From the NCBI GenBank assembly GCA_007618135.1, contig PHFX01000002.1:62001-126000 (forward strand): a DNA stretch of 64,000 bases, given 5' to 3'. Both the position numbers and the translations under genes were made by a program. The number at the start of each line of letters is the position of its first letter. The first letter of the stretch is position 1. Under the pieces are notes generated by a model, which had not been told where the DNA came from, did not search any database, and saw only the letters and a program-made list of their open reading frames with translations. This DNA is from Candidatus Brocadia sp. WS118 (GTDB lineage: Bacteria > Planctomycetota > Brocadiia > Brocadiales > Brocadiaceae). Shown here one piece after another: positions 1 to 64,000 of this stretch.

Positions 1-811
1 TCAGGTTTGCCTCATAAAATGATTTGATGGTGCCGATGTCCTCCCAATAACCGTCAAAGAAATACGGAAATACACGTCTTGCTTTTATGATTTCCGGGAT
101 GATATCTTTGCCGAAATCTGATGTATGGGTTTTCTTCAGGATTCCGTTCAATACCTCAAGGTTAAACAGATAAATTCCCATTGAAGCAAGGAGGGTACGG
201 TCTTTGGCGTTAATTCCCTGCCGGCTGAAAGCGGATGCATTGAGTGATAGAGAATCGATGATTTTCTCGTCTTTTGGTTTCTCGTAGAAACCGGTAATAC
301 AGCCCTGTTCATCGATCTTGAGGATTCCTAAACTGGGGGCATCTTTTCTTTTTACGGGAATTGCGGAGATGGTTACTTCCGCCCTGTTCTGAAGGTGCTC
401 CTTCATAAGGCGCTCATAATCCATCCGATACAGTTGGTCACCGGAGAGGATCAAGACATAATCGATGTTGGGTTGATTAAAAAACCGAAGATTTTGCCGG
501 ACAGCATCTGCAGTGCCCTGGTACCAATCCGTACTTTCCATAGTTTGGGTAGCCGCCAGAATTTCAATAAATCCCCTGGAGAAGTTATCAAATTTATATG
601 CCCTCGTTATATGTCTGTGAAGTGATGCCGAGTTAAATTGGGTAAGCACATAGATTTTATTGAGTTCCGAATTGAGACAATTACTGATCGGAATGTCAAT
701 CAGCCGGTATTTTCCCGCAAGGGGTACGGCTGGTTTCGACCTTTCTTTCGTTAATGGATAGAGTCTTGTTCCGCGTCCGCCGCCTAAGATTACCGAAATT
801 ACATTATCCAT
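1..811 (-). CDS. glgC: Glucose-1-phosphate adenylyltransferase (3' end off window)
   Basis: Reads from an ATG at 809-811 leftwards off the window edge, giving about 270 residues of an enzyme usually 400-430 aa long. It makes ADP-glucose from ATP and glucose-1-phosphate, the committed step of glycogen synthesis. Visible motifs are the nucleotidyltransferase signature GGGRGTRLYPLT at residues 10-21, the conserved KPAVPLAGKYRLIDIPISNC stretch, TDWYQGTADAVRQN, the metal-binding SGDQLYRMDY, and GYWEDIGTIKSFYEANL at the cut end. It is transcribed divergently from ispG. The C-terminal beta-helix (allosteric part) lies outside the window, so regulation cannot be judged. Confidence 0.93.
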   Translation of the reverse strand, partial: MDNVISVILGGGRGTRLYPLTKERSKPAVPLAGKYRLIDIPISNCLNSELNKIYVLTQFNSASLHRHITRAYKFDNFSRGFIEILAATQTMESTDWYQGTADAVRQNLRFFNQPNIDYVLILSGDQLYRMDYERLMKEHLQNRAEVTISAIPVKRKDAPSLGILKIDEQGCITGFYEKPKDEKIIDSLSLNASAFSRQGINAKDRTLLASMGIYLFNLEVLNGILKKTHTSDFGKDIIPEIIKARRVFPYFFDGYWEDIGTIKSFYEANL

Positions 812-1207
812 TTTCAATCCTGTGTGAAGACTTCTTTCTCCGCGAATCTGAATCACCGTCGAAACAAAAGGTAGTTTAACAGAAAATCTTGCTTATGCAA
901 GTCTTATACGAGAAATATCAATAACGCGTTATAATTCCTGTAGACAAAATTGGTAAAATCGCAAATGGCCCTATTCGATAAAGTAAGGCAAGAGGACAAA
1001 ACTCGGGAAATGGGCAAGTTTTTCTTGAAGGTAACATCTTGAAATTAACATTTGAAAAAATAGCCAGATACCAATATAATTGATTTTTTTAGCAGAATGA
1101 GAGGTGCTGAACGGATACGATGAGCTTTGAGCGTCAGCATTTTTATCTTATTTGCATGATGCCGCTTTTCTCAATGCATCAGTTTCTCTGAAATTATTTC
1201 CTAACGT
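812..1207. other. Intergenic region between divergent glgC and ispG
   Basis: About 395 bp without a supported gene. It must hold promoters for both glgC (leftward) and ispG (rightward). One good sigma70-like promoter for ispG is listed separately; I see no clear rightward terminator, riboswitch or repeat here. Confidence 0.6.
1052..1080 (+). promoter_or_regulatory. Sigma70-type promoter for ispG-dxr-rseP
   Basis: TTGAAA at 1052-1057 and a perfect TATAAT at 1075-1080 are separated by 17 bp. The expected start of transcription is near 1087, about 120 nt upstream of ispG. The match is by eye only. Confidence 0.55.
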
Positions 1208-2260
1208 ATGATTCAACGACGAAAAACACGGGTAGTTAGCGTTGGTGGTGTGCCGGTTGGAGGAGATAATCCTGTTTCCGTGCAGACCATGACCAAGACT
1301 CACACCGAGGATATCGATGCCACCGTGAAACAGATTAAAGAATTGGAGGCGATAGGGTGCTCGATAGTTCGCGTGGCTGTACCTACGATCGTTACTGCAA
1401 AGTGTCTCGGCGCTATCAAGAGACAGATACAAATTCCGCTTGTTGCCGACATTCATTTTGGGCATCACCTTGCTCTGGAAGCTATTGCCCAGGGGGTCGA
1501 TAAGATACGAATCAATCCCGGAAATATGAAAGATAAAAAAAAGCTGGAAGAAGTAGTTATTGCGGCTAAAAATAAGGGTATTCCTATTCGTATCGGAGTG
1601 AATTCAGGTTCTGTGCGCGGTGCGGGTGATGAAGACGAAGAATTAACCACGCTGATGGTGAAAACAGTTTTGAGGTATTGCGACCACTTCGAATCACTGG
1701 GATTTAAAGATATCGTATTATCGCTGAAAGCTTCTGATGTGCCTGCAACGCTGGATGCCTATAGGTCAATAGCAACCCAGTGCGATTATCCGCTGCATTT
1801 GGGGGTTACCGCGGCAGGTCCACCGAGCCTGGCAACGATAAAGTCTGCTATCGGTATCGGTGGTTTGCTTTCCGAAGGCATTGGCGATACCCTGAGGGTT
1901 TCTTACACCGGTGCATCTGAATTGGAGGTCAAGGCTGGATATGATATCCTTGAGGCGTTGGGCCTTCACAAGCGCCATGAAGCAGAACTCATTTCCTGCC
2001 CCACGTGTGGACGATGTGAAATAGATTTAGTGGATATTGTAGAAAAGGTGAGGCAACGTTTGCCGGGCGATAAAAAGCATTTGCAAATCGCGATCATGGG
2101 ATGTGTGGTGAATGGCCCGGGCGAAGCGCGTGAGGTCGATATTGGAATTGCCGGCGGCAAGGGGTTTGGGTTCCTTTTTAAAAAGGGCGAAAAGGTGAGA
2201 AAGATACCGGAGGATCGCATGGTAGATGAACTTTTGGAAGAAATTGCCCACATGGCGTAA
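1208..2260 (+). CDS. ispG: 4-hydroxy-3-methylbut-2-enyl-diphosphate synthase (IspG/GcpE)
   Basis: 350 aa, the usual length of the short bacterial form. It reduces methylerythritol cyclodiphosphate to HMBPP in the MEP isoprenoid pathway, using a [4Fe-4S] cluster. The N-terminus MIQRRKTRVVSVGGVPVGG and the QTMTKT motif are typical. The C-terminal cluster ligands appear as CPTCGRC (around residues 261-267) and CVVNGPGEA (around 300), the latter with the conserved NGPGE. There is no strong Shine-Dalgarno before 1208, but no better start exists. It is followed after 2 nt by dxr, so two MEP-pathway steps are co-transcribed. Confidence 0.97.
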   Translation: MIQRRKTRVVSVGGVPVGGDNPVSVQTMTKTHTEDIDATVKQIKELEAIGCSIVRVAVPTIVTAKCLGAIKRQIQIPLVADIHFGHHLALEAIAQGVDKIRINPGNMKDKKKLEEVVIAAKNKGIPIRIGVNSGSVRGAGDEDEELTTLMVKTVLRYCDHFESLGFKDIVLSLKASDVPATLDAYRSIATQCDYPLHLGVTAAGPPSLATIKSAIGIGGLLSEGIGDTLRVSYTGASELEVKAGYDILEALGLHKRHEAELISCPTCGRCEIDLVDIVEKVRQRLPGDKKHLQIAIMGCVVNGPGEAREVDIGIAGGKGFGFLFKKGEKVRKIPEDRMVDELLEEIAHMA

Positions 2261-2262
2261 GC

Positions 2263-3405
2263 ATGAAAAATATTGTCGTTCTTGGCTCTACGGGTTCTAT
2301 TGGGAAAAACACCTTAGAGGTTGCCCGAAATCTGAAGGATAAATTTCAGATAGTTGGTTTGTCTTCAAATTCCCGGTGGGAATTGCTTGCAGAGCAGGTC
2401 GAAGAATTCAAGCCCCGGTATGTTGCCTTAACTGATTGCGGATTGGTCGAAAAGTTGAAACGACGTTTTCAAGGCAATCAACTAAAAATACTTACCGGAA
2501 ACAATTGTTTGCAGGAAATTGTTTTAAAACCAGAGGTGGATATTGTGGTTTCTGCCGTAGTGGGTGCCGTAGGGTTGCCCGCTGCCATTGCCACCATAGA
2601 GCAGGGAAAGACCCTAGCCCTGGCGAATAAAGAGTCTCTGGTTATGGCCGGGCATCTTGTGATGTCTCTGGCTAAAAAAAATCAGATATTACCCGTAGAC
2701 AGCGAGCACAGCGCGATATTTCAGTCCCTTCATTCCGGTAAGCCGCGCGAGATTAAGAGGGTTATTATTACGGCGTCTGGCGGGCCTTTTTGTGACTACC
2801 CGGCAGATAAACTTCCCGAGGTAAAACCCGCGCAGGCCCTGAAGCATCCTACGTGGCAGATGGGACAGAAGATTACTATCGATTCAGCCACGTTGATGAA
2901 TAAAGCATTAGAGATTATCGAAGCGAAGTGGCTGTTTGGCCTCACGGCCGAACAAATTGATGTTGTTATTCATCCGCAATCAATTATTCATTCTATGGTG
3001 GAATTTTGTGATGGGTCGGTTATTGCTCAGATGGGATTGCCCGATATGAAGGTGCCAATCCAATATGCCTTAACGTATCCAGAAAGAAGTCCGCTCGGTG
3101 TACGATGGTTAGATTTGCCGGGTATCGGGAGTCTAACTTTTAAGAAGCCTGATGTTGACAAATTCCCGGCCTTACGTCTTGGTTATCAGGCTGTCCGGGA
3201 AGGAGGCACGACAGGTGCAACACTCAATGCCGCCAATGAGATGGCAGTGCAAGCGTTCCTGAATGGTCAAATCCGATTTACAGAGATTGCCGTATATGTG
3301 GAAAAGGTGATCAACCATCATCACTTTATCAAAAATCCTTGCCTCGAGGAGGTACTGGCGGCGGATGCCTGGGCAAGACAGGAGATGAAAAAATGCCTTA
3401 TGTAA
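2263..3405 (+). CDS. dxr: 1-deoxy-D-xylulose 5-phosphate reductoisomerase
   Basis: 380 aa, full length. It converts DXP to MEP with NADPH, the first committed step of the MEP pathway. Visible are the NADPH-binding GSTGSIGKNTLEV near the N-terminus, LANKESLVMAG, the metal/substrate motif VDSEHSAIFQ, ITASGGPF, the KITIDSATLMNKALE segment and HPQSIIHSMVEF. Spacing to ispG is 2 nt and the end overlaps the true start of rseP by 13 nt, so ispG-dxr-rseP behave as one operon. This dxr-rseP neighbourhood is common in bacteria. Confidence 0.97.
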   Translation: MKNIVVLGSTGSIGKNTLEVARNLKDKFQIVGLSSNSRWELLAEQVEEFKPRYVALTDCGLVEKLKRRFQGNQLKILTGNNCLQEIVLKPEVDIVVSAVVGAVGLPAAIATIEQGKTLALANKESLVMAGHLVMSLAKKNQILPVDSEHSAIFQSLHSGKPREIKRVIITASGGPFCDYPADKLPEVKPAQALKHPTWQMGQKITIDSATLMNKALEIIEAKWLFGLTAEQIDVVIHPQSIIHSMVEFCDGSVIAQMGLPDMKVPIQYALTYPERSPLGVRWLDLPGIGSLTFKKPDVDKFPALRLGYQAVREGGTTGATLNAANEMAVQAFLNGQIRFTEIAVYVEKVINHHHFIKNPCLEEVLAADAWARQEMKKCLM

Positions 3406-5204
3406 ATGTATCAACCAATGTCATTCTTGTGATCGTGGGTATTGGCCTGCTGATCTTTGTCCATGAGCTGGGTCACTTTCTTATGGCAAAAAAGATTGGG
3501 GTCAGGGTATTGGCCTTTTCACTGGGTTTTGGCCCTGCGATATTTAAAAAACAGTGGGGAGAAACGGAGTACCGGCTCTCACTCTTCCCGCTGGGTGGCT
3601 ATGTCAAGCTTGCAGGTGAAAATCCTGAGGAAGAAAAGACCGGTTCTCACTGGGAATTTTCGGCTAAAAGCGTAGGACAACGTGCCTCGGTACTTGTGGC
3701 GGGGGTTGCGTTAAATGCTGTTTTGGCCTTTGTTGCTTTTATTGTTGCTTTCCGGATTGGCGTACCTTTTATTACCTCTGAGGTGGGTCAGGTTGCTCCG
3801 GGTTGGCCGGCGTGGGAGGCAGGAATTCAGCGTGGGGATAAGATTGTTGAAATTGATGGAGACAATGACCCTGATTTTGAAGATCTTTTTACCATCGTTG
3901 CCCTGAGCGATCCATCCACAGGGGTAAATCTTGGAGTCGAACGGGATGCAAAGATCTTTAACGTGAATGTTACACCGAAGTATGATGCCGAGCATGGGAT
4001 TCAGCGCATAGGAATTATGCCGGCTACCAGTCTGGAAATTGATAAGATTTTTGCCTTTGAAAATAATTATTCTCCCGCCAGGGATGCAGGCATTCAGGTC
4101 AAGGACACCATCGTTGCGGTGAATGGTAAACGGATTTCCACCGAGGATGAGTTTCGGGAGGCTGAAGGCATGAGTTTTGGAAAAGAGATGGCGCTTACCG
4201 TACTGCGTGATAATAAAGAAGTAGAGCTTAAGGTAACTCCTTATAAATCCACCCGGTGGATGCTTGGTCTCTCCTGCGCGACTGCGATTTTAGATGGGGT
4301 AAAAAATAACAGTCTTGCAAGCAAAGCAGGTTTCAGGAAAGGGGATGAAATTGTTGAAGTCAACTCAACGCCGGTGACGGGTTTTGCGGATATCAGGAGG
4401 ATGATTATTGATTCTGGAAAAGAGCCGTGCATCTTTACGGTTAAAAGGAATGATGCGGTGACTCTCGTGTCAGTACCGCTTGATAATGAAAAAGAGAAAG
4501 AATCGTTTCTGGATGGACTCACCCCTTTCTACGGGCTGAAGGTGGATTCTCTTGTTGAAGGGTATCCTGCAGAAAAGATCGGATTAAAACCCGGCGATCA
4601 TATTACTTCTCTGAATGAGAAGGAAATAAAGGATTGGAATACCCTCCTGCAGATAGTAATGATGAGCCAGGGAAAACCGATGGTGATCGAGTGGATGCGT
4701 GGTAATGAGCGGTTTGTGTCTCCTGTCGAACCTCAGAAGGATGAGAAGAATGCTGTGGGGAATATTGGAGTAAAATTTAGGGAAAAAACGGTAATAAAGC
4801 AATATGGCCTGTTTGGTTCATGTGTCGTGGGTACAAAAAAGGCAATTATTAATGTCCAGAGATTATATCTTACGATAAAGGGATTTTTCTCACAAAGGCT
4901 TTCAACAAAGAATGTCGGAGGATTTATTCTTATCGCTCAAGCTTCTTATGAATCGGCAAAGGTGGGTTATGGTAAATTGGTATATTTCCTGGGCATTCTT
5001 AGCCTCCAGCTTGCGCTATTGAATATTTTACCGGTTCCCGTGTTGGATGGAGGCCATCTGTTGTTTTTGGCTATTGAGCGAATCAAGGGGTCCCCGGTGA
5101 GCCAAAGGACACTCTCTATCGCGCAATATATAGGCTTCGGTCTTATTATTACGCTGGTCATCTATGCCACACGGAACGACATTATGCGATTGTTAACGCT
5201 TTAA
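3393..5204 (+). CDS. rseP: Site-2 intramembrane metalloprotease with four PDZ-like domains (RseP family)
   Basis: 603 aa from the ATG at 3393, chosen because GGAG lies at 3381-3384 and because the longer in-frame extension to 3339 runs back through the dxr C-terminus. Family role: cuts anti-sigma factors or signal-peptide remnants inside the inner membrane. The first membrane helix carries the zinc site HELGH (H24, E25, H28), and the C-terminal helix carries the second ligand motif PVLDGGH near residue 550. Between them I count four PDZ-like units, with carboxylate-loop regions near residues 140, 227, 308 and 390 (e.g. AGIQRGDKIVEIDG, AGFRKGDEIVEVN, IGLKPGDHITSLN). E. coli RseP has two PDZ domains and about 450 aa, so this protein is expanded in its sensing region. 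Confidence 0.93.
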   Translation: MPYVNVSTNVILVIVGIGLLIFVHELGHFLMAKKIGVRVLAFSLGFGPAIFKKQWGETEYRLSLFPLGGYVKLAGENPEEEKTGSHWEFSAKSVGQRASVLVAGVALNAVLAFVAFIVAFRIGVPFITSEVGQVAPGWPAWEAGIQRGDKIVEIDGDNDPDFEDLFTIVALSDPSTGVNLGVERDAKIFNVNVTPKYDAEHGIQRIGIMPATSLEIDKIFAFENNYSPARDAGIQVKDTIVAVNGKRISTEDEFREAEGMSFGKEMALTVLRDNKEVELKVTPYKSTRWMLGLSCATAILDGVKNNSLASKAGFRKGDEIVEVNSTPVTGFADIRRMIIDSGKEPCIFTVKRNDAVTLVSVPLDNEKEKESFLDGLTPFYGLKVDSLVEGYPAEKIGLKPGDHITSLNEKEIKDWNTLLQIVMMSQGKPMVIEWMRGNERFVSPVEPQKDEKNAVGNIGVKFREKTVIKQYGLFGSCVVGTKKAIINVQRLYLTIKGFFSQRLSTKNVGGFILIAQASYESAKVGYGKLVYFLGILSLQLALLNILPVPVLDGGHLLFLAIERIKGSPVSQRTLSIAQYIGFGLIITLVIYATRNDIMRLLTL

Positions 5205-5225
5205 TTCATAACCTTGGAATTTTGC

Positions 5226-7157
5226 ATGGCAGAATTAATTGATATCACTATTCCAGGGCAAAAAAAAAGTTACTCATTAAAAGATATTACCATTATTGGC
5301 CGGGCATCCACTACCGATATAAAACTTGACGATCTTATGGTTTCCCGACACCATGCCAGGGTCAGCAAGTGGAGTGAGGGGTATATTATTGAGGATCTGG
5401 GCAGTCTTAATGGGGTTTTTTTAAATGACGAACGGATAACCTCTCCCCAACCACTTCCTGACAGCAGTAAAATCTGTATCGGTCCGCATACCCTGATCTT
5501 CAGAAACGCTGAATCCCTCCATCCAACATGCATAGTGCCTCCATCCAGCGAGTATACCCAAATTATCGTGGCTACAAAAGATCAGGTGTCAGCGGGAACT
5601 GCCGAAGAGAATATTTGCGAAAACGTTGGTAAAGAGGAGTTTGAGAAATTACAAAAAAACTTAAAAGTCTTTCAGGAAATTGTAAGGGCTGCCGGTAATG
5701 TTTTTGATATTGATGCATTGCTGAAAGAGATCATACAGATTGTTTTTGCCATATTTCCCCATGCTGAACGATGCTTTATCGCCTTGCAAGACGACGGAGA
5801 GGACACATTGGCAATCCGGACGATTCAAACGAAAAATCCGGCTCTTGCTGATGAAGAATGCGTCCTGAGCCAAACGCTTGCCCGCCGTGCCATTGAGGAA
5901 CGCAGATCGTTGCTCATCATGAATACGCAAATGGACTCCAGGGTTAGCATGAGTATAAAAATAATTGGCGCCAGTTCGATCTTGTGCGCTCCCCTTATCT
6001 GTCCTCAAAGAACGATGGGTATATTGCAAATAGAGAGCAAGAGCAATACCTATGAATTTTCCAAGACTGATCTGGATCTTTTTACGGGCATCGCGTCACA
6101 GGTAGCGTTGTTAGTGTATAATGCAGAACTTCTCGATGATCTCAAGAGGATGAAGGAGCGTGTTGAATTTGAAAATAAAAATCTCAAGAAGCAGCAAAAG
6201 GTTCACTCATCACTCGGCAATATTGTTGGCGCCAGCGCAAGGATCAAGGAGACGTTAGAATACGTAAAAAAGGTCAGTAACTCCCCTTACAGTGTGCTTA
6301 TTACTGGGGAAAGCGGTACGGGCAAAGAATTGATCGCCAAGGCAATCCATTATGATAGCCCGAGGGCTGGCCAGCCTTTCGTGGTATTGAACTGTGCTGC
6401 GATTCCCCGGGATTTGCTGGAAAGCGAACTCTTTGGCTATGAAAAAGGAGCCTTCACAGGAGCATCGGAAACAAAGCAGGGACTTTTTGAGGTGGCGGAT
6501 AAGGGGACGATTTTTTTTGATGAAATCGGGGAAATGAATGTCCATACCCAGGCAAAACTGCTGAGGGTGTTACAGGAAAAGGAACTGCAACGGTTAGGTG
6601 GAACCAGGATAATTAAAGTCGATGTGCGTATCCTTACTGCAACCAATAAAGATTTGAAGACTGCCATTGGCAGCGGGGAGTTTCGGGAAGACCTCTTTTA
6701 CCGGTTGAACGTTGTGCCTGTCCACGTTCCTCCGCTGCGTGAACGCAAAGAAGACATCCCTTTGCTGATATCACATTTTTTGACGTCGAGTTGTGCTGAT
6801 GTTGGCAAGCGTGTCAAGGGGTTTACTGCCGAGGCGATGACTAATTTTTTAAATTATGCATGGCCTGGCAATGTGAGGGAATTAAGAAATGTCATCGAGA
6901 GGATGGTTACCCTTGCGCCGAATGATAGTGTAATCGGGGTTGAGATGCTTCCGCACGAAGTTTGTAACCGGTCTGCTGTGCGGTTGCAAAAATACAAGTC
7001 CGCAGGAACCCTGTATGAAGCCCAAAAACAACTAGAAATTGAGATGATTACCGACGCGCTGAAATCAGCGGAAGGGAATAAATCTAAGGCCGCTGAATTG
7101 CTGGGAATCAGCCGAAAGGTGCTCTATGAAAAGATTGAAAATTATAAAATTTTGTAA
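5226..7157 (+). CDS. FHA-GAF sigma54-dependent transcriptional activator
   Basis: 643 aa from the ATG at 5226; an in-frame start at 5214 lacks the typical FHA-like beginning. The N-terminal FHA domain (about residues 20-95) has GRASTTDIKLDD and VSRHHARV, which bind phospho-threonine. A GAF sensor domain follows (about 145-290). The AAA+ domain has Walker A GESGTGKE near residue 361, the sigma54-contact loop GAFTGA near 409, and Walker B FFDEIGEM. The C-terminal Fis-type helix-turn-helix reads NKSKAAELLGISRKVLYEKI. It should activate sigma54 promoters, with output tied to Ser/Thr phosphorylation. Target genes cannot be read from the window. It starts 21 nt after rseP and may share its transcript. 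Confidence 0.9.
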   Translation: MAELIDITIPGQKKSYSLKDITIIGRASTTDIKLDDLMVSRHHARVSKWSEGYIIEDLGSLNGVFLNDERITSPQPLPDSSKICIGPHTLIFRNAESLHPTCIVPPSSEYTQIIVATKDQVSAGTAEENICENVGKEEFEKLQKNLKVFQEIVRAAGNVFDIDALLKEIIQIVFAIFPHAERCFIALQDDGEDTLAIRTIQTKNPALADEECVLSQTLARRAIEERRSLLIMNTQMDSRVSMSIKIIGASSILCAPLICPQRTMGILQIESKSNTYEFSKTDLDLFTGIASQVALLVYNAELLDDLKRMKERVEFENKNLKKQQKVHSSLGNIVGASARIKETLEYVKKVSNSPYSVLITGESGTGKELIAKAIHYDSPRAGQPFVVLNCAAIPRDLLESELFGYEKGAFTGASETKQGLFEVADKGTIFFDEIGEMNVHTQAKLLRVLQEKELQRLGGTRIIKVDVRILTATNKDLKTAIGSGEFREDLFYRLNVVPVHVPPLRERKEDIPLLISHFLTSSCADVGKRVKGFTAEAMTNFLNYAWPGNVRELRNVIERMVTLAPNDSVIGVEMLPHEVCNRSAVRLQKYKSAGTLYEAQKQLEIEMITDALKSAEGNKSKAAELLGISRKVLYEKIENYKIL

Positions 7158-7277
7158 ACAAAAATGAAGGAATTCCTTCCAATCTCTTTCCTGATTGTTC
7201 TGCTTCCTTTTTTTCTTATAGGGCACTCCGCGGTTATATTGTTTTGACGATATATTTGCCTGACGATGTATTTGCCC

Positions 7278-7305
7278 TTGACACCGCAACCTCTTTTGTT
7301 ATAAT
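7278..7305 (+). promoter_or_regulatory. Strong sigma70-type promoter for argB
   Basis: A consensus TTGACA at 7278-7283 and a consensus TATAAT at 7300-7305 are 16 bp apart. They lie 56 bp upstream of argB in a 203-bp gap after the sigma54 activator, so the arg genes have their own promoter. Confidence 0.75.
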
Positions 7306-7360
7306 CTCAACTTCTTTTCATGTCGTCCTACTTTTTAGTAAGAGAAAAGGTGTTTAGCTC

Positions 7361-8248
7361 ATGGAAGATGCCATACGCAAGGCAAGCATACTCATAGAAG
7401 CCCTGCCTTACATACGATCATTCAGGAATAAGGTGGTTGTTATTAAGTTTGGCGGAGGGGCAATGTCCAGCGATGAAGTGCTCACCAACGTCCTCCAGGA
7501 CATCGTCTTTATGAAAACCGTTGGCATTTTTCCCATTCTGGTACACGGCGGTGGTCCTCATATCAGTCAGGAGATGACCAGGAGGGGTTTGAGTCCCAAA
7601 TTTATCGAAGGGCACAGAATTACTGATCGTGAGACCCTGGAGATAGCCAGGGATGTTCTGATAAATCAGATCAGCGCCTCTATTGTAAAAAAGATTTCTG
7701 AGCTGGGTAACGAAGCTGCTTGTATTTGGGAAAATGGCTATTGTCCACTAAAGGCAGAAAAATACTACATTGAAACGAAGACAGAGCAGGGCGACGTAAA
7801 GAGATTAGATATTGGCTTTGTAGGCAAGGTTACGGCAATTGACAAGGATCGGTTCCTGAATTTATGTAATTCATGCACCATTCCTATTGTACCGCCTATT
7901 GCAAAGGGGACCAATGGGGACGTGTATAACGTCAATGCAGACAATGTTGCAGCGTTTGTTGCAAAGTCGCTTGGCGCTGAGAAGCTCGTATTTCTCTCAA
8001 ATACCCATGGTATCATGACACGGACGAAAGATGAATCATCTTTTGCTTCGACCTTGCACGAAGACGAGGTCCACGCACTCATCGATAAAAAGATCATTAG
8101 CGAGGGCATGCTTCCCAAGGCATTGGCCTGTATCGGTGCCGTGAAAGCAGGAGTAAAAAAGGCCCATATTATCAATGGAACGATTCCGCATGCGCTTTTA
8201 TTGGAAATTTTTACCGATAAAGGTGTTGGAACGCAGATTATCGTATAA
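7361..8248 (+). CDS. argB: Acetylglutamate kinase
   Basis: 295 aa, typical length. It phosphorylates N-acetylglutamate, step two of arginine synthesis. Family motifs: VVIKFGGGAM (ATP phosphate binding), LVHGGGPHISQEM (acetylglutamate binding), NVNADNVAAFVAKSLGAEKLVFLS split across the nucleotide-binding part, and a C-terminal GMLPKALACIGAVKAGV segment. AAAAGGTG lies 8-15 nt before the ATG. It is the first gene of the argB-argD-argF run. The N-terminal helix before the kinase core resembles arginine-sensitive forms, but that is inference. Confidence 0.97.
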   Translation: MEDAIRKASILIEALPYIRSFRNKVVVIKFGGGAMSSDEVLTNVLQDIVFMKTVGIFPILVHGGGPHISQEMTRRGLSPKFIEGHRITDRETLEIARDVLINQISASIVKKISELGNEAACIWENGYCPLKAEKYYIETKTEQGDVKRLDIGFVGKVTAIDKDRFLNLCNSCTIPIVPPIAKGTNGDVYNVNADNVAAFVAKSLGAEKLVFLSNTHGIMTRTKDESSFASTLHEDEVHALIDKKIISEGMLPKALACIGAVKAGVKKAHIINGTIPHALLLEIFTDKGVGTQIIV

Positions 8249-8286
8249 AAGATTGTTGTATCTCATAATGAATATTGTATAATTTT

Positions 8287-8331
8287 GGGGGATTGAAATT
8301 GAATTGTTCTTTCAATCCCCTTTTCGTTTTT
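8287..8331 (+). terminator. Intrinsic terminator between argB and argD
   Basis: GGGGATTGAAA and TTTCAATCCCC form an 11-bp perfect stem around an 11-nt loop, followed by TTTTCGTTTTT. It sits 39 nt after the argB stop and 13 nt before the argD start codon. A TATAAT box lies just before the stem (8278-8283). Either argB is separately terminated or read-through is controlled here. Confidence 0.8.
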
Positions 8332-8344
8332 AAGGAATACAAGG

Positions 8345-9526
8345 ATGAACACAAAAGAGATTCAGGAAATTTATGACCGCTATGTCATCCCCAATTATAT
8401 TCGAAATCCTATTTTACTTGCAAAGGGGAGTGGGGTGGATGTGTGGGACGCTGAAGGTAAGCGTTACCTCGACCTTTTTTCAGGTTGGGCGGTGAGCCTG
8501 TTAGGGCATTGCCATCCCTATGTCGTTGCCGCCATTCAAAACCAGGCAGCAAAACTTCAGCATGCCCCGAATATTTATTATACAGAGCCCCAGGGGTTGC
8601 TGGCAAAACACATATCTGAAAAATCCTTTGGCGGACAGTGCTTCTTCTGCAATAGCGGCGCCGAGGCGAATGAAGCTGCGATCAAGCTTGCCCGTATCCA
8701 TAATTCAAACGCCGGCCGATATAAGATCATTACGTTTTTGAACTCATTCCATGGCAGGACTATTGCCACGGTTACCGCAACTGCACAGCCGAAATATCAC
8801 AAAGGATTTGCCCCGCTCGTTGAAGGTTTTTCCTATGTTCCGTTTAATGATCTGGATGCACTTAAAAAGATGGTAGACGACAAGACGTGCGCAATTATGC
8901 TGGAGCCCATTCAAGGCGAAGGGGGTATTAATATCGCCACGAAAGAATTTATGCATGGCATAAGAAAATTGTGTGATGAGAAAGGATTATTGATGATCCT
9001 TGACGAAGTCCAATGCGGGATGGGCAGGCCGGGGAGATATTTCGCGTATCAGCACTATGATATTGAGCCTGATATTATGACCCTGGCAAAGGCGCTCGGG
9101 GGCGGTGTCGCCATCGGAGCGATGACTGCAAAGAAAGAGATTGCAAGAAGTCTTGTTCCCGGCAGCCATGCCTCCACGTTTGGCGGAAATCCTCTGGCCT
9201 GCGCAGCAGGGGTTGCTGTGTTTGAAACGATTGAAAGGGAGGGGCTGCTTGAGAATGTCAGAAAAATGGGTAGTTATTCCGTAGAGCAATTAAAAATATT
9301 GCAAAAGACATATAAGATCATCAATGATGTGCGTGGTGTAGGCCTTATGATTGGAATTGAGCTTAATGTGGCCGGGGCAGAGCTTATTAAAAATTGTATC
9401 CAGGCAGGTCTATTCCTCAATTGTACTCACGACAAAGTCATTCGGTTTATGCCTCCCCTGAATGTAAAAAAAGAACATATCGATGAAGGGCTGAACATTT
9501 TAAAATCCGTCCTTTCGAAACCTTAA
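8345..9526 (+). CDS. argD: Acetylornithine aminotransferase
   Basis: 393 aa class-III PLP aminotransferase that converts N-acetylglutamate semialdehyde to N-acetylornithine. Visible: LFSGWAVSLLGHCHP near the N-terminus, CFFCNSGAEANEAAIKLAR (PLP phosphate binding), LDEVQCGMGRPGRYFAYQ with the cofactor-binding Asp, and the Schiff-base lysine K249 in TLAKALGGGVAIGAM. STFGGNPLACAAG completes the site. A related succinylornithine or GABA aminotransferase is possible from sequence alone, but the position between argB and argF fixes the likely role. Confidence 0.95.
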   Translation: MNTKEIQEIYDRYVIPNYIRNPILLAKGSGVDVWDAEGKRYLDLFSGWAVSLLGHCHPYVVAAIQNQAAKLQHAPNIYYTEPQGLLAKHISEKSFGGQCFFCNSGAEANEAAIKLARIHNSNAGRYKIITFLNSFHGRTIATVTATAQPKYHKGFAPLVEGFSYVPFNDLDALKKMVDDKTCAIMLEPIQGEGGINIATKEFMHGIRKLCDEKGLLMILDEVQCGMGRPGRYFAYQHYDIEPDIMTLAKALGGGVAIGAMTAKKEIARSLVPGSHASTFGGNPLACAAGVAVFETIEREGLLENVRKMGSYSVEQLKILQKTYKIINDVRGVGLMIGIELNVAGAELIKNCIQAGLFLNCTHDKVIRFMPPLNVKKEHIDEGLNILKSVLSKP

Positions 9527-9537
9527 TTTGTGAGAGA

Positions 9538-10467
9538 ATGTTTATGAAATGCAAGGATTTAATTTCAATTGCGGATCTTTTGCAATCTGACATCGAGGAA
9601 ATATTTCGTGTCACAAAGGAACTCAAGGAATGGCACAATAAGGGGTACGATGAGAAGTGCCTGAACGGGAAGATCCTGGGGATGATCTTCGAAAAGAGTT
9701 CTATGCGCACACGCGTTTCCTTTGAAGTGGCAATGGTACAATTAGGTGGTCATGCCATTTACCTGACCCAGGGTGATATCAATCTCGGCAAAAGGGAATC
9801 GGTAAAAGACGGCGCCAGGGTGCTGTCGAGGTATGTGGAGGGAATTGTTATCCGTACTTTCGGTCAGGACACCATTCAGGAATTGGCCAGATATGCCACC
9901 GTGCCGGTTATTAATGCCTTATCGGATTACCTCCATCCATGCCAGGCGCTTACCGATATGTACACGATCAAGGAAAAATTCGGCACCTATGCCAGTGTGA
10001 AGATAGCCTATATTGGTGATGGAAATAATGTTGCACGATCATTGGCGCAAATCTGCGCAAAACTCGGGATCCATTTTTATATTGCATCACCAAAGGGATA
10101 TGAGCTTTCGCCAGAGTTTATTGCTAAAACAAAACAGATAACGGATAGCAGCGACGTAATACACCTCTGTTATGATCCAAGAGAAGCAGCAAAAAATGCG
10201 CATGTGCTGTATACTGATACGTGGGTTAGTATGGGACAGGAGGCAGAAAAAGAGGTGAGGCAACAGGCGTTCAAGGGTTTTCAGATTAATAACGATATCG
10301 TGAAATTGGCAAAGGACGATGTCAAAGTAATGCACTGCCTGCCCGCCCACCGGGGAGAAGAGATTACGGATGAAGTTATTGATGGTCCGCATTCTATTGT
10401 CTACGATCAGGCAGAAAACAGGCTTCATGTGGAAAAAGCACTTTTAAAACTTCTCCTGCGTAAATAA
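9538..10467 (+). CDS. argF: Ornithine carbamoyltransferase
   Basis: 309 aa. It makes citrulline from ornithine and carbamoyl phosphate. The carbamoyl-phosphate loop appears as [13 protein letters not shown], followed by [11 protein letters not shown] and the ornithine-binding motif [12 protein letters not shown]. Two in-frame starts lie at 9538 and 9544; GAGAG sits close to both and I keep the longer one without strong preference. It begins 11 nt after argD. Confidence 0.97.
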
Positions 10468-10471
10468 AACC

Positions 10472-11194
10472 ATGAGAGTGGATGATCGCGTATCTGATGA
10501 ATTGAGGCCATTGATTATCAACAGGCATTTCACCAAATATGCACCAGGCTCTGTACTTATTCAAACCGGCAACACCAAAGTCATCTGTACGGCATCAGTC
10601 GAAGAGAGTGTGCCGCCCCATATGAAAAATACCGGTGAAGGCTGGATCACGGCGGAATATTCTCTCCTGCCAGGTTCCACGCCGGTAAGAGCTCCAAGGG
10701 AGTCTGCTAGGGGAAAAGTGGGAGGGAGAACCCATGAAATACAGAGACTCATTGGCCGTTCACTGCGGTCCGTCATTGATCTTGCGTTGCTGAAGGAACG
10801 GACGGTCTGGATTGACTGCGACGTGATCCAGGCGGATGGGGGGACGCGCACTGCCGCTATTACCGGTAGTTATGTCGCATTGATGGATGCGATCCGGTGG
10901 CTGAAGAGCAAAGACCTGATTAAGGAAAACCCGGTCATCAATAGCGTTGCAGCGGTAAGTGTTGGGATCGTGAATGGCGTTGTTCTGTTAGATCTCTGCT
11001 ATGCAGAAGATGCCGCCGCTCAGGTTGACATGAATGTCGTGATGACCGGCGATGGTAAATTTATTGAATTGCAAGGCACAGGAGAAGAGTATGCCTTTGA
11101 TGACGAACAACTGGCAGAGATGTTAAAGATGGCGAAAAAAGGCATTTATGAAATTGTTGAGATGCAAAAAAAAGCATTGGAAACCACAGATTGA
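10472..11194 (+). CDS. rph: Ribonuclease PH
   Basis: 240 aa, full length. It is a phosphorolytic 3'-5' exonuclease that trims tRNA 3' ends as a hexamer. Characteristic blocks are [28 protein letters not shown], the [20 protein letters not shown] segment, [20 protein letters not shown] and the C-terminal [15 protein letters not shown]. It follows argF after 4 nt, so it ends the arg transcript although its function is unrelated. rdgB, its usual partner, lies 1.3 kb downstream after inserted material. Confidence 0.97.
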
Positions 11195-11242
11195 CAGATG
11201 CATAGATAATGGTGAAATTTTTTTTGCCAAAGGCTAAAGGGT

Positions 11243-11446
11243 ATGTTGAGATGTTTTACGCCTGATATACAGCTAACCGATTCTGGTAAGAAAAAGGTAT
11301 CAGTCTCACCTGAAGAAGGCGCTGTTACAGATGCCAATGGTGAGGTCAAATTTACGTTTACCGGCATCAAAAAAGGCGAGACAAAGGCCACCTTTACCGT
11401 AAATGGTTTGGAAGATAAAGAAAAAATAACCGTGAAGGTTAAATGA
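11243..11446 (+). pseudogene. C-terminal fragment of an Ig-like (Big_1-type) domain protein
   Basis: A 67-codon open frame whose core (DANGEVKFTFTGIKKGETKATFTV, shown here only in part as GEVKFTFTGIKKG) looks like the second half of a bacterial Ig-like fold: alternating beta strands, a DANG turn and a KVK end. There is no signal peptide or upstream domain. It is most likely the tail of a lost surface or secreted protein. A tiny standalone gene is possible, but no ribosome-binding site is seen. Confidence 0.4.
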
Positions 11447-11544
11447 AGGGGAAGCCGAGTCTTAGAAATTACAGAGGTTTGGAAGTTGAGAGGGTGGGGG
11501 TTGGTATTTTACAATATTTATTTTTACATTTTCGGCAAAAAAAC

Positions 11545-11599
11545 GTAGCGCCGATCCCTTGTGGTCGGCATTTGGCGGGGGATAAACCACCCGCGCTAC
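11545..11599. repeat. GTAG-type REP/BIME palindrome
   Basis: A 55-bp unit begins GTAGCGCC and ends CGCGCTAC. It holds two hairpins (CCGATCCC..TGTGGTCGG and GCGGGGG..CCACCCGC). GTAG at both outer ends in inverted orientation is the layout of paired REP sequences. It lies between the Ig-like fragment and mntA. Confidence 0.6.
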
Positions 11600-11656
11600 A
11601 CATTCCGATTTATTCGGGTTAAGATATTATCGAGTTTGTATTGATTTTGGTTTTAA

Positions 11657-12097
11657 ATGAATATAGATGACATCGTAGAGAGACTAAAAAGCTATTTTGA
11701 TAAAAGAAAAGATATTTCTATGGCTTTTTTTTTCGGTTCATGGGCAAAATGCCAGGGTGGCATTGATTCGGATGTTGATATAGCTATTTATTTTGAACCG
11801 AAATGGCATACCGTTGAATGGGAAAAAACGGACTTCTGGAGCGATGAAGAAAATTCTATATGGTTAGACATCGAGAAGATTATTGAAAAAGAGGTCGATC
11901 TTCTGGTACTCAACAGGGCTGCCCCAACCATTGCGGACAGTGCTCTAAAGGGGATTCCCATTATCATAAAAAACCGAAATCTCTATATGGATTTTCTTTT
12001 AAGGATTACTTCTGAAGCTACAGATTTCAGGCAATGGGTCGAATCATATTGGGATTTTAAAGAAAAAATGAAACATGGAGTTACTACCAGAAGATAG
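11657..12097 (+). CDS. MntA-like minimal nucleotidyltransferase (antitoxin of HepT/MntA pair)
   Basis: 146 aa with the NTase signature FFFGSWAKCQGGIDSDVDIAIYF split as GSWAKC and SDVDIAI, and a third acidic position in EKEVDLLVL. Members of this family AMPylate the HepT RNase toxin to neutralise it. It overlaps the following hepT frame by 23 nt, the normal pair arrangement. The NTase frame looks intact although its partner is broken. Confidence 0.8.
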   Translation: MNIDDIVERLKSYFDKRKDISMAFFFGSWAKCQGGIDSDVDIAIYFEPKWHTVEWEKTDFWSDEENSIWLDIEKIIEKEVDLLVLNRAAPTIADSALKGIPIIIKNRNLYMDFLLRITSEATDFRQWVESYWDFKEKMKHGVTTRR

Positions 12098-12516
12098 AGA
12101 GCGGCTTATACGGTATACTGACTTTATGAAGTCAGAATTATCTGATTTTCCCAAATTCTCTAAGGTTGATTGGAAAACTTATATGAGCGATAGAGACATA
12201 AGGAGAAATCTTGAGCGGTGGATTGAAACATTGTTAATTGTTCTATTGATATTGCCAAGGTTGTTGTTGCCTCTGAAAACAGAAGAATCCTCCGTCGTAT
12301 AAAGGAGTTTTGAAAGAACTCGGTTCTACTCAGTATTTTGACGAGGCTTTTGGTGATGACATTTCTCAATGGGCTGTCCTTAGAAACATACTTGCTCATG
12401 AATATTTGGACATCCGCTGGAATACGATAAAAAATTTCATCCAAACAGCAGAACCAATTTATAGAGTGTTAAGCAAAAAAATAGAATCCTTTTTACAAAC
12501 AGGAGAACAGAGATGA
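12075..12516 (+). pseudogene. HepT-like HEPN RNase toxin, frameshifted twice
   Basis: The frame from 12075 gives MELLPEDRERLIRYTDFMKS and continues through RRNLERWIETLL. The natural continuation (CSIDIAKVVVASENRRILRR) is in another frame from about 12236. The conserved end, with the HEPN motif RNILAHEYLDIRW, is in the third frame from 12310. HepT proteins are one continuous ~140-aa HEPN domain with R-x4-6-H, so this copy needs two single-base shifts of the same sign to be whole. True decay and assembly error are both possible; decay is favoured because two shifts are needed. Confidence 0.75.
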
Positions 12517-13145
12517 CTTCATTCGTAAATACCCTACATGCAAAAACCATTTTAATTGCTACACAAAACGAAAAAAAGAGGGCGGAGATAAAGGAAATTC
12601 TCAAGGATATTCCGGGTATCCTGCTGCGATGCCCCGATGATTTTCCTTTTTTACCGCTGATAGAAGAAGATGGAACAACCTTTCAGGAAAATGCGGTAAA
12701 AAAGGCGACCATCCTGGCAAAGGCCTGTAATACCTGGGCAATGTCAGACGATTCGGGATTAGAAATCGATGCGCTGAGAGGACGGCCTGGCGTCTATTCA
12801 TGCAGGTATGCAGGTGCAAATGCGGCTGATGAGAAAAACATAGAAAAAGTATTGTCTGAATTAAGGGGGGTGCCCAGGGAACGGCGCACGGCAAGGTTTG
12901 TCTGTACGATTGCCCTTGCTGGCCCGCAGGGGCTGTTCTTTGTCGTCGAGGGTCGTTGCGGGGGATTTATTACCGAAGAACCTAAGGGAAAATACGGTTT
13001 TGGATACGATCCCATCTTTTATGTGCCTGATCACCGGCAGACCTTTGCCGAATTAAATCCGGCGATCAAGAACAGGATCAGTCACCGCGCTCATGCCCTG
13101 AAGCAGTTTACAGAAAAATTACAACCGCTGATTCGGCAACTTTAG
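12513..13145 (+). CDS. rdgB: XTP/dITP diphosphatase (RdgB/HAM1)
   Basis: 210 aa. It hydrolyses non-canonical purine triphosphates (XTP, dITP) to keep them out of DNA. The N-terminal IATQNEKKRAEIKEIL corresponds to the family's ATxNxgKxxE motif. ADDSGLEIDALRGRPGVYS appears here as MSDDSGLEIDALRGRPGVYS, and GKYGFGYDPIFYVP and SHRAHAL follow. GGAG lies 9 nt before the ATG at 12513. It overlaps the hepT remnant by 4 nt. Confidence 0.95.
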   Translation: MTSFVNTLHAKTILIATQNEKKRAEIKEILKDIPGILLRCPDDFPFLPLIEEDGTTFQENAVKKATILAKACNTWAMSDDSGLEIDALRGRPGVYSCRYAGANAADEKNIEKVLSELRGVPRERRTARFVCTIALAGPQGLFFVVEGRCGGFITEEPKGKYGFGYDPIFYVPDHRQTFAELNPAIKNRISHRAHALKQFTEKLQPLIRQL

Positions 13146-13254
13146 GGTGAATGCAGAATTCAGAAGTTGGAACTCAGAATCCTGAATGGAAATGAAAACG
13201 GTTCACGTAAATTTATGTGAAGGAATTGCAAACTTTTTCAGGTATGTTATGAAT

Positions 13255-13355
13255 AAACGCATTATTACCCCTCGTTCGACTGAGCGCTCACGACGAAGTC
13301 TCAAGAGGGGAATTTGAGAAGTCCCCTCTCGGGAGGGGATTGAGGGGTGGGTAAA
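13255..13355. repeat. Non-coding palindromic repeat region between rdgB and porB
   Basis: The gap between rdgB and porB contains CCTCGTTCGACTGAGCG and then AAGTCCCCTCTCGGGAGGGG. The latter is a hairpin of the same family as the AAGTCCCCTCTAGCAAGAGG unit at 31344. No gene is visible. The rdgB and porB genes converge here, so the hairpin may also act as a two-way terminator. Confidence 0.45.
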
Positions 13356-13374
13356 AGCGGACCGTTGTGATTCC

Positions 13375-14340
13375 TCAAGCCGGTATGAAATCCTTTTTCT
13401 GAATTCCATTCCAATACTGATCAACCATTTCCTGTATTTTCCTGATGACGTCTTCCTGTCGCACTGGTTTAAAGAGATGCGCAAATCTTCCCTGTTCTTT
13501 CAGATATGCTTCAACAGGTTTGAATTTTCTCGGAATAACGGTATGCCTTACATCGCCATAGATAGCCTCTTTTAACGACCATATACCGGTATCAACTGCC
13601 AGTTTTGCCAGTCTTGCAGAGTGAGCGGGGTCGGTTGACCATCCGGCGGGACATGGAGAAAGGTTTATAAAAAGTTTTGGCCCTTTGTACGTTTCTGCCT
13701 TTGTAAACTTGTTTATCAGGTCAACAGGGTGTGACGGGGAGATGGTGGCAAGATATGGTGGATTGTGGCTTCTCCATATCTCAAAGAGGTTCTTTTTGGG
13801 GAGTATAGATCCGGCAACGCTGGTTTTTCCTACCGGTGTTGTTCCCGTCCTTGATGCAAAAGGCGTTGCCCCCGATGACTGGAAACCGGTGTTTCCGTAA
13901 GCCTCGTTATCGGAACAGATATAGTAGAAGTCGAGATTCCGGTGTAGAGCGCCGGATGTGGATGCAAGGCCGATATCATACGCAACCCCATCGCCCGTAA
14001 GTACCATTACCTTCAAATCTTCTTTGGGATCGAGCCGTCTCTTTTTTATTAAGATATCCAGGGCGTCCCTGATACCCTGCGCTCCGGCTGGGGCGCAGGC
14101 CATTGCGGTATAAAGCCACGAATTCTGAAAAGGCGTAAACGGATAGACCGAAAGCAGGGTAAAACATCCGGCGGCATTGACAATTACCGTCTTTTTCCCT
14201 AAAGCCTTCAGACAGTGTCTTAAGGCCAGAAGCCCCCCACAGCCTGCACACGTTGGAGTACCGGGAAAAAGGTTTTCCTCTGCCGGGAGGTCTTTTATGG
14301 ATTTTATAAGGGTCATATTCATATTTATAGCCACAACCAA
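13375..14340 (-). CDS. porB: Pyruvate:ferredoxin oxidoreductase, beta (TPP-binding) subunit
   Basis: 321 aa. The N-terminal CAGCGG (in the GTPTCAGCGGLLALR block) and the TPP-binding VLTGDGVAYDIG followed by NEAYGNTGFQSSG mark the beta subunit. SPCPAGW near the C-terminal third contributes a cluster cysteine in related enzymes. It cleaves pyruvate to acetyl-CoA or, in a Wood-Ljungdahl autotroph, makes pyruvate from acetyl-CoA, CO2 and reduced ferredoxin. It lies 177 nt downstream of porA on the same strand. The exact 2-oxoacid is inferred; a 2-ketoisovalerate enzyme cannot be excluded. Start codons at 14340, 14325 and 14319 are all possible. Confidence 0.85.
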   Translation of the reverse strand: MVVAINMNMTLIKSIKDLPAEENLFPGTPTCAGCGGLLALRHCLKALGKKTVIVNAAGCFTLLSVYPFTPFQNSWLYTAMACAPAGAQGIRDALDILIKKRRLDPKEDLKVMVLTGDGVAYDIGLASTSGALHRNLDFYYICSDNEAYGNTGFQSSGATPFASRTGTTPVGKTSVAGSILPKKNLFEIWRSHNPPYLATISPSHPVDLINKFTKAETYKGPKLFINLSPCPAGWSTDPAHSARLAKLAVDTGIWSLKEAIYGDVRHTVIPRKFKPVEAYLKEQGRFAHLFKPVRQEDVIRKIQEMVDQYWNGIQKKDFIPA

Positions 14341-14517
14341 ACTCGACGAAAAATAATTAGAAGCTGGTATTCAGCAGACAGACTGCATAGTAACGTCGAC
14401 AGTAATGCTGCATAATTAGCTATCAATCGTTGGCAGTCATAGGTTTTTATTCTGAATTCCGACTTCTGAATCCTAATATTAACTCAGTGTCATTCCGTGA
14501 GTTTCCGTGGTTATTTC

Positions 14518-15753
14518 TTATTTATTATACGTCTTACCAGCGATACTTTTCAACCTCTCCATTTCCCTCCATTCTCCTTCGGTATAGAGAAGCCGGGGTG
14601 TTTCAATTTCCCCCGTGTTAAAGGCCTTAATCATGGCGTTAAAGATGAACTCAAACTCCTGAGCGCTTATGTTTTTTCCCCCCAGTCCGCCAATAAAAGA
14701 GAGTAAAAGGGGTTTATTCTTCTCGTGATACAATGCGCCGGCAATCTCTGAATACCAGATGCCTCCTTTGCCTACGCTGATATTCTGGTCTATAACGGCC
14801 ACAGCTTTCTTTCCTTTTAGAATGGCCTTTAAATCCGCATCAGGAAATGGCCTTAAGAGCCTCAATCTCAAAAGCCCTGCTTTCATACCTTTCTTCCGGA
14901 CCTTTTCTATAGCGGCCTTTCCGAGGGTTGAAAAGGAATTGGACATAACCAGTATATATTCGGCATCGTGAGTCATATATCCTTCGGTAGTATTATAGCT
15001 TCGGCCGAATATTTTGTTAAATTCCTCCGAAACTTCTTGGTAAACAATCAGCGCCTTCATACTAGCCAGGTGCATCTGATATTTAAAATAAGAATAGGAC
15101 GAACCGCCGATGACTGCCAGGCCCTGTGCCATCGGTTGGCTTGCCTTAAAAAAGGCATGGTTTGACTGATACGGCGGGAGAAACCTTCTCACTTCGTCTA
15201 TGTCTGGTATTTCTACGGGTTCCCTGGTAAAGGAAAGATGAAATCCGTCCATATTTACAAAGATGGGGAGAAGGACACGTTCATCCTCTGCCAATCGATA
15301 TGCCATTAAGATCGAATCCAGCGCCTCCTGGCAGGTCTCACAGTGAATCTGCAGGAACCCTGAATCCCGTGCAGCAAGGATGTCGTTATGGTCGGGTTCC
15401 AGCGTTATCGGGGAGGATAATCCCCTAGATACATTTACCATGACAAAGGGTACCCGCCATCCGGCTACGGTGTAAAGCATCTCAAAGCCGTACAAAAGTC
15501 CCTGGCTTGACGTTGCCGTAAAAACTCTCACTCCGGTTGCCGATGCGGCCCCGGCAGCGGTAATCATGGAATGTTCTGAGTCTAAAGAGACACACCGGGC
15601 GTCCATAACCCCATCGTAAATCCATTTTGCCAGGGTTTCGATAATTTCCGTCTGAGGGGTTATGGGGTACGTCGGCACATAATCAACCTCTGCCAATCTT
15701 ACGCCCCAGGCAACAGAGGTATTGCCGGTAAGCATCTCCCGTGTTCTTGCCAC
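14518..15753 (-). CDS. porA: Pyruvate:ferredoxin oxidoreductase, alpha subunit
   Basis: 411 aa with the alpha-subunit N-terminal block GNTSVAWGVRLAEVDYVPTY leading to PITPQTEIIE, then DSEHSMITAAGAASATGVR, TATSSQGLLYGFEML and GLSSPITLEPDHND. It pairs with PorB and PorG/D to form the complex. A second domain with KAVAVIDQNISVGKGG matches the transketolase C-like part. The gene is followed by porB and preceded by a DUF3307 gene 19 nt upstream, so the por operon is interrupted but apparently still co-directional. Confidence 0.87.
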   Translation of the reverse strand: MARTREMLTGNTSVAWGVRLAEVDYVPTYPITPQTEIIETLAKWIYDGVMDARCVSLDSEHSMITAAGAASATGVRVFTATSSQGLLYGFEMLYTVAGWRVPFVMVNVSRGLSSPITLEPDHNDILAARDSGFLQIHCETCQEALDSILMAYRLAEDERVLLPIFVNMDGFHLSFTREPVEIPDIDEVRRFLPPYQSNHAFFKASQPMAQGLAVIGGSSYSYFKYQMHLASMKALIVYQEVSEEFNKIFGRSYNTTEGYMTHDAEYILVMSNSFSTLGKAAIEKVRKKGMKAGLLRLRLLRPFPDADLKAILKGKKAVAVIDQNISVGKGGIWYSEIAGALYHEKNKPLLLSFIGGLGGKNISAQEFEFIFNAMIKAFNTGEIETPRLLYTEGEWREMERLKSIAGKTYNK

Positions 15754-15772
15754 AGTCCTTTCCTCTCAAAGC

Positions 15773-16597
15773 CTAAATTTCAAATAAATCCAAGGAGCCG
15801 GCATTGTCTTGGTTGCTATGTTCCATGACCAGCGGGTATTGCAACATCCAACTCGTAAATATTCCCAGAAGGATTGCTATGACAAAGCTAATCATGGTGC
15901 CGATTAATATGTATTCTGCCTCTTTTCGACTGTTCGGCGCCCGAGTCTCCCCAAACCGCAGGATTGATTTTGCGGCAATCAGGAAGCCAATGGCTTCAAA
16001 ATGTTTGAGCAGAATAAAGGTGAGTATTAAGACGCGCTCCAGACGTCCAATCCATAGCCCCGCCTTCTCCAGACCCTGGGAAGATGGTTCTTTGGTTATT
16101 TCATTCCGCCATGGTTTTGTAATCGTGCCGATCAAGGCGCCGGCTGGCCAAATGACCACAATATAGGACAGGATTACGGTCCAAAACGGTATATTTGCCG
16201 TGCTTGAGAATAAAAACGTAACGATGTCTGATAGAGTGCCATGTATCAGTATTATCCAACACCCTAAGAGGATGACGCCATGTCCCAGGTGATCCAGCAG
16301 GAGGAATCGGGCCTTATCCTCTCCCTGAGACGTTAAAGCGTCACGCAAAATGTGCGAAATACAAATAACGAACGGGAGCCAGATGACATTCCAGAGGCCT
16401 GCAAAGGCATATGCGAGCGCTCCGGCACACGCTCCATGGGCATAAAGCCAGCCCGACCGCCATTTTTTCCCGAACTGCTGTCCCGCCAGGGAATTCCACG
16501 GAAATAAAAAGTCTGCCGCCACATGGGCCACGATAAGGCGCAGGAGCAATAACACATCGTTTTGACTCAGCAGACCATACATTATAAGCTCCTGCAC
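15773..16597 (-). CDS. DUF3307 integral membrane protein
   Basis: 274 aa, hydrophobic, with about six to eight predicted membrane helices. The start MYGLLSQNDVLLLLRLIVAH and the HVAADFLFPW and HGACAGALAYAF blocks are those of DUF3307 proteins. Members usually sit next to a SatD-like gene, as here; the two frames overlap by 16 nt. The function is unknown. Its place between porG/D and porA is odd, because nothing in it suggests a link to ferredoxin chemistry. The in-frame ATG six codons downstream (MYGLLS) may be the real start. Confidence 0.75.
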   Translation of the reverse strand: MQELIMYGLLSQNDVLLLLRLIVAHVAADFLFPWNSLAGQQFGKKWRSGWLYAHGACAGALAYAFAGLWNVIWLPFVICISHILRDALTSQGEDKARFLLLDHLGHGVILLGCWIILIHGTLSDIVTFLFSSTANIPFWTVILSYIVVIWPAGALIGTITKPWRNEITKEPSSQGLEKAGLWIGRLERVLILTFILLKHFEAIGFLIAAKSILRFGETRAPNSRKEAEYILIGTMISFVIAILLGIFTSWMLQYPLVMEHSNQDNAGSLDLFEI

Positions 16598-17289
16598 TTA
16601 TTTTCTGTCATTATAAGCCCCCGCCCTTCCTTTTCGCGGATTAACTGTTCGTACCGGCGGCACAATTCTTCAATAGCCCTGCCGCCAGCGCTTTTCAAAC
16701 GTTGACGGACCGCTGGTTGAGAAACTCCGAATTCCTGGGCAGCCATCTCCTGGGTTAAACCCCGGATTTGGCCAAGTATTGCCTGAGCCTGTGCTCCGGA
16801 GCATCTGTTTATCAGGGCATCGAGCAAGGCGCACTCGATATCAAGTTCTGCATCAACCGCTTGCCATGGGGTTCTGATCAGGAGACGCTGATCTCCCTTC
16901 ATCGTATCCAAAATCGGCCCGGAACGGCGAAAAGCCTCTCCGTCTCCTTCAGCTACCCGGCCTGCCGGAAGCAGGTCGATTGGTCCTATTCCCACGGCGA
17001 TCCGTGCATCCAGCGCGTTACGGCGTTGCTTTGTTTCAAAACCGTGGCGTAAACTGGTGCGAATGGCGATAGCTACCCGGAGGGCTGCCTCTGGCTTGGA
17101 CAATACCCCCTGAAAACTATCCCCGCGGTGTATTTCAAACGGTGCACGGATTCCATCAGGCAGAATCTTTTTGAGCGTATTGAATGAAGATTTAAGGACT
17201 GATAATAAATGACTGCGCTGACCGGTTGTGAGTTTTGAGGATCCAACGATATCCCCGGTTACCACCGCATAAAGCCCGATATTTTTCAT
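16582..17289 (-). CDS. SatD-like protein with C-terminal helix-turn-helix
   Basis: 235 aa from the ATG at 17287-17289. This start is chosen because the family begins KNIGLYAVVTGDIVGSSKL, whereas the longer frame upstream has no family resemblance. A GDIVGSS and HRGDSFQGVL core resembles nucleotide-cyclase-like SatD proteins. The C-terminal 60 residues look like a sigma-70 region-4 type HTH (MAAQEFGVSQPAVRQRLK). It is paired with the DUF3307 membrane protein. Cytoplasmic, probably regulatory; the ligand is unknown. Confidence 0.65.
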   Translation of the reverse strand: MKNIGLYAVVTGDIVGSSKLTTGQRSHLLSVLKSSFNTLKKILPDGIRAPFEIHRGDSFQGVLSKPEAALRVAIAIRTSLRHGFETKQRRNALDARIAVGIGPIDLLPAGRVAEGDGEAFRRSGPILDTMKGDQRLLIRTPWQAVDAELDIECALLDALINRCSGAQAQAILGQIRGLTQEMAAQEFGVSQPAVRQRLKSAGGRAIEELCRRYEQLIREKEGRGLIMTENKCRSL

Positions 17290-17359
17290 GCCTTCTATTC
17301 TCCCGTGCCTCTTTCTTTTAAAGATGTCCTGGTACCATAGTAAGCGCATAAAGAAAGTT

Positions 17360-17509
17360 GTCATTGCGAGGGCGTTAGCCCGAAGCAATCTCTGCTATGA
17401 CTGTCATTCCGAGCAAAGGGAGGAATCTCATGGGTTTGCGCTTCGCTTGGGCTCGCAACTTCGGCTTCGCGGAGTTTACACTGCGCAACGCGCATGTGCT
17501 CGCAATGAC
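17360..17509. repeat. 150-bp REP-like palindromic element inside the por operon
   Basis: It begins GTCATTGCGAGGGCG and ends in the inverse CTCGCAATGAC, giving an 11-bp perfect terminal inverted repeat (17360-17370 and 17499-17509). Inside are further short palindromes such as GGGTTTGCGCTTCGC and TCGGCTTCGCGG. It has no coding capacity. It lies between porG/D and the SatD-like gene. The same type of sequence is widespread as an intergenic repeat in unrelated bacteria. Confidence 0.65.
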
Positions 17510-17545
17510 CAGCACATGCCAGCTTATTTAATACGTTTACTATAA

Positions 17546-18436
17546 CTATGTATGAACTTCCCGCACCTTCTCTATTGCTTTTACGGGACATTCTTCAACA
17601 CAGATTAGACAGCCCTTGCAGTTGTCGTAATCGGTATAGGGAAAGCCGTCTTCATTCATTGCAATACAGCCATCAGGGCATCTGGCAACACAGGTCATGC
17701 ATTTGGTGCAGGCCTCATAATTCCAGACAGGCTTGAATACCCGCCAGTTGCCGGTCTTTCTCAGCGGGGTATTTCCTGTGGTATTGATGGTAGGGCTGGA
17801 AATCAGGGCAGGTTCGAAGGGAACATCAATGACAGGACTTTCTTTGCCGATGGCTTCCGTAGTTTTTACTTCAAGGGAGTGGATTGCGTGAAAACAAAAG
17901 AGTGATGCCTCTAGGTTTTTTGTGATAAGCTTTTCGTCGGTCAATATTGCGGACGCCTCCTTTTCAACCGCCTTTCTTAAGGAGTCCTCTTCGATGCCGG
18001 CAATCCTTGCGGCAACACCACCCGCTAACGTGCTCAGCACAGGCAGTCCCAGCATATCGAGGCCGATCTTCGTTATGTCTAAGGTAATGACCCGTTCGGC
18101 GACTTTATGCTTGTCCTTTGCCTCTGCAGGACTATGGGCGGTATTGATAAAGACAATGCCTCCCTCCTTGATCCCGGATACGGGGTTTGCCTGCGGATCA
18201 TCCAGGAGCGTCTCATCCAGGATGATGACCATGTCAGGTTCGGAAATTACCCCTCGTTCCAGGATAGGTTCGCGGGATATACGTGTGAATGCGGTTATCG
18301 GCGCGCCTCTCCTCTCGGCGCCATAAAGTGGAAAGTCCTGAGCACAGTAACCTTCAAGAAAAGCGGCGGTGCCAAGTACCCTGCTTGCGACCTTTGCCCC
18401 TTGTCCACCCCTGCCGTGGAATCTGACTCTGAGCAT
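17546..18436 (-). CDS. porG: Pyruvate:ferredoxin oxidoreductase gamma-delta fusion
   Basis: 296 aa from ATG 18434-18436, preceded by GGAG 8 nt upstream; the frame can extend to 18520 but lacks a good site there. Residues 1-185 are the gamma domain (RFHGRGGQGAKVASRVLGTA, YGAERRGAPITAF). The C-terminal 75 residues are a 2[4Fe-4S] ferredoxin, with CTKCMTCVARCPDGC and CKGCLICVEECP. A gamma subunit fused to delta is a known arrangement. It would pass electrons between the TPP subunits and external ferredoxin. It is the first gene of the minus-strand operon. Confidence 0.88.
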   Translation of the reverse strand: MLRVRFHGRGGQGAKVASRVLGTAAFLEGYCAQDFPLYGAERRGAPITAFTRISREPILERGVISEPDMVIILDETLLDDPQANPVSGIKEGGIVFINTAHSPAEAKDKHKVAERVITLDITKIGLDMLGLPVLSTLAGGVAARIAGIEEDSLRKAVEKEASAILTDEKLITKNLEASLFCFHAIHSLEVKTTEAIGKESPVIDVPFEPALISSPTINTTGNTPLRKTGNWRVFKPVWNYEACTKCMTCVARCPDGCIAMNEDGFPYTDYDNCKGCLICVEECPVKAIEKVREVHT

Positions 18437-18919
18437 CTGTTCTGCTCCAAAAAATGTATAAGTCGGACTATACGAAACCCTCATGTCCTTTTGTACCGTA
18501 GGGTTTTTGATGTACGGCATTTCAGAAGGATAACCATGATTTTTATTATACTACAGCCGGGTATGGCGAGGCAAGGGACTGTTTTTTTCAATATACCACC
18601 ATCAGGACATCCAATAGGGAGACGGATGGATACTAACCCGAACGAGCCGGAAAAGACAAAATCAGAAGCACGAAATTCCTTGTGCGTTTACTATAAATAC
18701 CTCTTTTATTGCTAAGGAATGTTTATGAAAAACCGTTCAGTATACCAATGCCAGGTATATAATTTGACTTAGAATAAGACATTTGTTAAAATTTCCCTTT
18801 CATAAAAATAGATTACAGAAATTATTTTGGCACAAGCAATATGAACGGAATTAGCCGGTAAATTCTGTAGTTTTTTGTAAAATACCTATTGTGCCTTTCT
18901 CTGGAATGAGGATATATAA
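18437..18919. other. Intergenic region between divergent porG and the ROK kinase
   Basis: About 480 bp. The left part carries the leader and presumed promoter of porG (leftward). The right part holds the rightward promoter listed separately. I see no RNA gene or repeat. The rightward frame reaching 18715 is a shadow of the porG region. Confidence 0.5.
18764..18792 (+). promoter_or_regulatory. Sigma70-type promoter for the ROK kinase-lepA-lepB-lptB run
   Basis: TTGACT at 18764-18769 and TAAAAT at 18787-18792 have a 17-bp spacer. They lie about 127 bp upstream of the kinase start. Confidence 0.55.
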
Positions 18920-19879
18920 TTGGGTTATTGTATTGTCGGTATTGACCTGGGTGGAACAAATTTAAAAGCAGGTGTCGTTGATACGGATGGGAGAATTTTC
19001 CATCGTCTTTCCATAAAAACCAATTCGAATGCAGATCCGCAGACCATTTCGAATCAAATACTCGAACTTATTGCAGAAACGATGCAAAGCGCTCAGGTAA
19101 GGGAATCTGACGTTGTCGGCATTGGTCTGGGATCGCCAGGTCTCGTTGATAAACAGGGTGAAACGATTCTTTTTTCTCCAAACCTTCCCCGCTGGCGTAA
19201 TATACCTATTAAGCGTATCGTGTCAGAACGGTTTTCGAAACCCTGTGTGCTGGAAAATGATGCTAATGCTGCCGCCTGGGGCGAGAAGTGGGCAGGGGCG
19301 GGTAAGGGAGTGAAATCGCTGGTAATGTTGACCCTGGGGACGGGGGTAGGGGGCGGTATTGTTATTGATAACAAACTGTGGCGGGGAGCCAATAACGTGG
19401 CTGCAGAGATTGGTCACATGGTGATCCAGACGGATGGGCCTCTCTGCAATTGCGGCAATCGGGGATGCGTTGAGGTGTACGCGTCGGCGACTGGAATGGT
19501 GCGACGCTTTAAAGAAGTGTTAAAGGGCGGCGCATCATCCTCGTTGAAAATTTCTGATGAAATTACGGCAAAGATGATTAACGAGGCCGCAATTCATGGT
19601 GACAAGGTGTCACTGGATGTTATTGAGGAGACCGGTCGTTACCTTGGGATTGCCATTGTCAATATCATGCATGTATTAAATCCGGAGATGATTGTATTGT
19701 CGGGAGGTATGATTGGCTCCGGACAATTATTGATGGATCCTATCAGAAAGGTTACTACGCAAAGGGCGTTTGAGGCGTCATATCAGGATACGAAAATTGT
19801 GTTTTCTCAGCTCGGGAATGATGCGGGGATTATAGGAGCGGCTGGATGTCTACTGAAAGAATTAGAAATTTCTGCATAA
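18920..19879 (+). CDS. ROK-family sugar kinase (probable glucokinase)
   Basis: 319 aa starting at TTG 18920, with AATGAGGA 8-15 nt upstream deciding the start. The N-terminal phosphate-binding GIDLGGTNLKAGVV, the LENDANAAAWGE active-site block, LGTGVGGGIV and the ROK zinc motif CNCGNRGCVEV are all present. Glucokinase is the usual assignment for such a protein; substrate range cannot be read. It overlaps lepA by 34 nt, implying translational coupling. Confidence 0.85.
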   Translation: MGYCIVGIDLGGTNLKAGVVDTDGRIFHRLSIKTNSNADPQTISNQILELIAETMQSAQVRESDVVGIGLGSPGLVDKQGETILFSPNLPRWRNIPIKRIVSERFSKPCVLENDANAAAWGEKWAGAGKGVKSLVMLTLGTGVGGGIVIDNKLWRGANNVAAEIGHMVIQTDGPLCNCGNRGCVEVYASATGMVRRFKEVLKGGASSSLKISDEITAKMINEAAIHGDKVSLDVIEETGRYLGIAIVNIMHVLNPEMIVLSGGMIGSGQLLMDPIRKVTTQRAFEASYQDTKIVFSQLGNDAGIIGAAGCLLKELEISA

Positions 19880-21642
19880 TTGCGCACATTGATCATGGGA
19901 AATCCACCCTGGCAGACCGCTTGCTGGAAAAGACCCATACCATTACCTCCAGAGAGTTCCGCAACCAGATGCTGGACGATATGGATCTGGAGCGCGAACG
20001 CGGTATTACCATCAAGGCGAGCGCGGTTGCATTGAAGCTGGTACGGGATGGCAAGGAATATAATCTCAATTTAATAGATACGCCTGGTCATGTGGACTTC
20101 AGCTATGAAGTTTCACGGAGCCTTGGCGCCTGCGAAGGGGCGTTATTGCTGGTGGATGCATCGCAGGGTGTTGAGGCACAGACCGTAGCCAACGCCTATC
20201 TTGCCATGGAGCACAATTTGGCAGTTATTCCGGTTATCAGTAAGATCGATCTGCCGCAATCCCGGCCTTATGATGTGCTTACGGAAATGGAAAAAACCCT
20301 GGGTATCGATTCCAGTGAAGCGCTTATGGTTAGCGCAAAGACCGGTGAAGGCGTTGATGAAATCTTTGGGGCTGTTATCAAACGCATCCCGCCGCCCAAA
20401 GGCGACTCCCATGCACCGTTGAGGTCTTTGATCTTTGATTCGGTGTATGATGAGTATCGTGGAGTTATAATTTATCTGCGAATCTTTGATGGCTCTGTTA
20501 AGGTGGGTGACGAGATCTATATGATGAAAACAAACAGTTCTTTCAAGGTCGAAGAGGTCGGTGTTTTCAAACCCAAGATGGTAGCCAAAAACTGCCTCTT
20601 TGCGGGTGAGGTGGGTTACTGCATTGCCAATATAAAATCGATTCGGGATGTCAAGGTGGGAGATACGGTTACCCACAACCGGGAAAGAACGGCCGAGGCG
20701 TTGCCTGGGTATCGGGCGCCTATGCCGATGGTATACTGCGGTGTTTATCCGGCAGATAATGCCGATTTCCACGTGTTGCGTGAGGCATTGGAACGCCTGA
20801 GCCTGAATGATTCATCATTTACCTTTGAACCGGAGACTTCTCAGGCGCTTGGGTTTGGGTTCCGGTGTGGATTTCTTGGTCTTTTGCACATGGAAATTGT
20901 CCAGGAACGTCTGGAGCGTGAAAGCAACATCAATATTGTCCAAACTGCTCCGAACGTGACCTATGAGATATTAACGACCAATAAAGAGGTAGTTAAGGTC
21001 GATAACCCGGAAAAGGTGCCCATGGTAAATGAAATTGAGGAATTCAGAGAACCCATCGTGCGTGCCAGCTTTGTGCTGCCCACAGAATATGTCGGAACGA
21101 TTATGCAGTTCGCCGAAGGGCGCAGGGGGCGATATAAAAGCACTGAGTATCTCAGTGAAAAGCGCGCGATACTTTGCTATGAGCTGCCGTTGGCAGAAAT
21201 CATCTTTGATTTTTTTGATAAGCTGAAATCTGCTACGCGGGGCTATGGAACCCTGGATTATGATTTCGTAGGGTATGAGCCTGCCGACCTGGTAAAATTG
21301 GACATTTTGGTGTCGGGCAAACGTGTGGATGCCCTTTCCACGATTGTCCACCGGAAAGATGCAGAGATCAAAGGACGAAGGCTGGTGAAAAAGCTCAAGA
21401 ACGAAATTTCGAGGCACCTCTTTGAGGTGGTTTTACAGGCGGCAATTGGAAGCAGGGTTATTGCACGGGAAACGATACGCCCCATTGCGAAAAACGTAAC
21501 GGCCAAGTGTTATGGCGGCGATATTACCCGAAAGCGAAAACTTTTAGAAAAGCAGAAGGAAGGCAAAAAAAGGATGAAGTCCATCGGGAATGTGGAAATC
21601 CCGCAAAAGGCGTTTTTATCGGTATTATCCGTTGATGAGTGA
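19846..21642 (+). CDS. lepA: Elongation factor 4 (LepA), ribosomal back-translocase GTPase
   Basis: 598 aa, standard length. The GTPase motifs are HIDHGKSTLADRLLE (G1), RGITIKA (G2), DTPGHVDFSYE (G3), SKIDLP (G4) and SAKTG (G5). The LepA-specific C-terminal domain reads GDITRKRKLLEKQKEGKKRM. It starts inside the kinase gene and ends overlapping the upstream GTG of lepB. lepA-lepB adjacency is conserved in many bacteria. Confidence 0.98.
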   Translation: MSTERIRNFCIIAHIDHGKSTLADRLLEKTHTITSREFRNQMLDDMDLERERGITIKASAVALKLVRDGKEYNLNLIDTPGHVDFSYEVSRSLGACEGALLLVDASQGVEAQTVANAYLAMEHNLAVIPVISKIDLPQSRPYDVLTEMEKTLGIDSSEALMVSAKTGEGVDEIFGAVIKRIPPPKGDSHAPLRSLIFDSVYDEYRGVIIYLRIFDGSVKVGDEIYMMKTNSSFKVEEVGVFKPKMVAKNCLFAGEVGYCIANIKSIRDVKVGDTVTHNRERTAEALPGYRAPMPMVYCGVYPADNADFHVLREALERLSLNDSSFTFEPETSQALGFGFRCGFLGLLHMEIVQERLERESNINIVQTAPNVTYEILTTNKEVVKVDNPEKVPMVNEIEEFREPIVRASFVLPTEYVGTIMQFAEGRRGRYKSTEYLSEKRAILCYELPLAEIIFDFFDKLKSATRGYGTLDYDFVGYEPADLVKLDILVSGKRVDALSTIVHRKDAEIKGRRLVKKLKNEISRHLFEVVLQAAIGSRVIARETIRPIAKNVTAKCYGGDITRKRKLLEKQKEGKKRMKSIGNVEIPQKAFLSVLSVDE

Positions 21643-21650
21643 GGTGCGGC

Positions 21651-23156
21651 GTGGCTGATATAAAAGAAAAACAAGCAAGTACCAGGATAAAAGAGAAGAC
21701 AAAAAAAAGGAAGGGTAAATTACGTGAAAATATCGAGTCGATCGCTATTGCCGTTGCCGTGGCTTTTGCGATCCGTTATTTTGTCGTGGAGGCATTTAAA
21801 ATTCCCACCGGCTCGATGGCGCCAACCTTATTGGGTGAGCATAAGAACGTGAAATGCCCGAATTGCGGCTGGTTTTTCTATGCCGACCGCCATAGTGAAG
21901 ACGCCCTGTGCCCCAATTGTCAATTCGGGATAACCCTCTCTGCGTATTGCGAAGTTTGCAGCAATAAGATCCGCTATAACTGGCCTGCGTGGTTATGGAG
22001 GAAGGGACAGTGTCCCCGGTGTCAAATTTCAATTGCCTGGTCAGACCTGTCGAACCGGGTAATTCATGGTGGGAATAGAATCGTGGTGAACAAATTCTGG
22101 TATAAATTTACCGATCCAAAGCGATGGGATGTTATGGTGTTTATTTATCCCTTGTATGATCTTACGTGTAAAAATTGCTCTGCACAACTTCCCGATACAG
22201 AGTGGCGCGAAGGGTTCCGGTGCCCCCGGTGTGGCTCGGAGAAATTTTCAAAGAAAAAGAAAAATTATATTAAACGGCTTGTCGGTTTGCCCGGAGAAAA
22301 GCTTCAGATTGTTAATGGTGATATTTATATCAATGATAAGATACAAAGGAAGCCTGATTCCGTGCAGGATATGTTCTGGCTGCCGGTCTATAACAGTAAT
22401 TATGTAGTAAAAGAAGAGGATACTCCCGCATGGATAACCGACAGTGATGCATGGAAGATTACGGATAAGGCGATTACCGTGGATACTCTGTCCGGGGAAG
22501 GTTCAGATGTATCCCTGGTGACGTTTGGCCGGAGTGTTTCCGATCAAAACGGTTACAATAACCGGTCGGGGCACAATGAAATGGGGGATACCAAGATTGG
22601 CTTTGATGTTACCCTCCTGAAAGGTTCTCAATCTCTGACGCTTGTCCTGGAAAAAAATAATGACACCTTTACGGTGCTTATTCCTGCAGACGATACGGCT
22701 AGAAAAACTGTTCTCATGAGGAACGGAACGAATGTGCTGGAAAAGGATATTTGTTTGCAAACCGGACATCGGCATAAGATCGAGTTTTCAAATGTGGATC
22801 GTGTGGTATCCCTTGCCATAGATGGTAATAAGGTTTTTGTGCATGACTATGACGATGGGGTGATACCCGATCTGCACCCATCTGACACGAGTAAGATTCG
22901 TTTTGGCGGCGACCGCATCCATGCGACCTTTGAGAATATTACCATAGTTCATGATATTTATTATACCAGCCTCTCTGCCGGCGCATGGGGCACAACCAAA
23001 CCGGTTCAGTTGGGGGAAAAGGATTATTTTATGCTTGGGGATAATAGCAGAAACAGCAATGATAGCCGTGTATGGAAGTTTGTTCCGGAAAAGAATATTG
23101 TTGGCAAGGCATTTTTTGTATTCTGGCCGCTAAACACCATGAAATTTATAAAATAA
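21651..23156 (+). CDS. lepB: Signal peptidase I, expanded form with zinc ribbons and an extra beta domain
   Basis: 501 aa from GTG 21651 (GAGG six nt upstream); GTG 21639 is the alternative. One membrane helix (about 25-45) precedes the catalytic serine motif PTGSMAPTL; KRLVGLPGEKLQIVNG carries the catalytic lysine, and GDNSRNSNDSR is the closing box. Bacterial LepB is usually 200-320 aa. Here CPNCG/CPNCQ and CEVCS/CPRCQ pairs (zinc ribbons) follow the serine box, and a third pair, CKNCS/CPRCG, precedes the lysine box. Between the lysine box and the GDNS box lies an insert of roughly 190 residues with beta-rich, lectin-like character. It cleaves signal peptides of exported proteins at the outer face of the inner membrane. 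Confidence 0.92.
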   Translation: MADIKEKQASTRIKEKTKKRKGKLRENIESIAIAVAVAFAIRYFVVEAFKIPTGSMAPTLLGEHKNVKCPNCGWFFYADRHSEDALCPNCQFGITLSAYCEVCSNKIRYNWPAWLWRKGQCPRCQISIAWSDLSNRVIHGGNRIVVNKFWYKFTDPKRWDVMVFIYPLYDLTCKNCSAQLPDTEWREGFRCPRCGSEKFSKKKKNYIKRLVGLPGEKLQIVNGDIYINDKIQRKPDSVQDMFWLPVYNSNYVVKEEDTPAWITDSDAWKITDKAITVDTLSGEGSDVSLVTFGRSVSDQNGYNNRSGHNEMGDTKIGFDVTLLKGSQSLTLVLEKNNDTFTVLIPADDTARKTVLMRNGTNVLEKDICLQTGHRHKIEFSNVDRVVSLAIDGNKVFVHDYDDGVIPDLHPSDTSKIRFGGDRIHATFENITIVHDIYYTSLSAGAWGTTKPVQLGEKDYFMLGDNSRNSNDSRVWKFVPEKNIVGKAFFVFWPLNTMKFIK

Positions 23157-23160
23157 TGCC

Positions 23161-23979
23161 ATGAATTTACTCAGAGCAGAGGGACTAACAAAGTCATACG
23201 GCAAGCGCACCGTTGTGAATCAGGTCAGTTTTGAGGTGAATGACGGAGAGATCGTAGGGATACTTGGTCAAAATGGGGCAGGGAAAAGCACCTCCTTCAA
23301 TATGATCATCGGTGTTGTCCGTCCCGACAGCGGCCGGGTAATCTTCCAGAATGAGGATATTACTGACTATCCCATTTACCAGCGTGCGCGGAAAGGGATG
23401 GGGTACTTGTGTCAGGAACCATCCGTCTTCCAGCGGTTGACGGTTGAGGAAAACATTCTTGCCATCCTGGAGACGCACCGATACAATAGTGACGAGAAAA
23501 ATAAACGACTGATCGAATTACTCAGCGAATTTAACTTACAACCTCTGGCAAAAAACAAGGCGTTTACCCTGTCAGGCGGGGAAAGGCGGCGGCTCGAAAT
23601 TGCACGGGCGCTTGCCAGTTCTCCCACCATGATCCTTCTCGACGAACCATTTACCGGTGTCGACCCTATTGCGGTGAACGAGGTGCAGGATATCCTCCTG
23701 AAACTCAAGAATAAGGGGATTGGTCTCCTGATTACCGACCATAATGTCCGTGAGGCCCTGAGCATTACGAATCACTCGTATATCATCAGTGAAGGCACGG
23801 TTGTTGCCAAAGGCACTACCCAGGAAATCCTGAATAATCCCGTCGCACGCCAATCCTATTTAGGGGATAATTTCCCTACCAGCGAACATCGGTTAGCCGA
23901 TTTCAAAGACGTCCATAGCAAAAAGTCGAAAGACGCCGACCGAAAACCCATCGTTCGCAAAGACACCAATATCAAGTAA
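23161..23979 (+). CDS. lptB: LPS export ABC transporter ATPase
   Basis: 272 aa. Walker A GQNGAGKST, Q-loop region YLCQEPSVFQRLTVEENI, signature LSGGERRRLEIARALA, Walker B ILLDEPFTGVDP and the H-loop DHNVREAL are all typical of LptB. A ~30-residue charged C-terminal tail follows the usual end. It powers transport of LPS to the outer membrane with LptFG, which are not in this window. The presence of waaA at 52.8 kb supports an LPS-bearing outer membrane. Confidence 0.92.
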   Translation: MNLLRAEGLTKSYGKRTVVNQVSFEVNDGEIVGILGQNGAGKSTSFNMIIGVVRPDSGRVIFQNEDITDYPIYQRARKGMGYLCQEPSVFQRLTVEENILAILETHRYNSDEKNKRLIELLSEFNLQPLAKNKAFTLSGGERRRLEIARALASSPTMILLDEPFTGVDPIAVNEVQDILLKLKNKGIGLLITDHNVREALSITNHSYIISEGTVVAKGTTQEILNNPVARQSYLGDNFPTSEHRLADFKDVHSKKSKDADRKPIVRKDTNIK

Positions 23980-24001
23980 TCGTTGTCATGCGGTAATTAT
24001 T

Positions 24002-24151
24002 GTAACAATTTAGTTTTTTGAAAAATTCCAACAATGGCGATGTCTGCCGCACAGTGTAGGGGCGAAGCATTTACCAGTTTGGGTATGAATGCATATATGC
24101 CAATTATAGCAAATGATTCGCCCCTACTTTTTCAAGAAACTAAATTGTTAC
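24002..24151. mobile_element. 150-bp MITE-like element, copy 1
   Basis: The termini are inverted repeats: GTAACAATTTAGTTTTTTGA at the left and its complement, with one mismatch over 24 bp, at the right end. Inside is a second inverted repeat GTAGGGGCGAAGCATTT / AAATGATTCGCCCCTAC. It contains no gene. A second copy lies at 58751-58899. Flanks here share only a short T/A-rich run, so a target duplication is not clear for this copy. Confidence 0.85.
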
Positions 24152-24223
24152 TATTTTTAAGAACGAAGAGGTTTCCAAAAATTAAGAACGTGGCTCAGCA
24201 TTTCTCAAGTTCCCGGTTACCGT

Positions 24224-26023
24224 ATGGATAAAGAAGAATTTTTCACTGATGATGTTCTGACAGACAAAATATACGACAGGGAGGTGATGAGAAAACTGCT
24301 GTCGTATGTACTGCGGTATAAGGCATCAGGTTTGTTGTCCGTTTTTCTCGTGCTGATTACCACCGTTTTGTTCCTGCTTTGTCCATACCTCTTTGGATAT
24401 GCAATTGATCATGGCATTAACAAAGGCGATAGGGCGCTAGTCTACCATACGGCATTAGCCATACTGGGGATCGAGACATTACGGCTCATATTAGTGGTGG
24501 TGCAGAGCTATAATATTCAGGCCATTGGGCAGAAGGTCATGCTGGATGTGCGCATGGAGCTGTTTCGTCACGTCCAATCGCTTCCCGTCTCTTTTTTTGA
24601 TAAAAACCCCGTTGGGAGAACCGTCACGCGTCTGACGAACGATATTGCAGCCATTGGAGAACTCTTCTCTGCCGGTGTTATCGTGGTAATCGGAGACATC
24701 TTCATCATCATCGGGATATTTGTTGCTATGGTGATGCTCAACGGGAAGCTTGCCCTCGTCACCCTTTCCGTTTTTCCCATAATCGTGATGATTGCCCTCT
24801 GGTTCGGGAAACGCATGAAGAATTCCTTCCGGGAGATACGGCGCAAGCTGGCGCGTATCAATGCCTATCTCAATGAAAATATCACGGGGATGAAGGTCGT
24901 CCAGCTCTTTAACCGCGAGAAAAAGAATTACGCCAAATTTGATGAGATCAATGACGACTATTTAAAAGAACAGGTCAAATATATCCGCTATTTCGCCGTG
25001 TTTCAGCCGGCAGTGAATATGGTAAGCGCGTTGGCAGTTGGCCTGGTGCTCTGGTATGGCGCCGGGAGATACATGCACGGTTTTCTTACCCTTGGTGTGC
25101 TGGTGGCATTCCTGACATACGTTCATGATTTATTTGATCCCATCCGGGATATTGTGGAAAAATACAATATTTTTCAGGGCGCTATGGCGTCATCAGAGCG
25201 GGTATTTGGTCTCATGAGAGAACCGGCCGAGATGGATTACGTTATTTCCAATCCATCCAGAGAAGTTTCTCAGAGAGATTTTAAAGGAGAGATAGAATTT
25301 CAGCATGTCTGGTTTGCCTACCATAGCGACTATGTCCTGAAAGATATATCCTTCCGTATAGAGCCTGGGCAGTCAGTCGCGCTGGTGGGGGTAACGGGCA
25401 GCGGGAAGACATCGATCGCAAGCGTCCTGACCCGTCTCTATGAAATTCAAAAGGGCACGATCTTGCTGGATCAGATTGACATCCGGAATATAGAAAAGAT
25501 AGGGCTCCGGTACATCGTTGGATTAGTGAGCCAGGACGTCTTCTTATTTGCGGGCACCTTACGGGATAACATCACCCTGTTCAATCCCATACCCCATGCA
25601 AAGGTTTTGCAGACCATTGAGGCATTAGGGTTGATGCCCTTTATTGACCGCATGCCCGGGGGGCTTGATATGGAAATTGCCGAGCGGGGTGCAAATCTCT
25701 CCGTAGGCGAACGCCAGTTTATCTCACTCTCCAGGATTATTCTTTACGACCCGCGGGTGATCATCCTTGATGAGGCAACATCCAGTATGGACCCCATCTC
25801 AGAGGTCTTGATCCAGAATGCCATTCAAAAGGTCACACAGGGCAGGACGTCCATCTTCATTGCCCACCGCTTATCCACCATCTTACACTGCGACAAGCTT
25901 ATCGTATTGAGCAAGGGTGAGAAGGTGGAAGAGGGCAGCCACGAAGAACTCCTGCGTTTCGGCGGTCTTTATAGCCAGTTATATAAGGTGTATATGAAGG
26001 AAGAGTTAATGGGACATGCGTAA
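24224..26023 (+). CDS. ABC exporter, fused membrane and ATPase domains (MsbA-like)
   Basis: 599 aa. The N-terminal half has six membrane helices (about residues 25-310) of the type-I exporter fold. The C-terminal ATPase has Walker A GVTGSGKTS, Q-loop VSQDVFLF, signature LSVGERQFISLSR, Walker B VIILDEATSSMD and IAHRLSTI. Such homodimeric or heterodimeric exporters move lipids or drugs. MsbA, lipid A flippase, would fit the nearby lptB, but the signature variant (LSVGE) is more typical of multidrug-type half transporters. The substrate is not assigned. Confidence 0.85.
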   Translation: MDKEEFFTDDVLTDKIYDREVMRKLLSYVLRYKASGLLSVFLVLITTVLFLLCPYLFGYAIDHGINKGDRALVYHTALAILGIETLRLILVVVQSYNIQAIGQKVMLDVRMELFRHVQSLPVSFFDKNPVGRTVTRLTNDIAAIGELFSAGVIVVIGDIFIIIGIFVAMVMLNGKLALVTLSVFPIIVMIALWFGKRMKNSFREIRRKLARINAYLNENITGMKVVQLFNREKKNYAKFDEINDDYLKEQVKYIRYFAVFQPAVNMVSALAVGLVLWYGAGRYMHGFLTLGVLVAFLTYVHDLFDPIRDIVEKYNIFQGAMASSERVFGLMREPAEMDYVISNPSREVSQRDFKGEIEFQHVWFAYHSDYVLKDISFRIEPGQSVALVGVTGSGKTSIASVLTRLYEIQKGTILLDQIDIRNIEKIGLRYIVGLVSQDVFLFAGTLRDNITLFNPIPHAKVLQTIEALGLMPFIDRMPGGLDMEIAERGANLSVGERQFISLSRIILYDPRVIILDEATSSMDPISEVLIQNAIQKVTQGRTSIFIAHRLSTILHCDKLIVLSKGEKVEEGSHEELLRFGGLYSQLYKVYMKEELMGHA

Positions 26024-26216
26024 TTGTTCAAAATTATACGGATTTTAAGCAAGTAAAATCATAAAAATACCGTCGATAAACATGCGTTACTCATCGGTAA
26101 ATACAGAAATCGTGAATACTTCTTTTCAATAAATACATTGAACTATATCTCTGATTTGCTTACAATGCGAATATCAGATAATCAGATTTATCGACGAATG
26201 AGAAAGGAGTCTGCGT

Positions 26217-26489
26217 ATGTCTGTTGTTAAATTGAGAGAAAGAGGGCAGGTAACTATCCCTTACGAATACAGAAAAGCCCTTGGACTTGACAAGGAAGAT
26301 GTGCTTAATGTCTTAAGAGTCGGTGATGTGCTTGTTCTTGTGCCAAGGCAGATTGCCGGTGACGCCCTTTCAAGAAAAATGGAGGGCGCTATGAAGAAAA
26401 AAGGGCTGACACTTGATAATCTTCTGAGCAACCTGAGAGAACAGAGGAAAAGGTACTCCAGGGAAACCTATGCAAAAACAAAGACTTAA
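26217..26489 (+). CDS. AbrB/MazE-type antitoxin
   Basis: 90 aa with an N-terminal SpoVT-AbrB fold (VVKLRERGQVTIPYEYRKAL, about residues 3-45) that binds DNA, and a C-terminal arm presumed to cover the toxin. AAAGGAG lies upstream of the ATG. It overlaps the next PIN gene by 20 nt. It should neutralise that toxin and autoregulate the pair. Confidence 0.82.
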   Translation: MSVVKLRERGQVTIPYEYRKALGLDKEDVLNVLRVGDVLVLVPRQIAGDALSRKMEGAMKKKGLTLDNLLSNLREQRKRYSRETYAKTKT

Positions 26490-26910
26490 GGTCTTTTTTG
26501 ACACAAGCGCTTTGATTGCCGGCATAGTATCTTCAAGAGGCGCTGCACGGGCAGTCTTGCAGCTTGCTGAAATTGGTTTGATCGAAGTTTTTGTCTCAAA
26601 ACAGGTCATTGTTGAAGCAGACAGAAATATTGAAGATAAACTGCCGGAGATGTTGAACGAATACAGAGAGTTCATTAAATTCCTTGCTCCTGTGCTGGTT
26701 GAAGACCCTCACCAAAAGGACATCAAAAGATATGTAACGGTAATTCATCCTGATGATGCTCCTATTCTTGCTGCTGCAGTGAATGCCGAGGTTGATTATC
26801 TTATTACATGGGACAGAAAACATTTCATAAACAAAAATATCCATACTCACTCAACCATGAAAATCGTTACACCTGGAGAGTTCTTAAAATATTTCAGAGA
26901 ATGCTTATGA
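26470..26910 (+). CDS. PIN-domain ribonuclease toxin
   Basis: 146 aa. PIN acidic residues are seen in FFDTSALIAGIVS (first Asp), VEADRNI (Glu/Asp), HPDDAPILAAAV (Asp pair) and ITWDRKHF (last Asp). It resembles the PIN toxin family that pairs with AbrB-type antitoxins. Predicted to cut RNA when free. It starts the accessory region and is followed directly by the helicase fossil. Confidence 0.82.
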   Translation: MQKQRLKVFFDTSALIAGIVSSRGAARAVLQLAEIGLIEVFVSKQVIVEADRNIEDKLPEMLNEYREFIKFLAPVLVEDPHQKDIKRYVTVIHPDDAPILAAAVNAEVDYLITWDRKHFINKNIHTHSTMKIVTPGEFLKYFRECL

Positions 26911-27070
26911 CAACTGATTTATCATTTTTAACAAACGAAAAAATCAAGGCCTGAAGGACAGGTTTGAATTCCTGGTAAAAGACACCTCATTCTCACACCG
27001 AGATAAAAGAACAATTCGAACAGTCTGTCACGGAAGAAGTAGAAAAACAGGATGGCAGATAGTGTTGGAA
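26907..27070 (+). pseudogene. Fossil N-terminus of a PLD-helicase gene
   Basis: Translating with frame changes gives MTTDLSFLTNEK, then NQGLKDRFEFLVKDTSF, then SHTEIKEQFEQSVTEEVEK. These line up with MNSDLTFITNEE, RNLIERFRVLIQDTRFF and SHAEVKAQFEQSVAEEVEE of the intact helicase at 28023. About 65 residues between DTSF and SHTE are deleted and at least two frameshifts are present. It overlaps the PIN toxin stop by 4 nt, as a real downstream gene would. Confidence 0.82.
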
Positions 27071-27160
27071 ACGAGATCATCTGAATCCCATCGACAAAGA
27101 CTGTTATAAGGCAGGTGAGCAAATATCACGGAAATGCGGAATAATTTTGATTGTCCCACC

Positions 27161-27188
27161 AGTATCATATTGCTATCATATTGATACT
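27161..27188 (+). promoter_or_regulatory. Palindromic operator candidate upstream of the FitA/VapB-like antitoxin
   Basis: AGTATCATATTGCTATCATA followed by TTGATACT forms an imperfect inverted repeat (AGTATCA at the left, TGATACT at the right) with an internal direct repeat ATCATATTG. It lies 109 bp upstream of the antitoxin start. Ribbon-helix-helix antitoxins usually bind such sites; the assignment is inference. Confidence 0.4.
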
Positions 27189-27296
27189 ATTGCTTGGGTA
27201 GAGATGGTGTGTAATCCAAGTCTTCGGCTTTGAACTTATCGAACGTAAAGGTTTTTATTACAATGGGTAGTTAAAAAAACAACAGGGAGGATAAAA

Positions 27297-27527
27297 ATGT
27301 CACAATTATTAATCAGAAACCTTGAAGATGAAACTATTGAATTATTGAAAAATCAGGCAAAACTTCATAATCGTTCATTGCAGGGTGAGGTAAAGCAGAT
27401 ACTGGAAGAAAATGTAAAAATGTCCATGAAGTATGCGCGAATAAAAGCCAGAAAGATACGCGCAAGTTTTGGGAAAAAGATATTTTCAGACAGCGCAAAT
27501 CTCATCCGCGAGGACCGTAACCGTTGA
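27297..27527 (+). CDS. FitA/VapB-like ribbon-helix-helix antitoxin
   Basis: 76 aa; the first 45 residues (SQLLIRNLEDETIELLKNQA, then HNRSLQGEVKQIL) are the Arc-like DNA-binding fold of FitA-type antitoxins, and the rest is the toxin-binding arm. GGGAGGA lies 7-13 nt before the start. It overlaps the PIN gene by 4 nt. Confidence 0.82.
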   Translation: MSQLLIRNLEDETIELLKNQAKLHNRSLQGEVKQILEENVKMSMKYARIKARKIRASFGKKIFSDSANLIREDRNR

Positions 27528-27946
27528 ATAAATTTGTTGTAGATGCAAGCGTTGCTATTAAATGGTATCTGCCTGAAAATTTTAGCGAAGATGCTGATCG
27601 CCTGCTAAATCCATTTTTTGAATTGCTTGTTCCAGAACTTTTGTTTGCTGAAACAGGCAATATTTTATGGAAACGGGTAATGAAATCTGAATGTCCGTAT
27701 GGCAAGGCAGTAAAAATAACAAGGGCAATTGAAACCATGCCTTTTCAAATATGGGATACCAGAATTCTGGCAGAGGATGCCCTTAATCTAGCCTGTCGTG
27801 TAAAAAGAACATTTTACGACAGTCTGTATTTATCGCTTGCCGTAAGAAATGCATGCCAAATGGTTACAGCAGACCTTAAACTATACCATGCTATCAAAAG
27901 GACACCGTTCAAAGGATATGTTTTATGGGTTGAAGATATACCTTAA
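27524..27946 (+). CDS. VapC-like PIN-domain toxin
   Basis: 140 aa, TTG start coupled to the antitoxin stop. The PIN residues are VVDASVAIKWYLPE (first Asp), FAETGN (Glu), YDSLYLSLAV (Asp) and VTADLKLY (last Asp). Predicted RNase of a type II pair. The helicase gene begins 76 nt downstream, so this is the second PIN pair placed directly before a helicase sequence (the first is 26470 before the fossil). Confidence 0.85.
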   Translation: MNKFVVDASVAIKWYLPENFSEDADRLLNPFFELLVPELLFAETGNILWKRVMKSECPYGKAVKITRAIETMPFQIWDTRILAEDALNLACRVKRTFYDSLYLSLAVRNACQMVTADLKLYHAIKRTPFKGYVLWVEDIP

Positions 27947-28022
27947 TTCATAACAGTTTTGTTTTTTGAAACAAGACACATATTAACCTTTGAAGTGGAA
28001 ATTAAAAAGCATCTAAGTAAAA

Positions 28023-31000
28023 ATGAATTCAGACCTGACCTTCATTACCAACGAAGAAAACAGAAATCTTATAGAAAGATTCAGGGTACTTATTCAAGAC
28101 ACCCGATTTTTCGATGTGCTCGTTGGTTATTTCTATACCAGCGGGTTTCATGCCATTTACAAATCCCTTGAAAATACCGAAAAAATAAGGATTTTAGTTG
28201 GAATAAGCACAAACAAACAGGCAATAGAACTCATTCAAAAGGCAAAAACTAATCACCAATCAACACTTCCGTATTCCCACGCCGAGGTAAAAGCACAATT
28301 TGAACAGTCTGTTGCTGAAGAAGTAGAAGAATCGGAGGATAGGCCCGAAGTTGAAGGAGGCATCCTTAAGTTTATTGAATGGCTGAAAAACAGAAAACTA
28401 GAAGTCAGGGCTTATCCAACCGAAAATATTCACGCAAAGCTTTACATTATGACCTTTGTTGCAGGTGACAGGGATGTCGGAAGGGTCATTACCGGATCAA
28501 GCAACTTCACTCAATCGGGTCTCATCGATAACTTTGAGTTTAATGTTGAGTTAAAAAACAGGGCTGATTATGAGTTTGCATTGCAAAAATTCAATGAACT
28601 GTGGAAAGACGCAGTTGATGTACGAGAAAAGTACATTGATACCATTCAGATAAGAACATGGCTGAATAATACTATTACTCCGTATGAATTGTATCTAAAA
28701 TTTTTATATGAGTATTTCAAGGATGAACTCCGTCAAACCGACGAAGTGTTTTTGAAATATCTTCCCGAAAAATTTAAAAAACTGGAATATCAGGAGCAGG
28801 CAGTCTTAAACGCACGAAAAATACTTCTTGAATACGGCGGAGTCTTTATCTCTGATGTTGTAGGGTTAGGCAAGACATACATATCGGCAATGCTGGCAGG
28901 TCAGCTTGACGGCAGAACCCTTGTCATTGCCCCACCTGTACTGATTGAAAGATCAAATCCTGGTTCCTGGACTAACGTGTTTTCTGATTTCAGGGTGCCG
29001 GCCGACTTTGAATCACTCGGCAAAATGGACGACCTTATTGACAGAGGGACAGAGAAATACAAGAACATTATCATTGATGAGGCGCACCGTTTTAGAACTG
29101 AAACAACGGTCACTTATGAGAAATTGGCAGAAATCTGCCGTGGCAAAAGGATTGTTCTTGTAACGGCAACTCCCTATAACAATGCGCCAAAAGATATTCT
29201 AAGCCTTCTAAAACTATTTCAGAAGGCCAGAAAAAGCACTATCCCAAACCTGCCGGACCTGGAAGGTTTCTTTCATGGCCTGGATAGAAAGTTGAAAAAA
29301 CTGGACAGGCAGAAAGATTATGCCAAATACATAAACATGGCAAAAGAAAATGCGCGGGAACTTCGTGAAAAGGTCCTTAAATATCTCATGGTGCGCCGCA
29401 CCCGAACAGAGATTGAAAGGTACTTTTCCAACGATATAAAGAGCCAAAACCTCAAATTCCCCAATGTTGAAAAACCAGTCCCTCTCTTTTATGAACTCAA
29501 TGATAGGGAAAATGAAGTATTCAACAAAACCATAGAATTGATAGCAAAGGAATTCAAATACGCCCGTTATATGCCCATGCTTTATTATGAAGGTGAAGTT
29601 GACCAGCTTGAACAGCAGTCACAGAGAAACATGGCTAAGTTTATGAAAATCCTGCTGGTGAAGCGTCTCGAAAGCAGTTTCTTTGCATTTAAAAATTCGG
29701 TGGATAGATTTCTGCGCTCATACAAGATGTTTATAAAAGAGCTTGATAACGGAAATGTTTATGTAAGTAAAAAACACTCCAATAAAATATTTGAACTGCT
29801 CGAGAGCGATGACGACGAAGCCGTCCAGCGACTGATAGACGAAGGCAAGGCGGAAAGATACGCAAGTAATGAATTTAGAGAAGGCTTCAGAGATGACTTA
29901 CAGCACGACCATGACATCCTCCTTGAGATAAAAAAACTATGGCATTACGTTAACCGCGACCCGAAGCTTTTAAAGTTTTTAGGGGAATTATCAAAAAATC
30001 CGGTTTTACAAGAGAATCATCTGATTATCTTTACAGAATCGAAAGAAACCGCAAACTATCTGTTCAAAAATATAAACCAACAATATCTAGATAAGGTGCT
30101 GTGTTTTACTGGTGATTCAGGTGAGGCAACGCGTGACAAGGTCATTGAGAATTTTGACGCCAGGGCGCGTCACCCTAAAGAAGATTACCGGATACTGATC
30201 TCTACGGAAGTACTGGCTGAAGGCGTTAACCTGCACCGCTCAAATACGGTGATAAATTATGATATCCCCTGGAATCCTACCCGCATGATGCAGCGGGTAG
30301 GACGTGTCAACCGTGTAGACACAGCATTTGACACGATTCATACCTTTAATTTTTTCCCGACCAAACAATCAAATGACCAGATAAAACTGAAAGAAGCAGC
30401 AGAAGCGAAAATCAATGCCTTTTTAACCCTGCTCGGTGGGGACGCAGAACTTTTGACTGAAGGTGAACCCATCGGTTCGCATGAACTCTTTAATCGGCTG
30501 ATTTCCAAACAAACACTGGAAGGCGAGGAAGAATCTGGGGAGAGTGAATTGAAATACCTCCAGGTTATAAAAGGGATTCGCGATAAAGACCCCAACCTTT
30601 TTGAAAGGATAAAACACCTCCCCAAAAAGGCGCGCACCACCAAGGTAACTCAAGTTTCCAGCTTGAGATCGATTAATAAAAATCACAAGCAGGATGCTTG
30701 TGATACCTTGATTACCTATTTCAGACGGGGGAAATTGCAGAAATTTTTTAAAGCAGAATACAATAGTGTGGCTGAAGAATTGGATTTTTTGACTGCGGCA
30801 AAACTACTGGAGAGTAATCCTGATGAAACGAAGGAAAAACTACCAGAACAATTTTATGAGTTGCTGGATAAGAACAAAGAGGCATTTATCTTAGCGACCA
30901 CGGAAGAAATGCCGCATCACGGGCAAAGGAGCGGGCGTGACAGTGCTGCAAATATCCTGAGAATATTAAAGGCAACCCTGAAGAACACCCAAAAACTGAC

Positions 31001-31256
31001 AGAAGACCAGGAACGATACCTGAAAAAAGTCCTTGCTCAGCTTGAGGAAGGCGGACTGCCCAAACAGACGGCAACCCATGCACTGAAAGCGCTCAATGCG
31101 CTTAAGAATGAAATCATTAACCCGCTCAAGGTGCTGGCAATGCTTCAGACCCACATTCCGGCGAGACTATTGGAAGAACATTATGCTGAACAAAACCCGG
31201 CGGTGGTTGGCAAACGGGAAGTGATACTCTCATTATATTTAATGGCAAAACCCTGA
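28023..31256 (+). CDS. PLD-nuclease/SNF2-type helicase of a restriction-like system
   Basis: 1077 aa. Residues about 1-195 are a phospholipase-D-like nuclease domain with ENIHAKLYIM and GSSNFTQSG (HxK...GSxN). An SF2 motor follows: VVGLGKTYISAML near residue 282, IIIDEAHRFR near 350, LVTATPYNN, then the second lobe with STEVLAEGVNLH and QRVGRVNRV near 757. A QVSSL..HKQDACDT insert at residues 875-895 is a translated palindrome. The gene precedes an adenine methyltransferase, so a DNA-degrading, methylation-guided defence role is likely. Its stop codon lies inside the palindrome AACCCTGACAGGGTT. I could not assign it to DISARM or BREX, since drmA/B and pglZ are absent. Confidence 0.82.
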   Translation: MNSDLTFITNEENRNLIERFRVLIQDTRFFDVLVGYFYTSGFHAIYKSLENTEKIRILVGISTNKQAIELIQKAKTNHQSTLPYSHAEVKAQFEQSVAEEVEESEDRPEVEGGILKFIEWLKNRKLEVRAYPTENIHAKLYIMTFVAGDRDVGRVITGSSNFTQSGLIDNFEFNVELKNRADYEFALQKFNELWKDAVDVREKYIDTIQIRTWLNNTITPYELYLKFLYEYFKDELRQTDEVFLKYLPEKFKKLEYQEQAVLNARKILLEYGGVFISDVVGLGKTYISAMLAGQLDGRTLVIAPPVLIERSNPGSWTNVFSDFRVPADFESLGKMDDLIDRGTEKYKNIIIDEAHRFRTETTVTYEKLAEICRGKRIVLVTATPYNNAPKDILSLLKLFQKARKSTIPNLPDLEGFFHGLDRKLKKLDRQKDYAKYINMAKENARELREKVLKYLMVRRTRTEIERYFSNDIKSQNLKFPNVEKPVPLFYELNDRENEVFNKTIELIAKEFKYARYMPMLYYEGEVDQLEQQSQRNMAKFMKILLVKRLESSFFAFKNSVDRFLRSYKMFIKELDNGNVYVSKKHSNKIFELLESDDDEAVQRLIDEGKAERYASNEFREGFRDDLQHDHDILLEIKKLWHYVNRDPKLLKFLGELSKNPVLQENHLIIFTESKETANYLFKNINQQYLDKVLCFTGDSGEATRDKVIENFDARARHPKEDYRILISTEVLAEGVNLHRSNTVINYDIPWNPTRMMQRVGRVNRVDTAFDTIHTFNFFPTKQSNDQIKLKEAAEAKINAFLTLLGGDAELLTEGEPIGSHELFNRLISKQTLEGEEESGESELKYLQVIKGIRDKDPNLFERIKHLPKKARTTKVTQVSSLRSINKNHKQDACDTLITYFRRGKLQKFFKAEYNSVAEELDFLTAAKLLESNPDETKEKLPEQFYELLDKNKEAFILATTEEMPHHGQRSGRDSAANILRILKATLKNTQKLTEDQERYLKKVLAQLEEGGLPKQTATHALKALNALKNEIINPLKVLAMLQTHIPARLLEEHYAEQNPAVVGKREVILSLYLMAKP
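30645..30706 (+). repeat. Translated REP pair, copy A (in helicase)
   Basis: 62 bp, GTAACTCAAGTTTCC to GCTTGTGATAC. Hairpin one is CTCAAG..CTTGAG and hairpin two is TCACAAGC-AGGAT-GCTTGTGA. It is read as VTQVSSL, RSINKN and HKQDACDT, residues 875-895 of the helicase. Confidence 0.9.
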
Positions 31257-31263
31257 CAGGGTT
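31249..31263. repeat. AACCCTGACAGGGTT palindrome spanning the helicase stop codon
   Basis: A 15-bp palindrome whose central TGA is the helicase stop. The same 15-mer recurs at 32000, just before the methyltransferase. Confidence 0.75.
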
Positions 31264-31608
31264 GGGTTGCCTGGAGGAAGGCAAAAGTATTAAATAACCA
31301 TTATCTAACGAAGAAAAATGATAGCGCAGCAAGGCCGCAACCAAGTCCCCTCTAGCAAGAGGGGATTTAGGGGTGTGTTTAAAAACTTACAAAAAAAGGA
31401 TGTTTTTACACGGGAATACTATACTGCAGCAAAGCCGCACCCAAATCCCTCCTATCAAGGGGGATGAAGGGCATAGGTGTTAAGTTAAACGGTTTTCTGG
31501 TGGCATGGACAAACCCCGTTTGTCCATGTTTGCCCCATGTGACTTACAACAGGATGAAAACAATCGGAAATGTGACGGATAGTTGTCCCCTGTTGGCATC
31601 TTCTTGTT

Positions 31609-31829
31609 GTCCCCCGCTGACGGGGGATCAAGGGGGTGGACTGGCAGAGCCAGGAATTTTGGCAGGCTCATAATCTGAATATCTATAAACATTTTTAAAC
31701 CATGGCGTACTTGCAATGATTGGTGAATCAACTCCAAGGTAATAGTGAAAATTCGTATCCAGAATAAAGGGGTATTTGAAGCGACAAGAGAAGTCCAATC
31801 CACCCCCTATACCCCCGCCAGCGGGGGAC
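31609..31829. mobile_element. 221-bp element with GC-rich terminal inverted repeats
   Basis: The left end GTCCCCCGCTGACGGGGGAT plus AAGGGGGTGGACT is matched in inverse at the right end by AGTCCAATCCACCCCCTAT and CCCCCGCCAGCGGGGGAC. The inner 150 bp has an open minus-strand frame with residues FILDTNFHYYLGVDSPIIAS, which I do not recognise. It could be a MITE or a relic gene fragment between repeats. Confidence 0.5.
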
Positions 31830-31999
31830 ATGGCGGGTGCAGCACGCATAAGGGGTTGCCGGTGATAGTTGTTCCTTGACTTAACACGTATGGTGTGAAG
31901 GGGGTGTAAAAAACTTCCGAAAAAAGAAAGATTTTACACGGCAATACTATAGCGCTGGTTGTGATGACATTTCAGATGATCTAATATTGGAGTAATATT

Positions 32000-32032
32000 A
32001 ACCCTGACAGGGTTTAAAACCCTGTCAGGGTT
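32000..32032. repeat. Near-perfect palindrome just upstream of the methyltransferase start
   Basis: AACCCTGACAGGGTTT, a 2-nt centre, then AACCCTGTCAGGGTT. It ends 9 nt before the ATG at 32042 and takes the place where a Shine-Dalgarno would be expected. In RNA it would form a ~15-bp stem or two small hairpins that could control translation. This is inference. Confidence 0.7.
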
Positions 32033-32041
32033 AAAAATGCT

Positions 32042-35000
32042 ATGGATAAACAACAGGCACGAAACCTTATTGAAGAAACCTTCGAAAAACCTTTTGATAA
32101 GGGCAGGTTTTCTGGTTTTATCAAAAACCTCTTAACCCGTACTGAAGAAGCTTCTTTTACTTATCAGGGGCAATTCATTCCTGAAGCTTACAGACAATAT
32201 ATCAGCACACTTGAAAGAATAGGCAAATTCAATGATGGTGAAAACAGAATTGACATTCTTGTCATTAAACTCCAGAAAGAGACCTCCCTCGAACGCGCCC
32301 GCACTATGCAGCGCAACTTTGTCGCATGGTATCTGAATGGCAGCCGTGGCGGTGAAATGAAGGACGCTGCGCTGGTAGCCTTTGTATCCCCTGATGTGTC
32401 GGACTGGCGTTTTTCATTGGTGAAGATGGACTATAAGTTTGAACAAACTAAAACCGGCAAAACAAAGGTAAAAGAAGAGTTTACGCCTGCACGGCGCTGG
32501 TCATTTCTGGTCGGCGCAAACGAAAACAGCCATACCGCCCAGAGCAGACTGGTGGACATACTCGCAAACGATGAACACAGTCCAACCCTTGCAGAGCTGG
32601 AACAGGCATTTGACATTGAAACCGTTACCAAAGAATTCTTCATCAAATACCGTGAGCTTTTTATCCGCACAAAAGAAGAACTGGACAAGATGGTAACTCA
32701 AGCTTCCAGCTTGAGCTTAATTAATACAAACCACAAGCAGGATGCTTGTGATACAACCTCCAGCCTGCAGAATGAATTTAAATCGAAGGGAGTCGATACC
32801 GTAAACTTTGCCAAAAAACTCTTAGGTCAGATTGTCTTTCTCTATTTTTTACAGAAAAAAGGCTGGTTCGGTGTGGGGCGTGATGCCGAATGGGGCACAG
32901 GCTCCAAACACTTTCTGCGCGAGCTTTTTGGAAAAAAGCACGGCGACTATAAAAATTTCTTCAATGACATTCTGGAACCGCTCTTTTACGAAGCCCTGCG
33001 TATAGACCGCAGCCATGCTGATGACTATTACAGCCGATTTAACTGCAAAATCCCCTTCTTAAACGGTGGTCTCTTTGATCCCATTGGCAGCAATGGCGGA
33101 TACAACTGGGTGCATGCCGATATTTGTCTGCCGGACAGACTCTTCTCTAATAAAAATAGGACAAAAGAAGGCGATGATGGTGATGGCATTTTGGATATTT
33201 TTGACCGCTACAACTTTACTGTCAGGGAAGACGAGCCGCTGGAAAAGGAAGTAGCCATTGACCCTGAACTCCTGGGCAAGGCGTATGAAAAGTTTAATGC
33301 CATCCGTCCTGACAACTTTGAGGAATATAAAAAGGCGTTAAAGAGCGGGAAAAAAGGGGAAGAAAGCAAATTCAACAAGCAATACGGCGTCTATTACACG
33401 CCCCGTGAGATTGTCCACTATATGTGCCAGCAGAGCCTGATCAATTACCTGCACACAGTAATTCAAGCTTCCAGCTTGAGATCAATTAATAAAAATCACA
33501 AGCAGGATGCTTGTGATACCGCTTCCAGCTTAAACTCACTCGAAAACATTTATTATGACATAAACGAAACTGTCGCTATAAGGCGGAGAAATCTCCCCCA
33601 TTGGGATCAAGATGGGAAAGCCTATTTTGTAACTTTTAGATTATACGATTCCATTCCAAAAGAAGCTGCTGAAAATATCAGACAGGAAAGACAACAATGG
33701 TTTGAAAGAAATAAGATTACAGACACCTCTCAGTTAGAAAAACTATCCCGTGAAAACCAAATGGAATATTACCGTCTTTTTTCAAGAAGATACGATGAAC
33801 TTTTGGATAGCGGGCATGGCGCTTGTATATTGGCAGATTCAGAGTGTAAAAAAATTGTCGAGGAGGCATTGAATCATTTCAATAATGAAAGATACTATTT
33901 GGATAATTATGTGGTTATGCCGAACCATGTTCATGCTATTGTTATTCCTAAAAAAGGGTATGATTTGTCAAAGATTTTACATTCGTGGAAATCATTTACT
34001 GCAAATGCAATCAATAAATTATTGCATAGTGAAGGCGAGTTGTGGATGCATGAATCGTTTGATCATATTATACGGAGTCCTGAACAATTAGAAAGAATTA
34101 GAAAATACATAGAAGACAACCCCAAAGTAACTCAGATATTCAAAGTAACTCAAGCTTCCAGCTTGAGAGAGAAAGATCACAAGCAGGATGCTTGTGATAC
34201 TATAAGCAAAGAAGACGTCGAGACCCTGATACACCTTGGCGAGCAGGTTAGCGAAAATGAAGAAATAGCATTGATCAAAAAACAAAAAATCCTGGAGGGC
34301 AAGCAGAAGACTTCGGATTACAAATTAAAACTGCCCGAAAGCATCCGCATGAATGCCGTATTGATCGACCAGAAACTGGCCGACATCACCGTCTGCGACC
34401 CGGCGGTAGGTTCGGGCGCTTTTCCCGTGGGCATGATGAGCGAAATTGTAAAGGCGAGAAGTGTGCTGACGAATTTTATCGTAAATCAAGCTTCTAAAGT
34501 AACTCAAGCTTCCAGCTTGAGCATAATAAAAACAAACCACAAGCAAGATGCTTGTGATACGCCAAGAACAACCTACGACTTCAAACGCCACTGCATTGAA
34601 AAATCCCTTTACGGTGTGGACATTGACCCCGGTGCTGTGGAAATTGCAAAACTCAGACTTTGGCTATCGCTTGTTGTAGATGAAGAAGATATTAAACAGA
34701 TTGAACCTTTGCCGAACCTTGATTATAAAATTGTGTGCGGTAATTCATTATTAGGTTTTCCAAGTGGTGTGTTGAAACATTTAGAAACTGAAAAAGAAAT
34801 CGAGAAGTTGAAAAAATTATATTTTGGAGCATTTGATGTAAAGGAAAAAAGGGAACTAAAAGCCAAGATAGACGAAAACTTCAAGAAATTGGTCAAAGAA
34901 GCACAACAATACTCAGATAAAGTTGGAGATGTTACATTTGACTTTAAAGTCTACTTTTCCGAGGTGTTTCATCATAAAGGTGGGTTTGATGTGGTGATAG

Positions 35001-36121
35001 CAAATCCGCCGTATGGTATAAGTATAACAAAAAAAGAAAATCCGCAAATAGCAAATCAGTATAAAATTATTCTTAAAGGAGAAATAGAGACATACATTCT
35101 TTTTTACTTCAAAGGATTATGTTTACTTCAAAGGAATGGGTACTTGTCTTATATTACACCTGATAGCTGGTTCACCAATAGAGGAGCGAGCCTGTTTAGA
35201 GAATGGTTGACCAAAAATCATTCGATTATTGATGTCTTTGATTGGTACAAACCTTTCGAGGAGGCAAAAGATACACGAGTACATACAGTTCTCTTGGGTA
35301 TTTCTAAAAACAACTTACATATCAAAGTTAAACAAGTGCTCCCATCTAATCCAAAAATAATTTATCGCAATTATGAAATTCCACATTCCATTATTTCAGG
35401 GTTTAAAAAAAGCGAATGGCGGTTTTATCAGACTGATGTTGAACGAAGAATTTTTAACAAAATGGAAGGAATTTCTCAGCCACTTGAAAAGCTTTACTAT
35501 ATAAAATACGGATTGAGAACAGGAAATAACAGTGAATATATTACAGAAAAAGAAACGAAATATCCTCTAATTGCTGGTGCTGATATAGCATCCCTTTACG
35601 AAGTGAAATGGAAACCTAAATATTTGAAAAAAACGGAAGGCTTGCCGGAAGGATATTTTAAAGAGTATTTTTCTGATAAAAAAATTATTATACAGTATGT
35701 AAGGACAAACAGTCTTGAGATTGATGCTCGTTGGCTTGAATCTGCTTACATTGAAGGGAAATATGTTCCATTAAATTCTTTAAGCTATATTTATCAAAAA
35801 AGTGCTGATCATGATTTAAAGTATCTTTTAGGTGTCCTCAATTCATTTTTAATGAATCGCTATTATCGGGCTTACTATACAGATGTTAATGTAAAGCCTA
35901 CATATTTAGCGCAATTGCCAATACCAACAAAGAACGTTAAAACTCAAAGAGATATTAGTGCTGTGGTTGACGAGATCCTCTCCCTCACCCAATCCGACGA
36001 CTACTTCGAAAATCCCTCTAAACAAGCCAAAGTAAAGGAGTATGAACACCACATTGACCAGCTTGTTTACAAACTCTATGGTCTGACGGAGGATGAGATT
36101 GCGATAGTGGAGGGGAAATAA
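32042..36121 (+). CDS. Adenine-specific DNA methyltransferase (Eco57I/type IIG-like) carrying four translated REPs and an in-frame RAYT
   Basis: 1359 aa. The N-terminal 217 residues resemble the nuclease/linker part of such proteins. GVYYTPREIVHYMCQQSLIN precedes the methylase fold. Motif I is DPAVGSGAF (D786) and the catalytic motif NPPYG is at N988-G992. The C-terminal half contains target-recognition sequence and ends IDQLVYKLYGLTEDEIAIVEGK. Extra sequence breaks up the fold: REP segments at residues 218-238, 473-493, 702-720 and 820-840, and a complete transposase domain at about 494-701. Without these the protein would be about 1070 aa, closer to the family norm. All inserts fall in linkers between conserved blocks and keep the frame open, so the product may still work. 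There is no clear ribosome-binding site; a palindrome occupies that place. Confidence 0.85.
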   Translation: MDKQQARNLIEETFEKPFDKGRFSGFIKNLLTRTEEASFTYQGQFIPEAYRQYISTLERIGKFNDGENRIDILVIKLQKETSLERARTMQRNFVAWYLNGSRGGEMKDAALVAFVSPDVSDWRFSLVKMDYKFEQTKTGKTKVKEEFTPARRWSFLVGANENSHTAQSRLVDILANDEHSPTLAELEQAFDIETVTKEFFIKYRELFIRTKEELDKMVTQASSLSLINTNHKQDACDTTSSLQNEFKSKGVDTVNFAKKLLGQIVFLYFLQKKGWFGVGRDAEWGTGSKHFLRELFGKKHGDYKNFFNDILEPLFYEALRIDRSHADDYYSRFNCKIPFLNGGLFDPIGSNGGYNWVHADICLPDRLFSNKNRTKEGDDGDGILDIFDRYNFTVREDEPLEKEVAIDPELLGKAYEKFNAIRPDNFEEYKKALKSGKKGEESKFNKQYGVYYTPREIVHYMCQQSLINYLHTVIQASSLRSINKNHKQDACDTASSLNSLENIYYDINETVAIRRRNLPHWDQDGKAYFVTFRLYDSIPKEAAENIRQERQQWFERNKITDTSQLEKLSRENQMEYYRLFSRRYDELLDSGHGACILADSECKKIVEEALNHFNNERYYLDNYVVMPNHVHAIVIPKKGYDLSKILHSWKSFTANAINKLLHSEGELWMHESFDHIIRSPEQLERIRKYIEDNPKVTQIFKVTQASSLREKDHKQDACDTISKEDVETLIHLGEQVSENEEIALIKKQKILEGKQKTSDYKLKLPESIRMNAVLIDQKLADITVCDPAVGSGAFPVGMMSEIVKARSVLTNFIVNQASKVTQASSLSIIKTNHKQDACDTPRTTYDFKRHCIEKSLYGVDIDPGAVEIAKLRLWLSLVVDEEDIKQIEPLPNLDYKIVCGNSLLGFPSGVLKHLETEKEIEKLKKLYFGAFDVKEKRELKAKIDENFKKLVKEAQQYSDKVGDVTFDFKVYFSEVFHHKGGFDVVIANPPYGISITKKENPQIANQYKIILKGEIETYILFYFKGLCLLQRNGYLSYITPDSWFTNRGASLFREWLTKNHSIIDVFDWYKPFEEAKDTRVHTVLLGISKNNLHIKVKQVLPSNPKIIYRNYEIPHSIISGFKKSEWRFYQTDVERRIFNKMEGISQPLEKLYYIKYGLRTGNNSEYITEKETKYPLIAGADIASLYEVKWKPKYLKKTEGLPEGYFKEYFSDKKIIIQYVRTNSLEIDARWLESAYIEGKYVPLNSLSYIYQKSADHDLKYLLGVLNSFLMNRYYRAYYTDVNVKPTYLAQLPIPTKNVKTQRDISAVVDEILSLTQSDDYFENPSKQAKVKEYEHHIDQLVYKLYGLTEDEIAIVEGK
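32693..32754 (+). repeat. Translated REP pair, copy B
   Basis: 62 bp with both hairpins (CTCAAGCTTCCAGCTTGAG; CACAAGCAGGATGCTTGTG). Read as VTQASSL..HKQDACDT, residues 218-238 of the methyltransferase, in an N-terminal linker. A partial echo (TSSLQ) follows. Confidence 0.9.
33458..33519 (+). repeat. Translated REP pair, copy C (left flank of the RAYT)
   Basis: 62 bp, GTAATTCAAGCTTCC to GCTTGTGATAC. Residues 473-493. It follows the conserved QQSLINYLHT block and directly precedes the RAYT domain; a partial head echo GCTTCCAGCTTAAA follows at 33521-33534. Confidence 0.9.
33520..34144 (+). mobile_element. REP-associated tyrosine transposase (RAYT, TnpA_REP) read in frame inside the methyltransferase
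   Basis: About 208 residues. The family start RRRNLPHWDQDGKAYFVTFR is followed by the HUH motif in YVVMPNHVHAIV (N628, H629, V630, H631 of the fusion), then LHSWKSFTANAINKLL and ESFDHIIRSPEQLERIRKYI. These are hallmark blocks of IS200-like RAYTs, which process REP hairpins as single strands. Where many relatives have KSYTA this copy has KSFTA (F652), so the nucleophilic tyrosine may be lost. No independent ATG is evident at its N-terminus and its C-terminus stops at YIEDNPK, perhaps 15-20 residues early. It is flanked by REP copies C and D. Confidence 0.9.
34145..34200 (+). repeat. Translated REP pair, copy D (right flank of the RAYT)
   Basis: 56 bp, 6 bp shorter than the others in the spacer between hairpins, so phase is kept. 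Read as VTQASSL-REKD-HKQDACDT, residues 702-720. An extra head fragment AAAGTAACTCAG lies at 34124-34135. Confidence 0.9.
34499..34560 (+). repeat. Translated REP pair, copy E
   Basis: 62 bp; residues 820-840, between motif I and the YGVDIDPGAVEIAKLRLW block. It is preceded by a partial head GTAAATCAAGCTTC at 34481, giving NQASK before VTQASSL. The second hairpin has AAGAT in place of AGGAT in its loop. Confidence 0.9.
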
Positions 36122-36225
36122 ACAGGTATGATTTATTATGTTTATTGTGACAAAAGGACGAAGATGTACTAAACAACTTGGCATAACAAGAGATGATCAT
36201 CCCTCTTTTGTTGGAGGATTACTTC

Positions 36226-37275
36226 ATGACCGATAATACAGATAGTCCCACGCTTGAATCTGCATATAAATTTGTCCAGGACTGCTTCGCTTCGGCCCCC
36301 ATCATTGTATTGGGGAGTGGTCACTCATGTGCTTTTGATATCCCTGGCATGCCACAACTCACGGACTATATACGTTCTGAAGTTCCCAAAGAAGTAGCAC
36401 CAGCTGACAAACAAACGTGGAAGGTATTTGCGGAAAAGCTCCAGCGTCTATCTCTTGAGGCGGCGCTCCAAGAAACCCAGTTAAGCCAGCAGCTAACTAA
36501 TCTCATAATTTTAAAAACCTGGGATTGCATCTTCCCGGCTGATAGGAAGGTTCTTGAGAACGTTATTAAAAATCTAGACTATTTGCCTCTTTCGCATCTT
36601 TATCGCCACCTTTTCAATAGTACTCACCATCGAATACAATTGATTACTACCAATTACGATTGTCTTGCTGAATACGCTGCTGACGCAGCCGGATATGCAT
36701 GGGCAACCGGCTTCGGATATGGTTATATTGGTAACCGATATAACCATAATCACTCATTAATAATCTCAAAGGGTAGCACGGCTTTTCGGATGGTAGACGT
36801 CTGGAAGGTACACGGGTCCTTAAATTGGTACCGCGCTCCTGATGGGAATACATACTATTTACCTTCCGTTACTGCACCACCTATGGATCATTCTCCTGTT
36901 ATCGTTACGCCTGGAATAGATAAATACAGACGAACACACGAGGAACCATTCAGAACGATAATTGCTGGCGCTGATTCGGCCATGGACACTGGGAGAAGCT
37001 TTTTGTGTATTGGCTACGGCTTCAATGACGAACATATACAGCCAAAACTTTTGGAAAAATGCAGAAAATATCAAAAGACTATCGTGGTACTTGCGAAGGA
37101 GCTTACAGAGGCGGCAAAGAAAGTACTTTTGGACGGTCGTTGCAAGCGTTTTGTTGCTTTTGAACAATGGGGAAGTAGTGGCACACGGATGTTTAATCCA
37201 AATCACCTTGCAGGCATAGAACTGACGGGAATAAATCTCTGGTCTCTTGGAGATCTTCTAGATCGTGTTCTGTAA
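36226..37275 (+). CDS. SIR2-family NADase of a SIR2-HerA defence pair
   Basis: 349 aa from ATG 36226, chosen for the GGAGG at 36213-36217; the frame opens earlier at 36193. SIR2 motifs are IIVLGSGHSCAFDIPG near residue 28, LITTNYDCLAEYA near 142, and KVHGSLNW with the catalytic histidine near 196. The C-terminal FLCIGYGFNDEHIQPKL is typical of SIR2-like defence proteins. In characterised SIR2-HerA systems the SIR2 partner depletes NAD+ or cuts DNA when HerA signals phage. HerA follows after 14 nt. Confidence 0.88.
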   Translation: MTDNTDSPTLESAYKFVQDCFASAPIIVLGSGHSCAFDIPGMPQLTDYIRSEVPKEVAPADKQTWKVFAEKLQRLSLEAALQETQLSQQLTNLIILKTWDCIFPADRKVLENVIKNLDYLPLSHLYRHLFNSTHHRIQLITTNYDCLAEYAADAAGYAWATGFGYGYIGNRYNHNHSLIISKGSTAFRMVDVWKVHGSLNWYRAPDGNTYYLPSVTAPPMDHSPVIVTPGIDKYRRTHEEPFRTIIAGADSAMDTGRSFLCIGYGFNDEHIQPKLLEKCRKYQKTIVVLAKELTEAAKKVLLDGRCKRFVAFEQWGSSGTRMFNPNHLAGIELTGINLWSLGDLLDRVL

Positions 37276-37289
37276 AAGGAGTATTGATT

Positions 37290-39047
37290 ATGGCAATTTT
37301 CAAGTATAAAGATGAAGAAGCCTTGGGAATAGTTCTTTCGGTTGATACGGCAACGGTAATCATAAAAGTTGCTGATCTTGATAAACTCAGAAGAATGCAG
37401 GTTAACCGTCTTGTAGTATTGCAGAGTAGCAAACCAGGACAGCATTTAATAGGGCTCGTCCAGAAAATTACGCGAAGCAGTGTGGAGCAAGAACAAACAG
37501 GCCAGAAGGAAGCAGATGAGGTTGAAATGCCTGCGTTGCCACCGCAGCTCAACCTTGTGCGCGCTTCACTAATAGGCACTTTGATTGACAGAGTTGGTAT
37601 GAAAGAAAATGTTTTCAGACGAACCCTTGAGACGGTTCCAGAAATAGACGCCAAATGCTTTGCCGTTGAGGGAGACGTGCTGACACAGTTTATGCGAGTA
37701 ATCACCAATGTTCCTGGCGAAGGTCAAAAATTGTCTCTTGGACACTACACTTTGGATGAAAATGCCGAGGCATTTCTGAACGGAAACAAATTTTTTCAAC
37801 GACATGCAGTTATTGTGGGAAGTACAGGTTCTGGAAAATCATGGACAACCGCGAGAATACTTGAACAAGCAGCCGCTTTACCTAGCGTGAACTCTTTGGT
37901 TTTTGATATACACGGAGAATACATGCCCCTGACTGGTAATGGTATTAAGCATTATCGCGTTGCAGGTACTGGTGATCTTGGGAATAAAAAAGGACTTGTG
38001 GATGGTATCCTATATCTGCCTTATTGGCTTCTTGATTATGAGGCATTGATTACGATGCTTGTTGATCGTAGCGATCAAAATGCACCAAATCAGGCAATGA
38101 TCATTGCGCGAACCATAGTACAGATGAAAAGAAGCTTTCTTGAAACGAACAGTCAAAAGGAACTGCTCGAAAACTTTACAATAGACAGCCCAGTTCCGTT
38201 TTCTATGGATGCGTTGCTTACAGAACTGAACCGACTAAATTCAGAAATGGTACCTGGAGCAAAAGCAGGTACTGAAAAGCAAGGGGATTTTCACGGGAAA
38301 TTAAGCCGTATGATTGCAAGACTCGAAAATAAGCGGACAGATAGGCGTTTAGGATTCCTTTTTCAGTTGTCTGAAGAAGCTACTCAATTGTCGTGGCTTA
38401 GTGATTTATCAAGAACTTTGTTGGCTGGCACATGCCAGCAAACGGATAAAAAAGGCGGAATTAAGATTATTGATTTTTCAGAAGTACCATCAGATATTCT
38501 TCCATTAATTGTTAGTCTTATTGGGCGTTTGGCGTTTTCTTTGCAACAATGGACTGTACCGGAGAAACGGCATCCAATGGCGCTCTTTTGCGATGAAGCG
38601 CACCTATACATTCCCGAACGTGCGGAAGGAGATGCGGCTAATGAAGTGTCCATCAAAATTTTTGAGAAAATCGCAAAGGAGGGCCGTAAGTACGGTGTCG
38701 GGCTGGTGGTCATAAGTCAGCGTCCATCCGAGGTCAACCATACTGTTCTAAGCCAGTGCAACAATCTCGTGACGATGCGTTTAACGAATGCCGAAGATCA
38801 GTCAGTAATTCGGAGATTGCTGCCGGATAGTCTTGGCGGGTTTAGTGATGTATTGCCGCTTCTGGACACTGGTGAAGCCCTAATAGTTGGAGACGCGAGT
38901 TTACTACCCAGTAGAGTAAGGATACAAGAGCCAAATGCAAAACCGAATAGTGGCACAGTTGACTTTTGGGATAAGTGGTTGGAAAGAGAATACAAAGAGG
39001 GCATCAACGAAGCCGTTAATGCATGGCGAAAGCAAAACCTTAAGTAA
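37290..39047 (+). CDS. HerA-like hexameric ATPase/translocase
   Basis: 585 aa from ATG 37290 (GGAG at 37278-37281). An N-terminal HAS-barrel-like region precedes the RecA/FtsK-type core, with Walker A GSTGSGKSWTTARI near residue 178, Walker B MALFCDEAHLYIP near 430 and the ISQRPSEVNHTVLSQCNN segment (partly RPSEVNHTVL). It partners the SIR2 protein. The two genes alone form the known defence module; nothing else is needed to explain them. Confidence 0.9.
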   Translation: MAIFKYKDEEALGIVLSVDTATVIIKVADLDKLRRMQVNRLVVLQSSKPGQHLIGLVQKITRSSVEQEQTGQKEADEVEMPALPPQLNLVRASLIGTLIDRVGMKENVFRRTLETVPEIDAKCFAVEGDVLTQFMRVITNVPGEGQKLSLGHYTLDENAEAFLNGNKFFQRHAVIVGSTGSGKSWTTARILEQAAALPSVNSLVFDIHGEYMPLTGNGIKHYRVAGTGDLGNKKGLVDGILYLPYWLLDYEALITMLVDRSDQNAPNQAMIIARTIVQMKRSFLETNSQKELLENFTIDSPVPFSMDALLTELNRLNSEMVPGAKAGTEKQGDFHGKLSRMIARLENKRTDRRLGFLFQLSEEATQLSWLSDLSRTLLAGTCQQTDKKGGIKIIDFSEVPSDILPLIVSLIGRLAFSLQQWTVPEKRHPMALFCDEAHLYIPERAEGDAANEVSIKIFEKIAKEGRKYGVGLVVISQRPSEVNHTVLSQCNNLVTMRLTNAEDQSVIRRLLPDSLGGFSDVLPLLDTGEALIVGDASLLPSRVRIQEPNAKPNSGTVDFWDKWLEREYKEGINEAVNAWRKQNLK

Positions 39048-39118
39048 GGGTGGGACTAAGGGTGAATTTTTTAAATTGACAAATTATATCTGAATGGACA
39101 AGTTTAATAGCGTGTTTT

Positions 39119-39318
39119 TGCTATCATCAAAGACAAGGATTATCTGCAAAACCCTGATAAACAAGCCCCGTTAGATAGGCATGGCCGCTATCTAACGGGA
39201 TGTATACAAACTTTACCTGCCTGCCTAAGCTCCGGCGCAGACAGGCGACCTCGCCTGTCTGCGTGCGTACGCGCACAGGCAGGCACCGGAGGAGATTGAG
39301 ATTGGGGAATTCACGTGA
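39119..39318 (+). pseudogene. Fossil methyltransferase 3' end no. 1
   Basis: Frames give AIIKDKDYLQNPDKQA, then VYKLY, then EEIEIGEF-stop. They line up with the intact C-terminus (SLTQSDDYFENPSKQA, LVYKLYG, DEIAIVEGK). Between the first two blocks is palindrome CCCGTTAGATA..TATCTAACGGG (39167-39199). Between the last two is a GC-rich palindrome (39215-39286, ACCTGCCTGC..GGCAGGCACC). Confidence 0.78.
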
Positions 39319-39441
39319 CATCATATCTAATTTTAGTTCGTAGAATTAAGTATAGTGCCCCCGGAATTCCGGGTAAGCGTGACGCTAATGAAAATGCAGG
39401 AAATACCAGAGGTAAAACACATTGAAGGGAAAGAGTAGTAT

Positions 39442-41097
39442 ATGACTCAAACAGAGTTGCATAAATTATTACTTGAACTATGCGCCCAATCACAGGAAGA
39501 TCATGGGCTGGAATTCAAGCTTAACTATGTCCATCATGATGAAATCGGTGAATATATTTCCGCTCTATCCAATGGGGCAACTATCAGCAACAAACCGTTT
39601 GGTTATCTGGTATGGGGTGTTGAAGATATAACTCATGACATAAAAGGGACTCAGTTCAGTTTTAAAAATGCCAAAGAAGGTAACCAGGATTTAGAATTAT
39701 GGCTGAGGCAGTTGCTTCATCCAAAAATCAGTTTTGAGATATTTGAGTTCGACTATCAGGACAAACACATTGTCCTGCTTCGTATTCCAGCAGCTACAGC
39801 AGAACCGACCCTATTTAAAAAAACACCCTATATTCGCATAAGTAGCCATAAAACGGACTTGCGAAATTACCACGATTACATCCGCCAGATTTACAATACC
39901 CGCACCGATTGGTCGGCGCAAGTTATTGAAGCAGCAGGCATTCAAGATTTAGACACTGATGCAATTAAGAAAGCCAGGGAAAAATATAAACAAAAGCATC
40001 AAAATGAACCCTTTATGCAGGATTTTGATTCATGGGAAGATAAAACCTTTCTTGATAAAGCTAAAATCACTATCAATGGTAAAATAACGAATACCGCCAT
40101 TATGCTTCTGGGCAAACCGGAGTCTGTACATTATATCTTGCCTGCCGTGGCTGAAATCACATGGAAATTAGATACAGACCAAAAGGCATATGAACATTTT
40201 TATCCACCATTCTTGCTCTCAACAACAAGGGTATTCCAGAAGATTAGAAACTACAGGTTTAAACTATTTCCTGATAACAAGTTGTTTCCTATTGAAATCA
40301 ATAAATATGAATCACGGGTAGTCCTGGAAGCATTGCACAACTGTATTGCCCATCAGGATTACCGTTTAAATTCAAGAATTATTGTAACTGAAAAGGCAGA
40401 AATGCTCGTATTTGAAAATGCCGGCAACTTTTTTGAAGGTCAGCCGGAAGACTATTTCGAAGGGAAAAAAACTCCACAACACTATAGGAATAAATGGTTG
40501 GTTCAGGCAATGGTAAATTTGAATATGATTGATTCGTTGGGATACGGTATTTATACGATAAACACCGAACAACGTAAAAGATTCTTGCCTTTGTCAGACT
40601 ACATCTTAAATGATAAACAAAAAGTAGTTTTGCAAGTACACGGGAATGTAATTGATGAAAACTACTCTAAATTATTGATTGAAAGAGCAGATTTACCATT
40701 AATGAAAGTAATATTGTTGGATAAAGTGCAAAAGAAGCATCAACTTACAGATGATGCGATTTCTTTATTACGCAGAGAAGGACTAATAGAAGGTAGAAAA
40801 CCAAATATTTTTATATCTGCAAATTTAGCCAAATTAACGGGCAAACAAGTCCTGTATACAAAACGGAAACCATTTGAAAAACAAAAACTTAAAGACTGGG
40901 TTTTGAAATTTCTTGACGAACATCACCAAGCAAACCGCAAGCAAATTGACGAATTACTGTGGAATTTACTGCCAGAAGATTGGGCAACGACAAGAAAGAA
41001 GAATAAAATCGCAAATTTGCTTTCTGAAATGAAAAGAGAAGGATCAATTTCAAATAAGGGCAAGGCTAATCCCCCTTGTTGGGTTAGGAATGTCTAA
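39442..41097 (+). CDS. AlbA_2/HATPase_c_4 protein (Schlafen-type DNA-binding regulator)
   Basis: 551 aa. N-terminal AlbA_2 domain with HGLEFKLNYVHHDEIGEYIS and FGYLVWGVED (about residues 15-130). The middle has an ATPase-like HATPase_c_4 part with VVLEALHNCIAHQDYRLNS and VFENAGNFFEG. The C-terminus resembles winged-helix sequence (LKDWVLKFLDEHHQANRKQI). Such proteins are often annotated as transcriptional regulators and are frequent in defence islands. It lies between two methyltransferase fossils, so it may have been carried in with that gene type. Its exact role is unknown. Confidence 0.78.
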   Translation: MTQTELHKLLLELCAQSQEDHGLEFKLNYVHHDEIGEYISALSNGATISNKPFGYLVWGVEDITHDIKGTQFSFKNAKEGNQDLELWLRQLLHPKISFEIFEFDYQDKHIVLLRIPAATAEPTLFKKTPYIRISSHKTDLRNYHDYIRQIYNTRTDWSAQVIEAAGIQDLDTDAIKKAREKYKQKHQNEPFMQDFDSWEDKTFLDKAKITINGKITNTAIMLLGKPESVHYILPAVAEITWKLDTDQKAYEHFYPPFLLSTTRVFQKIRNYRFKLFPDNKLFPIEINKYESRVVLEALHNCIAHQDYRLNSRIIVTEKAEMLVFENAGNFFEGQPEDYFEGKKTPQHYRNKWLVQAMVNLNMIDSLGYGIYTINTEQRKRFLPLSDYILNDKQKVVLQVHGNVIDENYSKLLIERADLPLMKVILLDKVQKKHQLTDDAISLLRREGLIEGRKPNIFISANLAKLTGKQVLYTKRKPFEKQKLKDWVLKFLDEHHQANRKQIDELLWNLLPEDWATTRKKNKIANLLSEMKREGSISNKGKANPPCWVRNV

Positions 41098-41551
41098 TAA
41101 ATCCTTTAACTTGGCTGAGATTATTAGACTTTTTATTAGACTTTTATTAGACCAAACAACATAACCAACTATTAATCAATGAGTTGAAGGGAAACAGGGT
41201 TGCATCTTAAACGTTAAGCAATTGTCCCTCTTTGCTATCGCGAAAGCCTGTCGAATCTTTCAAATTGACAAGTTATACCTGAATGGAAACGTTCAAAGAT
41301 ACATCCCTGCCTGTCGCCTGCCTGTCGGCAGACAGGTATTCCCCGCTCTCCATTTCCGTAAGGACAAGTTCCGTGAGGACAACGCCATTACAAAAGACTT
41401 GGATTACTTGCCCCGTTAGATAGGCAAGTCCGTTATCTGACGTAGTCGACCAAATGGTTTACAAACTCTCCGACCTCACCTGTCTGCGTGCGTGTACGCA
41501 CAGGCAGGCGCCGAGGAGATTGAGATTGTGGAGGGGAATGGGTAAAAAGTC
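41098..41551. other. Gap holding a methyltransferase fossil and palindromes
   Basis: The left part has a run similar to 39075-39107 (AAATTGACAAGTTATACCTG), then a palindrome CCTGCCTGTCGGCAGACAGG near 41320. The right part is fossil no. 2. A frame of 65 codons from 41222 reads through the palindrome and is not a credible gene. Confidence 0.6.
41380..41545 (+). pseudogene. Fossil methyltransferase 3' end no. 2
   Basis: AITKDLDYL, then palindrome CCCCGTTAGATAGGCAAGTC to TATCTGACG (41411-41442), then VDQMVYKLSDLT, then a GC-rich palindrome (CTGTCTGCGTGCG..CGCACAGGCAGG), then EEIEIVEGNG-stop. The order and the two insertion points match fossils 1 and 3. The second insert shifts the frame. Confidence 0.8.
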
Positions 41552-42152
41552 ATGACGACGAAGCATCCACATCTTATTGTCATTGCCGGGCCAAATGGTG
41601 CGGGAAAATCAACAACCGCCCCTTCTTTGCTAAAGGGGACACTTCATGTAACAGAGTTTGTCAATGCAGGCCTGATTGCTCAAGGACTTTCTGCCTTTAA
41701 ACCAGAAATGACTGCATTTCATGCCGGACGTATTATGTTGGAACGTATACATTATTTAGCAAATAAAGCGCGTTAACTTCCCTTTTGAAACTACATTAGC
41801 CAGCAAGACCTTTGCTCCGTGGATCACTGAATTACGCAAGACTGGCTATCTCTTTCATCTGGTATTCCTCTGGCTGCCAAGTGAAGAATTTGCCGTTAAC
41901 CGGGTGGTTGAGAGGGTTCGTATGGGTGGGCATGATGTACCGGAAGATACCATACGACGTCGTTATCATGCTGGACTTTGGAACTTTTTTAACCTCTATC
42001 GTCCTTTGACAGATTCATGGGTTTTTTGTGACAACTCTGTTGCAAAGCCAACATTAATAGCTTATAGTAATCATGCGCAGAGATTGATCGTACCCGATTC
42101 AATTCTTTGGCATACTATTGTGAAAGAATATGGAAGTAAAAGAGAAACATAA
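41552..42152 (+). pseudogene. Zeta-like P-loop kinase toxin, frameshifted
   Basis: The first frame (41552-41776) gives HLIVIAGPNGAGKSTTAPSL, a Walker A, and ends at HYLANKAR. The natural continuation NFPFETTLASKTFAPWITEL is in another frame from about 41774 and runs to the stop at 42152 (EEFAVNRVVERVRMGGHDVP, then RRYHAGLWNFFNLY). One base change in the GCGCGTTAAC region would rejoin them. Zeta-like kinases phosphorylate UDP-sugars or similar targets. The fossil tail just upstream supplies GGAGGGG before its ATG. Confidence 0.82.
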
Positions 42153-42321
42153 AGACAGTATATCAGAAGCATTTGCAAATCCGGGGAAAATAACCCATGC
42201 ACTGACGCAGGGCGTCCGTGAGGCGTTAGTGAAACACAAACAGGCTGGTAATCCTGTTGTTGTTTGGCATAATGGGAAAATCGTTTGGCTTAAGCCTGAA
42301 GAAATTCCTGTTCACACATAA
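42130..42321 (+). CDS. Small partner protein of the zeta-like kinase (possible antitoxin)
   Basis: 63 aa, MEVKEKHKDSISEAFANPGK at the start and VVVWHNGKIVWLKPEEIP at the end. It overlaps the kinase frame by 23 nt, the usual coupling for a toxin-antitoxin pair. I do not recognise a named family. A second, disrupted copy lies at 43171-43441. Function is inferred only from position. Confidence 0.5.
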   Translation: MEVKEKHKDSISEAFANPGKITHALTQGVREALVKHKQAGNPVVVWHNGKIVWLKPEEIPVHT

Positions 42322-42336
42322 TAAATTTTCATCCTT

Positions 42337-42530
42337 GTTGACCAAATCCTCGCCGCAAAACATAAAAACCCCGATGTCGACACATCGGCGCTGGAAAGAC
42401 AGATTAACCCCATTAGATGTTTACTATCTAACGGGGTTGACCAAATGGTTTACAAACTTTACCTGCCTGCGAGGCGTACACGCAGAGGCAGGTGCCGAAT
42501 GAGATTGCCATTGTGGAAGGGAAGGGATGA
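42337..42530 (+). pseudogene. Fossil methyltransferase 3' end no. 3
   Basis: VDQILAAKHKNPDVDTSALE, RQI, then an insert, VDQMVYKLY, a second insert and NEIAIVEGKG-stop. The first insert is the 33-bp palindrome AACCCCATTAGAT..ATCTAACGGGGTT (42406-42438), exactly 11 codons and in frame. The second (42461-42493, ACCTGCCTGCG..GAGGCAGGT) shifts the frame. This is the clearest of the three fossils. Confidence 0.85.
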
Positions 42531-42638
42531 AACCTACGGGTCAAAACTATCTTGAGAAGGTAAAGGGGTATATGATAAGATTATGACTGTTGATAGAACT
42601 GGTTATAATTATAAACAAAATATGAAAGGAGGTTTAAC

Positions 42639-42854
42639 TTGAGAACAGCTACAAAAAAAGTTTCAGACATAACGGTTGATGAGTTGAAGACTATAATCCA
42701 TGAAGTGATTGCTGAAGATTTAGAGTCATGGAGAGAGACCTTTGAGATAATGGCTGATAAAAAATTGATGGCTCAGATTAAACAGGCTGATGCTGATTGG
42801 AAGGTAGGAAAAAAAGAGGCCTATGTGTTGTGGGATGAATTGAAAAGTGTATAA
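42639..42854 (+). CDS. Small antitoxin-like protein paired with a RelE-type toxin
   Basis: 71 aa, TTG start preceded by AAAGGAGG with a 6-nt gap, which decides the start. Charged, helical (VDELKTIIHEVIAEDLESWR). No DNA-binding motif is obvious; similar short acidic proteins precede RelE/ParE toxins. It overlaps the toxin's GTG start by 8 nt. Confidence 0.62.
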   Translation: MRTATKKVSDITVDELKTIIHEVIAEDLESWRETFEIMADKKLMAQIKQADADWKVGKKEAYVLWDELKSV

Positions 42855-43106
42855 AGCAATCTTCCATAAAGATTCTGCCAAGTTTACAAAAAAGCCGATA
42901 CCAATTTGCGCAAGCGAATAGATTCTGCCCTTGAGATTATTCTGCCGAATCCTCGTTACCACATCCATATTAAAAAACTGCATGGCGACCTTTCAAATAT
43001 GTATCGTTACAGACTCGGCGACATAAGAATTATTTATGAAACACACGAAGACATGAAAACTATAAGAATAAAGGCAATTGAACAAAGAGGAGGTGCTTAT
43101 AAATAA
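42847..43106 (+). pseudogene. RelE/ParE-family toxin with a frameshift
   Basis: From GTG 42847 the frame reads VYKAIFHKDSAKFTK, then hits a shift in the A-run at 42886-42891. The remainder NLRKRIDSALEIILPNPRYH and YRYRLGDIRIIYET is in another frame to 43106. GDIRIIYE and KTIRIKAIEQRGGAY are typical RelE strands. A single-base homopolymer error would also explain it, so the toxin may be intact. Confidence 0.75.
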
Positions 43107-43170
43107 GTAATGAATTATTCCTTCATCACCTTGTCAAACAATTGAACCGGATGATATAATAGTAATCAAG

Positions 43171-43441
43171 AGCAGAGACTGGTCGTAACTGATCCAATTA
43201 TCTGGCATAATAATGTGAAAGAATATGGAAGTAAAAGAGAAACGTAAAGACAATATTACAGAAGCATTTGCAAACCCTGAAAGAATAACCCATGCGCTAG
43301 TGCAGGAGAGTTCGTGACGCGTTATTGAAACACAAACAGGCTGGTAATCCTGTTTGTGTTTGGCATAACGGGAAAATTGTCTGGCTTAAACCTGAAGAAT
43401 CCCCGATTCATATAGCTATGGAGTTAACAGGACTACCTTGA
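43171..43441 (+). pseudogene. Decayed duplicate of the zeta-kinase tail and partner gene
   Basis: Highly similar to 42085-42321: GTGAAAGAATATGGAAGTAA and GAAACACAAACAGGCTGGTA occur in both. The copy is broken in the middle (GTGCAGGAGAGTTCGTGACG in place of the intact frame) and its last block again encodes KIVWLKPEE. Confidence 0.8.
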
Positions 43442-43502
43442 GTGGGAGGGTTTGATGAATAGATTGTCTAAATATAATTCATTGCTTTCTACCATTATAT
43501 AG

Positions 43503-43826
43503 ATGAATGCTTTTGACTTTTCAAAAGAGGTTGTAAACATTTGTTCAAAATATGTCTTCATGCAGGGGACGAGGATACCGGTTTTTTTGATAGTATTCCT
43601 TGTTGCCGATGGGGAAAGCATAGAAAATATCAGAAAGGGTTATCCATCTCTTACCCCTCCCCGATGATATAAAAGCGGCGGTCCATGTGGAATCAGAAAT
43701 GGCGAGGTTTATGAATTTGCAGAAAGAAACAAGAGGTGGATTATCACAAGAGATGCAGATTTTCAGACCAGCATAAAATTTATTTTAAATCAAACTCAAC
43801 GTGAAAATGAAATTGAAAAGGAATGA
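43503..43826 (+). pseudogene. Relic DUF433 antitoxin / DUF5615 PIN-like toxin pair
   Basis: The first part reads GTRIPVFLIVFLVADGESIE, then NIRKGYPSL, and after a frameshift PDDIKAA; this is the DUF433 signature. From about 43704 another frame reads EVYEFAERNKRWIITRDADF, the C-terminal core of DUF5615 PIN-like toxins. Both are truncated. The pair lies immediately before the tRNA gene and overlaps its promoter. Confidence 0.65.
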
Positions 43827-43840
43827 GATTTTGCTATAAT
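43813..43840 (+). promoter_or_regulatory. Promoter of the tRNA gene
   Basis: TTGAAA (43813-43818), a 16-bp spacer, then TATAAT (43835-43840), 17 nt before the mature tRNA. The -35 box lies inside the relic toxin. Confidence 0.7.
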
Positions 43841-43857
43841 GTGTCGTTATCGTACAC

Positions 43858-43931
43858 GGGCCCATAGCTCAGCTGGTCAGAGCAGCGGACTCATAATCCG
43901 CGTGTCCAAGGTTCGAATCCTTGTGGGCCCA
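43858..43931 (+). tRNA. tRNA with CAU anticodon (Met elongator or Ile2)
   Basis: 74 nt cloverleaf: acceptor GGGCCCA/TGGGCCC with discriminator A, D-arm GCTC..GAGC, anticodon stem GCGGA/TCCGC with loop CTCATAA, T-arm CAAGG-TTCGAAT-CCTTG. CCA is not encoded. The G1-C72 acceptor and A73 resemble tRNA-Ile2, where the C would be modified to lysidine, but elongator tRNA-Met cannot be excluded. Confidence 0.92.
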
Positions 43932-43970
43932 TTTCCCGCCCAGATATCTTCAGTAATTCGTATTTCTCAA

Positions 43971-46106
43971 TCATTTTAAACGTTCTAAGACCTGCTTGAC
44001 ATCCTCTTTTTGTGCCTGTGATGGGTCTATTTTCAACAATTCCTTCAGATAATAGTGAGCCATTTTCTTGTCATTTTTGTTGTTAAGGTATAAAAAAACA
44101 AGGTTTTTATATCCATGCGTCATATTGGGGTTCAAGGAAACCGTTTTCCGGAATGCTTCTATAGCTTTATCTGTTAAGCCCAAGTTCTGATACAAACTTC
44201 CAAGTGCATAATGGCCATTGAGGTTTTTGGGATCTAATCGGATTACCGCATTATATTCATCAACTGCCTCACGGTGTTTCCCTAATTTTTCATAGGCAAG
44301 TCCCAGGTTGTAATGGCCTTGAGGTTGATGTGTATCTAATTTTATAGCTTTTTTGAATGCAACAACGGCTTCGTTTAACTGTCCTCTTTTTGCATAATTC
44401 ACACCCAAACTGATCAGGGCAGGAATGTACGTGCCGTCGTAAGCAAGGGCTTGTTTAAATTCTTCCATTGCCTGGTCGAGGTCACCAGCGTCGTTGTAAA
44501 CATTGCCAAGTCCATTATGAGCCGGTGCATAATCAGGCTTTATCCTTAAAGCCTCTTCATACTCTGTTCTTGCCTGATCAAGAGACCCCTGATTGAAATA
44601 GATATTGCCAAGATTGTTGTGCGGTTGTGCATAATTTCTGTCAATACGGATTGCCGCATGATATTCTTCGGATGCCTTGTCAAGAAGCCCTCTTTTTGTA
44701 TAGACATTTCCAAGGTTGCTGTGAACATTTGCATTGCCGGGATTTATTTCTAATGCAGTTTGATATTCCATCTGTGCGCGTTCAATATGGCCTCTTTCCA
44801 GGTACACATTTCCTAAATTGCAGTGGGCGCGGTAGCTGTTGGGAGAGTCGGTGGCAGTTTTTGTCCACAACGTAAGCTCGTCCCTCCAGTTTCCATTCTT
44901 CCAGATAATAACAAAGCCATATCCCCCAATCATAAGGATTACCAGGGCTCGTTGCACGATTCGTCTCAAGGGGATGGCGCGTGGAGATAGGGTGCGATCG
45001 GTGATCCGGTAGATGAGAATCCCTTTTGCCACACAAAACCCCATTACCGGGATATAAAGGTACCTCTCAGCCATAATATTGTCTATGGGAATGATATTCA
45101 TGACGGGTAGGAGGGTGATAAAAAACCACGACATCCAAACGGCAAAGATATTTCTCGTTTTGCATAATACCGCACCTATGATGAAAATTGAAGTTAAGAA
45201 GATTATTGCAAGAATACATGACCCTTCCCAGGGACGTGTTACCAGGGGAACCACATAGTCTGCGTTAAGATGAAGCGGAAAGAACGATAGTTTGACATAA
45301 AATGCCAGAATCTTTATCATGGTAAAGGCATTGATCCAAAAACCTCCTGGTTGATAGGCAGATTTGAATGCAGGGTTGCTGAATGCCATAAATCGAATGA
45401 CGAGATAGATCAGGGAAATAGCAAGGTATCCCAGATAAATTCCCTTCCATCTTTTCGTAAGGGATAGCCAGGGTTTTGGGTGAGAAAACACCGTAAATAC
45501 CATCAGCAGGGCAGGGAGGGTAATTGCCATTTCTTTTGAGAATAAGGCACAGAGATAAGAAATAAGAGAGATTCCGTAATAAAAGGCGCAGCGGGTTGTT
45601 TGACCAGTTTCTTTGGAAAAAAGTAAGTCGGATTTTATAAAGTAAATAAACGAAACGAGGAGAAAAGCCGCTGCCAGGAGGTCTTCCCGATAGCCAACAG
45701 CATTCACAGTCTCTACCAGGAGAGGGTGCGTAACAAAGAACAAGATTGAAAGGAAGATTATCTTGTTATTGGATAAAACAGCACGGAGGAAAAGATAAAA
45801 TAGCACCGTATTGATGGTATGCAAAACAACGTTGGTAATGTGGAACCCACAGGGATTTACCTGCCAGATGGCATAGTCAACGAAGTATGAAATGGTGACC
45901 AGGGGACGATAACTCATTTCCCCGGAGATAAAAAAATAATCCTTTGTAAAGACCTTGAGGAGATATTGCCATTCCTTTATAAAGGAATTTTCTGCAATAA
46001 TCTTAAAGTCGTCATAGACAAAGTTACCGCTGAGGGTGTTTACATAAAGCGCTATGGAAAAGAATGGCAGTAAGATAAGAATAAAAGTAACAATGGGTAA
46101 TCGCAT
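43971..46106 (-). CDS. Membrane-anchored TPR protein (TMTC/PMT-like)
   Basis: 711 aa. The N-terminal ~400 residues contain about 10 membrane helices with the luminal motif NTLSGNFVYDDFKIIAENSF, as in TMTC/DUF1736-type glycosyltransferase-like proteins. The C-terminal ~290 residues are about eight tetratricopeptide repeats (SYRAHCNLGNVYLERGHIER, then repeated NxGxxYxxxGxxDxA units). Possibly a protein O-mannosyl- or similar glycosyltransferase; activity unproven. It converges on the tRNA gene. Confidence 0.75.
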   Translation of the reverse strand: MRLPIVTFILILLPFFSIALYVNTLSGNFVYDDFKIIAENSFIKEWQYLLKVFTKDYFFISGEMSYRPLVTISYFVDYAIWQVNPCGFHITNVVLHTINTVLFYLFLRAVLSNNKIIFLSILFFVTHPLLVETVNAVGYREDLLAAAFLLVSFIYFIKSDLLFSKETGQTTRCAFYYGISLISYLCALFSKEMAITLPALLMVFTVFSHPKPWLSLTKRWKGIYLGYLAISLIYLVIRFMAFSNPAFKSAYQPGGFWINAFTMIKILAFYVKLSFFPLHLNADYVVPLVTRPWEGSCILAIIFLTSIFIIGAVLCKTRNIFAVWMSWFFITLLPVMNIIPIDNIMAERYLYIPVMGFCVAKGILIYRITDRTLSPRAIPLRRIVQRALVILMIGGYGFVIIWKNGNWRDELTLWTKTATDSPNSYRAHCNLGNVYLERGHIERAQMEYQTALEINPGNANVHSNLGNVYTKRGLLDKASEEYHAAIRIDRNYAQPHNNLGNIYFNQGSLDQARTEYEEALRIKPDYAPAHNGLGNVYNDAGDLDQAMEEFKQALAYDGTYIPALISLGVNYAKRGQLNEAVVAFKKAIKLDTHQPQGHYNLGLAYEKLGKHREAVDEYNAVIRLDPKNLNGHYALGSLYQNLGLTDKAIEAFRKTVSLNPNMTHGYKNLVFLYLNNKNDKKMAHYYLKELLKIDPSQAQKEDVKQVLERLK

Positions 46107-46116
46107 GTAAATAAAA

Positions 46117-46197
46117 ATCCCCCTATATCTATTGTTTTAGTTCGATATAGGGGGATTATATCATTTTGACATTTACGGTAAATGTAAATGTCAAAAT
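46117..46197 (-). terminator. Two stacked hairpins downstream of the porin gene
   Basis: ATCCCCCTATATC / GATATAGGGGGAT (46117-46156, 13-bp perfect stem) and ATTTTGACATTTAC / GTAAATGTCAAAAT (46163-46197, 14-bp stem). Both lie between the porin stop and the TPR gene start, so they probably end the porin transcript. Confidence 0.65.
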
Positions 46198-46218
46198 TAA
46201 TTTTATTAAATAAAATAA

Positions 46219-47439
46219 TTAGAACAGATACGCTACATCAATTGCCGTGGTAAGTTGGTCGTTATGACCATTGAATATATCCTGACTTGCTTCGTCGTAA
46301 CGGATTTCAGGTCTGACCAGGAGGTTTTCCCTGATCTTAAAATTGGCGGTAAGGGTGACTTCCCAGAGATGAAGGGCGGAAACTCCGATTCTGGCTCCGT
46401 CTTTGTCATCAAAATATTCACCCCTTAAGGCGAGTCCAAAATAATCCGTGATGTCTTGACTAACAATACCGGAGAAGCCCCACCATTTACCATTGCCATG
46501 CCCGTCCACGAAACCGCTGGCTGATCCTGCGGCGCCCTCTTCAGTACCAAAATCAAAATTGAGGTTAAACGCGGTTTTTTCGAAGGGTTTTAATGCCAGG
46601 ATCAGATCCCAGAAGTGCCTTATATTTCCATCAGCTTTTGCCTCAATGTCTTCGTCTTGTTCAGCTCCGTGACTTCCATTCACAATGAAGTTTGTGTTGT
46701 CGCTAATCTTCCAGTTGAACTGATAACCTAAAGTTTTACTATCGTTATTATCTACAAAAGTATCCCATCCATTTACAAGATAAAAGGTTGTTGTTAGCTG
46801 GTCGAGGAGGGGATAGCTAATTGCCAGACCGGTATTCGTAAATGGGATCGCATTTTGATAAAGGAGTGAACGGGAAAAGTTCGGATTGTCTACGCTTTCC
46901 CAAAGTTCTGCCCCGATCCAGGTAGCAAATTTACCAAATTTAAAATCCACTCCCTTCCCCACAGGTGCCTTGTAGGTCACAAAACCCTGGCTTACGGTGA
47001 AATCATCGTCATCAACCCTGCCATCACTCGGTATAAATGTTAACCTCTGTGCAATTTCACCATAGTTTGTCGTAAAGCCAAACCCGATCGGATCCTGTTC
47101 TGTAGAAGGCTTGAAGACCGAGATTTCAATATTATCTAAGGTAAAAGAATTGTTTTCCCTGTCAAATGATCTCACATCTAGCCAGTCTCCCTCTGCCCCG
47201 TCGCGGACAAAAGTGGGTGTTGAACCACGCTGATCACCTGGTTTTGAAAAATTATAACTGTAATACGTATCAATAAAACCGCTTACCTCTACGCTCTTAA
47301 AAAAGCTAGCTATCTTACCTTCATCTTCTGTGGTTGCTAATAGTGGTGCAGCTTCTTCGGCAAAAATCGGTGCAGAGAAACCTGTCATGGCGCTGCACAG
47401 TATTCCAGCCAAACCCCAACGATATACTGTTTTCATCAA
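46219..47439 (-). CDS. Outer-membrane beta-barrel porin (BBP2/OmpL-like)
   Basis: 406 aa with a signal peptide (about 27 residues, ending ...APIFAEE). SVEVSGFIDTYYSYNFSKPG is the usual first strand of this porin family. Many alternating aromatic/polar strands follow and the chain ends in DVAYLF with a terminal Phe, as outer-membrane barrels do. AAGGAGGA lies 7-14 nt upstream of the ATG. Probably a general or anion porin of the outer membrane. Confidence 0.8.
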   Translation of the reverse strand: MMKTVYRWGLAGILCSAMTGFSAPIFAEEAAPLLATTEDEGKIASFFKSVEVSGFIDTYYSYNFSKPGDQRGSTPTFVRDGAEGDWLDVRSFDRENNSFTLDNIEISVFKPSTEQDPIGFGFTTNYGEIAQRLTFIPSDGRVDDDDFTVSQGFVTYKAPVGKGVDFKFGKFATWIGAELWESVDNPNFSRSLLYQNAIPFTNTGLAISYPLLDQLTTTFYLVNGWDTFVDNNDSKTLGYQFNWKISDNTNFIVNGSHGAEQDEDIEAKADGNIRHFWDLILALKPFEKTAFNLNFDFGTEEGAAGSASGFVDGHGNGKWWGFSGIVSQDITDYFGLALRGEYFDDKDGARIGVSALHLWEVTLTANFKIRENLLVRPEIRYDEASQDIFNGHNDQLTTAIDVAYLF

Positions 47440-48100
47440 ACTTCCTCCTTTTTGTAATAATAAAAGGATTTCTTAATTAAATTCACGAGCATTCCAATGC
47501 ATGAAGGAGCAACAAAATCAATTATGAATAAATTGTATCAATAATTATATATTTATTATGTTTATCCCTCCTTTCTCATGCGACTAAAGAAAAGATATAA
47601 GCAATAATAATACCTAAACACAAATACGGTGTTAATAAAATATTCATTCTCATTAAACTACAATAGATACAGAAAGAAACCTAAATAGCTTTTAAATAAT
47701 GGGTTACTGGATAGAATACATGAGAGTGAAAGCAAAAGCGCAGTAATTATACTTTACCTGGATTTTAACAGAGCAAAAATCCATTATGATTTTCTACTGT
47801 TTGGAATTTAACACTAATATGGCTGATATTAGACACTTATTCGTTGTTTGCTCTACTGGTTTAGTATTTTATATTGATAAAAGTTCTTGTCAACAAAAAA
47901 TTTAAATATATTTGTAAAAATCCTGATATTTATGAATCATTTTTCTTGATCTTGAATATTTTCTGATTATAATGAGAAATTCAGTTTTTTGAGTGAAGTA
48001 TAAGAGATTTGTTTATTTATTAACATTAATAATAATATTTGGCAACTATTATTTTGATGAATTTTAATTTAAGTAATCATCATTTTAGGAGGTAAAAGTA
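47440..48100. other. AT-rich 660-bp region between porin and fhs
   Basis: Divergent promoters for the porin (leftward) and fhs (rightward) must be here. A rightward promoter is listed at 47946. No gene, repeat or known riboswitch was recognised; its low GC relative to its neighbours is conspicuous. Confidence 0.5.
47946..47973 (+). promoter_or_regulatory. Candidate promoter of fhs
   Basis: TTGATC (47946-47951), a 16-bp spacer, TATAAT (47968-47973). It leaves a ~120-nt leader before the fhs start. Confidence 0.45.
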
Positions 48101-49864
48101 ATGGCATTGGATCCCACCAAGCACGCAGATTGGGAAATAGCAGAAGAATCTGAAACCAGAATGAAGACGGTGTATCAATTGGCTGAACAATTAGGTCTCC
48201 AAAAAGAAGAACTCCTGCCCCATGGACACTATGTGGCAAAGGTTGATTTCAACAAGGTTTTAAAACGGGTAGAGAAGAAGCCGGATGGAAAGTTTATTGA
48301 TGTGACTGCGATAACCCCGACTCCTCTTGGTGAGGGAAAATCCACGACAACCGTTGGATTAGTTCAGGGATTAGGGAAACGGGGGAAAAAGGTTATCGGT
48401 ACGATCCGTCAGCCATCAGGGGGACCAACGATGAACATAAAAGGATCCGCTGCAGGCGGCGGGCTTTCCCAGTGCATCCCCTTAACCCCTTTCTCTCTTG
48501 GACTAACAGGGGATATCAATGCCATTATGAATGCTCATAATCTGGCTATGGTTGCACTTACCTCCAGGATACAACATGAATTTAATTACGACGATGAAAG
48601 GCTTGCAAAAAGTAATCTGAAACGTCTTGATATTGATACCGACCGGATAGAAATCAAGTGGATTATTGACTTTTGCGCCCAGGCCCTGAGGAAAATCATT
48701 GTCGGCATCGGGGGCAGGATGGACGGTTTCATGATGGAGTCCGGCTTCGCCATAGCCGTGTCTTCTGAGATCATGGCAATTCTCTCGGTAGCAAAAGATT
48801 TAAAGGATATGAGAGAACGGATCGGCAAGATGGTTGTTGCTTACGATAAAAAAGGCAAGCCAATAACAACGACCGACCTTGAAGTTGCCGGTGCCATGAC
48901 CGCCTGGATGGTGGAGGCTATTAATCCGAACCTGATGCAAACCATCGAAGGGCAGCCGGTATTCGTTCATGCGGGACCTTTTGCCAATATTGCTATTGGT
49001 CAATCATCGATTATTGCAGATAGAATTGCCTTAAAACTGGGCGACTATGTTGTTACTGAGTCAGGATTCGGGGCAGATATTGGATTTGAAAAGTTCTGGA
49101 ACTTAAAGTGCCGTTACTCAGGGCATCGCGCCAATGCTGCCGTAGTTGTTGCCACGATCCGCGCGCTGAAATGTCATGGCGGCGCCCCCGTTCCGGTGCC
49201 AGGGCGTCCTTTGGATCCATGCTACAAAGAAGAAAACGTCGGATGGGTGGAAAAGGGAGTAGAAAATCTTATCCACCATATTAATACGGTAAAAAAGGCG
49301 GGCATTAATCCGGTCGTCTGTATTAATCACTTCTATACGGATACCGACGCGGAAGTGAAAGCAGTCCGCAAACTGGCTGAAAAAGCCGGCGCCCGAGTTG
49401 CCCTGTCTCAGCACTGGCTCAAAGGCGGCGATGGTGCCTTGGAACTGGCCGATGCGGTGACTGATGCATGCAATCAACCGAATAATTTCAAATTTCTCTA
49501 TGAATTAAATGTTCCTTTGAGAACGCGCATCGAGATGATTGCGGAGCAAGTGTATGGGGCGGACGGAGTTGATTTTACTCCCGATGCTTTGACAAAGGTT
49601 AAGGCATTGGAAAGCGATCCGGATATTTCAAAACTGGGAACGTGCATGGTTAAAACCCACCTCTCCATTACCGACAACCCACAATTAAAAGGGACGCCGA
49701 AGGGTTGGAGATTACGTATCCGTGACATCTTGGTTTTCAAGGGGGCAGGATTTGTTGTGCCCATGGCGGGAGATATTAAACTCATGCCGGGAACAAGCTC
49801 CGATCCCGCATTCCGGCGCGTGGATGTTGATGTGAATACGGGAAAGGTAAAGGGTGTTTTCTAG
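48101..49864 (+). CDS. fhs: Formate-tetrahydrofolate ligase
   Basis: 587 aa, slightly longer than the common ~555. It activates formate to 10-formyl-THF, the second step of the methyl branch of the Wood-Ljungdahl pathway. P-loop-like [29 protein letters not shown] and [18 protein letters not shown] are diagnostic. A strong AGGAGG lies 9 nt before the ATG. It is monocistronic, closed by the terminator at 49914. Confidence 0.97.
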
Positions 49865-49913
49865 TCCGGATTCGAAACTATTGTAACCGGTAAACACAGA
49901 AACTGTCGTTCAG

Positions 49914-49957
49914 AGAAGGCTGTTGAACAAAAATGGCTCAACAGCCTTCTTTTTTTG
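49914..49957 (+). terminator. Intrinsic terminator of fhs
   Basis: AGAAGGCTGTTGA and TCAACAGCCTTCT form a 13-bp perfect stem with an 11-nt loop, followed by TTTTTTT. Confidence 0.92.
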
Positions 49958-49977
49958 TGTTGTTCCCAAACATAACC

Positions 49978-50007
49978 TTGACATGGATGTCGTTATTTGC
50001 TTAAAAT
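49978..50007 (+). promoter_or_regulatory. Promoter of secA
   Basis: Consensus TTGACA (49978-49983), 18-bp spacer, TAAAAT (50002-50007), about 145 bp before the secA ATG. Confidence 0.6.
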
Positions 50008-50151
50008 AGCAAAACATTTTTCAATGTTTTGGCTTTGAAATTCTTTTGTAATACCTATTTAAAAAGCCCAGGAAGTCAATTTGGTGTATCGCTACGGATA
50101 CAAAATTCCACCTTTTTCTATAATAAAAATACACAAAAGGCATAATTACCT

Positions 50152-52770
50152 ATGAGCTTTCTCGCGAAAATATTTGGAACATCCAACGAGAGGATAATCA
50201 AGAAGATAATACCCATGGTAGAACATATCAATTCTCTCGAGCCTACGATGAAATCAGTAACGGATGCCGAACTCCGTCAGAAAACAGACACGTTTAAAGA
50301 ACGGTTGTCCAACGGTGAGGACATTGGTAATATCCTTCCAGAGGCATTCGCCACGGTAAGAGAGGCAAGCCGGCGAGTACTTGTCGCGCCGAACCCCGAT
50401 AGTCCCAATCGCACGATGCGGCACTTTGATGTTCAGCTCATTGGCGGTATTGTCTTGCATCAGGGAAAGATTGCCGAAATGGCTACCGGCGAGGGCAAGA
50501 CCCTGGTTGCTACCTTGCCGGCTTACTTGAATGCACTGTATGGGAAAGGTGTCCACGTGGTTACCGTGAACGATTATCTGGCAAGACGTGATAGAGATTG
50601 GATGAGTCCCTTGTATGAATTTCTGGGACTAAGAGCCGGAGCCATCCAATCAAACCAGGCATATGACGATAAGAAGGCTGCGTATTTATGCGATATTACC
50701 TATGGGACAAATAACGAATTCGGTTTTGATTACCTTCGTGACAACATGAGGGTAAGGACGGAAGAACAGGTACAGATTAGCCGCGGCCTGAATTATGCCA
50801 TTGTCGATGAAGTTGATAGTATCTTAATTGATGAGGCGCGCACCCCCTTAATCATCTCCGGCCCTGCAGAGGAGTCTACAGAAAAATATTATTTAGCCGA
50901 CAAAGCCTCCAGACGTTTAAAAGCCGGAAAGCACTTTGAGATAAAAGAGAAGGAGCGGATGGCTCATCTTACCGAGGAGGGCATTGAAGAGATAGAAAAA
51001 TTGCTGAACGTTGACAGTATTTACACAGATAAAAATATGGAGTGGCCCCATTACATAGAGCAGTCACTTCGTGCCCATCATTTGTTTAAAAATGACAGAG
51101 ATTATATTGTCAAGGGCGGCGAGGTAATTATTGTTGATGAATTTACCGGACGCCTGATGGAAGGCCGTGTCTGGAGTGATGGACTGCATCAGGCCGTTCA
51201 GGCAAAGGAGCATCAACGCATTAAAGAGGAAAACCAGACCCTTGCTACGATTACCCTCCAGAATTTCTTTCGGTTATATAAAAAACTTGCCGGGATGACA
51301 GGAACGGCAATGACGGAGGCTGCGGAGTTTGACAAAATCTATAAACTGGAAGTGGTGGTGATTCCCACAAATAAGCCCATGAGCCGCACCAATTTTCCGG
51401 ATCGGGTTTATCGGACGGAAAAGGAAAAGTTTGACGCCATTATTCAAGAGATTGTGGAGGTGCATAAAACAGGCAGACCAACACTCGTGGGAACGGTTTC
51501 TATTGAAAAGTCGGAACTGTTGAGCGAGAAACTCATGAGAGAAGGCATTGAGCATGAAGTATTGAATGCCAAACAGCATGAAAGGGAAGCACACATTGTG
51601 GCAAAAGCCGGACAGCGCGGGAATGTTACTATTGCGACGAATATGGCCGGAAGAGGCACCGATATTGTGTTAGGTGAGGGCATTGCAGCCCTCGGAGGCC
51701 TTCATATCATCGGTTCCGAAAGGCATGAAGCGCGGCGCATTGATAACCAGCTTCGTGGACGCGCCGGCCGACAGGGAGATCCAGGTTCATCTCGCTTTTA
51801 TGTATCGCTTCAGGACGATTTAATGCGTATTTTTGCCTCTGAACGCGTGAGTTCACTTTTGAAAACCTTCGGAATGGAAGAAGGTATGGCAATTGAACAC
51901 TCGATGGTTACCAGATCTATCGAGAGGGCGCAGAAAAAGGTCGAGGAGCATAATTTCGAAATACGAAAACACCTGCTCGAATATGACGAGGTCATGGATC
52001 ATCAGAGAAAGGCGATTTATACGCTGAGACAAGACGTACTGGAAGGCAAGAATATCCGTGATTACATTTTCCGGATGATGGAGGATAGCATCAAAGAAGT
52101 AATAGCTTTTGTGTACGATACGAAGAGCGGAAGTGAAGGCGAAGAACCCTTTAATCTTGCAGACTGGTTTAAGCAAAAATTTGCTTTGTCTATTGATTTG
52201 GATGAGATTGAAGAAAAGACGCGTGAAAAGGTAGAAGCTTTTCTCATAAAAAAAGCCGAAACGTCATACGAAGCAAAGGAAAATACCATCGGCAAAGATG
52301 AGATGGAAAAGATCGCACAGATCCTCCTGTTGGAAAAAATTGACACAAAATGGAAAGACCATCTTTATGCTATGGACCATCTGAGATCAGGCATTGGTCT
52401 TCGCGGATATGCCCAGATTGATCCGAAAATAGAATATAAACGAGAAGCCTTGGGTATGTTTGAGAGCATGAATCTGTCTATTCGGGACGAGGTAACGGAT
52501 CTGATATTTAAATTGCAATTGGGCAAAGAAGCAGAGCGGAAGGATGTATGGCATCCCGATCATTATGTCCATCAGGAAGTTACCGGATTGAAAACCATGC
52601 AAGAATCGCCAGTCATTTCCGGCGTTCCTCATGATGCTTCTGCGGACACAGAGGAACAGGTTGAGCGTAAGATGGAACCTCTCAAAGTCGGTATCAAGAC
52701 AGGGAGAAATCAGCCTTGTCCATGTGGTAGTGGTAAAAAGTTTAAGCAATGTTGTGGCAGGGTAACGTAG
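50152..52770 (+). CDS. secA: Preprotein translocase ATPase
   Basis: 872 aa. Walker [35 protein letters not shown] (Walker B), the [16 protein letters not shown] and [15 protein letters not shown] helicase motifs, and the C-terminal zinc-binding SEC-C motif [13 protein letters not shown] are all present. It drives export of unfolded preproteins through SecYEG, upstream of the LepB signal peptidase at 21.7 kb. Confidence 0.98.
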
Positions 52771-52840
52771 TTTTTATTTCGTAATTCCCTGAATACTATT
52801 AACAAAAACAGATAGCAACCTGAAAGTCCATTCTCCCCGC

Positions 52841-54157
52841 ATGTCGATATTGTTTGACGCCGCATATGTAACAGCGCTTACCGTGGGTTCGCCATATTTT
52901 TTTTTAAAATTCATTGTTAGCGAACGTTATCGGTCTGGTTTCGCGCAGCGTTTGGGTTTGGTTGGCTTAAGGAGAGGAGAAAAACCTTGTATCTGGATTC
53001 ATTGTGCCTCTGTTGGAGAGGTCTTGATGGTAAAAACACTTGTAAATTCCATTGAAAAAGAGTTTAATAATTTGGATATCGTTGTTTCAACCAACACCAA
53101 CACGGGATGGTCTGTCGCAAAAAGGTGTTTTGATAACAAGAAGATTTTTTATTTCCCTCTTGATCTGAGCTGGGTGGTCAATAAGGTGCTGAGCGCCATA
53201 CAACCGATTTGTGTGATATTGGTTGAACTGGAGATATGGCCCAATTTTTTGATAAGCACGGCAAAGATGCGTATTCCTGTCGTGTTGCTGAATGCCAGAA
53301 TATCTGAAAAGTCGCTGAAATGGTACCGTGTGCTCAGAAAGATCTCAAAGGAGTTCTTTGAGAGTTTGACAAGCGAGGAGAATATTTTTTGCGCAAGGAC
53401 CGGGACAGATGCCACCCGTCTTATGAATTTAGGTATCCCGGAGTCACAAGTTTGTATTACCGGAAATATGAAATTTGATAATCTTGTGACTGGTGTCCCG
53501 GAAGACACAAAAAAAGGGTTGTTAGCCCTCTTTGAGATTGACAAAGAGGATAAGGTGATTGTCTGCGGCAGTACCCACGAAGGTGAAGAAATGGTTATGC
53601 TAAAAATGTTCGGTCGCCTTAGGGAGAAGATTAAGAAATTAAGACTCGTTTTAGTGCCTCGACATATTGAAAGGGTGAATGAGATCGTGAAACTCATTGA
53701 ATCTTTCAGGTATCGGTGTGTCAGAAAAACTTCCCTTGATAAGGGGGAAAAGATAGGCGCAAAGAAAGAAGAAGCGGTTATCCTTGTCGATACGATAGGG
53801 GAATTGCAAACCACGTACAGTATTGCTGATTGTGTTTTTGTGGGGAAGAGCCTGGTTCCGCAGGGTGGGCAGAATATGATGGAACCGGCAGGACTTGCCA
53901 GGCCGGTCATTGTCGGTCCTCACACGTTTAATTTTGCAGAGGAGACGCGATTACTCAAAGAAGCCGATGCGATAGCAGTTGTTCAGGATGAACCGGCGCT
54001 CGTGGATAAAATGATCTATTTGCTGGAGCATCAGGATGAGGCAAGAGAGATGGGCGAGAGGGCACAATCGGTGGTAATAAAGCAGAGAGGCGCCACCGAG
54101 CGTAATATACAGGTATTAAGGAAAATTTTCTTGAAGGAGAGGACAGTATCAGTATGA
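52841..54157 (+). CDS. waaA: 3-deoxy-D-manno-octulosonic-acid (Kdo) transferase
   Basis: 438 aa GT30-family enzyme that adds Kdo to lipid A precursor at the inner face of the inner membrane. Blocks: [69 protein letters not shown]-like, [20 protein letters not shown]. It begins 70 nt after secA. Its stop overlaps the metK start by 4 nt (ATGA). Confidence 0.94.
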
Positions 54158-55323
54158 AGAAAGGAAGGCATTTATTTACCTCAGAATCAGTATCTATGGG
54201 GCACCCGGATAAGGTCGCTGACCAGATATCTGATGCCGTGTTAGATGCAATGCTTGAACAGGATCCGATGAGCAGGGTAGCATGCGAAACCTTGGTGACG
54301 ACAGGGGTTGCCTTTGTTGCGGGAGAATTTACGACAAAGGCCAATGTGAATATTCCTGATATCGTAAGACACACCATAAAAGAAATTGGTTATGGTGATG
54401 CGTCGATAGGATTCGATTATAACACGTGCGCTGTTATCACCAGTATTGGCAAACAATCTCCGGATATCTCGCAGGGTGTGTCTGAAGGTGAGGGTCTTCA
54501 TAAGGAACAAGGCGCCGGTGATCAGGGCATGATGTTTGGTTATGCCTGCAATGACACACCGGAACTGATGCCTCTTCCTATCATGCTGGCTCACCGGATT
54601 ATTATAAAACATGCTGAATTAAGACAGGGCGGGAATTTGAAATATCTACGTCCCGATGCAAAATCTCAGGTAACGGTAGAATATGAAGACCATAAACCCA
54701 TCCGGGTACATACCGTAGTGGTTTCAACCCAACACGCACCGGATGTAAAATATGAAACGATTAAAGAAGATATGATTGAAAAAGTGGTAAAACAAGTGAT
54801 TCCGGCAAACTTGCTGGATAGTAAAACAATTTACCATATAAACCCGACGGGGCGTTTTGTCATCGGTGGTCCTCAGGGAGATTGTGGCCTGACAGGACGG
54901 AAGATCATCGTGGACACGTACGGTGGCTGGGGACGTCACGGTGGCGGGGCTTTTTCGGGAAAAGATCCAACGAAGGTTGATCGAAGCGCCTGCTACGCTG
55001 CCCGACATGTCGCAAAGAACGTGGTGGCTTCCGGTCTTGCGGATCGGTGTGAGGCACAGGTGGCCTATGCCATTGGTGTGGCGAAACCCCTTGCCCTTCA
55101 CATTACTACGGAAGGCACCGGCAAGATTCCCGATGAAAAGCTTACTCAAATTTGCGAAAAGGTTTTTGATATGACGCCGAGGGGTATCATTGACCGGCTT
55201 AAGCTAAGAAGACCGATTTATAAACTTACCGCCCGGCACGGCCATTTTGGTCGTTCTGAAGACACGTTTACCTGGGAAAAGACTGACATGGTGGATGCCC
55301 TGCGAAAGGCTGCGGGTGTTTAA
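54154..55323 (+). CDS. metK: S-adenosylmethionine synthetase
   Basis: 389 aa. [40 protein letters not shown] (with the GAGDQG loop), and [20 protein letters not shown] (shown in part: [14 protein letters not shown]) are diagnostic. It makes SAM from methionine and ATP. ahcY lies 200 bp downstream, so the two ends of the methyl cycle are close together. Confidence 0.98.
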
Positions 55324-55381
55324 AATTAAGTAATAATTCACCGCAGAGGGCGCAAAGAACGCAAAGAAAAAAAGAAGATGA

Positions 55382-55444
55382 GAGACTGGGAAGATGTGAA
55401 GTTGGGAAACTCAACCTCACAGCCTCTTAACTTCCCAGTCTCTC
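55382..55444. terminator. Large hairpin between metK and ahcY
   Basis: AGAGACTGGGAAG and CTTCCCAGTCTCT form a 13-bp perfect stem around a ~38-nt loop with a smaller inverted repeat (GTTG..CAAC). It is flanked by CACCGCAGAGGGCGCAAAG and CTCTGCAGTGAG, a repeat-like context. There is no clear T-run; it may be a repeat rather than a terminator. Confidence 0.5.
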
Positions 55445-55502
55445 TTGGTTTCTTTGCTGCCTCAGTGTTCTCTGCAGTGAGTTAAGGGTTTAAAAATACT
55501 AA

Positions 55503-56783
<1,281 letters not shown>

Positions 56784-56812
56784 CACAGAAAGGGCAGAAT
56801 GTAAGTATTTTA

Positions 56813-56874
56813 GATTTACGATTTTGGATTTTGGGATTTAAAATTGTAAATCGTAAATCATAAATCGTAAATTT
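56813..56874. repeat. AT-rich inverted repeat before the DUF1015 gene
   Basis: GATTTACGATTT at 56813-56824 is inverted as AAATCGTAAATC at 56848-56859 and again, nearly exactly, at 56863-56874. It ends 3 nt before the next gene, so it occupies the ribosome-binding region; a regulatory role is possible but not shown. Confidence 0.5.
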
Positions 56875-56877
56875 CCT

Positions 56878-58194
56878 ATGGCTATTATAAAACCGTTTCG
56901 GGGGTTACGGTATAACCAAGACATCATTGCCGACATGTCGTCCGTTATGACGCCGCCGTATGATGTCATTTCACCTCAGGAACGGGAGCGGTATTATCAG
57001 ATTCACCCGAATAACATCATCCGGTTGGATTTCGGAAAGGATCTTCCCGGAGATTCGGAAAAAGCCAACAAATATACCCGCGCCGCGGAGTATCTCCATG
57101 CATGGAGGACAAATGGCACCCTCAAACAAGAAGATGTCCCTGCAATTTATATGTACGACCAGGAATTTTTGTCCGGTAACAAATGGCTGACCCGGAGAGG
57201 CTTCATTGCATTAGTAAAACTGGAACCCTTTGACAAAGGGTCCATTTACCCGCATGAACAAACACTCCCTGGTCCGAAGGCGGACCGATTAAAACTTACC
57301 CAGTCGTGCCGGGCAAACCTGAGTTCTATCTTTGCCCTTTTCCCTGATGAGAACAATGAAATTGATGCTGATTTATTAACCATGACAGCCACAAAGCCTG
57401 AAATGGATTTTGCAGACGATACGGGGGTAAAGAATAGGCTTTGGGTAGTCAGGGAAAAACAGATGATCGATCGGTTGGTTGCCCGTATGAAGGAAAAACC
57501 TCTGTTTATTGCAGATGGACACCATCGGTATGAAACGGCATTGGTCTATAAGGAACAGATGCAGAAAGAAAATGGCAATCCGCGGGGCGATTTGCCTTCC
57601 GATTACGTAATGATGGTGTGCGTGTCGATGAATAATAACGGTTTGAAGATACTTCCAGCGCACCGGCTGGTACGCAATATAAAAGACTATCGCCTCGACC
57701 ATATTTTAAAGTCATTACGGGAGTCTTTTAAGGTCGAACTGTTAGGCAAGGGGTGTAAGATAGAGGAGTTTATGGCAAGTCTCAACAATGAAACTGAAGG
57801 CCATGCCTTTGTCATGTATGCGGGACAGGAAGATACCTATTATAAATTGCGGCTCAGCAATGAAAAATTGCTTGATACAGTATTCGCCAATGATCATCCC
57901 GAATGGAGGCATCTGGATGCAGGTATCCTTCACGGCGTGATTATCAACAAGATATTGGATATAAATTTTAGCGATGTGACCTTGAAAGATTACGTAAAAT
58001 ATGTAAAGGATGAAGCGGATGCTGTCTCTTTGGTGAGATCTGGCCAGTATCAATTGGCGTTTTTTCTCAATCCCACGCGTATTGAACAAGTAAGGGAAAT
58101 TGCCGTGGCGCGCAAGGTTATGCCCCCCAAGTCGACCTATTTTTATCCGAAGCTAATAACCGGCATTGTGATAAATAGCCTGAATTCTATTTAA
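56878..58194 (+). CDS. DUF1015 family protein
   Basis: 438 aa, soluble. The start PFRGLRYNQDIIADMSSVMT and the blocks TPPYDVIS, NIIRLDFGKD, GSIYPHEQTLPGPKADRL, FIADGHHRYETAL and FFLNPTR are diagnostic for DUF1015. The function is unknown. It lies between ahcY and the CODH/ACS cluster; in several anaerobes it clusters with one-carbon or amino-acid genes. No membrane segment or signal peptide is seen. Confidence 0.85.
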   Translation: MAIIKPFRGLRYNQDIIADMSSVMTPPYDVISPQERERYYQIHPNNIIRLDFGKDLPGDSEKANKYTRAAEYLHAWRTNGTLKQEDVPAIYMYDQEFLSGNKWLTRRGFIALVKLEPFDKGSIYPHEQTLPGPKADRLKLTQSCRANLSSIFALFPDENNEIDADLLTMTATKPEMDFADDTGVKNRLWVVREKQMIDRLVARMKEKPLFIADGHHRYETALVYKEQMQKENGNPRGDLPSDYVMMVCVSMNNNGLKILPAHRLVRNIKDYRLDHILKSLRESFKVELLGKGCKIEEFMASLNNETEGHAFVMYAGQEDTYYKLRLSNEKLLDTVFANDHPEWRHLDAGILHGVIINKILDINFSDVTLKDYVKYVKDEADAVSLVRSGQYQLAFFLNPTRIEQVREIAVARKVMPPKSTYFYPKLITGIVINSLNSI

Positions 58195-58418
58195 CGCTAT
58201 TCAGCTTGCATTGCGTCTTTCTCTGAAAGATGTCTCTCTTATTTCAAGAGACAAGGAATTCCATGGTATTTCCAAAAAATTCACCCCGTCGTATACCCCG
58301 GAAGAGTTCCTATCTGTTTATCCTTTATCAAATTTTAAAAGACGCATCCGTTAAATTGATAATAAACAATTTCCCGAAAACTTGTGCTCCCGTAAAAAGC
58401 AAGGTTGCCTGTTCTCAT

Positions 58419-58475
58419 GTAGCCACGGGTTTTACAACCGCGAATCTCTTTGTAGTCGCACGGCTTTAGCCTGCG
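58419..58475. repeat. Two tandem GTAG-type REP units
   Basis: GTAGCCACGGGTTTTACAAC (58419 on) and GTAGTCGCACGGCTTTAGCC (58452 on) are each 24 nt: GTAG followed by a small hairpin with CGG..CCG arms. They are direct repeats 9 bp apart, the usual REP layout. Confidence 0.6.
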
Positions 58476-58592
58476 TATATGCAGTAATATGCGTAGCAAT
58501 AGATTTTGCGGTTACCAGTTACGTGTACACGGTGTAGCATACCCAAAAAAGCGCACCCTAAAGGGATGTGGCCACACCCCGGAAAACAAAAA

Positions 58593-58639
58593 AGCCTTAC
58601 TGTAAAGAGATTCATGTAAACATCTTTGACAGTAAGGCT
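58593..58639 (-). terminator. Hairpin with leftward T-run
   Basis: AGCCTTACTGTAAAGA and its inverse TCTTTGACAGTAAGGCT (one bulge) flank a ~14-nt loop. On the minus strand the stem is followed by TTTTTTGTTTT, as in an intrinsic terminator; on the plus strand there is no T-run. No leftward gene ends here, so it may only be a palindrome. Confidence 0.4.
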
Positions 58640-58750
58640 ATCTTTCTAAACCTATTCCCCAGGAAAATAAAGGACTTTTGTTGTCCCCGTATACTTCCTC
58701 ATACCCCTGAAAGATACAGAAATGTGAGATTTAACATCATTTGAAATTTT

Positions 58751-58899
58751 GTAACAATTTAGTTTTTTGAAAATTTCCAATAATTGCAATATTTGTCGTG
58801 CAGGGTAGGGGCGAAGCATTTGCCCGTTTTGGTATGAATGCGTTCATGACAATTATAGCAAATGCTTCGCCCCTACTTTTTAAAAAACTAAATTGTTAC
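58751..58899. mobile_element. 149-bp MITE-like element, copy 2, with 8-bp target duplication
   Basis: The same ends as copy 1 (GTAACAATTTAGTTTTTTGA and its inverse) and the same inner inverted repeat GTAGGGGCGAAGCATTTGCC / GCAAATGCTTCGCCCCTAC. The 8-mer GAAATTTT lies directly outside both ends (58743-58750 and 58900-58907), as expected of a target-site duplication. It sits 95 bp upstream of cooC. Confidence 0.88.
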
Positions 58900-58993
58900 G
58901 AAATTTTCTTATGCAAATATTTTGTAATCTATGATAAAATTACTAAATTGTAATGATTACATAAATCAACTGAGAGGTAAAGGTGACAATATC

Positions 58994-59770
58994 ATGAAAA
59001 TTGCAGTTTCAGGTAAAGGCGGCGTTGGGAAGACAACCTTTGTTGCTACCCTGGCCAGGGTTTTTGCGGAAAATGGCAAAAAGGTCATTGCAATCGATGC
59101 AGACCCGGTAGCAAATTTGGCAGTAACACTGGGTATAAAAAATGTATCGGAGATCGTTCCGATTAGTCAGATGAAAGAGTTAATCAAAGAGCGTACGGGC
59201 GCTACGTCTGAAGAATATGGAAAATTTTTTCAGTTAAATCCCACGGTTTCCGATCTGCCAGATAAACTCTCCCTGGAACAGGAAGGGATAAAGCTGATGG
59301 TGTTGGGCGCAGTGAAACGCGGAGGGGGAGGCTGTGCATGCCCGGAGAGCGCCTTTTTAAGGACACTGCTGAGTCATTTAATCGTGCAAAGGGATGAAGT
59401 GGTGATTGTTGATATGGAGGCCGGGGTTGAGCACCTGGGACGTGCTACGGTAAAGGCGGTAAATGCACTGATTGTGATTGTAGAGCCTGGTTCCAAGAGT
59501 ATTCAGACCGCCTTCCAGGTTAAAAAACTTGCAGACGATATCGGACTGAAGGCTATTTATGCCGTGGGTAATAAAGTGGCTTCGGATGAACACAGGGCAT
59601 TGATCGAAAAAGGGCTGAATGGGATTCCGGTTTTAGGGTTTATTTCTTATAACGAAAAGGTGCTTGAGTCGGATATTGTGGGAAAGGCGGTCTTTGCAGA
59701 AAACAGTCAGTTGCTGAAGGAAGTCAGGCAGATAAAGAACAATTTGGAAGATTGTACAAAGGGAAAATGA
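58994..59770 (+). CDS. cooC: CO dehydrogenase nickel-insertion/maturation ATPase (CooC-like)
   Basis: 258 aa from ATG 58994, chosen because the family begins MKIAVSGKGGVGKTTFVATL and AAAGGTGA lies upstream; the frame opens earlier at 58931. Deviant Walker A KGGVGKT, IDADPVANLAVTLG and a CxC pair (GGGGCACPES) as in CooC dimers that bind metal. DMEAGVEHLGRATVKAV is the Walker B/switch block. It stands just before the CODH gene, which it should mature. Confidence 0.87.
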   Translation: MKIAVSGKGGVGKTTFVATLARVFAENGKKVIAIDADPVANLAVTLGIKNVSEIVPISQMKELIKERTGATSEEYGKFFQLNPTVSDLPDKLSLEQEGIKLMVLGAVKRGGGGCACPESAFLRTLLSHLIVQRDEVVIVDMEAGVEHLGRATVKAVNALIVIVEPGSKSIQTAFQVKKLADDIGLKAIYAVGNKVASDEHRALIEKGLNGIPVLGFISYNEKVLESDIVGKAVFAENSQLLKEVRQIKNNLEDCTKGK

Positions 59771-59786
59771 CGGGTTACATTTTTTC

Positions 59787-59814
59787 TTGATTTAAATCTA
59801 TTTCTATTTATAAT
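59787..59814 (+). promoter_or_regulatory. Promoter of the CODH/ACS genes
   Basis: TTGATT (59787-59792), 16-bp spacer, TATAAT (59809-59814). The ~100-nt leader contains a perfect hairpin TACCGCAGGCAACTGCGGTA (59828-59847) and a second weaker one with GCCGG/CCGGC arms (about 59857-59889). Confidence 0.55.
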
Positions 59815-59924
59815 AGTTTGTTCTATTTACCGCAGGCAACTGCGGTAGATAGTCAGGCTTGCCGGATAAGTAAGCAGTTCCGGCTGGCATGGTATTTATG
59901 AACCTTGTAAAGGAGGGGAATAAG

Positions 59925-61886
59925 ATGGAAGAGAAGAAAAAAACTGCAGACGAGATCATGCTGGATCGTATGAAAGAAATGAAAGTGGAGACCATGTATG
60001 ATCGGTATCAGGCGCAGCTTCCGCAATGTGGCTATGGAAGTCTTGCGCTGTGCTGCCGGCACTGTAATTATGGTCCGTGTAATATTGATCCTTTCGGAAA
60101 AGGCCCGAAGAAGGGTGTGTGCGGCGCTGACGCAAATACCTTTGCAGCGAGGCATTTCCTGCGTATGAGTGGCGCCGGTACGGCATGTCATTCGGATCAC
60201 GCGCGCGCTGCTGCCCATTTGCTGGTTGCTACGGCACGCGGCGAGGCTCCCGGCTACCGGATTAAAGACGTTGAGAAGCTGATGATGGTTGCCGGGTGTT
60301 TTGGAGTGAAGACGAAGGATCGTAAGATCAATGAAATTGCTGAAGAAGTCGGTGAGATGGCGCTGATGGAATTTGGGAAACCATACGGTACTCTGTTGTT
60401 CCTGAAGAGGGCGCCGGAAGCACGCCAAAAAATATGGGAAAAATTAGGTATTGCCCCACGGGCAATTGATCGCGAGGTCACGGAAAGTCTGCACCGAACC
60501 GGAATGGGCGGCGATCAGGATTACCGGAACCTTACCTTGCAGGCCATGCGGGTAGCTTTGGCGGATGGCTGGGGTGGTTGTATGATAGCGACCGAGCTGC
60601 AGGATATTATGTTTGGCACCCCAAAACCTACGGCAGGAAGGTCCAATCTGGGCGTTATCAAGAAAGATCACATTAATATTATTGTACATGGGCATGAACC
60701 ACAACTTGCTGAGGCCATTGTGCTTGCTTGCAACGAACCGGAAGTTATCAAGGCTGCGCAGGCAACAGGGGCGAAGGGCATTGTGCTTTCCGGTCTGTGT
60801 TGCACTGCCAACGAACTCCTCGTTCGGCATGGAATTCCTATGGCCGGGCATATGACTATCCAGGAGGCTGCTATAGCGACCGGAGCTGTTGAGGCAATGG
60901 TTGTTGATATTCAGTGTGTCATGCAATCACTTGCTGAAGCGGCAAAGTCTTTTCATACGAAACTGATTACTACTCTGTCAAAGGCAAAGATTTTTGGCGC
61001 GGAGCACGTTGAGTTCGAGGAAGAGCATGCCCTTGAATCGGCGAAGAAGATCGTCATGATGGCTGTCGATAATTATAAAAACCGTGACAAAGAAAAGGTG
61101 TTTATCCCAGCCAGCGCAGAGCCGAATCTCGTTGCCGGTTTTAGTCATGAGACGATCAAATATATGCTGGGCGGCAAGTACCGGGCGAGTTACCGCCCGT
61201 TAAATGACAATATTATTAACGGCAGGATCCGCGGTGTTGTGGGTATTGCCGGTTGCACGAGCCCCAAGGCGGGTACATGTGAACCTTCCTATATCAATTT
61301 GGCACGAGAGCTCATTGCAAATAATTTCCTGGTAGTGGCTACGGGTTGCGCTGCAGGGCAATGCGCCTCAGACGGGTTAATGGTTCCTGAAATGAAAGAC
61401 GCCTGCGGCCAGGGGTTGAAAGAGGTATGTGAAGCCGTTGGGATACCGCCGGTGTTACATTCCGGGGCGTGTGTTGACAACAGCCGTATTCTGATTGCCG
61501 TAAGCGAAATGGTGAAGGAGGGCGGTTTAGGAAACGATATCAGTGAATTGCCGGTGGCCGGCGCGTGCACGGAGTGGATGAGTGAAAAGGCAATTGCTAT
61601 CGGGCAATTTCTGGTAGCCTCTGGTATTTATACCGTCTTTGGCATGAATTCTCCGGTGGCGGGCGCACCTGATATGCAAAGGCTGCTGACAAAAGAGATG
61701 GAAGAAATGTGTGGCGCACGATGGGATTTTGAGGCTGATTTAAAGAAGATTGGGAAGATGCTCATGGATCACATCGAAAAGAAGAGAGATGCGCTTGGTA
61801 TCAACGTGAATAAGGAGAGGAAATTGTACGATATGGCTGAGAGAAGGGCGCTCGAAAGGGAGTGCAAGCCAGCAGCACATCATTAA
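59925..61886 (+). CDS. acsA: Carbon monoxide dehydrogenase catalytic subunit
   Basis: 653 aa from ATG 59925 (GGAGGGG at 59912-59918). It interconverts CO2 and CO on a Ni-Fe-S C-cluster and feeds CO to acetyl-CoA synthase. N-terminal cluster cysteines are CGYGSLALCCRHCNYGPC and GVCGAD. Further conserved blocks are VHGHEPQLAEAI, GLCCTANELLVRHG, IAGCTSPKAG, TGCAAGQCASDG and HSGACVDNSR, which carry C-cluster ligands. It is followed by acsB after 22 nt. The bacterial-type CODH/ACS (CooS/AcsA) fits; symbol usage varies. Confidence 0.94.
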   Translation: MEEKKKTADEIMLDRMKEMKVETMYDRYQAQLPQCGYGSLALCCRHCNYGPCNIDPFGKGPKKGVCGADANTFAARHFLRMSGAGTACHSDHARAAAHLLVATARGEAPGYRIKDVEKLMMVAGCFGVKTKDRKINEIAEEVGEMALMEFGKPYGTLLFLKRAPEARQKIWEKLGIAPRAIDREVTESLHRTGMGGDQDYRNLTLQAMRVALADGWGGCMIATELQDIMFGTPKPTAGRSNLGVIKKDHINIIVHGHEPQLAEAIVLACNEPEVIKAAQATGAKGIVLSGLCCTANELLVRHGIPMAGHMTIQEAAIATGAVEAMVVDIQCVMQSLAEAAKSFHTKLITTLSKAKIFGAEHVEFEEEHALESAKKIVMMAVDNYKNRDKEKVFIPASAEPNLVAGFSHETIKYMLGGKYRASYRPLNDNIINGRIRGVVGIAGCTSPKAGTCEPSYINLARELIANNFLVVATGCAAGQCASDGLMVPEMKDACGQGLKEVCEAVGIPPVLHSGACVDNSRILIAVSEMVKEGGLGNDISELPVAGACTEWMSEKAIAIGQFLVASGIYTVFGMNSPVAGAPDMQRLLTKEMEEMCGARWDFEADLKKIGKMLMDHIEKKRDALGINVNKERKLYDMAERRALERECKPAAHH

Positions 61887-61908
61887 AGTGATTTAGAGAG
61901 GTGTTTTT

Positions 61909-64000
61909 ATGTCCAAGATTATCTGTACTGCCGCCATTCGTGGCGCATATAAAATTGTAGATAAGGCTGATAAAAAACTTGCCGATACCATTGCGCAAAA
62001 GGGACGCGATTGTAAGGTGGAGTTTCCTAATACGGCGTATTATTTGCCTATCATTTATTCCATGACGGGCGTTGCCGTGAAAACGCTGGAGGATTGCGAG
62101 TATATCCTGGGAATGGCGCGGAGCATGCTCCCGCCATTGCCGGCAGAAAAACACTGGGTCCCTTACCTTGGGCATACCCTTGATGCCGGGATGGCGACGC
62201 TTTTTGCCGAGGAAGTATATGAGGCCTGTAAATATCTCATTGGGCCTCACCCGGTGGACGGGATTTGGCTGGGCGCTGCTGATGACGTTATCATGCGCGA
62301 ACGTGGCATTGAGTTCGTGGATGGTACCGCTCCGGGATTCGCCGCAATTGTGGGGTGTGCGCCTGATGCAGATACGGCCGTGAAGATTGCCAGGGAACTT
62401 CAGCAAAAGAATCTGTACGTGTTTATGCAGTCAGATAATTTTGGGACATCGTTTGCCGAGCAATTGGCTGAAAAGGGCGTCCAGATGGGGTGGGATACCC
62501 GGCTGGTGCCTTTTGGAAAAGAGACCTCGGCTGCCGTATATTCTCTGGGCTTTGCCAACAGGGCAGCCCTTTCATTTGGAAATGTGCCACCCGGTGAGGC
62601 AAGGAGAAATCTCCTCTATAACAAAAACCGCATCTTTGCATTTGTCATGGCAATAGGAACTGCCGTAACAGATGAACAGTATGCCAACGCTGCGGGCGCT
62701 ATCAATTATGGTTTTCCGACGATTTCAAATATCGACATTCCGGAGATATTACCCACCGGCGTATGCACCTATGAACATGTGGTTTCAAGGGTGCCGGTGG
62801 ACAAGATTGTTGATAAATGCATTGAAGTCCGAGGACTAAAGATTTCTATCCACAAGATGGATATCCCCGTGGCGTACGGTCCGGCCTTCGAAGGTGAGCG
62901 TATCAGAAAAGAGGATATGCAGATTGAGATTGGCGGCCCCGGTGTTCCTGCCTTTGAATATGTGTGTACCAAAGAAATTGACGAGGTTGAGGATGGCAAG
63001 ATACAGGTTATCGGGCCAGACCTGGACGATATTAAGCCAGGTCCAGGTGTGTCGCTTGGTATTATGGTTGAGGTGGCAGGCCGAAAGATGCAGCCTGATT
63101 TTGAGCCAATCTTTGAACGTCAGATGCATCGGTTTCTGGGTGAAGCTCAGGGACTCTTCCACATGGGGCAAAGGGACATCATCCGTCATCGCATCAGTAA
63201 AGAGGCATTTAAGGCAGGCTTCAGAATCAAGCACATAGGCAGTATCATCCACTCGCAGTTCCATAGCAATTTCGGGGCTATTGTTGACAAAGTTCAGGTG
63301 ACCTTTTATACCAAAAGAGAAGATGTGGAGCGGATATTAAAAGACGTGCGCGCCGCTTATGCAGAGCGTGATGCGCGATTAGAGGGTATGACCGATGATT
63401 CGGTAAACATGTTTTACAGTTGCACCCTCTGCCAAAGTTTTGCGCCTACCCATATTTGCGTGGTGACACCGGAACGTTCCGGCCTTTGTGGTTCCGTCAG
63501 TTGGCTGGACGGCAAGGCTGGCTACGAGATCAACCCCACGGGGCCAAATCAGCCGATTGAGCGGGGTAAGGTGGTGAATGAAAATCTGGGACAGTGGGAA
63601 GGCACAAACTCATTTATCTACAATGGTTCAAACCGGTCGCTGGAGAAGGTGAGCCTGTATAGCATTATGACAGACCCGATGACCAGTTGCGGCTGTTTTG
63701 AGTGCATTTCGGCTATGTTGCCCATGACGAATGGGATTATGGTGGTAGACCGCGACTTCACGGAAATGACCCCCTGTGGTATGAAATTTTCCACGCTTGC
63801 CGGAACGGTCGGCGGTGGTTTGCAGACCCCCGGGTTTATGGGGCACAGCAAGTTTTATTTAGGCAGCAGGAAATTTATTTCAGCAGATGGCGGTTTGGGC
63901 CGTGTTGTGTGGATGCCCAAGGCGCTGAAAGAGGAGTTGGCGGAAACGCTTGCCGGAACTGCCCAGGCATTGGGCCTTGAAGATTTTCTCAACAAAATAG
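61909..64000 (+). CDS. acsB: Acetyl-CoA synthase (CO-methylating), 3' end off window
   Basis: 697 codons visible from ATG 61909 (GAGAGGTG upstream); the family is about 730 aa, so only the last ~30 residues are missing. It joins CO, a methyl group from the corrinoid protein and CoA at the A-cluster. A-cluster cysteines are seen in SCTLCQSFAPTHICVVTPER, then GLCGS, and later SCGCFECI. The N-terminal domain (KIICTAAIRGAYKIVDKADK) is the bacterial form that contacts CODH. The product acetyl-CoA would be carboxylated by the PFOR encoded at 13-18 kb. Confidence 0.95.
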   Translation, partial: MSKIICTAAIRGAYKIVDKADKKLADTIAQKGRDCKVEFPNTAYYLPIIYSMTGVAVKTLEDCEYILGMARSMLPPLPAEKHWVPYLGHTLDAGMATLFAEEVYEACKYLIGPHPVDGIWLGAADDVIMRERGIEFVDGTAPGFAAIVGCAPDADTAVKIARELQQKNLYVFMQSDNFGTSFAEQLAEKGVQMGWDTRLVPFGKETSAAVYSLGFANRAALSFGNVPPGEARRNLLYNKNRIFAFVMAIGTAVTDEQYANAAGAINYGFPTISNIDIPEILPTGVCTYEHVVSRVPVDKIVDKCIEVRGLKISIHKMDIPVAYGPAFEGERIRKEDMQIEIGGPGVPAFEYVCTKEIDEVEDGKIQVIGPDLDDIKPGPGVSLGIMVEVAGRKMQPDFEPIFERQMHRFLGEAQGLFHMGQRDIIRHRISKEAFKAGFRIKHIGSIIHSQFHSNFGAIVDKVQVTFYTKREDVERILKDVRAAYAERDARLEGMTDDSVNMFYSCTLCQSFAPTHICVVTPERSGLCGSVSWLDGKAGYEINPTGPNQPIERGKVVNENLGQWEGTNSFIYNGSNRSLEKVSLYSIMTDPMTSCGCFECISAMLPMTNGIMVVDRDFTEMTPCGMKFSTLAGTVGGGLQTPGFMGHSKFYLGSRKFISADGGLGRVVWMPKALKEELAETLAGTAQALGLEDFLNKI

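Follow-up and report, generated by a model that had tools for sequence, protein, structure and literature searches.

In-frame REPIN-like repeats and an embedded RAYT in adjacent defence genes of Candidatus Brocadia sp. WS118, with counterparts in Planctomycetota and Verrucomicrobiota

REPINs are non-autonomous single-strand transposable elements; for those described here, the likely transposase is a RAYT. In the proteobacterial systems (REPtrons), two inverted short-stem REPs make up the REPIN and a Y1 HUH transposase lies between matching REPs; the REPs are chiefly extragenic, the RAYT is a separate ORF and the foot tag is GTAG. This tag is the mark of one REP superfamily and not of all REPINs. 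Intragenic forms have already been published: according to PMC3733652, GTAG/CGTC REPs of Opitutus terrae, Rickettsia conorii and others form in-frame dimers in ORFs, where they encode 20-30 residues, and genes for DNA repair or RNA, tRNA synthetases included, are frequent sites. The stretch of DNA analysed here (64,000 nucleotides of Candidatus Brocadia sp. WS118, GCA_007618135.1 PHFX01000002.1:62001-126000, hereafter the window) resembles the REPtrons in its inverted short-stem REPs and in its Y1 HUH transposase between matching REPs. However, the foot of its REPINs is GTAA or GTAT, and all of the elements are inside host ORFs, in frame (Table 1).

The two defence genes concerned are adjacent, one REPIN being found in the helicase gene and four in the methyltransferase gene. 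Each REPIN has two inverted REP hairpins with a short spacer between them (from its two ends, GTAAC-TCAAGC-TTCCA-GCTTGA / GTATC-ACAAGC-ATCCT-GCTTGT), and all five give the peptide V(T/I)Q(A/V)SSL...HKQDACDT. A previous sequence-only reading had located these copies, four of 62 bp and one of 56 bp, all beginning on a codon and all outside the non-coding parts of the window, and it was right on each of these points. It had also claimed that the other forward frames carry stops, which is the case in four of the five copies, but in the 56-bp copy 4 the +2 frame is open throughout. The first hairpin is far beyond chance expectation (a mean of 0.02 matches in the dinucleotide-shuffled window), and two hairpins are predicted for every copy, with DNA z-scores from -5.9 to -7.5. 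A pattern search allowing up to 3 mismatches detected no sixth copy of either REPIN half in the 5.04-Mb genome. Instead of the many dispersed, mainly extragenic copies of a usual REPIN, there are only these five, all intragenic; the window repeats are REPIN-like in build and working, yet atypical within their own genome. Absent from the sequence-only reading were the RAYT inside the methyltransferase ORF and the part-copies of the REPIN left end, GTAACTCAG and GTAAATCAAGCTT, at about 34126 and 34482.

Table 1. Features of the two defence genes, numbered from the first nucleotide of the window
Feature	Position	Strand	Size	Phase	Description	Basis
Host gene 1	28023-31256	+	1077 aa		PLD-nuclease + SNF2 helicase	Pfam PLDc_2, SNF2-rel_dom, Helicase_C; PADLOC HKD+Snf2
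REPIN copy 1	30645-30706	+	62 bp	0	within PLD/SNF2 helicase gene	
Host gene 2	32042-36121	+	1359 aa		type IIG restriction-methyltransferase; REPINs 2-5 and RAYT in frame	Pfam Eco57I, TaqI_C, Y1_Tnp
REPIN copy 2	32693-32754	+	62 bp	0	within type IIG methyltransferase gene	
REPIN copy 3	33458-33519	+	62 bp	0	left flank of RAYT	
RAYT (Y1 HUH transposase)	33536-34144	+	203 aa		between REPIN copies 3 and 4, methyltransferase frame	
HUH motif (HVH) codons of RAYT	33926-33934	+				sequence
Predicted catalytic Tyr codon (KYIEDNP)	34106-34108	+				sequence
Partial REPIN left end GTAACTCAG	34126-34134	+			immediately 5' of copy 4	sequence
REPIN copy 4	34145-34200	+	56 bp	0	right flank of RAYT; direct repeat of copy 3	
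Partial REPIN left end GTAAATCAAGCTT	34482-34494	+			immediately 5' of copy 5	sequence
REPIN copy 5	34499-34560	+	62 bp	0	within type IIG methyltransferase gene	

The methyltransferase gene matched the PADLOC family REase_MTase_IIG PDLC03596 with 1103 bits, and it has kept the methyltransferase motifs DPAVGSGAF and NPPYG intact. Residues 601-693 of the 1359-aa ORF match Y1_Tnp (33.3 bits, above the Pfam cut-off). A Y1 HUH domain with HVH and Tyr and the REPs on both sides (copies 3 and 4) identify this segment as a RAYT, which agrees with the RAYT association proposed earlier; it is in the same ORF as the REPINs and is presumably cognate to them. A start and a stop of its own are lacking, the RAYT being open only within the large ORF. 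No ATG is evident near its beginning, where the in-frame TTG is part of the REPIN, and there is no stop codon between it and the resumed host sequence, so the RAYT is probably made only within the host protein. The natural reading places the RAYT within the METHYLTRANSFERASE, in the order methyltransferase-REPIN-RAYT-REPIN-methyltransferase, as one predicted polypeptide. The predicted translation of the transposase itself inside host enzymes, the larger point, had been missed by the sequence-only reading, which as a whole is partly supported.

The window genes were compared with homologues from the family of this genome. In these relatives, the loops used by the window inserts hold other palindromes, other RAYTs or nothing, and the inserts are always in frame. 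Those with 92.8-96% identity over the first ~470 residues have no RAYT, and their same loops contain other in-frame palindromes or none. At the site of copy 1, ACCCTGACAGGG..CCCTGTCAGGG or a close form is present in six relatives; L107 has a CCCTGACAGGG palindrome here, and two relatives (L106 and L111) have no palindrome. The site of copy 2 contains GTAGCGCAGGCTTCCAGCCTGC in L107 and L109, a different palindrome in L108 and none in L106 and L111; after copy 2, the window seems to preserve the right arm of an older REP that L107 and L109 still have. Where the window has REPIN-RAYT-REPIN (copies 3 and 4), Scalindua rubra has a lone REPIN (L034/L112), and the copy 5 loop is occupied in L105 by an entirely different RAYT. 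Two phases are used for the CCCTGACAGGG palindrome, which gives TLTGLRTLSG in the helicase but NPDRVPNPVRV in the methyltransferase, so a restriction to one phase does not apply generally.

Two more RAYTs were found in the same genome. In an HmaB/DUF1156 methylase gene (L104, contig C249), a RAYT is accompanied by five REPINs belonging to a second family, with the foot tag GTAG, and the third RAYT is in a PglX gene (L103, contig C254); both contigs are presumed to belong to this genome, whose assembly has an estimated contamination of 3.4%. All 11 half-sites of the second family in the genome are in the L104 gene or its neighbour. Four of the five REPINs in this gene are in one phase and the other one is not, so that the earlier idea of a single tolerated phase follows from the stop codons of the window REP family but fails, here and in the CCCTGACAGGG palindrome, as a general rule. 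Outside this genome, a broader pattern for the window family gave 88 matches, 85 of them not deep inside a frame of at least 250 aa; the remaining three lie within genes for type IIG-type methyltransferases, and their phase is that of the window copies. The proposal that the family is intragenic and in phase therefore holds for its own genome, with five copies out of five, but not generally. The sequence-only reading had named mostly intergenic copies, with random phase in the few genic ones, as the outcome that would speak against it: in other genomes the copies are indeed mostly extragenic, but the phase of the genic ones is not random.

The confinement of the REPIN family to one locus of its own genome could come from transfer of the locus. 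A passive version of this is that the restriction genes arrived from a REPIN-rich donor with the repeats already in place, the conserved frame being a matter of survivorship and the RAYT a now inactive part. The absence of the family elsewhere in this genome and its mostly extragenic location in others agree with such an origin, as does the Scalindua homologue, where two of these loops contain REPINs. However, gene parts 94-96% identical in a genome of the same genus have, at the same sites, other palindromes and not these REPINs, which suggests a local change of recent date. In addition, the RAYT has kept its catalytic residues and the second REPIN family is equally limited to its RAYT-bearing gene and the neighbour. 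We consider passive carriage unlikely.

A search with the window RAYT was run against 392 genomes of Planctomycetota and 387 of Verrucomicrobiota (the phylum of L013), most of them apparently metagenome assemblies. Matches were found in 58 and 98 genomes, respectively. By our own count, about 30 among the 107 Planctomycetota matches listed were in open frames of >350 aa, and about 54 among the Verrucomicrobiota matches listed in frames of >450 aa. Among the loci collected, 71 RAYTs are bordered on each side by an open frame of at least 60 residues, and these fall into about 31 host-gene clusters; since loci were chosen preferentially for long open frames, this figure is a catalogue count and not a rate. 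Frames of 900-2175 aa recur across many genomes. Pfam detected host domains in most cluster representatives (none at all in host L254). The hosts named were LeuRS, ValRS, AlaRS, PriA, exonuclease VII, RarA/MgsA, a CCA-adding-type polymerase, HsdR, MmeI-type, PglX/Eco57I-type and DUF1156 proteins, HypF, MetH, GcpE/IspG, mevalonate-diphosphate decarboxylase, CarB, adenosine deaminase, PurH, a PLP decarboxylase, creatininase, a FabZ-like protein and a glycosyltransferase. Restriction or BREX genes account for about 20 of the 71 hosts. The RAYT-bearing gene was the sole AlaRS match in G121 and G141, the sole PriA match in five genomes and the sole strong match to the LeuRS editing domain in four (the weak matches are probably related synthetases). 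FabZ, in which a RAYT occupies a single site across about ten genomes, is a different case, as the same genomes have a second FabA/FabZ-type gene. The AlaRS of G190 and G307 is split across two frames, by error or decay. Among 194 Verrucomicrobiota genomes, the LeuRS matches listed were mostly in frames of ~850-950 aa, all stop-free, and few were longer. The recurrence of in-frame REPIN-RAYT elements inside what appear to be working genes is well supported by these comparisons.

The HVH motif and the Tyr are retained in 70 of the 71 embedded RAYTs. An ATG at most 45 codons before the LPHW motif was present in 20 of 65 embedded vs 25 of 31 stand-alone RAYTs. Flanking repeats that match each other above the 99% control were inverted in 53 and direct in 30 of the 71. 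In the RAYT tree (a quick method, with many weak forks), embedded forms are mixed with stand-alone ones, at least 13 changes being required, and separate, often unrelated, RAYT lineages occur in one host family. Identities of host and RAYT correlated weakly or not at all in the small samples of the LeuRS, PriA and Eco57I-type families. The dS values were saturated in most RAYT pairs. The RAYTs of L120 and L121 have 97.4% nucleotide identity and a dS of 0.08, compared with 0.67 in the host segment, where identity is higher near the insert; this pattern fits a recent movement of the insert, via transposition or recombination. Regarding placement, the LeuRS L256 aligned with that of T. thermophilus (1H3N) before and after the RAYT, and no more than residues 365-372 (about 8) of the latter were left out, so that the insert is at one point of the fold. 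PDB homologues of the window methyltransferase aligned only beyond the insert, and an AlphaFold model of its RAYT-bearing part, from a five-sequence alignment, had a mean pLDDT of 39.7, too low to be of use. The inserts are likely to be in surface loops.

These data also bear on whether the RAYT has been domesticated, its HUH-nuclease domain being put to use by restriction or BREX enzymes and the REPINs serving as its sites. The three RAYTs of the Brocadia genome are all in defence methyltransferases (type IIG, HmaB and PglX), and the share of restriction and BREX genes among the hosts and the constant FabZ site point in the same direction. Against it, aminoacyl-tRNA synthetases, FabZ, PriA, CarB and IspG are hosts as well, RAYT lineages within one host gene are often unrelated, and the position of the RAYT differs between orthologues (the window gene vs L105), making domestication very unlikely. 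Removal of the inserts after transcription or translation, as with an intron or intein, would explain how essential enzymes with a single gene copy can be interrupted yet kept. Self-splicing introns and inteins were both rejected as candidates: a scan of the window region and 12 host loci found no Rfam intron, and no Hint/intein splicing domain was among the Pfam matches of the window ORFs and the host representatives. The frame is also kept at both junctions, which an intron would not need, and we regard removal as highly improbable. That the host genes are dead and their open frames accidental is scarcely credible, despite the frequent loss of restriction genes, given the intact methyltransferase motifs, the recurrence of very long frames and the sole copies of essential genes among the hosts.

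The explanation we favour, and consider probable from the sequence comparisons, is that REPIN-RAYT-REPIN elements persist only where the host frame is kept and that they do so recurrently in Planctomycetota and Verrucomicrobiota. The RAYT would have inserted into the type IIG methyltransferase gene as such a unit. With in-frame and stop-free inserts, host translation would proceed straight across the repeats and the transposase, the former becoming extra loops of the enzyme and the latter an internal domain. REPINs, and occasionally the RAYT itself, would be moved by the RAYT as hairpin single strands; insertions disrupting an important host gene would be lost and in-frame loop insertions retained, and lone REPINs are perhaps left after recombination between the direct-repeat flanks. 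For the window we infer that translation is full length, that its RAYT would be able to transpose and that the host enzyme would be active. Selection against out-of-frame insertions is also suggested, and these may often be lost or unrecognised; in a test of little power, with the embedded hosts as queries, no two-sided case of a broken host gene beside a stand-alone RAYT was found. We would give even chances to a broader formulation, a class of translated transposons (REPIN-RAYT-REPIN) common in both phyla, in frame in host-enzyme loops, with essential enzymes among the hosts, the transposase made only as an internal domain of the host protein and an imprecise loss being harmful to the host.

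If true, a transposase would need no separate gene and could exist inside indispensable enzymes as one of their domains. It would be a testable case of domain gain by proteins from mobile DNA, provide a natural catalogue of insertion-tolerant loops (LeuRS, AlaRS, PriA and restriction enzymes) and bear on the question of whether RAYTs still move. Among the known systems, the Rickettsia palindromic elements are similar in being palindromes inserted in frame in protein genes and absent from homologues. The sequence-only reading had noted this likeness, and the frame-preserving REP elements found here support it, as a likeness and not as membership. We know of no transposase linked to the Rickettsia elements, whereas in the window a RAYT shares a gene with the repeats. 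A further likeness is to inteins with homing endonucleases, mobile nucleases that are translated as part of essential enzymes present in one copy, recurrently at the same sites, but no splicing domain was found in the window insert, which seems to remain in the protein. In-frame REPs in ORFs are not new, as mentioned above; a transposase inside the host frame is not described in the accessible part of PMC3733652. In the open-licence literature, as far as its accessible text goes, host-translated RAYTs were encountered only as the long TnpA-Y1 proteins that PMC6006769 excluded as 'gene fusions or annotation errors'. Filters of this kind would have hidden such proteins. Both cases involve a Y1 transposase in an unexpectedly long protein, but those of PMC6006769 were discarded, while here they are recurrent, often flanked by REPs and located in identifiable host enzymes.

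Among the loci surveyed in other genomes, the RAYT within the FabZ-like dehydratase was found at a single shared site in about 10 genomes of one planctomycete family (L122, L153, L155-L157, L162, L169, L175, L179 and L181), and the REP sequences flanking it vary among these genomes. At another locus (L192:3643-5556), an N-terminal RAYT continues, without a stop, into an apparent MoeA-type gene. The RAYT-bearing alanyl-tRNA synthetase is divided between two frames at loci L171 and L291 and in genomes G190 and G307; the split reflects a sequencing error or else an insert that is decaying.

The window itself contains further repeats (see table). The AACCCTGTCAGGGTT palindrome is located at the edges of the two host genes here; in relatives it is found in frame within these genes. 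Upstream, a stretch of 64 nt (26989-27052) is 83% identical to 28273-28336, near the start of the PLD-helicase gene, and is perhaps a broken duplicate of part of it. The two direct repeats, which lie near each other, have a likeness of 84-86%.

Repeats in the window
Feature	Position	Remark
Short element, copy 1	23995-24158	inverted ends, ~30 nt (AACAATTTAGTTTTTTGAAAA)
Short element, copy 2	58744-58906	inverted ends, ~30 nt (AACAATTTAGTTTTTTGAAAA)
AACCCTGTCAGGGTT palindrome	31249-31263	end of first host gene (PLD/SNF2 helicase)
AACCCTGTCAGGGTT palindrome	31991-32041	immediately before second host gene (type IIG methyltransferase)
Direct repeat (~250 nt), copy 1	42064-42314	contains CAAACAGGCTGGTAATCCTGTTTGTG-like palindromes
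Direct repeat (~250 nt), copy 2	43159-43410	contains CAAACAGGCTGGTAATCCTGTTTGTG-like palindromes

The AACAATTTAGTTTTTTGAAAA-ended element, short, with inverted ends and present in two copies (85% likeness), resembles a MITE.

Follow-up and report, generated by a model that had tools for sequence, protein, structure and literature searches.

A mobile element would normally be expected to break the gene that it enters, and the locus described here raises the question of how a whole transposase can be read in frame within a restriction-type gene. The window, by which we mean the entire 64,000-nucleotide stretch analysed (positions 62,001 to 126,000 of contig PHFX01000002.1, Candidatus Brocadia sp. 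WS118), had been given a first-pass annotation in which an uninterrupted frame of 1359 codons carried a REP-associated tyrosine transposase (RAYT) at about residues 494–701, with methyltransferase blocks on both sides. We found the frame open and the RAYT at about residues 496–699, preceded by the FYTPREIV segment and followed by DPAVGSGAF. The genes concerned, numbered from the first letter of the window, were as follows.

32042–36121, + strand: type IIG restriction-methyltransferase ORF (1359 aa) carrying the in-frame RAYT (Pfam and PADLOC)
28023–31256, + strand: PLD/SNF2 helicase gene of the same operon (Pfam and PADLOC)

The best PADLOC profile for the longer ORF, which runs without a stop, was the type IIG profile PDLC03596 (length 1148; 1103 bits), and Pfam placed Y1_Tnp at residues 601–693, Eco57I methylase at 855–1068 and TaqI_C at 1175–1294. 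The motifs DPAVGSGAF (motif I) and NPPY were both present. The ORF combines a fused N-terminal part, N6-adenine methylase motifs and a target recognition domain (Eco57I and TaqI_C domains), and on this domain content it is a type IIG restriction-methyltransferase, its nuclease activity being predicted. Genes for a SIR2-like protein and a HerA helicase (36193–39047) lie directly 3′ of it, indicating that the operon belongs to a defence island. The spacer between helicase and methylase contains a 43-nt direct repeat (86%; 31381–31423 and 31909–31951), and a 25-nt palindrome lies just upstream of the methylase start (at 31991–32041). The C-terminal part of the methylase (34577–36118) is about 28–46% identical to relatives whose N-terminal part is 91–97% identical, which looks like an exchange of the target recognition region.

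Within this ORF, the transposase comprised the following elements.

33530–34144, + strand: RAYT domain, lacking an ATG/GTG start or stop of its own (Pfam, profile alignment and predicted fold)
33926–33934, + strand: HUH motif His-Val-His, residues 629–631 (motif and alignment)
34106–34108, + strand: catalytic Tyr689 in Y-x3-N-P (by alignment the counterpart of Y115 in 4er8, E. coli TnpA_REP)

The core extends from about residue 512 to about 695, with NLPHW at 517–521. A profile of 79 relatives aligned with E. coli TnpA_REP (4er8) at E 3.8e-6, including the Y-x3-N motif, and the tyrosine matching Y115 lies in KYIEDNP. The structure predicted for the insert by AlphaFold (mean pLDDT 85.8) had 4er8 as its closest fold (Z 13.3); VIA-align matches beyond the Y1 transposases (Thg1 and ribosomal protein S6) were set aside as common ferredoxin-like resemblance and not kinship. 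Several features of a RAYT/TnpA_REP were found: an HUH motif, one catalytic Tyr (Y-x3-N) within a Y1_Tnp fold, and flanking REP palindromes. By motif comparison, NHVH and YIEDNP loosely match the motifs in the signature of subclass 2.4, which comprises NH[IFV]H, W, YIxNNP and a long core (PMC6006769). The occurrence of KSFTA in place of KSYTA had been read as a possible sign of inactivation; this reading was abandoned, as the catalytic Tyr is Y689, which lies elsewhere and is intact along with the HUH motif, and embedded RAYTs are under purifying selection (see below). Judged from its motifs, the window transposase is not obviously dead and may still be active.

The surrounding repeats proved to be more elaborate than the REP copies first reported on either side of the RAYT. 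Such copies do begin at 33458 and 34145, but the unit is a direct repeat of inverted REP pairs (REPIN–RAYT–REPIN) and not a RAYT between single REPs. Three solo REPINs, each read in frame, accompany it in the operon.

33458–34200, + strand: inserted cassette REPIN–RAYT–REPIN, in frame (REPIN starts 687 nt, or 229 codons, apart; compared with ortholog L195, which has no RAYT)
33458–33519, + strand: left REPIN (two inverted REPs), encoding VIQASSLRSINKNHKQDACD(T) (repeat search, frame check and folding)
34145–34200, + strand: right REPIN, encoding VTQASSLREKDHKQDACD(T) (repeat search, frame check and folding)
32693–32754, + strand: solo in-frame REPIN in the same methylase gene (repeat search and frame check)
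34499–34560, + strand: solo in-frame REPIN, at a position holding a RAYT in the G010 ortholog (L051) (repeat search and ortholog comparison)
30645–30706, + strand: solo in-frame REPIN in the neighbouring helicase gene, at a position holding a RAYT in L063 (repeat search and ortholog comparison)

Both flanking REPINs fold as double hairpins (z −6.7 and −7.5), outscoring all 200 shuffles. Each of the five REPINs begins in codon phase 0, and of the six frames only +0 stays open throughout the set. The stretch from the left REPIN to the RAYT core lacks ATG and GTG and has a single TTG, inside the REP; the RAYT also has no stop codon of its own, so it does not qualify as a stand-alone gene with start and stop. 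Given a REPIN frame that never closes, an insert length that preserves the reading frame and a RAYT with neither start nor stop, a single unspliced polypeptide of about 155 kDa is to be expected, and the transposase can apparently be produced solely as an internal section of it. In an AlphaFold model of a 704-residue fusion, based on a thin alignment, the RAYT formed a separate domain (pLDDT mostly 87–98), with the REP-encoded flanks as low-confidence linkers.

Dispersal of cognate REPs throughout the genome is usual for RAYTs. In the 5.04 Mb assembly, no such dispersal was found: the exact REP core occurred eight times, always within this operon, and a control pattern did not occur at all. 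REPtrons whose genomes hold no REP family have been described as well (PMC3733652). The GTAG foot (GT[AG]G) of GTAG-superfamily REPs was absent from the window hairpins, whose feet are GTAA and GTAT.

We then examined whether the RAYT is an insert or an integral domain of the methylase. Within the methylase, the cassette follows the FYTPREIV helix region and precedes motif I. The clearest comparison was with the G016 ortholog (1105 aa; 83% identity over 1101 aligned residues), which has neither RAYT nor REPs. In G002, which is 97% identical beside the site, a short unrelated repeat alone occupies the position, and the RAYT is likewise missing from seven other relatives (in one, G208, as read from the spacing of its matches on either side). 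The G016 ortholog and these eight further relatives identify the RAYT as an insert, as the first-pass annotation had proposed, and rule out the integral-domain hypothesis; no REP-less homologue retaining the RAYT as an integral domain was seen among the orthologs compared. The cassette replaces a 40-aa linker of G016 and therefore did not arise by clean insertion into that exact sequence.

Comparison of the solo REPINs with orthologs suggested how such cassettes may come and go. In G010, another in-frame repeat occupies the site of the window cassette, and a RAYT stands at the position of the window's solo REPIN at 34499. Similarly, L063 (a Nitrospirae MAG) has a RAYT at the helicase position of the window's solo REPIN, as does L061 at the equivalent point. 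Solo in-frame REPINs at RAYT positions suggest loss by REPIN–REPIN recombination; the same pattern would arise if a RAYT inserted into a REPIN already in place. The methylase and helicase linkers of L193, L194, L196 and L201 contain unrelated in-frame repeats (PNPDRVPNPVRV, TLTGL-TLSGL and TQASLSACGDAQAG), from which it follows that several repeat families share these sites. The record of L061 is labelled Pacearchaeota UBA284, yet it contains a bacterial R-M operon with the helicase RAYT, possibly owing to a binning error.

The window case is not isolated and belongs to a recurrent class. In the same genome, RAYTs 40–46% identical to the window insert are read in frame inside pglX and a DUF1156 methylase gene. 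A genome-contig search, a phylum search and the relatives together yielded 107 usable rows for RAYTs, of which about 75, from several phyla, are embedded in frame inside some 20 host families; as the query was built from embedded copies, these counts are not a census. At the same methylase site, RAYTs were found in L062, L064 and L085, and seven further loci had one in other Eco57I methylases. Hosts identified by curated HMMs, R-M and BREX proteins among them, included HsdR, MmeI-like enzymes, PglX, DUF1156, XseA, ValRS, AlaRS, PriA, CCA tRNA nucleotidyltransferase, PurH, CarB, FabZ, a salicylyl-CoA hydroxylase, and radical SAM and dehydrogenase proteins. Searches of viral contigs found no RAYT relatives, and those of plasmids only two weak ones.

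Embedded copies share several properties. HUH is kept in all 75, and an ATG within 25 codons upstream was present in 16 of 75, versus 22 of 32 stand-alone RAYTs. Flanking direct repeats were spaced by a multiple of three at 36 of 45 embedded loci versus 12 of 24 others, a difference that arises partly because the frame is open. An assembly chimera might be suspected, since the window genome is a 299-contig assembly. However, this genome alone holds three different fusions, and equivalent ones occur in long contigs, among them G015 (1.9 Mb), and in isolates (Flavobacterium branchiophilum NBRC 15030, Dolichospermum LEGE 00240, Chloroflexales ZM16-3 and Pontiella sulfatireligans). A chimera is thereby largely refuted for the class, and we regard it as the least credible account of the window fusion.

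Hardly more credible is an intein-like process in which the REP-encoded peptides are sites of protein splicing or proteolysis that free the RAYT. It would explain tolerance of the insert in CarB, AlaRS and other essential proteins, and the linkers are predicted to be flexible. Against this, the Pfam scan of the 1359-codon ORF named no intein splicing domain, the residues abutting the insert differ between hosts, and the REP-encoded peptides are completely different from one host to another (VTQASSL, STASIP, AGVPPA and VRNTDLESVRPA).

Some inserts lie in genes for essential enzymes. In G105 and G125, the sole alaS detected carries a RAYT, with scores of 774 and 803 bits (cut-off, 457). Relatives from the same family, some of them members of G174's genus, have a 20-residue stretch at the site, versus 259–274 residues in RAYT-bearing copies; in G174 itself, 259 aa including the RAYT stand where genomes of its genus have 20 aa. 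The RAYT-bearing carB was the only carB detected in five of nine genomes, the others showing extra fragments or copies. Most loci come from MAGs, and a further alaS or carB may be missing from such incomplete assemblies. All fabZ carriers have a second, intact fabZ, which, together with broken frames in G029 and G291, means that some inserts are in dispensable or dying genes. In the alaS of G252 (L208), a short REP-like peptide, SGAGVPPTQQAP, stands where relatives have nothing or a RAYT, and it is a possible scar or remnant.

The same two broken relatives could suggest that the window gene, too, was already dead and its frame open by chance. We consider this very unlikely, because the host segments compared with G016 have dN/dS of 0.11 and 0.19, 1359 codons run without a stop, the catalytic motifs of both methylase and RAYT parts are intact, and about 75 similar open fusions exist. 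The host enzyme presumably still functions.

The dN/dS values of embedded RAYTs (0.06–0.22, versus 0.07–0.13 for stand-alone copies) indicate that they, too, are under purifying selection. In a quick tree in which 41 of 104 inner branches were weak, the window RAYT grouped with L061, L062 and L063 (support 99), all residing in a helicase or methylase of the same operon type. RAYTs in methylase linkers occupied at least four separate places, with many deep forks weak. RAYTs of carB, fabZ, xseA and others clustered by host gene, which points to long residence and not to frequent movement. In one pair, L049 and L050, nucleotide identity changes at the left REP from about 80–90% in the host gene near the site to about 98% in the cassette. 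This step marks the cassette as a discrete, recently shared unit, acquired via transposition or recombination.

Selection on the RAYT could also mean that it now serves the restriction system, with the HUH domain binding DNA or nicking it on behalf of the methylase. This would explain its recurrence at one linker of several R-M and BREX methylases; there are independent same-site RAYTs in Eco57I methylases as well as inserts in pglX, DUF1156, MmeI-like and HsdR genes. On the other hand, close orthologs manage without the RAYT, unrelated repeats also occupy the same linkers, and the same RAYT group resides in carB, alaS, xseA, priA, purH and fabZ, hosts for which a nicking activity is of no evident benefit. 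Such a function is possible but not needed, and we consider it unlikely, if less so than a dead gene.

The simplest account is a selfish REPtron that is tolerated in linkers and translated with its host. We hold it to be very probable that the window element is an in-frame REPtron, putatively of RAYT subclass 2.4 (group 4), which persists by occupying permissive linkers, is translated as an unspliced domain and would leave solo in-frame REPINs after its loss. A RAYT between two direct-repeat REPINs would have inserted into a permissive surface linker of the type IIG restriction-methyltransferase, and transposase and methyltransferase would be made as one chain of about 155 kDa with flexible REP-encoded linkers. 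The element would thus parasitise host translation and be retained through the essentiality or mobility of the host gene. Movement may proceed by HUH/Tyr processing of single-stranded REP hairpins and insertion near existing REPs or into tolerant linkers, and recombination between the direct REPINs would leave one in-frame REPIN behind.

We lean, with less assurance, towards a broader conclusion: that widespread translation-parasitic transposons exist, in which RAYTs that have lost their own start and stop persist unspliced in host proteins, including essential ones, and in-frame direct repeats allow precise, frame-preserving loss. A whole transposase gene persists under purifying selection in R-M genes and in the sole detected alaS or carB of some genomes, across several phyla. 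RAYT persistence and movement, and the tolerance of proteins for domains of at least 200 residues, thereby become testable, and recurrent insert sites map naturally permissive points in important enzymes. A 2018 survey excluded RAYT proteins that were longer than expected, treating them as fusions or misannotations (PMC6006769); such proteins may be real.

Finally, we compared the element with known systems. A literature search on in-frame or fused REPtrons and RAYTs, with most subscription papers outside its scope, found in-frame REPs and Rickettsia palindromic elements (RPEs) and no whole in-frame REPtron. The range of host families points to in-frame residence as a widespread means of persistence for mobile DNA, and one that is apparently undescribed. 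RPEs are selfish and lie in frame in many unrelated ORFs (PMC10969869); unlike the window element, they are about 150 bp long and encode no transposase. Intragenic GTAG/CGTC REPs are palindromic and read in frame within functional genes, many for DNA repair or replication (PMC3733652), but they are short repeats only, whereas the window carries a transposase gene in frame and REP feet of GTAA/GTAT. REPtrons (TnpA_REP) of subclass 2.4, or group 4, share the HUH-Tyr transposase, the Y-x-x-N-N-P-like motif, the flanking REPs and the 4er8 fold, and their REPs are known to insert in frame inside their own transposase gene (PMC6006769); the window element differs in lying wholly in frame inside a foreign gene, without its own start or stop. 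Inteins and homing endonuclease genes likewise place a mobile enzyme domain in frame at recurrent sites in essential host proteins, but the window element has a Y1 HUH transposase, showed no splicing domain in Pfam and occupies permissive linkers, not active sites.
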